From positions 1-20,925 of IMG/VR virus record IMGVR_UViG_3300009074_000046: a DNA stretch of 20,925 nt; one strand, written 5' to 3'. Both the position numbers and the translations under genes were made by a program. Source of the DNA: a virus. Numbering within the stretch: the stretch's first letter is position 1; each line of letters starts with the position of its first letter. The notes beneath the pieces are model-generated. The model saw only the letters and a program-made list of their open reading frames with translations, was not told the origin of the DNA and made no database searches. Of the stretch, positions 1-20,925 are shown one piece after another.

Positions 1-2755
1 CATTTAGTGTATTAGTTGAAAGGGATATTCCAGTTCCTGCTACTATGGCAGTCTTTGCCATTGGAATTTGGTCATCTGCTAAAGTCAATGTACCACCTGA
101 TACATCTAACGTTTTTCCTGAACCTACAGTAACATCCGAGGTAGCTATTGTTGTACCATCTATTGTTCCAGAGTCAATATCTACTTTAGAGATATTTACT
201 TCTCCACTACCATTTGGTGTAAGATTAATATGCCCATTGGTATCTGAAGAAATAATAGTATTACCATTGATGTTAATATTATCCACCTGAAGGGCAGTTA
301 ATGTTCCGACTGAAGCTAGGTTAGGCATTGCAGTAATCTCGTCATCAAAGTACGCTGACAGGTCTGTAACAGCCACTTGAACCATTGTTCCGTTGTCGTT
401 CATCACTACACGATCAGCATCGGCTACAGTTGTTGAGGTTGCAGATGTATCTCCATCTAAAATATTTAATTCAGACGTTGTTATTGTTCCCCCATCTATA
501 ATCTCAAGCTCAGCTTCATTTATATTAGCAGAACCAATAACAAAACTTGTACCAGTAATTGCTCCAGCCCCTAGTGTTCCAGAGGTTGATAAATTCTCAT
601 TACCAAAACTTATTGCTCCAGATGAGTCTGTTATTGATCCGTTGGCTAAAGTAAGGTTGCCAATCGTAGATCCTGTTGCTGCTGAGATTGTGCTCGTAAA
701 TGTAGAAGCATCATCTGCCGTTAAAGCACCGATTCTTAAATTTTCATAATCTGTTATAGTAACATTTCCAGCAGTTGTGCCATCTTCATCCGTATCAATT
801 AATGCAAACTGATTAGCAGATTCATCAAATATAAAAGCGACATTTGCTGGGGTTGAATCACTAGAACCTCTTTTAATTACAATACCAGCATCGAATGCGT
901 TATTGCTAGGTTGTGAATCGTATTTATTTAAAAGGATTAATGGATCTTCTACGTTAAGATTTGTTGTAGAAACTTCTTGAACAGTTCCTGTTGTAGTTAA
1001 TGTTCCACTAATATTTACATTTGTAGCTGATAGAGTTGATCCAGAAAAACTTAAATCAGAATCTTCTGTTAATAAACCATTTGTACCATAGATTGCTACT
1101 CTGCCAGAAGTCTGTGAATCGGCTGTTAATGTTGAAGCTCTAAATCCATGAGAGCCAATATCTAAATCTGTTGAAGCAGATATTCCAGCAGTAGTTAAAG
1201 CTGAGATTGTAACAGCTGCTATCGTGCCACCTTCTACTTTGTTTCCAGATATTTGATTATCTGCTAAAGTTAAAGTTCCTCCAGATATATCAATCGTTCC
1301 AGTTGTTGTAAAGTTGCTTGATCCAATATCAATCGCACCAAATCCAGAGCTTATTGCTCCAGCATTTAAAGTTCCAACGCTTGTTATCTGAGTTTGAGCT
1401 GCATCAACACTTAATGAGTGAGAAATATTCTCACCACTTGTTGCTCCAGTAGATGTTAAGCCAGTTCCAGCCGTTATGCTGTTTACAAAATCACCAGTAG
1501 TATCGGTAGCCATCGCAACACTATTAGCTTGAATAGTTGCAGTTCCATCTTCTGCTATTGCTATATCACCAGATACAGAAGCAAATATTGCATCTTCTAA
1601 GTTTTCAAAAGTTATTTTACCAGAGGCATCATCCGTAGCATCCACCATAGCAATAAAGTCTGCATCTGCTATGCTTGTTTCGGTTGTGAGTTCGTTTAAA
1701 TCTACTGATAAAGTATGTGCTATATTCTCACCAGAAGTTGCACCAGTTGAATCAATACCAGTTCCCCCAGTAATATTCTGTACATAGTCTCCAGTAGTTT
1801 CGGTGGCAAGAATCACACCATCGTCTTTAATTGTTACAGCTCCAGAGCTTACTGAGAAATTATCTGAGCTAAATGATGCGATACCTTTATTAGATGTAGT
1901 CGCATCTTCACCAGCAATCGTTATTGTGTTAGAGGAACCAGAGGTATCAATTCCTTCTCCACCAGCTATAGTTAGTGTTTCTGAATCTAAGTCAATGTTT
2001 AATGCACCACCTGAGTCACCCTGGAAGTCTAAATCTTGGGCTGTTACTTGGGCATCTACATAGGCCTTAACTGATTGTTGTGTAGGTACGAGTGTGGCAG
2101 AGTTAGAGTCCATACCATCTTCATCTACAAAAGCTGTGATGGTTATAGATCCGTCAGAAATACTGCCGTATTGTATAGTTCCGCTAGTGGTAAGGTTTTC
2201 GTTACCAAACGAAATAGAGCCACTACTATCTGTAATACTAGCTGAAGTAATGGTCATTGTGCCTGTTACTACGCCAGAGCTACTAATTGTAGCTAAAGTA
2301 GACGAATCATCTTTAAAACTAAAGTCTCCGCCATCTGCGTTAAATTCTATATCTCCTGCTACGTCTAGTGTAAAATCACCACTAGCTACGTCTATTTGCG
2401 CTCCATCTGAAAAATTTATGTCTCCTTCTAAGAAGAGATCTTGCCAAGCATAGCTAGACGAACCAATGTCGTAGGTGTCATCTGCTGCTGGAATTAAGTT
2501 TGAATCAATTGACCCTGTTATGGTGACCGTATCTCCAGAAGCATCTCCTAGATCTACGTTGCCAGTAAGTGATACGTTTGCTGCTGTGACTGTGCCAGAA
2601 GCGACAATGTGCCGAAATCCTGTGATATCTTTGTTAGAATCGACAACAACAGCTTTACTAGCTGCAACCGTTCCTGCGGTCACATCGCTTGAATTTGCTC
2701 TGGATACTGCGCTGTCAATTTGAGCGCCAGTATAATCTGAATTATAATTAGCCAT
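1..2755 (-). CDS. Repetitive tail fibre-like structural protein (C-terminus outside window)
   Basis: An uninterrupted minus-strand frame of 918 codons runs off the left edge, so the C-terminus is missing. The ATG at 2755 follows a strong AGGGGA ribosome site. The protein is built almost wholly of S, T, G, D, I, N and A with no hydrophobic core segments, as in beta-rich tail fibres of uncultured marine phages. Internal repeats are plain: ISFGNENL occurs near residues 177 and 710, STGATSGENI near 330 and 427, and SGGTLTLAD near 490 and 890. A DTYDIGSSSYAWQDLF-type segment near residue 85 resembles motifs found in phage fibre proteins. It is the last gene seen in the late operon, after the capsid genes. 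Its role in host contact is inferred from composition and position. No chaperone or receptor domain is visible in this part. Confidence 0.8.
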   Translation of the reverse strand, partial: MANYNSDYTGAQIDSAVSRANSSDVTAGTVAASKAVVVDSNKDITGFRHIVASGTVTAANVSLTGNVDLGDASGDTVTITGSIDSNLIPAADDTYDIGSSSYAWQDLFLEGDINFSDGAQIDVASGDFTLDVAGDIEFNADGGDFSFKDDSSTLATISSSGVVTGTMTITSASITDSSGSISFGNENLTTSGTIQYGSISDGSITITAFVDEDGMDSNSATLVPTQQSVKAYVDAQVTAQDLDFQGDSGGALNIDLDSETLTIAGGEGIDTSGSSNTITIAGEDATTSNKGIASFSSDNFSVSSGAVTIKDDGVILATETTGDYVQNITGGTGIDSTGATSGENIAHTLSVDLNELTTETSIADADFIAMVDATDDASGKITFENLEDAIFASVSGDIAIAEDGTATIQANSVAMATDTTGDFVNSITAGTGLTSTGATSGENISHSLSVDAAQTQITSVGTLNAGAISSGFGAIDIGSSNFTTTGTIDISGGTLTLADNQISGNKVEGGTIAAVTISALTTAGISASTDLDIGSHGFRASTLTADSQTSGRVAIYGTNGLLTEDSDLSFSGSTLSATNVNISGTLTTTGTVQEVSTTNLNVEDPLILLNKYDSQPSNNAFDAGIVIKRGSSDSTPANVAFIFDESANQFALIDTDEDGTTAGNVTITDYENLRIGALTADDASTFTSTISAATGSTIGNLTLANGSITDSSGAISFGNENLSTSGTLGAGAITGTSFVIGSANINEAELEIIDGGTITTSELNILDGDTSATSTTVADADRVVMNDNGTMVQVAVTDLSAYFDDEITAMPNLASVGTLTALQVDNININGNTIISSDTNGHINLTPNGSGEVNISKVDIDSGTIDGTTIATSDVTVGSGKTLDVSGGTLTLADDQIPMAKTAIVAGTGISLSTNTLN

Positions 2756-2804
2756 TTATGTTCCCCTGTTAATAGACTTCAATTAAATGGGAATTAGACT
2801 ACAT

Positions 2805-3026
2805 CTATATCTTTTGACCGTTAGCCATTCGCTTGCAGTCAGATTGTGCTTTGAACTCTTTTCCAGGCCAACCGCCACCTTTAAGTTTAAATAAAGGCCC
2901 ACTCATAAGTTTTTTTAAATTCACGTTGCCACATTTACAAGTAGCAGTTTCATCTACTTTAGTCATTATCTCAAAGATGTCTTCGCATTTACTGCATTCA
3001 TAATCGAAAGTTCTAAACATTACCAT
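2805..3026 (-). CDS. FmdB-type small zinc-ribbon protein
   Basis: A 73-residue protein with an N-terminal zinc ribbon: Cys11 and Cys14 in a CSKC knuckle, Cys30 and Cys32 in CKC. This is the pattern of the FmdB/CxxC small zinc-ribbon family. The tail is a GGGW-containing basic segment. Such proteins occur in many phages beside structural genes, and their function is not established. The second Met (3020) overlaps the upstream stop as TAATG, and the first Met lies 6 nt earlier, so either could be used. The AAAGG upstream fits the first start better. It is probably translated together with the two basic proteins before it. Confidence 0.7.
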   Translation of the reverse strand: MVMFRTFDYECSKCEDIFEIMTKVDETATCKCGNVNLKKLMSGPLFKLKGGGWPGKEFKAQSDCKRMANGQKI

Positions 3027-3292
3027 TTAACCTTTGCAGCCCAATATGCTGCGCTCATCTTGCCTTTAGCTATGTTCTTACGATGTCTAGCTAAAAATGA
3101 TTTACGCCTTGCTTTTTGTGCTTTTGATCTTGGATTCTTACCAGCACCCTTAACGCCTTGCTGTCCAAAGCGAATCAATTTTACTTTAGACCCTGACTTT
3201 GCTAGAACTGCGTGACTTTTTGTTTTGTGCGCTGGTGTTCTTTTTGGTTTATTGTAACCAGAGAATTTTACACCTCTATAATTTATAGCCAT
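3020..3292 (-). CDS. Small very basic phage protein, conserved C-terminal KMSAAYWA motif
   Basis: A 90-residue protein very rich in Lys, Arg, Ala and Gly. Its C-terminal half contains RFGQQGVKGAGKNP, then ARRKSFLARHRKNIAKGK and MSAAYWAAKVKW. I recall similar small proteins close to capsid genes of marine phages, possibly the family called DUF6321, but cannot confirm the family name here. The composition suggests nucleic-acid or capsid binding, which is an inference. The start ATG (3292) overlaps the stop of the preceding 59-residue gene as TAATG, and its own stop overlaps the next gene in the same way, so the three are translationally coupled. Confidence 0.7.
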   Translation of the reverse strand: MAINYRGVKFSGYNKPKRTPAHKTKSHAVLAKSGSKVKLIRFGQQGVKGAGKNPRSKAQKARRKSFLARHRKNIAKGKMSAAYWAAKVKW

Positions 3293-3471
3293 TATCTACC
3301 TACGGCTCTTTGTGCAATCCTATGGCTCTGTGCGAAAGTTTTGCCTTTACGCATTACTGTAGCCATTTTTGATAAATGCCTTTTAGTGTGATGCGTTTTA
3401 TGCCTCTGCATTTGGCTTTTTTGTCTTGATGTTAAGCCTTTTAGATTTATGCCTTTTAGATTTGTAGCCAT
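3292..3471 (-). CDS. Small basic hypothetical protein, 59 aa
   Basis: A short minus-strand reading frame with ATG at 3471 and TAA at 3292-3294 that overlaps the next ATG (TAATG). The product is very basic and His-rich, beginning MATNLKGINLKGL and ending GKTFAQSHRIAQRAVGR. The C-terminal AQSHRIAQRA segment resembles the helix at the end of other tiny phage proteins encoded near capsid genes. No domain can be named. Support comes from the coupled overlap, the good composition and the absence of another gene in this gap. It lies just downstream of the terminator after the capsid gene. Confidence 0.6.
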   Translation of the reverse strand: MATNLKGINLKGLTSRQKSQMQRHKTHHTKRHLSKMATVMRKGKTFAQSHRIAQRAVGR

Positions 3472-3491
3472 TTATATATTACCCTGGATTT

Positions 3492-3524
3492 AAAAAAGGA
3501 ATGGGGGCTAATGAAAGCCCCCAT
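3492..3524 (-). terminator. Rho-independent terminator after the major capsid gene
   Basis: A perfect 9-bp inverted repeat (ATGGGGGCT at 3501-3509, AGCCCCCAT at 3516-3524) with a 6-nt loop. On the minus strand it is followed by TTCCTTTTTT, a good U-tract. It sits 18 nt after the capsid stop, inside the late operon, so it probably acts as a partial terminator that lowers expression of the downstream tail genes relative to the capsid. Confidence 0.85.
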
Positions 3525-3541
3525 ATAACTCCTATTAGTGA

Positions 3542-4414
3542 TTAAGGATTCTTGAACTCTTGGATTCTACCCTCAAAAACTGTGACTGCTCCGTAAAGCA
3601 TATCAGCTACGACTTTAGTACCCAAGAAGTCTACAGAATATTCGCTCTGTACTCTTGGCTCTAATTGTCTAGCTGCGGAAACGGCTGAAGGATGAAAAAT
3701 GTATCCAACTTCGGTACCAGTTCCAGTTGCAGCTCCCATGACTGTTGAGTGGAGAACAGGCATACCGTAAAGCATTCCTATTTGACCATTCTTCAATCCA
3801 GATGGGCCTGCGCCCATTTTAGAAGCATCTACGAAATCGCTGATTCCGAGCATTGCAGTATACAATGCAGGAGAAACAACAAAGTGACACTCATTCGTGT
3901 CTACATCAGCTTCCATCAAAGTCTTCATTCCGCCTCTGATTTCTGCTGCTGTGATTGTGTTGTCTGCTGCTAGAGCTGTACTATTTGTAGTTGCTGCTTC
4001 AACTTTTGATTCAATAAATGCATCATAAGTCTTAGCAAGCGCGTACGCCATACCTGATACTTCTTTTTCAAAAAGACCTGGGATTGATTGTACAGATGCT
4101 ATGTCTTCAACGAGTTTTGCAGCGTAACGATGCTGGTCAATCGTAAGATCGGCCTTTGCATGGGTTGAAGCTGCGTAAGTTACGAGTGTTTCTGCTGCTT
4201 TAGCGGCATCACTAACCTCTGCTAATTTAGGGATATGATATGTATCACCTTTATTACCTTTAACAAGGCCATTGAGGGAAGTATCAACACATTGTTCGAA
4301 CACAAGATTGCGTTCTAAATATGCTTTTATTCCATCAGTCCAAATTTCAGGTATAAAATTAGCAGCGGTGGTAGTGGTAACCGATGCGCCAGCAAAATTT
4401 TCTGATAATGCCAT
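3542..4414 (-). CDS. Major capsid protein
   Basis: A 290-residue protein. The N-terminus has TTTAANFIPEIWTDGIK and a long-helix segment typical of HK97-fold coat proteins of the P22 gp5-like/phage-coat group. The middle contains KNGQIGMLYGMPVLHST, a conserved feature in which the protein ends a strand before the A-domain, and the end has FLGTKVVADMLYGAVTVFE. No prohead protease or N-terminal delta domain is visible. That agrees with a separate scaffold gene directly upstream (4436-4966). A strong terminator follows the stop, as expected for the most abundant virion protein. Family assignment is from motif recognition; a structure search would settle which HK97-fold subgroup it belongs to. Confidence 0.85.
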   Translation of the reverse strand: MALSENFAGASVTTTTAANFIPEIWTDGIKAYLERNLVFEQCVDTSLNGLVKGNKGDTYHIPKLAEVSDAAKAAETLVTYAASTHAKADLTIDQHRYAAKLVEDIASVQSIPGLFEKEVSGMAYALAKTYDAFIESKVEAATTNSTALAADNTITAAEIRGGMKTLMEADVDTNECHFVVSPALYTAMLGISDFVDASKMGAGPSGLKNGQIGMLYGMPVLHSTVMGAATGTGTEVGYIFHPSAVSAARQLEPRVQSEYSVDFLGTKVVADMLYGAVTVFEGRIQEFKNP

Positions 4415-4435
4415 AGTGGTTATCTACTTTCCACG

Positions 4436-4966
4436 CTATTTTTTAGCGTAATTTGAAAGAACCTTATTCCAATTCCTTTGCCTCTCGTCTTTGTTCATTT
4501 CCGCGAACGGATTGACAGAGCGGTCTGGCATTGGTGTAGAGTACGATTCATTCGTTTTAACTTTCTGATTAAATGATCGAGTTACGAATTTCTGGAGTTT
4601 TGAAGTATCCAGATCTATCGCAAACTCTTTATCTTCGTCAGATAGCTGATTCAGAAGGTCTTTTCGTACAGATTCTTTAATCTGTGCGCCTTCTTCTGCC
4701 TGAGATTTGTACTCGTCTCGTTCAGACTTGTACTTGGTAGCTAAGTCCTGCCACTCGTTGTTCTTCTGCATCTCTACTTCATCTTTTTCATCGAGTTGAC
4801 CTTGCAATTCCTTTACCTTTGCTTCAGCTTCCTGGCGCTGGTGTCTGTATTTTTTCGCATCTGCGATAAGTTGTCCAACATCAGCGCTGCTGTCGGTACT
4901 TTCTTGAACATTGCCTTGTTCTACAGGTTGCTCTTCCTGAGCGACTACTTTAGAGTCCGTTTCCAT
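4436..4966 (-). CDS. Capsid scaffolding protein
   Basis: A 176-residue, highly charged protein that is mostly coiled coil. An acidic N-terminus (EEQPVEQ) leads into a long helical stretch, residues about 30-110, rich in Glu, Lys and Gln, with heptad-like spacing. The basic C-terminus, QRNWNKVLSNYAKK, is the usual capsid-binding end of scaffolds. Position directly before the major capsid gene is classical for scaffolds of this type. The ATG at 4966 follows AGGAGA with 4-5 nt spacing. No protease motif is visible. Function is inferred from composition and gene order, since scaffolds are poorly conserved in sequence. Confidence 0.8.
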   Translation of the reverse strand: METDSKVVAQEEQPVEQGNVQESTDSSADVGQLIADAKKYRHQRQEAEAKVKELQGQLDEKDEVEMQKNNEWQDLATKYKSERDEYKSQAEEGAQIKESVRKDLLNQLSDEDKEFAIDLDTSKLQKFVTRSFNQKVKTNESYSTPMPDRSVNPFAEMNKDERQRNWNKVLSNYAKK

Positions 4967-4974
4967 AATTTCTC

Positions 4975-5466
4975 CTATATGGTGTATACCTTATAACCCA
5001 TGCCGTTTTTGCGAATTTCTTTTTTGAAATTCTTAATAAGCTCATTTTCCATTTCTCTGGCAATAAGCTTTTGTTCATTTATGGGTAAAGGATTTAGTTT
5101 AGTTGATACAAATCTTACTCTAGCTCTCTTCTTTTTCTTAGGGCCTTGAAATTCCATACGTTCCGCCATATCTGGTTCAATAATTCCATATTCAAATCCA
5201 TGTGAAGAAGACTTTATATAATTAAAAGCTTTTTTCATTCTTCCTGTTAAGGTTAAATCAGGCTTACCGCTTCTACTTACTTGATTTTTAGCAGCCTTAC
5301 CAGCCATTTTACGTTTTCTATAGGCTTCGGTATAAGGAGCAAAGGGCTTCATTGCTGGATTTCGCCCTTCATTAAAGATTCTTCTTTTATGTAATTTTAA
5401 AACTGTGCGACCAACACTCTCAAAAAATGGTCTGCCAAACTTAAATGCTTTTTGAAAATTAATCAT
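4975..5466 (-). CDS. Head-tail completion / virion morphogenesis protein (Mu gpG or gp10-like)
   Basis: A 163-residue basic protein. The first third carries PFAPYTEAYRKRK and then DLTLTGRMKKAF; 'L(T)GRM...F' in a small basic protein next to the minor head gene is typical of the Mu gpG / HK97 gp10 virion-morphogenesis families that make the neck or tail-completion ring. The C-terminal helix (about 128-155) is Lys/Glu-rich. Its start overlaps the minor head gene stop as ATGA (5463-5466), indicating coupled translation. Sequence identity to a named family cannot be measured here, so the exact ring component is uncertain. Confidence 0.6.
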   Translation of the reverse strand: MINFQKAFKFGRPFFESVGRTVLKLHKRRIFNEGRNPAMKPFAPYTEAYRKRKMAGKAAKNQVSRSGKPDLTLTGRMKKAFNYIKSSSHGFEYGIIEPDMAERMEFQGPKKKKRARVRFVSTKLNPLPINEQKLIAREMENELIKNFKKEIRKNGMGYKVYTI

Positions 5467-6260
5467 CCGTAATACTCTTCTAATGTTTTTGGCACTTTAA
5501 ATGCCCTGCCTTTCTTCTTTGCCTTATCCTGCATACCTTGATAAGCTACTTTAGCTTTTTGCTGTATGTCTCTATTTTGCGTTTTAGGTGACAAAGCGAC
5601 CCATTGATGCCTACAATTAAAACCACCGCCATCTCGTAAAGCGCCTGGATATTTAGATTCTACTAGAGATTGTGTCAACCCATTCTCTTTTAACATCCGT
5701 ATACAGACAGGTCTAGTCTTAGAATCCATTGGGCCTTGATAAATCAGGCGTTGCTCTGGATTGTCCTCTAACTGTAAAAGCGTAAGCGACCTAGAGTAAG
5801 TAGCCATTGAAGTAGTAATAATCGTGTCTACTTGATACGGTTTGATCGATAGATCTCGCAGTAGCATTGCTCTAATGTCTTTTTGAGGCATCTTCTGTAG
5901 AACGCCTTGCACTAAAGATAGCCTGACCCTTTCTCCGATGTCATTCGCATAACGCAAGATAGATGCTTGTTGCATCCTGCGAAGTGCTACTAGTTGTGGT
6001 TCTGATACTTGACCAAAGAATACTGCATCGTCAAGTAATGTGTCGAATGACATCATTAGTCTATTGACCGCTTGTTGCATCTGAAGGTCAATTAGCCAGT
6101 AATCGACCATAGAGATACCGCCTATAATAATCAGTATCTCTTCTGTGGATAGCCCCTGCTCCCTTAAATTTTCTACATCTTCTGTGAATTGATTTTGAGC
6201 CTCGGTAAGTCTAGACTCAAAGTCTGCGACCGCTTGGTCGATCGTACTGTCTAAAGGCAT
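5463..6260 (-). CDS. Minor head protein, Mu F-like
   Basis: A 265-residue protein with the C-terminal Mu F/SPP1 gp7-like signature: TYSRSLT near residue 155, then YQGPMDSKTRPVC at 174-186, and GGGFNCRHQWV at 211-221. The conserved Asp179, Cys186, Cys216 and His218 are all present. The N-terminal 150 residues are helical. Mu F-type proteins sit inside the head near the portal and take part in DNA ejection and head assembly. The gene lies directly after the portal gene (TAATG overlap at 6260) and before the completion protein (ATGA overlap), the expected order. Confidence 0.85.
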   Translation of the reverse strand: MPLDSTIDQAVADFESRLTEAQNQFTEDVENLREQGLSTEEILIIIGGISMVDYWLIDLQMQQAVNRLMMSFDTLLDDAVFFGQVSEPQLVALRRMQQASILRYANDIGERVRLSLVQGVLQKMPQKDIRAMLLRDLSIKPYQVDTIITTSMATYSRSLTLLQLEDNPEQRLIYQGPMDSKTRPVCIRMLKENGLTQSLVESKYPGALRDGGGFNCRHQWVALSPKTQNRDIQQKAKVAYQGMQDKAKKKGRAFKVPKTLEEYYG

Positions 6261-7582
6261 TAGCTTTGCAGTCTATCTAAAAGCCTATTCCCTGATCCTT
6301 CTGAGTCATCTACTTCTTCGAGTAGCTTTTCAGCATCCTCTGGTAGCATATCTGGATTCTTTAGCATAAGATATGACTTGCGCGTAGCAAGTTTGTTCTG
6401 GAACAACCAGGTAAACATCTCGCGTTCTTCTGACGGTGATAGAATCTGTGGCTCTTCAAAATCTACTAGATAGTCTGCACTTAGTTTCTGACCTGTCTGC
6501 ACTTCAATAATTCTGCGGTCTATGTCATACCGATTGTGTTCCCATGCTCTCCAAGTGTCTTCGATATTGGCTTGTACCTCTGAGTAGTTGTCAATCTCTT
6601 GTACTCTCAAAGCTTCTGCTGATTCTGCGTTACCATGAGAATCAATGAACTTTACTCTTAACTGATTATTGTTTAGAGTAGTCTCTACAAGATACTTAGC
6701 ACCTTTAATTAAATCATCGATACTAGCACTTGGGCCTGTGACACCAAAGTTAGCGCCTTCTGGAAGATATAAAATCTTATCTACACCCATAGAAATGCGT
6801 GAGCGATCATCTACACCTGTTACGAACTTGACACCGATAGCACCAAGCCTGATGCACAACGATATTTCCATAGCTGCTACTGAAAGTGCTAGGTCAGCAT
6901 TTACGACATCACTAGCATCCCCAACCCAAAAGTCTCGAATTGGAGAGTAGCGATGGCAGAAGGATACTGGTAAAATTCCGTAGGGGTTGACATCCCCTTC
7001 ATTAAACGAATACTTGTCACCATGTGCATCAATACCGAAGTGTTTACCAGGCATACCATCCCTGTCTGCTGTCCATACAATATACTCTTGATTTGCAAGC
7101 TTAGACATTCCTTCGTTTTCAATAGCATAAATAACGCCAAACGGCTCTTTCTCTCCTGGTAAGAATAACGGTTCAAAGAATGGAAGTAGTTCATACTCTA
7201 CTCTATTTTTCTTCTCGTTCCATAAACTGCGGTAAGCCATCGTTCCTAGCAAAAATGTAGTCTGCTCTAATTGCCTACGCTTAGAATTAAGACCTTGTAG
7301 GTCTGCAAGTTCATTGTATCTAGGGTCTGCACTTATGCGTGGAGGTCTTTTGTAGGCTTGTCCTCTGGCCTTGCATACTCTGCGCGTTAGGTTCTGCGTG
7401 TACGTTGGAACTTGCTGGAGGCTTTCTGAGCCAAAGTATTCTCCTACATATTCCTCGATATTAAAGCCTTCGTAGAAATCTAGAAGGTATTCACGCTCTT
7501 TAGTGCGCCTTGTCTCTATGTTGCTTAGATAATCTGCTAGACTATCTATTATTAGTTGTTCTGAAAGATCTTGTATTATCAT
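6260..7582 (-). CDS. Portal protein
   Basis: A 440-residue protein forming the dodecameric portal at the capsid vertex for DNA entry and exit. The N-terminus has REYLLDFYEG and NLTRRVCKARGQAYKRPPR, and the central part contains PVSFCHRYSPIRDFWVGDASDVVNAD (shown in part) followed by a helical domain with AESAEALRVQEID. The last resembles the SAEALR element of SPP1-like/phage portal stem and wing regions. The acidic C-terminus (EDAEKLLEEVDDSEGSG) is common among portals. Position between terminase large subunit and Mu F-like protein fixes the assignment. The 4-nt gap to the terminase stop implies operon translation. Confidence 0.85.
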   Translation of the reverse strand: MIIQDLSEQLIIDSLADYLSNIETRRTKEREYLLDFYEGFNIEEYVGEYFGSESLQQVPTYTQNLTRRVCKARGQAYKRPPRISADPRYNELADLQGLNSKRRQLEQTTFLLGTMAYRSLWNEKKNRVEYELLPFFEPLFLPGEKEPFGVIYAIENEGMSKLANQEYIVWTADRDGMPGKHFGIDAHGDKYSFNEGDVNPYGILPVSFCHRYSPIRDFWVGDASDVVNADLALSVAAMEISLCIRLGAIGVKFVTGVDDRSRISMGVDKILYLPEGANFGVTGPSASIDDLIKGAKYLVETTLNNNQLRVKFIDSHGNAESAEALRVQEIDNYSEVQANIEDTWRAWEHNRYDIDRRIIEVQTGQKLSADYLVDFEEPQILSPSEEREMFTWLFQNKLATRKSYLMLKNPDMLPEDAEKLLEEVDDSEGSGNRLLDRLQS

Positions 7583-7586
7583 TTAT

Positions 7587-8927
7587 TTACCAATCTACCG
7601 TTCCTGCGGTTCTACTTTTAATTGGAAAAAGATTACACCAGAAATATCTACTGGCATCACAGGCGTGATCATTGAGTCCATCTTTTAGAGGTTCTTCTTT
7701 AAGTCTTTGGTCTTTCTTCTTCTCTGGATAGCGGTAGTTCTCAAAGCTAGATATAAACTTTTCTGCTCTGGAGTCTGCGTAAAAATGGGTATTTCCAGAA
7801 GCATCCTCAAACCAAGTACGCATATGACTAATACCGTTTGGAATGTTGCGTGAGACCTTATCTCTTCTGTATTCAACGTTAATGCCTTTCTTCCTAAAAA
7901 TCTCTATGTCTCCAATTCCACTCTGCGCTTGTACTCCTCCTCCTGCTGGATCACCGAAATAACGGATAATAGGGTATCTTTTTGCTTTAATCTTATCTGC
8001 AAAGTCTTCGGTCTTGATATTCTCTTCCCACACTTCATCTATGAGATAAATTTTATCTTTACTTGGATGTTGTTCGACCTGAAAAAATCCTGCTGCACTT
8101 GTGCGGTATCCAAAGTCGATACCCACATAGGTTGGAAGATCTGGGTTATACTTGAGTTTTTGGATGTGTATGGTGCGATCAAACGGAAAAACCCTCCCTG
8201 AAAAGCTGGTGAATTGCGCTCCGAACTCTTGTTGCCATGTTTCATATGTAAGTGTCTTCTTTAGCTCTTCAATGTCATCTTTGAAAAATGGAGACTCCCA
8301 GCTTGGGTGTTGCCAGGAATCCCAGTCTGGAAATTCTTCCGACTTTCCGCGTTGCCATAAATCATATACCCAGTTGTATCCTTCTGGTGTTGTTGTAAAG
8401 AGCGCCCAGCCTTGCTTGTCGGCTAGTGTTGGTCTGAGATACTGCTCCCATACGATTTTCCTTATCTTTGCTGCTTCTTCTACTACTAAGTGGTCTATAC
8501 CATCACCAACTAATGACTCAGGTCTGTCTGCTGACTTGACCGATACTTCGCTGTTTAGACCAGCTAGCTTCATATAGTGTACTGCACCGCTAATCTCTTT
8601 CTTGTATGCGATCGGAAGTCTGAGCTTTGTGATGATGTCTATCTTGACCTCTCGCATAATCTTGTCTGCTAAATCAAGCGTTGGGCCAACTATCCAGGTT
8701 CTCGTATTCGGAGTAAGGATGTAGGGCAAGATTTCTTTAGCAGCACTATAGCTTTTGCCTGACCTTCTTCCCTGTACGTTCACTCGAAAGCGTGCTGTCG
8801 AATTATGTACGGAAAGTTGATTAGGGCTAGGCGAGTATTCTAGGGCTTTCCAGAGCTTCTGTTTGTTTAATACTTTTCTTTTCAATGGGTGAATCTTCGT
8901 AGCCACACTCTTTGAGTAATCCCTCAA
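7587..8927 (-). CDS. terL: Terminase large subunit (ATPase and nuclease)
   Basis: DNA-packaging motor with an N-terminal ATPase and a C-terminal RNase H-fold nuclease. Walker A is VQGRRSGKS at about residues 51-59, Walker B with the catalytic Glu pair is LVVEEA at 147-152, and the coupling motif is FTTTPEG at 178-184. The nuclease starts with YVGIDFGYR (Asp271), has FGDPAGGG (Asp326) and ends with NDHACDASRYFW. Length 446 is normal. The frame opens at a TTG (8927), with GTG at 8906 and TTG at 8885 as alternatives, and no ATG precedes the Walker motif. The real start is uncertain, but any of them overlaps the small subunit gene. Confidence 0.93.
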   Translation of the reverse strand: MRDYSKSVATKIHPLKRKVLNKQKLWKALEYSPSPNQLSVHNSTARFRVNVQGRRSGKSYSAAKEILPYILTPNTRTWIVGPTLDLADKIMREVKIDIITKLRLPIAYKKEISGAVHYMKLAGLNSEVSVKSADRPESLVGDGIDHLVVEEAAKIRKIVWEQYLRPTLADKQGWALFTTTPEGYNWVYDLWQRGKSEEFPDWDSWQHPSWESPFFKDDIEELKKTLTYETWQQEFGAQFTSFSGRVFPFDRTIHIQKLKYNPDLPTYVGIDFGYRTSAAGFFQVEQHPSKDKIYLIDEVWEENIKTEDFADKIKAKRYPIIRYFGDPAGGGVQAQSGIGDIEIFRKKGINVEYRRDKVSRNIPNGISHMRTWFEDASGNTHFYADSRAEKFISSFENYRYPEKKKDQRLKEEPLKDGLNDHACDASRYFWCNLFPIKSRTAGTVDW

Positions 8928-9225
8928 GATTGCCTACTAGTTCTAGTTCATTACGATCACTTTGACCTAAATATTGTTTCCCTAAAAATATCAACATTGC
9001 GTTTGAGCCTTGCTCGGCAGTCTTCCATTGAAGCTGACGTAGCTTGATCTTCATGCTTTCTCTACCGCGTTGTATCTCTGGCTTGAAGCGTGTGCGAATG
9101 GTTTGCTCATCGCAATTATGAAGCTTTGCTATTTCTACCGTAGAACAACCAAAGCTTGAGAGCATCTCTACTTTTTCAGCATCGATGTTTAGCTTGGGTC
9201 TGCCTAGTTTTTTCTTTTTGTCCAT
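8827..9225 (-). CDS. terS: Terminase small subunit
   Basis: A DNA-recognition subunit of the packaging terminase. From the ATG at 9225, preceded by AGGAA with 4-nt spacing, it is 132 residues; an upstream in-frame TTG at 9246 lacks such a site. The N-terminus is MDKKKKLGRPKLN, followed by a helix-turn-helix around residues 18-47 (GCSTVEIAKLHNCDEQTIRTRF in part). A helical oligomerisation segment with MLIFLGKQYLGQSD follows. This arrangement matches homeodomain-like terminase small subunits. The C-terminal 30 codons overlap the large-subunit gene in another frame, an unusually long overlap that depends on which start the large subunit uses. Confidence 0.8.
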   Translation of the reverse strand: MDKKKKLGRPKLNIDAEKVEMLSSFGCSTVEIAKLHNCDEQTIRTRFKPEIQRGRESMKIKLRQLQWKTAEQGSNAMLIFLGKQYLGQSDRNELELVGNLEGLLKECGYEDSPIEKKSIKQTEALESPRILA

Positions 9226-9256
9226 AAGATTCCTATAGTCTTTCAAAAACTACAGA

Positions 9257-9568
9257 TTAGACTACATCAAATAGAACCCAACACTTGCGTATGGCTCTGC
9301 GCCAGTAGGTTTTAGCTGATGATTCAGATATTTCCAGGTTTTCTGCTATGAGTGGGAAGCTGTGTGATTTTAAGCGCATCTTGAAGACCTGAAGTTCACG
9401 CTCGGATAGTTTATCGTAGGCCTCGTGAGCCGAGAGTTGCCAATGCCTCATATGTGGCTCGATGAGTCCAGAGCGGAAGATCGCTAGTTTGCGAAAGAAC
9501 TCGTCACCGAGATCGATGGATTCGATGAGTCTTTCGTAGTCAGCTTCGGTGATTATTGGCCAGTCCAT
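9257..9568 (-). CDS. Small HTH regulator, sigma-70 region 4 / LuxR-like
   Basis: A 103-residue protein with a C-terminal helix-turn-helix: KLSERELQVFKMRLK (53-67), IAENLEISESSAKTYWRR (74-91). This pattern is shared by sigma factor region 4 and LuxR-type domains; no core-binding sigma region 2 is present. It is the first gene of the late operon, just upstream of the terminase genes. Such proteins commonly act as late-gene activators or belong to the packaging module, so it could be an activator of the late promoter or a terminase-associated protein. No convincing Shine-Dalgarno precedes the ATG at 9568. The role is inferred from fold and position. Confidence 0.6.
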   Translation of the reverse strand: MDWPIITEADYERLIESIDLGDEFFRKLAIFRSGLIEPHMRHWQLSAHEAYDKLSERELQVFKMRLKSHSFPLIAENLEISESSAKTYWRRAIRKCWVLFDVV

Positions 9569-9863
9569 TATTGTAACATATGTTGGTGCTTAAAAATAAA
9601 AAAAAATTTTAGACGCGATGTATGTCGCAAGCAAAAAACTGTCCTTGTGGCTCGGCTTTATTCACGATAAAAAACCAGGTTTTGATTTAAATAGATTCAT
9701 TTGTTCGCATACCATTGAGGCAAAAATATATAATCGGTAGATAATACGCAAATTCAATCGTAAAAATCGTAAATAGCTTTTCTCGGCTTAGTGTGTTTGA
9801 TTGGACGCACTCAAAAAATATATATATATAAGGTGTTATTGATAGTTAATGTAATATAAAGTA
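9569..9863. promoter_or_regulatory. Divergent control region between late operon and accessory cluster
   Basis: A gene-free stretch of about 300 bases, very AT-rich. It contains a tandem 9-bp repeat (AATCGTAAA at 9756-9764 and 9765-9773), a (TA)n run near 9821-9831, and homopolymer A/T near 9594-9610. The late leftward promoter should lie here, but I see no high-quality -35/-10 pair for the minus strand; the tandem repeat may be an activator or repressor site. No ORF or tRNA is apparent. Confidence 0.5.
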
Positions 9864-9892
9864 TTGCATTTAATATAATTATTGTGTATTAT
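9864..9892 (+). promoter_or_regulatory. Sigma70-type promoter for the accessory cluster
   Basis: TTGCAT (9864-9869), a 17-bp spacer, then TATTAT (9887-9892). Transcription would start near 9899, which excludes the GTG at 9884 as a start codon of the next gene and supports ATG 9929. The same TTGCAT -35 recurs in the regulatory region at 20767-20880. Confidence 0.65.
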
Positions 9893-9928
9893 ATAACCAT
9901 GACAAGCAAACAAATAGAAGGAAATACT

Positions 9929-10402
9929 ATGAAACATAAAAATAAATATACTTTTTTAATGAATTGGCTAGAGAAAGAGCCGTTAAAATATTCAGATATG
10001 AATAGGCTTTTAAAATCTGTTAAGCTTAACAATAAAGGGTTTTATGAAATCACTAAAGAATTTAAGAATGATAAGTGGAGGACTAGAACAGACTATCAAG
10101 GTTACGGAAATACTAATTTAGTTCTATTAAAGTTTGGGGCATCAAGTTATAAATGCGATAAGCCTAGAATTAAAAAAAATAAGGACGGTAAATACACGCT
10201 AACGGCTTATGGATTAAAGACTAAAGAAAATCCATTTAAAAGAACTAAAAAGTCTTTAAAGCTTGAAAGAGAATATTGGACAGAAGTTAATAAAAAGAAT
10301 CAATTACCTACTGAATATTTTCTAATTCATAAGATTGAAGAGCATATAGTTTTTGAGGATGATGATTATAAACTAATTAAAAAAATAAAGGAAAGAAATT
10401 AA
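9929..10402 (+). CDS. Hypothetical protein, first gene of accessory cluster
   Basis: A 157-residue basic protein from ATG 9929, which has AAGGA about 6 nt upstream. The open frame extends to a GTG at 9884, but that lies inside the -10 box of the promoter, and ATG 9899 would be leaderless. It is rich in Lys, Asn and Tyr. The central part has an alternating KPRIKKNKDGKYTLTAYG segment that looks like a small beta unit. The end is acidic then basic. No family is recognised. It is translated just ahead of the 65-residue gene (one base between stop and ATG). Codon use is very AT-rich, as in the whole plus-strand cluster. Confidence 0.75.
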   Translation: MKHKNKYTFLMNWLEKEPLKYSDMNRLLKSVKLNNKGFYEITKEFKNDKWRTRTDYQGYGNTNLVLLKFGASSYKCDKPRIKKNKDGKYTLTAYGLKTKENPFKRTKKSLKLEREYWTEVNKKNQLPTEYFLIHKIEEHIVFEDDDYKLIKKIKERN

Positions 10403-10403
10403 A

Positions 10404-10601
10404 ATGAGTAGAAAAATTAAAATTAGCAAAAAAGAATGTAACGCTTTAGCCGAAATTAGAGACCATATTAACGGCTGTATTTATGAGAATGGATTTGAAG
10501 ACGAAATGAAAGAGGCAGGCCAAATAGAATTTGATGACTATGAGCTTTCGGAAACTTTAAACGGCTTAATTAAAAAATGGATTGAAGTTAAAAAATCCTA
10601 A
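10404..10601 (+). CDS. Small hypothetical protein, 65 aa
   Basis: A 65-residue, probably all-helical protein starting MSRKIKISKKECNALAEI, with an acidic middle and a Lys-rich end. The AAAGGAAAG upstream of the ATG is a ribosome site. It shares a pattern with the 62-residue product of the gene just after the hammerhead element: short beta-like K(I)xI(S/T), then an (A/S)L..I helix, then IY..G. The two may be diverged copies. Its stop codon TAA (10599-10601) forms part of stem I of the hammerhead-like RNA, so terminating ribosomes would cover the ribozyme. Function unknown. Confidence 0.65.
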   Translation: MSRKIKISKKECNALAEIRDHINGCIYENGFEDEMKEAGQIEFDDYELSETLNGLIKKWIEVKKS

Positions 10602-10653
10602 CTGAAGAGTTCGAAAGAACGAAACCCTCTACAGATCTGTAGAGGGTCTTAGG
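10597..10653 (+). ncRNA. Type I hammerhead ribozyme (complete consensus core)
   Basis: All parts of a hammerhead are present in order. Stem I is CCTAA (10597-10601) with TTAGG (10649-10653). The core is CTGAAGA (10602-10608), fitting CUGANGA. Stem II is GTTC/GAAC (10609-10620) closed by a GAAA tetraloop. The conserved GAAA is 10621-10624. Stem III is nine pairs, CCCTCTACA (10625-10633) with TGTAGAGGG (10638-10646), and a GATC loop. U16.1 is 10647, pairing with A10624, and H17 is C10648. Cleavage is predicted between 10648 and 10649. Because stem I is the open one, this is type I. AA/TT pairs beyond a one-base bulge may extend stem I. Product: a 27-nt leader with GAAAGG before the next ATG. 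Confidence 0.85.
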
Positions 10654-10675
10654 TTAAAACGAAAGGAAATCTAAA

Positions 10676-10864
10676 ATGAATAAATCAATTACCATAACAC
10701 ATGAACAATACCACTCGCTACAATTAATTGAGGAATTTTTAACATCTGAAATTTATGCAACGGGCAATGACTACACAGACGAAAGTATATTAGAGGATGT
10801 TAGCGCTATATTAGAAGCGTGTAAGCTGCGCTCTGAGTTGTCATTTGAAAAGAGAGGTAAATAA
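10676..10864 (+). CDS. Small hypothetical protein, 62 aa
   Basis: A 62-residue acidic, helical protein starting MNKSITITHEQYHSL. It begins 27 nt after the predicted hammerhead cleavage site, behind GAAAGG, and its stop overlaps the next ATG as TAATG (10862-10866), so it is coupled to the gp88-like gene. Weak similarity in layout to the 65-residue protein upstream suggests an old duplication. No domain or function is recognised. Confidence 0.65.
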   Translation: MNKSITITHEQYHSLQLIEEFLTSEIYATGNDYTDESILEDVSAILEACKLRSELSFEKRGK

Positions 10865-11466
10865 TGAACTTATTGACACAAAACAGCAAGATAAAAAAGA
10901 CAGGTAAACATTTTAATGTACGCCTGTATAATTTTTCAATTCCTGCCTATAAATCTAAAAGTGGTATGGTAACTTGTCCAATGGCGGACGCCTGTATTAA
11001 ATTTTGTTATGCTCAAAAAGGTATGTACAAAATGGCGTCTAAGTGGATGGAATTAAAACTTAAAGCCACTTTAAAAAATGACTTTGTTGAGGCTATGAAT
11101 AAGGATATAAAAGACAAGAAGGCCGAATATATCAGGGTGCACGATTCAGGCGACTATTACAGCAAACAATATCTTTTAAAATGGTTTCAAATTGCTCAAG
11201 ATAATCCTGATGTTAAATTCTATTCCTACACTAATAACATAACCATGATTAAGAATTTAAAATCAATTCCAATTAATTTTGATTTTATATTTTCGGATAG
11301 TGGTAAGCAAAATAAATTCGTTGACCAAAAAACGGACAGGCACGCAAAAATATTTGAGAGCCTTGAGGCATTGAAAAAAGCTAATTATACGGACAGCTCA
11401 GAATTCGATTTATATGCAACCAGGTGGTATAATTCAACGAAAAATGTAGGTCTTATAATTCATTAA
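10864..11466 (+). CDS. Phage gp88-like cysteine-cluster protein
   Basis: A 200-residue protein matching the phage 'gene product 88' family (named from a mycobacteriophage gene). The hallmark is TCPMADACIKFCYA, with Cys38, Cys44 and Cys48 (C-x5-C-x3-C), followed by aromatic and basic helices. A VHDSGDYYSKQYLLKWFQIA segment follows (residues about 97-116), then VKFYSYTNN. The layout, an N-terminal cysteine trio and alternating strand-helix units, recalls barrel enzymes with a metal or Fe-S cluster, but no biochemical role is established that I know of. It lies between the two hammerhead-type elements. The C-terminus seems a little short, ending LIIH just before the second element, so slight truncation is possible. 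Confidence 0.7.
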   Translation: MNLLTQNSKIKKTGKHFNVRLYNFSIPAYKSKSGMVTCPMADACIKFCYAQKGMYKMASKWMELKLKATLKNDFVEAMNKDIKDKKAEYIRVHDSGDYYSKQYLLKWFQIAQDNPDVKFYSYTNNITMIKNLKSIPINFDFIFSDSGKQNKFVDQKTDRHAKIFESLEALKKANYTDSSEFDLYATRWYNSTKNVGLIIH

Positions 11467-11468
11467 AC

Positions 11469-11527
11469 CCTAACTAAAGAGTTTAGAAGAACGAAACACT
11501 TCAACGGATCTGTTGAAGTGTCTTAGG
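11469..11527 (+). ncRNA. Second hammerhead-type element, core variant (G5 to A)
   Basis: Same architecture as 10597-10653. Stem I is CCTAA (11469-11473) with TTAGG (11523-11527). Stem II is GTTT/GAAC (11481-11492, one T-G wobble, AGAA loop). GAAA is 11493-11496. Stem III is CACTTCAAC (11497-11505) with GTTGAAGTG (11512-11520), nine perfect pairs of a wholly different sequence. U16.1 is 11521 and C17 is 11522. The core reads CTAAAGA (11474-11480) instead of CTGANGA: the invariant G5 is A. G5 changes are known to cripple hammerheads, so this copy may be inactive or very slow despite preserved pairing. The 27-nt leader after the site is almost identical to that of the first copy. Confidence 0.75.
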
Positions 11528-11549
11528 TTAAAACGAAAGGAATCTAAAA

Positions 11550-11771
11550 ATGACTATACAAGAAATAAAAGAGAGAACACTTAAAACAGCACCTTATTTT
11601 TTTAGCGATGATACAATGCGTTTTTTTGGACAAAAATTAAGCGACTTTAAAGTATCTAAGCAAAGTGACGGCCGTTATAAAATAAGCGCTAAAAGTGGAG
11701 CGAATTGGTCGCAAATACTGAAGACAGTCAAATATTTTAATCCATTAAATAACAGGTTAGAAAATGAATAA
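11550..11771 (+). CDS. Small hypothetical protein, 73 aa (TMRFFGQ motif)
   Basis: A 73-residue protein containing YFFSDDTMRFFGQKLSDF, SDGRYKISAKSG and, near the end, VKYFNPLNNRLE. I recognise this as a recurring small phage/plasmid protein with a (T)M(R/K)FFGQ core and a terminal YFNP element, of unknown function. It follows the second hammerhead-type element, with GAAAGG before the ATG and the same leader length as the 62-residue gene. Its stop overlaps the start of a tiny membrane protein gene. A small alpha/beta fold is likely. Confidence 0.7.
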   Translation: MTIQEIKERTLKTAPYFFSDDTMRFFGQKLSDFKVSKQSDGRYKISAKSGANWSQILKTVKYFNPLNNRLENE

Positions 11772-11853
11772 ATTTAGATTATTTAAAGAATTTATTACGC
11801 TTGTATTTATCATGAGCGTATGGATTTTTATGTTAATATTTTTTAACATTTAA
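11764..11853 (+). CDS. Tiny single-pass membrane protein, 29 aa
   Basis: An ATG at 11764 overlaps the end of the previous gene (TAA at 11769-11771) and opens a 29-residue frame. It has a basic start (MNKFRLFKEF) and then a purely hydrophobic stretch, ITLVFIMSVWIFMLIFFNI, long enough to cross a membrane. The coupling overlap and the clean positive-inside layout support it. Function unknown; an inner-membrane phage peptide, for example in exclusion or host interference, is only a guess. Confidence 0.5.
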   Translation: MNKFRLFKEFITLVFIMSVWIFMLIFFNI

Positions 11854-11865
11854 AGAGGTTGATTT

Positions 11866-12012
11866 ATGAATAAAACCGTTGCGCAGCTTAACGGCTTACA
11901 ACTTGTAATTGTCATATATGGTATTAAAAAATATTCTATATCATTTAGAAGGCAATGCGAGAACGAAATTAAAAGACGTTCAAAAGTTAAAATTAACCAA
12001 AACCAGGTTTAA
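11866..12012 (+). CDS. Small basic hypothetical protein, 48 aa
   Basis: ATG 11866 is preceded by AGAGG with 6-nt spacing. The 48-residue product begins MNKTVAQLNGLQLVIVIYGI and ends in a strongly basic tail (RRSKVKINQNQV). The N-terminal half could be one helix or strand pair; the tail could bind nucleic acid. It ends at 12012, exactly where the 33-bp repeat array begins, so its stop codon falls in the first, degenerate repeat unit. No homolog is recognised. Confidence 0.5.
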   Translation: MNKTVAQLNGLQLVIVIYGIKKYSISFRRQCENEIKRRSKVKINQNQV

Positions 12013-12141
12013 TTTTTTATATTATTCTACAAAGGGTAATAATTGATTTTTATATTATTCTACAAAGGGTAATAATTGATTTTTATATTATTCTATAAAG
12101 GGTAATAATTGATTTTTATATTAATAACGAAAGGGTAATAA
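12010..12141 (+). repeat. 33-bp tandem repeat, four units, each with an SD-like AAAGGG
   Basis: Four head-to-tail units of exactly 33 bp: 12010-12042 (degenerate left end), 12043-12075, 12076-12108 and 12109-12141 (altered middle). Each ends AAAGGGTAATAA. The next unit starts TTGATTTTTATATT, while the last is followed by the real ATG at 12143. There are no unique spacers. Each inner unit reads as a mini-frame: TTG start, eight sense codons, then TAA TAA, with the ribosome site supplied by the preceding unit. The only substitution between the two best inner units (12063 C against 12096 T) is synonymous in that frame. DNA-binding iterons are the other explanation. Confidence 0.9.
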
Positions 12142-12142
12142 A

Positions 12143-12364
12143 ATGAGTAAAACAATAAAACATAGGGGGGTAATTGTCAATATAACATCAGAAGATTCTT
12201 TATATATCACTATAAAGGGTAGATGTTATTATATTGAAAATTCGGCTGTAATGAAAGGCATAAGCGCCTGGGATAAATGCGATGAGGGTAGTGATCAAGT
12301 GGATTGGACTTTATACGACAACGAACGAGTTGAGTTAATAAAAGAAAGCGAGGTGCAGCTATGA
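12143..12364 (+). CDS. Small hypothetical protein, 73 aa
   Basis: A 73-residue, mildly acidic protein with alternating strands (GVIVNITSEDSLYITIKG) and then a short helix and acidic tail. The ATG directly follows the last repeat unit, whose GAAAGGG is its ribosome site. It overlaps the next small gene by ATGA (12361-12364). A small beta-barrel or SH3-like fold is possible from the pattern, but no family is recognised. Confidence 0.6.
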   Translation: MSKTIKHRGVIVNITSEDSLYITIKGRCYYIENSAVMKGISAWDKCDEGSDQVDWTLYDNERVELIKESEVQL

Positions 12365-12513
12365 TAATAAACGAAAAAACAAAAATCATAGAAGCTTTAG
12401 AGCAAGAAGCTTTGAATATTTACAATATTATTGGAGACTTGGAAAATAATAAAATTAGTATCGATGATATTCCAGGTTGCTATATGGATATTGTAAAAGA
12501 GAGTGAGGCTTAG
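12361..12513 (+). CDS. Small acidic helical protein, 50 aa
   Basis: ATG 12361 overlaps the previous TGA (ATGA), and the frame ends with TAG at 12511-12513. The 50-residue product is acidic and helical: MIINEKTKIIEALEQEALNI, then a DLENNKISIDDIPGCYMDIV segment. It looks like a short coiled pair and has no recognised domain. It is the last gene of the plus-strand cluster, ending 28 bp before the convergent minus-strand gene ends. Confidence 0.55.
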   Translation: MIINEKTKIIEALEQEALNIYNIIGDLENNKISIDDIPGCYMDIVKESEA

Positions 12514-12515
12514 AA

Positions 12516-12530
12516 ATCTTATAATAAGAT
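12516..12530. terminator. Weak inverted repeat between convergent genes
   Basis: ATCTTA (12516-12521) and TAAGAT (12525-12530) form a 6-bp hairpin with a 3-nt loop, exactly between the convergent gene ends. On the minus strand it is followed by TTTCT. It is AT-only in its stem apart from one C-G pair, so termination would be weak. Position is the main argument. Confidence 0.3.
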
Positions 12531-12541
12531 CGAAAGGGTAA

Positions 12542-12886
12542 CTATCTATTAAGCTTCTTGTGTTTAGGACCTGTAAAGTTACCCTTGCGCCTACGATTCG
12601 CTTCAGCCAACTTATGCTCATACTTCATAAGCAAGAAACACTTACGCAGCCCCTCTACCTGAAGATGTTTTGACCAATTTAAGATAGCACCACATAAGAG
12701 TTTACCATCCTCATCTTTATAAGCTAACATACAATAATAGTCTAACTCTGGCCTACCTAAGTTGCATTGATTATGATGATACTTATCACTTAGATACTCT
12801 TTTATATCATCTGACAAAGGGTCAGTCAACTTCAGATCTAACTTATCTATAATACTGCTTAAAGGGTCTTCTATATTATCTGACAT
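12542..12886 (-). CDS. Hypothetical protein, 114 aa, last gene of the early operon
   Basis: A 114-residue protein with an acidic N-terminus (two DPLS(S/D)xI motifs, near residues 8 and 22) and a basic C-terminus, RRRKGNFTGPKHKKLNR. The centre (LGRPELDYYCMLAYKDEDGK, LNWSKHLQVEG) seems folded. No family is recognised. It follows the helicase gene on the same strand, separated by a repeat-rich segment. Several AAGGGT words on the opposite strand here echo the 33-bp repeat array. Confidence 0.65.
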   Translation of the reverse strand: MSDNIEDPLSSIIDKLDLKLTDPLSDDIKEYLSDKYHHNQCNLGRPELDYYCMLAYKDEDGKLLCGAILNWSKHLQVEGLRKCFLLMKYEHKLAEANRRRKGNFTGPKHKKLNR

Positions 12887-13067
12887 AGGGTATTTTTATA
12901 TTTATATCTACAGGGTAAGGGTAATGATAGTTTGAATGTGAGTTTGAATGAGGGTTTTCCCCAAAAATTCTACTAAAAAGGTAGAAAATAGGGAGTGAGG
13001 GTGCGTTAGTATTGAGAGTATTGAGAGTTTGGAGGCTTGAAACTATCAAAACTATCAAAACTCTCAT
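12876..13067 (-). CDS. Possible repeat-derived small protein, 63 aa
   Basis: A minus-strand frame from ATG 13067, 16 nt after the helicase stop and just behind a GGGGGGAGGG purine run, to a stop that overlaps the next gene start by 11 bases. It reads MRVLIVLIVSSLQTLNTLNT and later HSNSHSNYHYPYP. The underlying DNA is made of tandem 9- and 12-bp repeats, all multiples of three, which fits a coding sequence but equally fits DNA iterons. I cannot decide; composition is atypical of the neighbours. Confidence 0.3.
   Translation of the reverse strand: MRVLIVLIVSSLQTLNTLNTNAPSLPIFYLFSRIFGENPHSNSHSNYHYPYPVDINIKIPYVR
12886..13067. repeat. Cluster of short direct and inverted repeats downstream of the helicase gene
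   Basis: Reading plus strand: a degenerate copy of the 33-bp repeat (AGGGTA, TTTTTATAT, CTACA, GGGTAAT words, 12886-12925). Then AGTTTGAATGTG/AGTTTGAATGAG (12929-12952), ATTGAGAGT twice (13011-13028), and AACTATCAA twice plus AACTCTCAT (13041-13067). The last is an inverted relative of ATTGAGAGT. An iteron-like cluster beside primase-helicase genes is a candidate origin or operator region. Confidence 0.6.
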
Positions 13068-13082
13068 ACCCTCCCCCCAGGC

Positions 13083-14201
13083 CTAATCTGTCTCATAAAA
13101 GGTCATTTTGGTCTTTTTATACCTACCATGAGACAATTTTTTAACTATTCCAACCGCTGCCATCTCCCCTAACCACCTATGCGCTGTACCATCAGACACT
13201 TTGTCATCCTGAGTATCCCCACAGACATTTAACCACTCATGTGTCTCAAAATCATCCGCCATTCTACTCAAGTGATGCTCCCACTTTGTCTTGCGAGGCT
13301 CTGGAATGACCAGACCCTTGATCTTATCACTAGAAACCAGGCCACCGCACTCTACCGCTACACCACCTTGTGGTTGATCGTTTATCTCTATACCATAGAC
13401 TCCAGGATTCTTAGAACCCATACGACTCTTGCCTATCGCAAGTAAACTAAAGTCTTGATTTGTCTTACACAAAAGCAAACAATGCTCATACCACCAATTA
13501 AGCACACTTGACCCTGCCATTCTCTCTTCAGCAACCCCCTGGTCTTGTGTATTCTTGTTAAAATGATGTATCACCACTAGCGCAGCATCGCTCTTTTCCT
13601 TTAATCTCTCTATCTTAGTCAACAACGGCTTTATCTTATCTGCATCCGATATATTACTTGCGCCAGAAAGCTGATAGAGGTTGTCTATAATTATCACATC
13701 TGGCTTTTGCACTAAAACTTGTGTCTCTATAAGCGGAAATACCTCTTCAAAATCACCTGGCTTCGTAATAAGCGTTAGATTATCTGATGCTTTTAACTTA
13801 TCAATCTGATGCCCAACAGTTAACTTCCGTATCCTGCCAAGTGTTTCATCGATACCATTCTCTAGATCCACATACAACACTTTACGCATCTTTGGTATCT
13901 CAAATCCGATATACCCAGTCTTCCCTCCTGCAATAGATAAGGCTGCCCCCAGGTACAAATAGCTCTTCCCTGCCTCGAAATCACCAACAGCTACTGTCTT
14001 TTTACGCATCGGAATCATATCCTTAACCGCCCACTCTACATCTCGGCTTGGAGTATCCCATATATCCATACCCTGCAATACACTTGTGCCGTTCTTGACT
14101 ACCTTTTCATCGGTAATTTTACCATTACGCTGTAAAAAATCGGTCAAATCTTCCCCATTCTGCAATTCTATATCTGATTTTCTAAACTTTGGCATTACCA
14201 T
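13083..14201 (-). CDS. Replicative helicase/ATPase, RepA-AAA_25 RecA-fold type
   Basis: A RecA-fold ATPase similar to RepA-like/AAA_25 phage replication proteins. From ATG 14201: Walker A is GDFEAGKS at residues about 73-80, LYVDLEN (109-115) carries the strand-2 acidic residue, and Walker B is PDVIIIDN (167-174). The sensor-like VVIHHFNK is at 209-216 and MAGSSVLNWW at about 228-237. The C-terminal 70 residues resemble a winged helix (DGTAHRWLGEMAAVGIVKK). An in-frame TTG at 14207 and an ATG at 14195 are other starts; all overlap the primase end. It would unwind DNA at the phage fork with the primase directly upstream. Confidence 0.85.
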   Translation of the reverse strand: MVMPKFRKSDIELQNGEDLTDFLQRNGKITDEKVVKNGTSVLQGMDIWDTPSRDVEWAVKDMIPMRKKTVAVGDFEAGKSYLYLGAALSIAGGKTGYIGFEIPKMRKVLYVDLENGIDETLGRIRKLTVGHQIDKLKASDNLTLITKPGDFEEVFPLIETQVLVQKPDVIIIDNLYQLSGASNISDADKIKPLLTKIERLKEKSDAALVVIHHFNKNTQDQGVAEERMAGSSVLNWWYEHCLLLCKTNQDFSLLAIGKSRMGSKNPGVYGIEINDQPQGGVAVECGGLVSSDKIKGLVIPEPRKTKWEHHLSRMADDFETHEWLNVCGDTQDDKVSDGTAHRWLGEMAAVGIVKKLSHGRYKKTKMTFYETD

Positions 14202-14943
14202 ACTCAATCATCTTAGCTTCCGCTTTCTTTCCTGCCTCATCATCATCAAAAATAACCGAAATATCGCTAAATTTACTTGTAACCATACCCAATAACTCAT
14301 CCGCAGGGGTGCAATTGGCTCCATTGCTAAAAGATATCGCCTGTTTGCCACTAGAAATCATAGAAACACAATCTTTTTCACCTTCAACAATATACAATGT
14401 CTTGTCACCTCTATATTTTCGGAGCATATGCCACATCGGATAGATATATGTAGTCGCGTGACCAGTCACCTGTTTCTTTTTGTGCCATTTTATGTTGACC
14501 AAGCGCCCCTCATGGTTAAAATATGGAAACAAGAACGTACCTTCATCGTAACCTATGTATAATTTCTTAACAATACGCTTATCCCAGGGAAAATCACCTA
14601 CAATATCATCGTAATTAAACAGTAAATTGTCAACGGCCTGATTTAATACATCAAACCATCTATGAGGATCTAGCGGTTTTGGAGGTGACCATTCCTTCAC
14701 CTTACGTTTAGATCTCTCTATTTTGGGCAATTCTAGAGCCTCTTCTCCGAACGCTTTTGCAAAAGTTATCGCATTTCCCTTCGTATTGCAGCCAAAACAA
14801 TTATATAGCCCCTCTTCATCAAAATAAAAGCTTGGTGTTTTCTCTTCGTGAAAAGGACATAGGCCTACCCAATTACCAGGCTTACTAGCCTTTCTTATGT
14901 TTTTTACATAGCTTTCAAATAAATTAAACACATTATCTATCAT
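14182..14943 (-). CDS. DNA primase, CHC2 zinc finger plus Toprim
   Basis: A 253-residue DnaG-type primase core. The zinc finger has Cys29 and His32 (LCPFHEEKTPSF) with Cys49 and Cys52 (YNCFGCNTKGNAI). The Toprim domain carries YIVEGEKD (184-191) with catalytic Glu187 and IFDDDEAG (231-238) with the metal-binding Asp residues. No helicase-binding C-terminal domain is present; the separate RecA-fold helicase follows with a short overlap, so the pair acts as a split primase-helicase. ATG 14943 has AGAGGA 6-7 nt upstream. A long imperfect palindrome lies in its leader (14964-15032). Confidence 0.92.
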   Translation of the reverse strand: MIDNVFNLFESYVKNIRKASKPGNWVGLCPFHEEKTPSFYFDEEGLYNCFGCNTKGNAITFAKAFGEEALELPKIERSKRKVKEWSPPKPLDPHRWFDVLNQAVDNLLFNYDDIVGDFPWDKRIVKKLYIGYDEGTFLFPYFNHEGRLVNIKWHKKKQVTGHATTYIYPMWHMLRKYRGDKTLYIVEGEKDCVSMISSGKQAISFSNGANCTPADELLGMVTSKFSDISVIFDDDEAGKKAEAKMIEYGNAKV

Positions 14944-14963
14944 ACATATTCCTCTTAGTTGAA

Positions 14964-15032
14964 TTAAGGCTAGACGGTTTTTTGTTTAGATAACTAATTA
15001 ACTATTAAACAATCTTTTCTGTCTAGCCCTAA
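14964..15032. repeat. 69-bp imperfect palindrome in the primase leader
   Basis: Outer arms TTAAGGCTAGAC (14964-14975) and GTCTAGCCCTAA (15021-15032) pair with one mismatch. Inner arms TTGTTTA (14982-14988) and TAAACAA (15006-15012) pair perfectly on nearly the same centre (14997-14998), with partial pairing through TAATTA in the middle. It lies 20 bp before the primase ATG. It could be a cruciform or operator, an origin element, or a mRNA leader hairpin; there is no U-tract typical of a terminator. Confidence 0.7.
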
Positions 15033-15086
15033 ATCAATTATTACACATAGACCTCTTTATTATCTATTAAGCATTTATTTAGAGTG

Positions 15087-15272
15087 TTAACTATACTGTT
15101 CAACTAAAGACCTTCTATATCCTTTATCGTACCACCACCCATTGCCGTTTTTAATCAATGTAGCTTTTTTCTCGCGTATATACTTTGGATCCTCTATGCT
15201 TTTGTACGGCCATTTACGCTTCCATCTCTTCCAATCGTCTTGCTGTAGTGCTTTTTTAATCTTTTTTGGCAT
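15087..15272 (-). CDS. Small basic hypothetical protein, 61 aa
   Basis: A 61-residue Lys/Trp/Tyr-rich protein beginning MPKKIKKALQQDDWKRWKRK, with GNGWWYDKGYRRS near the end. It has no cysteines and no recognised domain. Its ATG (15272) lies inside the end of the 37-residue gene before it (17-bp overlap). It precedes the palindrome and primase gene, so it belongs to the replication operon. Function unknown; basic aromatic composition suggests nucleic-acid contact. Confidence 0.55.
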   Translation of the reverse strand: MPKKIKKALQQDDWKRWKRKWPYKSIEDPKYIREKKATLIKNGNGWWYDKGYRRSLVEQYS

Positions 15273-15369
15273 CTTTTCTTTCTCTTCTTTTTTGTGCTTT
15301 ATATTGCTTTATCTCTAACGTCTTTTTGCGTTTTAAACGCTTACGATTCTTGGCTTCCTTATTTGGCAT
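15256..15369 (-). CDS. Tiny highly basic protein, 37 aa
   Basis: A frame with ATG 15369 and TAA 15256-15258. The product is almost entirely Lys, Arg, Glu and Gln: MPNKEAKNRKRLKRKK followed by a charged helix. Its start overlaps the methyltransferase end by 11 bases and its end overlaps the 61-residue gene, the same tight packing as elsewhere in this operon. That overlap is the main support, since charged short frames can also arise by chance. Confidence 0.4.
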   Translation of the reverse strand: MPNKEAKNRKRLKRKKTLEIKQYKAQKRRERKDAKKD

Positions 15370-15457
15370 GAACATCCCTCAATAGTATTCGCAACGCGCG
15401 TTCACACATCTGCGGCACTACGCCATTTCCTAACAATCTCAATCTGTCCACTCGGTT
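15359..15457 (-). pseudogene. C5 cytosine methyltransferase, C-terminal motif X segment (displaced frame)
   Basis: The segment reads NRVDRLRLLGNGVVPQ then CERALRILL, the motif X region that ends C5 cytosine methyltransferases and packs against the catalytic domain. It is in the same frame as the N-terminal part at 16058-16603 but a different frame from the middle part, which stops at 15439. A net -1 (or +2) shift near 15440-15455 would join it. The larger open frame around it reaches back to 15676, but the upstream part reads as a shadow. The stop at 15359 overlaps the next small gene. Confidence 0.6.
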
Positions 15458-16605
15458 GGTAGTTGAGTCCACCCTACTGGTAGACCCATCAATTGTTCCA
15501 CCCAATTCGGATTGAGCTTTTTTCCGGTCTTGTTCTGAGCCTGTTCTCCTAAGTTGCTTTTTTTCCTGTCGCTCATTGCCGCTCGACTGTCTTGTTCTTT
15601 CGGTGTTCCCCACGACTCTTGGTTCTTCCCATCTATATTGCTCTTGTTTTGGTCTTGCAGGCCAATTTTTAGACATGATTTTTCTCCTTTCCTATGCGTT
15701 TCATAAATTCTTTCCATTGCCTCTCTTTCTTTTGGTGGTAAGTGATCCATTGTGTTTGGTGTAGACCAAGACATTTCCCTCTGTACCGCCATCGCCAAAT
15801 TGACCGATCTGCCACTCCCAGCTTTAGTTTTTCCCTCTTTGACCGCCTTTTTAACTCTAGCTCTTCTTTCCTCAAGCTGTTTTCCAGATATTTCCCAGGG
15901 TACTCCATCGCTAATATTGGTCGCATCTGCTGTAGGCCAATTCTCATAAGTCTCTACTGCATCCCTTAATTTTGCACCAAAAAATTGATTAGATGCTTTT
16001 CTTTTGCTTTTAAATCCAGTTTTATTAAGAACGGTTTCAATTCTACCACCCTCACCATCACTTAGTCTCGCTGTGGGCCAAGATAAAAACTCTCTTCCGC
16101 TGGTGTGGAGCGCCAACTTCACTCGCTGAGACCAAAGTCCACGCTGTTTTATAACCTCTTTCTTCCAAATCTCCGAGGACATACTTGAGTACCGACTCGC
16201 CATCGGCTGTTTTACTACTGATAATCCCTTCGACATTTTCAAGAATAACATAAGTTGGTCTGCACTCTGTGATTCCTCTAGCGATGTAGGGATATAAATG
16301 TCGAGGATCTTCTGTGGAAGCTCTGCGACCAGCGGCAGAGAAAGGTTGACATGGAAATCCTGCACTAAGGAAGTCCACGACTCCACGAAACTCTGCGAAT
16401 GGGAAAGTTTTAAGGTCCGTATAGACAGGTGTCGGATGTATGACATCCTCTTCCATCTTCGCGACCAAGTTTGCGATTGCGAAGGCTTCGATCTCCACAT
16501 AAGCGATTTCTCTGACATTTGGAAAAATTCTTCTGAGTCCTCTACCAATCCCTTCGTATCCTGTACATAGAGATAGGTGGGTAAGTTCTTGGGTATGATC
16601 CACAT
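15439..16605 (-). CDS. Methyltransferase middle/TRD frame, repeated W-x-T motifs
   Basis: A 388-codon open frame from ATG 16605. Only its 3' half (from about 16080) reads as protein: SWPTARLSD, NWPTADATNISDG, SWSTPNTMDHL and SWGTPKEQDSR, four W-x-T units, then LNPNWVEQLMGLPVGWTQL. This is the target-recognition and pre-motif X region seen in phage C5 methyltransferases. The 5' half overlaps the catalytic domain in the +1 frame and looks like a shadow. Yet the ATG has the better ribosome site (AAGGAG, 5-nt spacing) and forms TAATG with the upstream gene. A +1 shift near 16058-16085 would join the catalytic part to this one. Confidence 0.6.
   Translation of the reverse strand: MWIIPKNLPTYLYVQDTKGLVEDSEEFFQMSEKSLMWRSKPSQSQTWSRRWKRMSYIRHLSIRTLKLSHSQSFVESWTSLVQDFHVNLSLPLVAELPQKILDIYIPTSLEESQSADQLMLFLKMSKGLSVVKQPMASRYSSMSSEIWKKEVIKQRGLWSQRVKLALHTSGREFLSWPTARLSDGEGGRIETVLNKTGFKSKRKASNQFFGAKLRDAVETYENWPTADATNISDGVPWEISGKQLEERRARVKKAVKEGKTKAGSGRSVNLAMAVQREMSWSTPNTMDHLPPKEREAMERIYETHRKGEKSCLKIGLQDQNKSNIDGKNQESWGTPKEQDSRAAMSDRKKSNLGEQAQNKTGKKLNPNWVEQLMGLPVGWTQLPTEWTD
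16058..16603 (-). CDS. C5 cytosine DNA methyltransferase, N-terminal catalytic part
   Basis: This part holds the cofactor-binding and catalytic motifs of a DNA (cytosine-5) methyltransferase. Counting from GTG 16603: motif I THLSLCTGYEGIG (8-20), motif IV GFPCQPFSAAG with nucleophile Cys85 (82-92), motif VI VILENVEG (119-126), motif VIII HQRKRVFILA (167-176). It stops at TGA 16058, right after motif VIII, without the recognition domain or motif X. Those follow in another frame. GTG 16603 lies 7 nt after AAGGAG; a GTG at 16621 would be inside the upstream gene. Either the gene is disrupted, translation shifts frame, or there are sequence errors. In phages such enzymes commonly protect DNA from host restriction. 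Confidence 0.85.
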   Translation of the reverse strand: MDHTQELTHLSLCTGYEGIGRGLRRIFPNVREIAYVEIEAFAIANLVAKMEEDVIHPTPVYTDLKTFPFAEFRGVVDFLSAGFPCQPFSAAGRRASTEDPRHLYPYIARGITECRPTYVILENVEGIISSKTADGESVLKYVLGDLEERGYKTAWTLVSASEVGAPHQRKRVFILAHSETK

Positions 16606-16694
16606 TAGTTCTCCTTATCACAATGCTCTTTACAATCTGAGCATATGTCAGTCAAAATTATAGGTGCATTACAGCAAGTGCTTTCGTCTTTCAT
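16605..16694 (-). CDS. Tiny cysteine-rich (zinc-binding) protein, 29 aa
   Basis: ATG 16694 overlaps the preceding stop as TAATG, and its own TAA (16605-16607) overlaps the ATG at 16605 the same way. The product, MKDESTCCNAPIILTD then ICSDCKEHCDKEN, has five cysteines in a CC...CxxC...C spacing, suggesting one zinc site. The AAGGAAAT upstream is a ribosome site. Double coupling makes it likely real. Function unknown. Confidence 0.55.
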   Translation of the reverse strand: MKDESTCCNAPIILTDICSDCKEHCDKEN

Positions 16695-17227
16695 TATATT
16701 TCCTTCTTCAATCTATCGCAAGCTTCTCTTAATATCTCATCAGAAGGCCTATCAAAACCAGACTCTCTTAAAAGATCTCGCTGATATACGCCAAACCTAT
16801 TAAACTCCATTATATATATAGGCGTATAATCAATATTATCAAACTTAGTCCACCACCAAGAATAGTTTTGTAATCTTTCTTTAGTTACTCTTGATGTATT
16901 TTCTATCTCAATTATAAATATACCATAATCCTCTGAAAACAAATACCCATCAGGAATACCACAGTCACTATCATAATCTTCTGCATCAAAATAGTAGTTT
17001 TTAACTCCAAATTCTTTTGCGGAATTATGAAAGCCATAAAACCTAACCCCAGGAAAATCATTATAAACTTTAAGTGCAGATTCTATTTTTAAATCATGTG
17101 TTTCTTGAGTTATGTGAGCGCTTTTATTTCTGTAAATCATTTGAAATTTTAAAATATCGTGATATGAGTTTTTAGTTTTCCAGTTTTTTAACTGCTTATT
17201 TAAAGTAATGTATCTTTTTTCTTTCAT
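16694..17227 (-). CDS. Hypothetical protein with nuclease-like PDG...EIE core, 177 aa
   Basis: A 177-residue protein. The middle has GIPDGYLFSEDYGIFIIEIE, i.e. a PD followed by an E-x-E after a strand, then NTSRVTKERLQNYSWWW. This is how PD-(D/E)XK-fold proteins of the replication-relaxation type look, where a basic residue comes later in place of the usual Lys. Assignment is tentative. The N-terminus is basic and helical, with HITQETHDLKIESALK. Start TAATG overlap with the RecB-type nuclease stop (17227) indicates coupled translation, so it may work with that nuclease. Confidence 0.55.
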   Translation of the reverse strand: MKEKRYITLNKQLKNWKTKNSYHDILKFQMIYRNKSAHITQETHDLKIESALKVYNDFPGVRFYGFHNSAKEFGVKNYYFDAEDYDSDCGIPDGYLFSEDYGIFIIEIENTSRVTKERLQNYSWWWTKFDNIDYTPIYIMEFNRFGVYQRDLLRESGFDRPSDEILREACDRLKKEI

Positions 17228-17874
17228 TATATCTCCTTCTGTAATTTATCAAGCTCCATACAACACTTAAACACTCTCCATCCCCAGTCAAGCTGTGATT
17301 TCCCTACAAAGTGATGCGAGAATGCACCAGAGTTCTTATCAAGCTTGAGTATCATAGCCGACTCAATCTTCGCTTTAGGCTGTAATTCCAGGTACATCTT
17401 CCGATAGGCTGCGAGTTGAGCCGTCATTTCTGGATAGATACCCTTGCTCGTCTTAAAATCTCCCAAAACCAATGTGCCATTTATCCTGGCTATAAAGTCC
17501 GCAGTACCACCTACTCTATACTTTTCCGATACCATCTTAAGCTCAATCGCTTCATACTTTGGCTTAGTCATCTTCTCCCACTCAAGGTATCCTAAAAAAG
17601 CATTCTCAGCTTTTTCTATTTGCTCCGCAGAATAATCAGACATCTCAGGCTTTTCACCTTTAATATGACTTTCGCATAAATAATGCGCCAATGTACCGAT
17701 CGTGCCTGCCTCTTTTAATACTGCCTCTGGGTCTTCTCCTGCTAGTGCAGTTCTCCTGGCCCAGGCCACTAGTATATTCTTATTCCACCCTAAGTTATTT
17801 AGAATGGTTGTAACCCCTTTTGCCCTAGAGCCGTCTTTTAACTTATACGCTGTATGTGCTTTTGTTTTTGCCAT
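17227..17874 (-). CDS. PD-(D/E)XK exonuclease, RecB/Cas4-like
   Basis: A 215-residue nuclease of the PD-(D/E)XK superfamily, RecB-like group. Motifs in order: GTIGTLAHYL with His64, IELKMVS with Glu111, YRVGGTADFIARI with Asp126, LVLGDFKTSK with Asp139 and Lys141, and TAQLAAYRKMY with Gln153 and Tyr157, the RecB-type QxxxY motif. In phages this size class usually gives a 5'-3' or DNA-end exonuclease used in recombination beside an SSB or annealing protein, and an SSB is encoded upstream. The ATG at 17874 has no good ribosome site, so it may be coupled to the 51-residue gene that overlaps it. Confidence 0.85.
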   Translation of the reverse strand: MAKTKAHTAYKLKDGSRAKGVTTILNNLGWNKNILVAWARRTALAGEDPEAVLKEAGTIGTLAHYLCESHIKGEKPEMSDYSAEQIEKAENAFLGYLEWEKMTKPKYEAIELKMVSEKYRVGGTADFIARINGTLVLGDFKTSKGIYPEMTAQLAAYRKMYLELQPKAKIESAMILKLDKNSGAFSHHFVGKSQLDWGWRVFKCCMELDKLQKEI

Positions 17875-17998
17875 GTACCATTATAGCAAGCAACCGTTTT
17901 TTAAGTCGCATACTATCCTTTCCTTCTTCTGTTTTTCTTTTAATTAATTTCTTATAGACCTCTATAACTTGATAGTATCTAACTAGCTTGGTTTCCAA
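17843..17998 (-). CDS. Possible small charged helical protein, 51 aa
   Basis: A frame from TTG 17998, behind GGTGGGTGG, to TAA 17843-17845. It fills the gap between the GIY-YIG gene and the exonuclease gene and overlaps both. The product reads (M)ETKLVRYYQVIEVYKKLIK, then KRLLAIMVHGK, a convincing amphipathic basic helix pair. An in-frame ATG (about 17911) with AGAAGGAAAGG upstream is another start, giving 22 residues. Translation through it would bring ribosomes to the poorly primed exonuclease start. Confidence 0.4.
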   Translation of the reverse strand: METKLVRYYQVIEVYKKLIKRKTEEGKDSMRLKKRLLAIMVHGKNKSTYSV

Positions 17999-18383
17999 TT
18001 TCCACCCACCTTTTTAGTTGTTCACGCAATGCCTCATTCACAATGTCCGCAACAGGTTTGTCTTTGATCGCGTGTTTAATCTTTAATGCTTTCCATACGT
18101 CAAGCTCTAATTGACAGGAAAATGCCTTTGTTTCTACATCAGGCTTTATAAAATCTTTGTTAAAAGTTGGAGTAAGCCTCTTAATAAGTTTTTCTTCCAG
18201 AGCTTTCGCTATATTGTGGTCATCAACCTGTTTATATTTTGCCAGGTCATAACTTATCTCGTGCTTTCTTAATCGACTGTAGACATTTGTTGTGTAACCA
18301 ATGTATACAAGATTATGGTCTTGGTATAAAGCATATATACCAGTAAAGTTTCCGCGTTTTTTAGGGTTGAATTTTCTCCACAT
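17979..18383 (-). CDS. GIY-YIG endonuclease fused to a ribbon-helix-helix domain
   Basis: A 134-residue protein. The N-terminal GIY-YIG nuclease (residues about 12-78) has GIYALYQ (15-21), VYIGYT (26-31), Arg37/39 in YSRLRKH, and Glu63/64 with the closing PTFN (72-75), i.e. all expected catalytic positions. The C-terminal 50 residues, TKAFSCQLELDVWKALK and IVNEALREQLKRW, follow the strand-helix-helix pattern of CopG/Arc-type ribbon-helix-helix DNA-binding proteins. So a nuclease is joined to a dimerising DNA-recognition domain. It could be a free-standing homing endonuclease or a regulator-nuclease. It starts in a TAATG overlap with the Nmad1-like gene. Confidence 0.8.
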   Translation of the reverse strand: MWRKFNPKKRGNFTGIYALYQDHNLVYIGYTTNVYSRLRKHEISYDLAKYKQVDDHNIAKALEEKLIKRLTPTFNKDFIKPDVETKAFSCQLELDVWKALKIKHAIKDKPVADIVNEALREQLKRWVEIGNQAS

Positions 18384-18745
18384 TATCTCCCCCAGATTTG
18401 TTCTTTTACAAGTGTGGCCATAATACCATAATTGCTTAAATCTAAGAACGCATCTTCTAAAGGCTCATCTTCAACGGCAGAACTACCCTTCCGCATAATA
18501 AGGTTCTTTGCTCGTTCTATTTTATCGTTCATACGAAACCATATACCAGATAGTGACATATGCACTTCTTCTGCTGTTTCCAGGTTCGTACCTACAGAAA
18601 TATTACCACTACCGTAATCGTGCTGTTTTCTACAGAACAATTCGTACTGCTCTCGCTGTAGCTGTTTAAATCTTTTTGTCATTACAGGATATTCATTTTC
18701 CATCTTTTCCGTAATCTTAATTTTTTCTAATGTTTTATCAGCCAT
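18383..18745 (-). CDS. Nucleotide-modification-associated domain 1 (DUF1599)-like protein
   Basis: A 120-residue helical protein with the pattern of the Nmad1/DUF1599 family: CRKQHDYGSGN (38-48), SGIWFRMNDKIERAKNL (66-82) and LEDAFLDLSNYGIMA (96-110). The conserved acidic residues (Asp43, Asp74, Glu97, Asp98, Asp102) and Asn105-Tyr106 are present. The family is related to all-alpha NTP pyrophosphatases and is often found near phage nucleotide metabolism or base-modification genes. Here a cytosine methyltransferase is a few genes away. A nucleotide-binding or hydrolysing role is inferred. It starts in an 8-bp overlap with the preceding 47-residue gene. Confidence 0.75.
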   Translation of the reverse strand: MADKTLEKIKITEKMENEYPVMTKRFKQLQREQYELFCRKQHDYGSGNISVGTNLETAEEVHMSLSGIWFRMNDKIERAKNLIMRKGSSAVEDEPLEDAFLDLSNYGIMATLVKEQIWGR

Positions 18746-18881
18746 TTAAATATCTCCATATTCTTAATAATGTTTTATTTCCGTTAACCCTTAAAAGCCA
18801 ATCCACGTTCTCTTTTTGCTTATCGCTGCGACCGTCTTTGAAGTAACGATATAGATATATAAAAAACCATTTAATCATCAT
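18738..18881 (-). CDS. Small hypothetical protein, 47 aa
   Basis: ATG 18881 (a second ATG follows at once) with GAGGAG 9 nt upstream opens a 47-residue frame ending TGA at 18738-18740, inside the next gene start. The product begins MMIKWFFIYLYRYFKDGRSD, hydrophobic then basic, and continues with a charged helix DKQKENVDWLL. It fills an otherwise empty gap of 139 bp and has good ribosome-site support. It could be membrane-associated at its N-terminus. Function unknown. Confidence 0.55.
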   Translation of the reverse strand: MMIKWFFIYLYRYFKDGRSDKQKENVDWLLRVNGNKTLLRIWRYLNG

Positions 18882-18884
18882 TAG

Positions 18885-19154
18885 TTAAAACTCCTCTTGT
18901 ATATCTATTCCGCAACTTTCACATTCCCATATATCCGTTCGATAGTCGTAACCATCGAATAGATGGATAAGCTTTTCATGTTGACATTTATTAGAAGTGC
19001 GCGACACATTTTTGCTATGTGTTGCTCGAGGTAAGAACGAAAGGATCGTATCGCACACTTCTGTTAAAACATAGGCGAGAAAGTCAACCAGTTTTTGCCA
19101 AACTAAGTTTATCGTCTTTTTCTCTTTCTCGCCTTCTTTAGTTTCAGACCACAT
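18885..19154 (-). CDS. Hypothetical protein with C-terminal zinc-binding motif, 89 aa
   Basis: An 89-residue protein. After a charged N-terminus comes an amphipathic or membrane-seeking helix (LVDFLAYVLTEVCDTILSFL, residues about 22-41). The C-terminal part has Cys57-x-His59 (CQHEK) and Cys77-x2-Cys80 (WECESCG), a C-x-H / C-x2-C zinc ribbon similar to host-type small Zn proteins. The start at 19154 overlaps the upstream 54-residue frame by 46 bp. Function unknown. Confidence 0.55.
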   Translation of the reverse strand: MWSETKEGEKEKKTINLVWQKLVDFLAYVLTEVCDTILSFLPRATHSKNVSRTSNKCQHEKLIHLFDGYDYRTDIWECESCGIDIQEEF

Positions 19155-19273
19155 ACCTTTAAATCCGAAACCAAATTTGGATGTGTGGCAAAACCACAGC
19201 GTAATCTTCGCTCTTTATCATATCCTGCATAAGCACATTGTCTGTTTTCTACAAGCGGACATTTTTCAAACAT
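19109..19273 (-). CDS. Small cysteine-rich protein, 54 aa
   Basis: ATG 19273 lies within the end of the resolvase-like gene, and TAA is at 19109-19111. The product begins MFEKCPLVENRQCAYAGYDK and continues with RLRCGFATHP and VCG, ending in a Lys/Arg tail. Four regularly spaced cysteines (5, 13, 26, 41) suggest a zinc site. It overlaps both neighbours, the usual habit in this operon, and covers the 94-bp gap between them. No family recognised. Confidence 0.5.
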   Translation of the reverse strand: MFEKCPLVENRQCAYAGYDKERRLRCGFATHPNLVSDLKVCGLKLKKARKRKRR

Positions 19274-19629
19274 TCTACCCAATCATCAAAAGTCATACAT
19301 ACAAATGTGATACCCCTGTCTTCTCGAAACATGACCGCATCACAATTACCTAAAGAGAGCCATTTAGGGATCGACTTACGTCTTTTAGCTTGCACTAAAA
19401 TATCATCCGCTTTGATATCGACATCAGGCGCTTCCCCAAAGCTACGCCCATCCGACCCCCAGGCTCTTTTAACATTCTTAAAGCCAGCATCCTGTAGCTT
19501 CTTTACAAGTTCGTTCTCGTACCCTGTACCTTTTGCTTTACTATTCACTTCATCATCCCACTTCTGTTGTAGTTTTTGAATATGTAACTTATCTTTACCG
19601 TCTAGTTTAGAACGGTAGAGCTTCTTCAT
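19249..19629 (-). CDS. Holliday-junction-resolvase-like PD-(D/E)XK endonuclease
   Basis: A 126-residue protein from ATG 19629 (GTG 19641 is also in frame). The catalytic layout is KGTGYENELVKKLQDAG with Glu40, GRSFGEAPDVDIKADD with Asp69/Asp71, and VQAKRRK with Gln80 and Lys82. This G-x3-E, D, (Q/E)-x-K order and the short length are typical of archaeal Hjc-like and phage Holliday junction resolvases. It would resolve branched DNA before packaging or during recombination. The gene overlaps the SSB gene by 23 bp, consistent with a recombination module. Confidence 0.7.
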   Translation of the reverse strand: MKKLYRSKLDGKDKLHIQKLQQKWDDEVNSKAKGTGYENELVKKLQDAGFKNVKRAWGSDGRSFGEAPDVDIKADDILVQAKRRKSIPKWLSLGNCDAVMFREDRGITFVCMTFDDWVECLKNVRL

Positions 19630-20134
19630 CTTTTTGTTCACTAAACGTTACCTCATTAGACTTATCTTGTACCTTTGCAAATGTAACTGACTCACCACCG
19701 TTCTTTTCAACCACCTGTATTTCTTGCAAATAGCAACTAATTGATTTCTTAGGCTTATCCCATTCTCTAGGTTTAAACACAAGATTCACTACGTCACCAC
19801 CAAAAGGTATATCCATTGTCTTTTGACCATCTGTATCAAAAATACTAGGGAACTTTTCAACACCTTCGTTTACATATACTTTTGTAGAAAACTTAGCAGT
19901 TTCTACTCCTTCGTATTCACTTAAGCCATTTATATGTTTAACGCCAGTCTGTGCCTGCATTTCTTTATGCAGTTTTTTTAGTTCATCGTTCATTTCTACG
20001 GTAACACTATGTCCAGAGTTATACTCTAGATCAGGCTTTGCTAAGTGTGACCACTTAACCTTTAAACCTTTAATCATTTGTGCGCCCATCTTTACAGGGT
20101 TTTTCATTGTACCTGTTTTTTTATTTACGGCCAT
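19607..20134 (-). CDS. Single-stranded DNA-binding protein (DUF2815 / gp2.5-like)
   Basis: A 175-residue protein. The body has alternating strands as in OB folds (VKWSHLAKPDLEYN, TKVYVNEGVEKFPSIFD, VVNLVFKPREWD). The C-terminus is an acidic tail ending EQKDEEALPF, very like the acidic tip with a final Phe by which SSB proteins bind partner enzymes. The overall pattern is close to DUF2815-type phage SSBs. It coats single-stranded DNA during replication and recombination and sits upstream of a resolvase and a RecB-type exonuclease. AGGAG precedes ATG 20134. Confidence 0.75.
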   Translation of the reverse strand: MAVNKKTGTMKNPVKMGAQMIKGLKVKWSHLAKPDLEYNSGHSVTVEMNDELKKLHKEMQAQTGVKHINGLSEYEGVETAKFSTKVYVNEGVEKFPSIFDTDGQKTMDIPFGGDVVNLVFKPREWDKPKKSISCYLQEIQVVEKNGGESVTFAKVQDKSNEVTFSEQKDEEALPF

Positions 20135-20229
20135 ATTATACTCCTATTGTTAATTAAAACTGCTATTAGCATTGTTAAAATTATAATTTCTATGCAATAC
20201 TCTCTTAAATACCACAATAAATGCTTCAA
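20125..20229 (-). CDS. Tiny putative membrane protein, 34 aa
   Basis: TTG 20229 overlaps the stop of the upstream gene (ATTGA) and follows GAGGT with 6-nt spacing. The frame ends at 20125, overlapping the SSB start. It codes for a basic N-terminus with Trp/Tyr, then a 15-residue hydrophobic stretch, CIEIIILTMLIAVLI. It fills the 91-bp gap between two genes. Support is position and the single transmembrane pattern; the non-ATG start lowers confidence. Confidence 0.4.
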   Translation of the reverse strand: MKHLLWYLREYCIEIIILTMLIAVLINNRSIIWP

Positions 20230-20450
20230 TCTATTACCTCATATTTTATGTTCATTGTATCAAGTTTTCTACATACTTCGGTAATAATGTGATATTTATG
20301 TATTTCTGATTGTGTGTAGATGTCGAATGCATCAGATGACATAGGGTCAGAAGGCCTTGTATGACGAAAGGTTGCCCCTAATGACCCTATGTAGGAAAGA
20401 AATTCTTTTTTACTAAAACTATTATTCTTGATTAGCTTGACTTGACTCAT
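20226..20450 (-). CDS. Small hypothetical protein, 74 aa
   Basis: A 74-residue protein starting MSQVKLIKNNSFSKKEFLSY, with alternating helix and strand (IHKYHIITEVCRKLDTMNIK near the end). It has no recognised domain. It is the second gene of the early operon, right after the XRE-type regulator, a place often taken by short host-takeover or regulatory proteins, but nothing here proves that. Confidence 0.6.
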   Translation of the reverse strand: MSQVKLIKNNSFSKKEFLSYIGSLGATFRHTRPSDPMSSDAFDIYTQSEIHKYHIITEVCRKLDTMNIKYEVID

Positions 20451-20499
20451 GGTATGTGGAGTACCTCATTTTATAAGTTATAATCTAATTTGCTACAGA

Positions 20500-20739
20500 T
20501 CAAATAAAGACCTCTTCGCGTGTTACGTCTATATTAAATCTTTGTAGTGTGTGAAAAATCTTATCAGCTTGGTAGTCCTGCAATCTACGCTTTCCATTTA
20601 CAATCTGGTGTAATAACGTGTGATTGATGTCAGTTTGCTTAGACAACCAATATAATGTCCGCTGCACATTCGGCCTCTTTAAAACTTCATTAATTTTTAG
20701 TTGAGGTTGGATTGGTGTGTTTATTTTAGGTCTTCCCAT
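20500..20739 (-). CDS. XRE/Cro-type helix-turn-helix regulator
   Basis: A 79-residue DNA-binding protein. Residues about 28-60 form a Cro/CI-type helix-turn-helix: TLYWLSKQTDINHTLLHQI, then VNGKRRLQ. ATG 20739 has AGGGA upstream. A longer frame to GTG 20766 abuts the -10 box of the promoter and is unlikely. It is the first gene of the leftward early operon and lies beside the divergent control region, the classical position for a repressor or Cro. It probably binds sites in 20767-20880. Lysogeny is possible but not proven. Confidence 0.7.
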   Translation of the reverse strand: MGRPKINTPIQPQLKINEVLKRPNVQRTLYWLSKQTDINHTLLHQIVNGKRRLQDYQADKIFHTLQRFNIDVTREEVFI

Positions 20740-20766
20740 TAATATATATCCCTGTTTTGGTTTCAC

Positions 20767-20795
20767 ATTTTATTACAATTACTATATAAATGCAA
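20767..20795 (-). promoter_or_regulatory. Leftward early promoter
   Basis: On the minus strand: TTGCAT (20795-20790), a 17-bp spacer, TAAAAT (20772-20767). The transcript would begin near 20760, which agrees with ATG 20739 as the start of the XRE-type gene. Confidence 0.6.
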
Positions 20796-20880
20796 AGGGT
20801 TTTTTTACAAAAATATACCTTGCATAAATGTAATATGTATTATTACTTTTTATTCTGTAAGACGAAAGGATTTAACCAGT
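20796..20880 (+). promoter_or_regulatory. Rightward control region and ribosome site
   Basis: A run of T (20800-20806) and a TTGCAT (20820-20825) resembling the other two -35 boxes, with the nearest TATTAT 12 bp away, too close for a standard promoter. The similarity to the 20790-20795 site may mark operator half-sites for the XRE-type protein. ACGAAAGGA (20862-20870) lies 10 bp before the ATG; the same word serves as ribosome site in the plus-strand cluster. Confidence 0.4.
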
Positions 20881-20925
20881 ATGGCAACAATTACTAGATT
20901 AGAGAGCAATAAATACTTAATTAAG
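20881..20925 (+). CDS. Start of a rightward gene (partial)
   Basis: Fifteen codons from ATG 20881 to the window edge, MATITRLESNKYLIK. An AAAGGA lies 10 bp upstream. The frame is open. The beginning resembles the first strand of tyrosine recombinases (an 'M-x-x-I' strand), but so little is visible that no function should be assigned. Confidence 0.4.
   Translation, partial: MATITRLESNKYLIK

Follow-up and report, generated by a model that had tools for sequence, protein, structure and literature searches.

What is the element that occupies the boundary between two small accessory genes of a phage, and what might it do for the transcript that carries it? The locus belongs to a viral record of 20,925 bp, analyzed here over its entire length (hereafter, the window), in which terminase, portal-like, and capsid genes lie on the minus strand and a block of small genes occupies the plus strand from ~9,900 to 12,500. 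On the plus strand, an ORF of 65 aa (10404 to 10601) is followed by ORFs of 62 aa (10676 to 10864), 200 aa (a Gp88-like gene, PF17338; 10864 to 11466), and 73 aa (a DUF7447 gene, PF24239; 11550 to 11771). The intergenic position within a phage accessory operon, as given in a preliminary description of this DNA, is supported by our annotation, with the element located between the 65-aa and 62-aa ORFs. Neither of these has a family match, and because their proteins do not align, we rejected the idea that they are mutual duplicates. We found no near relative among named phages, in that no DNA match was obtained and the terminase was at best ~34% identical. A 103-aa ORF adjoining the terminase genes (9257 to 9568, minus strand) resembles phage sigma-factor-like/transcription regulator families (phrog_1190).

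Direct reading and a structure descriptor delineated a type I hammerhead ribozyme with an intact core on the plus strand at 10597 to 10653, exactly as the preliminary description had placed it, and the same segment was recovered by a focused Rfam search and a covariance model. More specifically, stem I (5 bp; CCTAA at 10597 to 10601 with TTAGG at 10649 to 10653) is followed by the catalytic core CUGANGA (CTGAAGA, 10602 to 10608), a 4-bp stem II with a GNRA loop (GTTC at 10609 to 10612, GAAA at 10613 to 10616, GAAC at 10617 to 10620), the core GAAA (10621 to 10624, where G12, A13, and A14 are the GAA of 10621 to 10623 and A15.1 is 10624), and a 10-bp stem III (10624 to 10633 with 10638 to 10647) with the loop GATC (10634 to 10637). 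Both the G10.1-C11.1 pair (10609-10620, G-C) and the A15.1-U16.1 pair (10624/10647, A-U) are present, and the invariant series CUGANGA ... GAAA ... UH is arranged around three stems with stem I open-ended, as in type I. Position H17 is C10648, in agreement with the cleavage site predicted earlier, i.e., after C17, between 10648 and 10649. The bases T-T-A (10654 to 10656) flank stem I on its 3' side; a T-T at pair 6 leaves this stem one pair below the usual length, and in relatives the base corresponding to T10655 covaries with the type of loop II. Judged from its sequence, the element is a genuine type I hammerhead, and its self-cleavage is predicted.

A hammerhead-like arrangement might in principle be a chance resemblance or a mere terminator-like hairpin. 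Generic core regular expressions speak for such a reading, being expected 9.6 times per window in shuffles, and were therefore rejected as evidence in favor of the full structure descriptor. When 400 dinucleotide-shuffled versions of the whole window were scanned, the loose form of the descriptor matched twice, and requiring stems of at least 5, 4, and 6 bp left no match. A covariance model tailored to 13 hammerheads with a four-base loop II, from which this locus and its close relatives had been left out, scored 10597 to 10653 at 58.6 bits (E = 9.5e-16; E-values from this model are approximate, yet the margin is wide). In addition, the plus strand carries no T run 3' of stem III. Descriptor and independent model together exclude chance resemblance or a simple terminator at the sequence level, and we regard that explanation as exceedingly improbable. 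The Rfam type I model, which the preliminary description had proposed as a check, performed less well: RF00163 (Hammerhead_1) reached 21 bits (E = 0.018) against a gathering cut-off of 34 in the focused search, so this part of the check failed where the better-matched model succeeded. A search of the window returned zero families at gathering score; the best Rfam score was that of RF03152 (RAGATH-1-hammerhead; 38.7 bits, E = 5.7e-5, cut-off 56.3, focused search). Across 14 related loci, only 1 hammerhead reached the RF00163 cut-off. Curated Rfam cut-offs thus overlook most phage hammerheads of this survey, and standard annotation consequently underestimates the abundance of viral hammerheads. 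A weak RF03152 match at 12425 to 12482 (12.2 bits, E = 0.385) found no support from the tailored model and was discarded.

The RF03152 family, which we equate with the pseudoknot form from its Rfam alignment and the description reportedly given by Weinberg et al. 2015, has the core in common with the window element, and its stem I sequence and stem III are similar. However, RAGATH-1 carries an extra 5' stem-loop and a pseudoknot that replaces stem II (PMC11300833), whereas the window has a 4-bp stem II with a GAAA loop, and its 5' part pairs poorly in the RAGATH-1 arrangement (two non-standard pairs). As extra stem-loop and pseudoknot are missing, we rejected membership in that family. The closer counterparts are the clustered hammerheads around single genes of (pro)phages described by Perreault et al. 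in 2011, for which processing of long phage transcripts was proposed and tandem copies of which cleave in vitro as well as in E. coli cells (PMC3088659). Core, topology, and coding-strand copies flanking genes are common to both, and tandem arrangement is seen here as well, with two copies in the window (one core-mutated), relatives having intact pairs as well as larger arrays. They differ in host and phage group, in the sub-cut-off RF00163 score of the window, and in stem I, which in the window is a plain 5-6 bp helix followed by a conserved base, whereas the Perreault/RF00163 type has a longer stem I interrupted by an internal loop. The hammerhead variant of haloviruses HF1/HF2 is likewise phage-encoded and just upstream of a start codon (13 nt in HF1/HF2; PMC3088659), but has a variant architecture and a single early-gene context in an archaeal virus. 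The preliminary description was right that the element forms a spacer inside an operon, but overstated how special this is, given that the same setting was published in 2011 (PMC3088659). The arrangement is already known from phages, with a role in mRNA processing already proposed for it, and the window element adds one case; the purpose of phage hammerheads, known since about 2010, is still called open in reviews (PMC6155905, PMC10085705).

A pattern scan of IMG/VR, in which the pattern fixed TTAG in stem I, returned at least 120 loci, and among those listed we counted at least 170 distinct folded hammerheads, with as many as nine at a single locus. In 84,980 GTDB genomes, this pattern produced 27 matches, only 2 of which fold, so that within IMG/VR and GTDB the element is largely viral. 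Among the 129 distinct matches listed, stem I pair 5 was paired in 125 (shuffled expectation 54.7), stem II reached at least 4 bp in 94% (8% shuffled), and stem III reached at least 5 bp in 95% (6% shuffled). Likewise, for A2, paired cells amounted to 99.5% versus 73.8% after shuffling, and double changes to 51 versus 13.2. This strong covariation in the alignments shows that the stems of the relatives are under selection. Loop II was likewise tied to the base that follows pair 6 of stem I. Among 327 distinct hammerheads, TNNNT loops were accompanied by A in all 227 cases (82/82 non-redundant) and GNRA loops by T in all 21 (9/9 non-redundant); Fisher's test of loop class versus flank base gave p ~1e-16 with HNRA loops included, and the flank base was mixed for the remaining loop types. 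The window, with its GAAA loop and T10655, obeys this rule, which implies an intact tertiary contact, as predicted from covariation, between loop II and the base beyond stem I. Contacts of loop II with stem I loops are required for fast cleavage at physiological Mg2+ (PMC3088659). In three hammerheads from relatives (L162 2667 to 2728 and 3409 to 3471, minus strand, and L183 4845 to 4906), a U-U replaces the G10.1-C11.1 pair and A stands at the cleavage position; the two copies of this variant in L162 are nearly identical. A U-U at this position still permits cleavage (PMC3088659).

We consider it likely that the sense-strand hammerhead cuts the polycistronic mRNA of the accessory operon during transcription and thereby separates its genes. 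On the nascent polycistronic RNA, the element would fold and cut itself after C10648. The upstream piece would then extend a few dozen nucleotides past the stop codon and terminate in the stable stem III hairpin, which should slow 3' exonucleases. The end chemistry of hammerhead cleavage is established, and its application here predicts a 5'-hydroxyl at U10649 on the downstream piece, which would begin with a 27-nt leader (10649 to 10675) containing the Shine-Dalgarno-like AAAGGAA (10662 to 10668). Co-transcribed genes would in this way be split into mRNAs that decay and are translated independently. Taken in isolation, the RNA reaches its minimum predicted energy in a structure other than the hammerhead (-22.7 versus -21.6 kcal/mol for the hammerhead in 71 nt, and -29.9 versus -25.4 kcal/mol in 131 nt), as stem I has to compete with alternative pairings, one of them in the leader (10649 to 10655 with 10668 to 10674). 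In relatives L003, L039, L044, and L048, the 3' strand of stem I and the leader can form a hairpin at the extreme 5' end of the predicted mRNA. As a general rule, refolding of the freed stem I strand was rejected: it occurred in 32/321 cases, compared with means of 19-23 and maxima of 32-36 for swapped or shuffled leaders.

The position of the element relative to genes bears on which of the two ends matters. Counting ORFs of 40 codons or more, a stop codon fell between -16 and +11 relative to the core in 244/269 cases (31-45 at shifted positions), and a Shine-Dalgarno sequence with a start codon lay within 60 nt 3' of the cut in 152/269 (36-66 at shifted positions). In none of the 55 multi-copy loci did the copies occupy both strands. 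The median leader measured 31 nt, and the median distance from copy to copy was 537 nt. The element thus marks gene boundaries, and it follows the end of the upstream gene more tightly than the start of the next. The preliminary description lets the element define where the mRNA of the following gene begins, which is a prediction. Given the tighter association with stops than with starts, forming the 3' end of the upstream gene's message is as likely a purpose as forming the 5' end for the following gene, if not more so. Both the stop-codon placement and the loop II rule may have been reported earlier, as most subscription papers and preprints lay outside our literature search.

The same placement also suggests a ribozyme gated by translation, in which the terminating ribosome would cover the 5' half of the element, as the upstream stop lies in or beside stem I, so that cleavage would take place only when upstream translation is sparse or finished. 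In the window, the TAA stop of the 65-aa ORF (10599 to 10601) lies within stem I, and the clustering of stops just described is in line with such gating. Because the first pattern had fixed TTAG, we re-measured how often TAA precedes CUGA in a second sample that fixed only stem II and the core and left stem I free; here, stem I formed in 98/100, and TAA stood immediately 5' of CUGA in 44/98. However, compact phage genomes alone would set the element right behind a stop, and stop triplets are part of the hammerhead motif itself. We therefore regard gating by translation as improbable, and separation of genes by co-transcriptional cleavage remains our preferred reading.

That reading has to accommodate a second copy, ~870 nt downstream, which the preliminary description overlooked. 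This copy (11468 to 11530, plus strand, identified with the tailored covariance model at 45.8 bits, E = 9e-12) lies between the Gp88-like and DUF7447 genes. Its stems are intact, stem III differing in bases from that of the first copy with pairing kept, and the leader TTAGGTTAAAACGAAAGGAA is common to both copies; its core, however, reads CUAAAGA (G5 to A). G5 is catalytic, and what is established about the hammerhead core makes its change very likely inactivating. With G5 lost from CUGANGA, the second copy is probably inactive. In the section of the 2011 report covered here, natural core variants with weak residual cleavage are listed, and G5-to-A is not among them (PMC3088659).

Relatives vary at the very junction where this copy lies. 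A hammerhead follows the Gp88-like gene, with differing next genes, in L183, L068, L179, L152, and L323/L326, is represented by the G5-mutated copy in the window, and is absent in L185/L184, L140, and L171. In L184, the protein encoded after the hammerhead-less junction is 100% identical to the DUF7447 protein of the window. Given the G5-lost copy and the close relatives that lack a hammerhead, cleavage is not essential at the gp88 junction. Core-mutated copies (CUGA to TUGA) also occur in L068. The mutated copies in the window and in L068, together with the absences, would suit a decaying or neutral element, i.e., a hammerhead that was active in the past and now persists among accessory genes with no present function. 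Yet the copy at 10597 to 10653 keeps its core, its stems, and the tertiary-contact base, and the stems covary strongly across phages, which makes neutral carriage quite improbable. The variation may also be read as exchange, in which hammerhead-leader repeats mainly let cassettes come and go by homologous recombination, cleavage serving to give each gene an independent mRNA or being secondary. In favor of exchange, several relatives carry a hammerhead and then varied genes behind Gp88, and L068 (order gp88-hammerhead a-geneX-hammerhead b-geneY) differs from L326 and L323 (gp88-hammerhead b-geneY) by exactly one hammerhead-to-hammerhead unit of 298 bp with one gene, with 89-91% identity on either side. 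Likewise, two hammerhead-leader units are identical in L179 and two nearly identical in L162, each ahead of different genes. The 298-bp difference and the repeated units fit gain or loss by recombination between repeats. Against exchange as the main role, homology on both sides was seen at 13 hammerhead junctions and on one side at 49, versus 100 and 226 at neighboring non-hammerhead junctions, a difference that is small and does not clearly exceed chance; the clean cassette case is a single one, and homology of ~60-90 nt is short. Hammerhead junctions as recombination hotspots were rejected, as one-sided homology showed no clear excess over neighboring junctions. We hence hold exchange as the main role to be conceivable but unlikely.

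Exchange and cleavage can also be combined: ribozyme-leader units might act as connectors in a system of phage gene cassettes, with the end repeats serving recombination and the ribozyme freeing the mRNA of each inserted gene. We put this forward as a rather unlikely proposal; if true, inserted genes would receive ready-made 3' and 5' ends, and their order and neighbors would be irrelevant. The newer points of this analysis are the series of present, mutant, and absent hammerheads after gp88 and the one clean gain or loss of a cassette. As relatives carry intact, mutated, or missing copies at matching spots, the purpose of the hammerhead is testable. This natural series at one orthologous junction (intact, catalytic G lost, and none, with one pair sharing an identical downstream protein) would allow direct comparison of mRNA ends, stability, and protein output. 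The small-gene block of the window further contains a tandem array at 12014 to 12141 (3.9 copies of a 33-bp unit, TTTTTATATTATTCTACAAAGGGTAATAATTGA), which precedes a 73-aa gene; a similar array of other sequence (TTTTTATTTTTAATAATATTTTACGCAGGGTAA) occupies the corresponding stretch of the operon in L323, L326, and L068.
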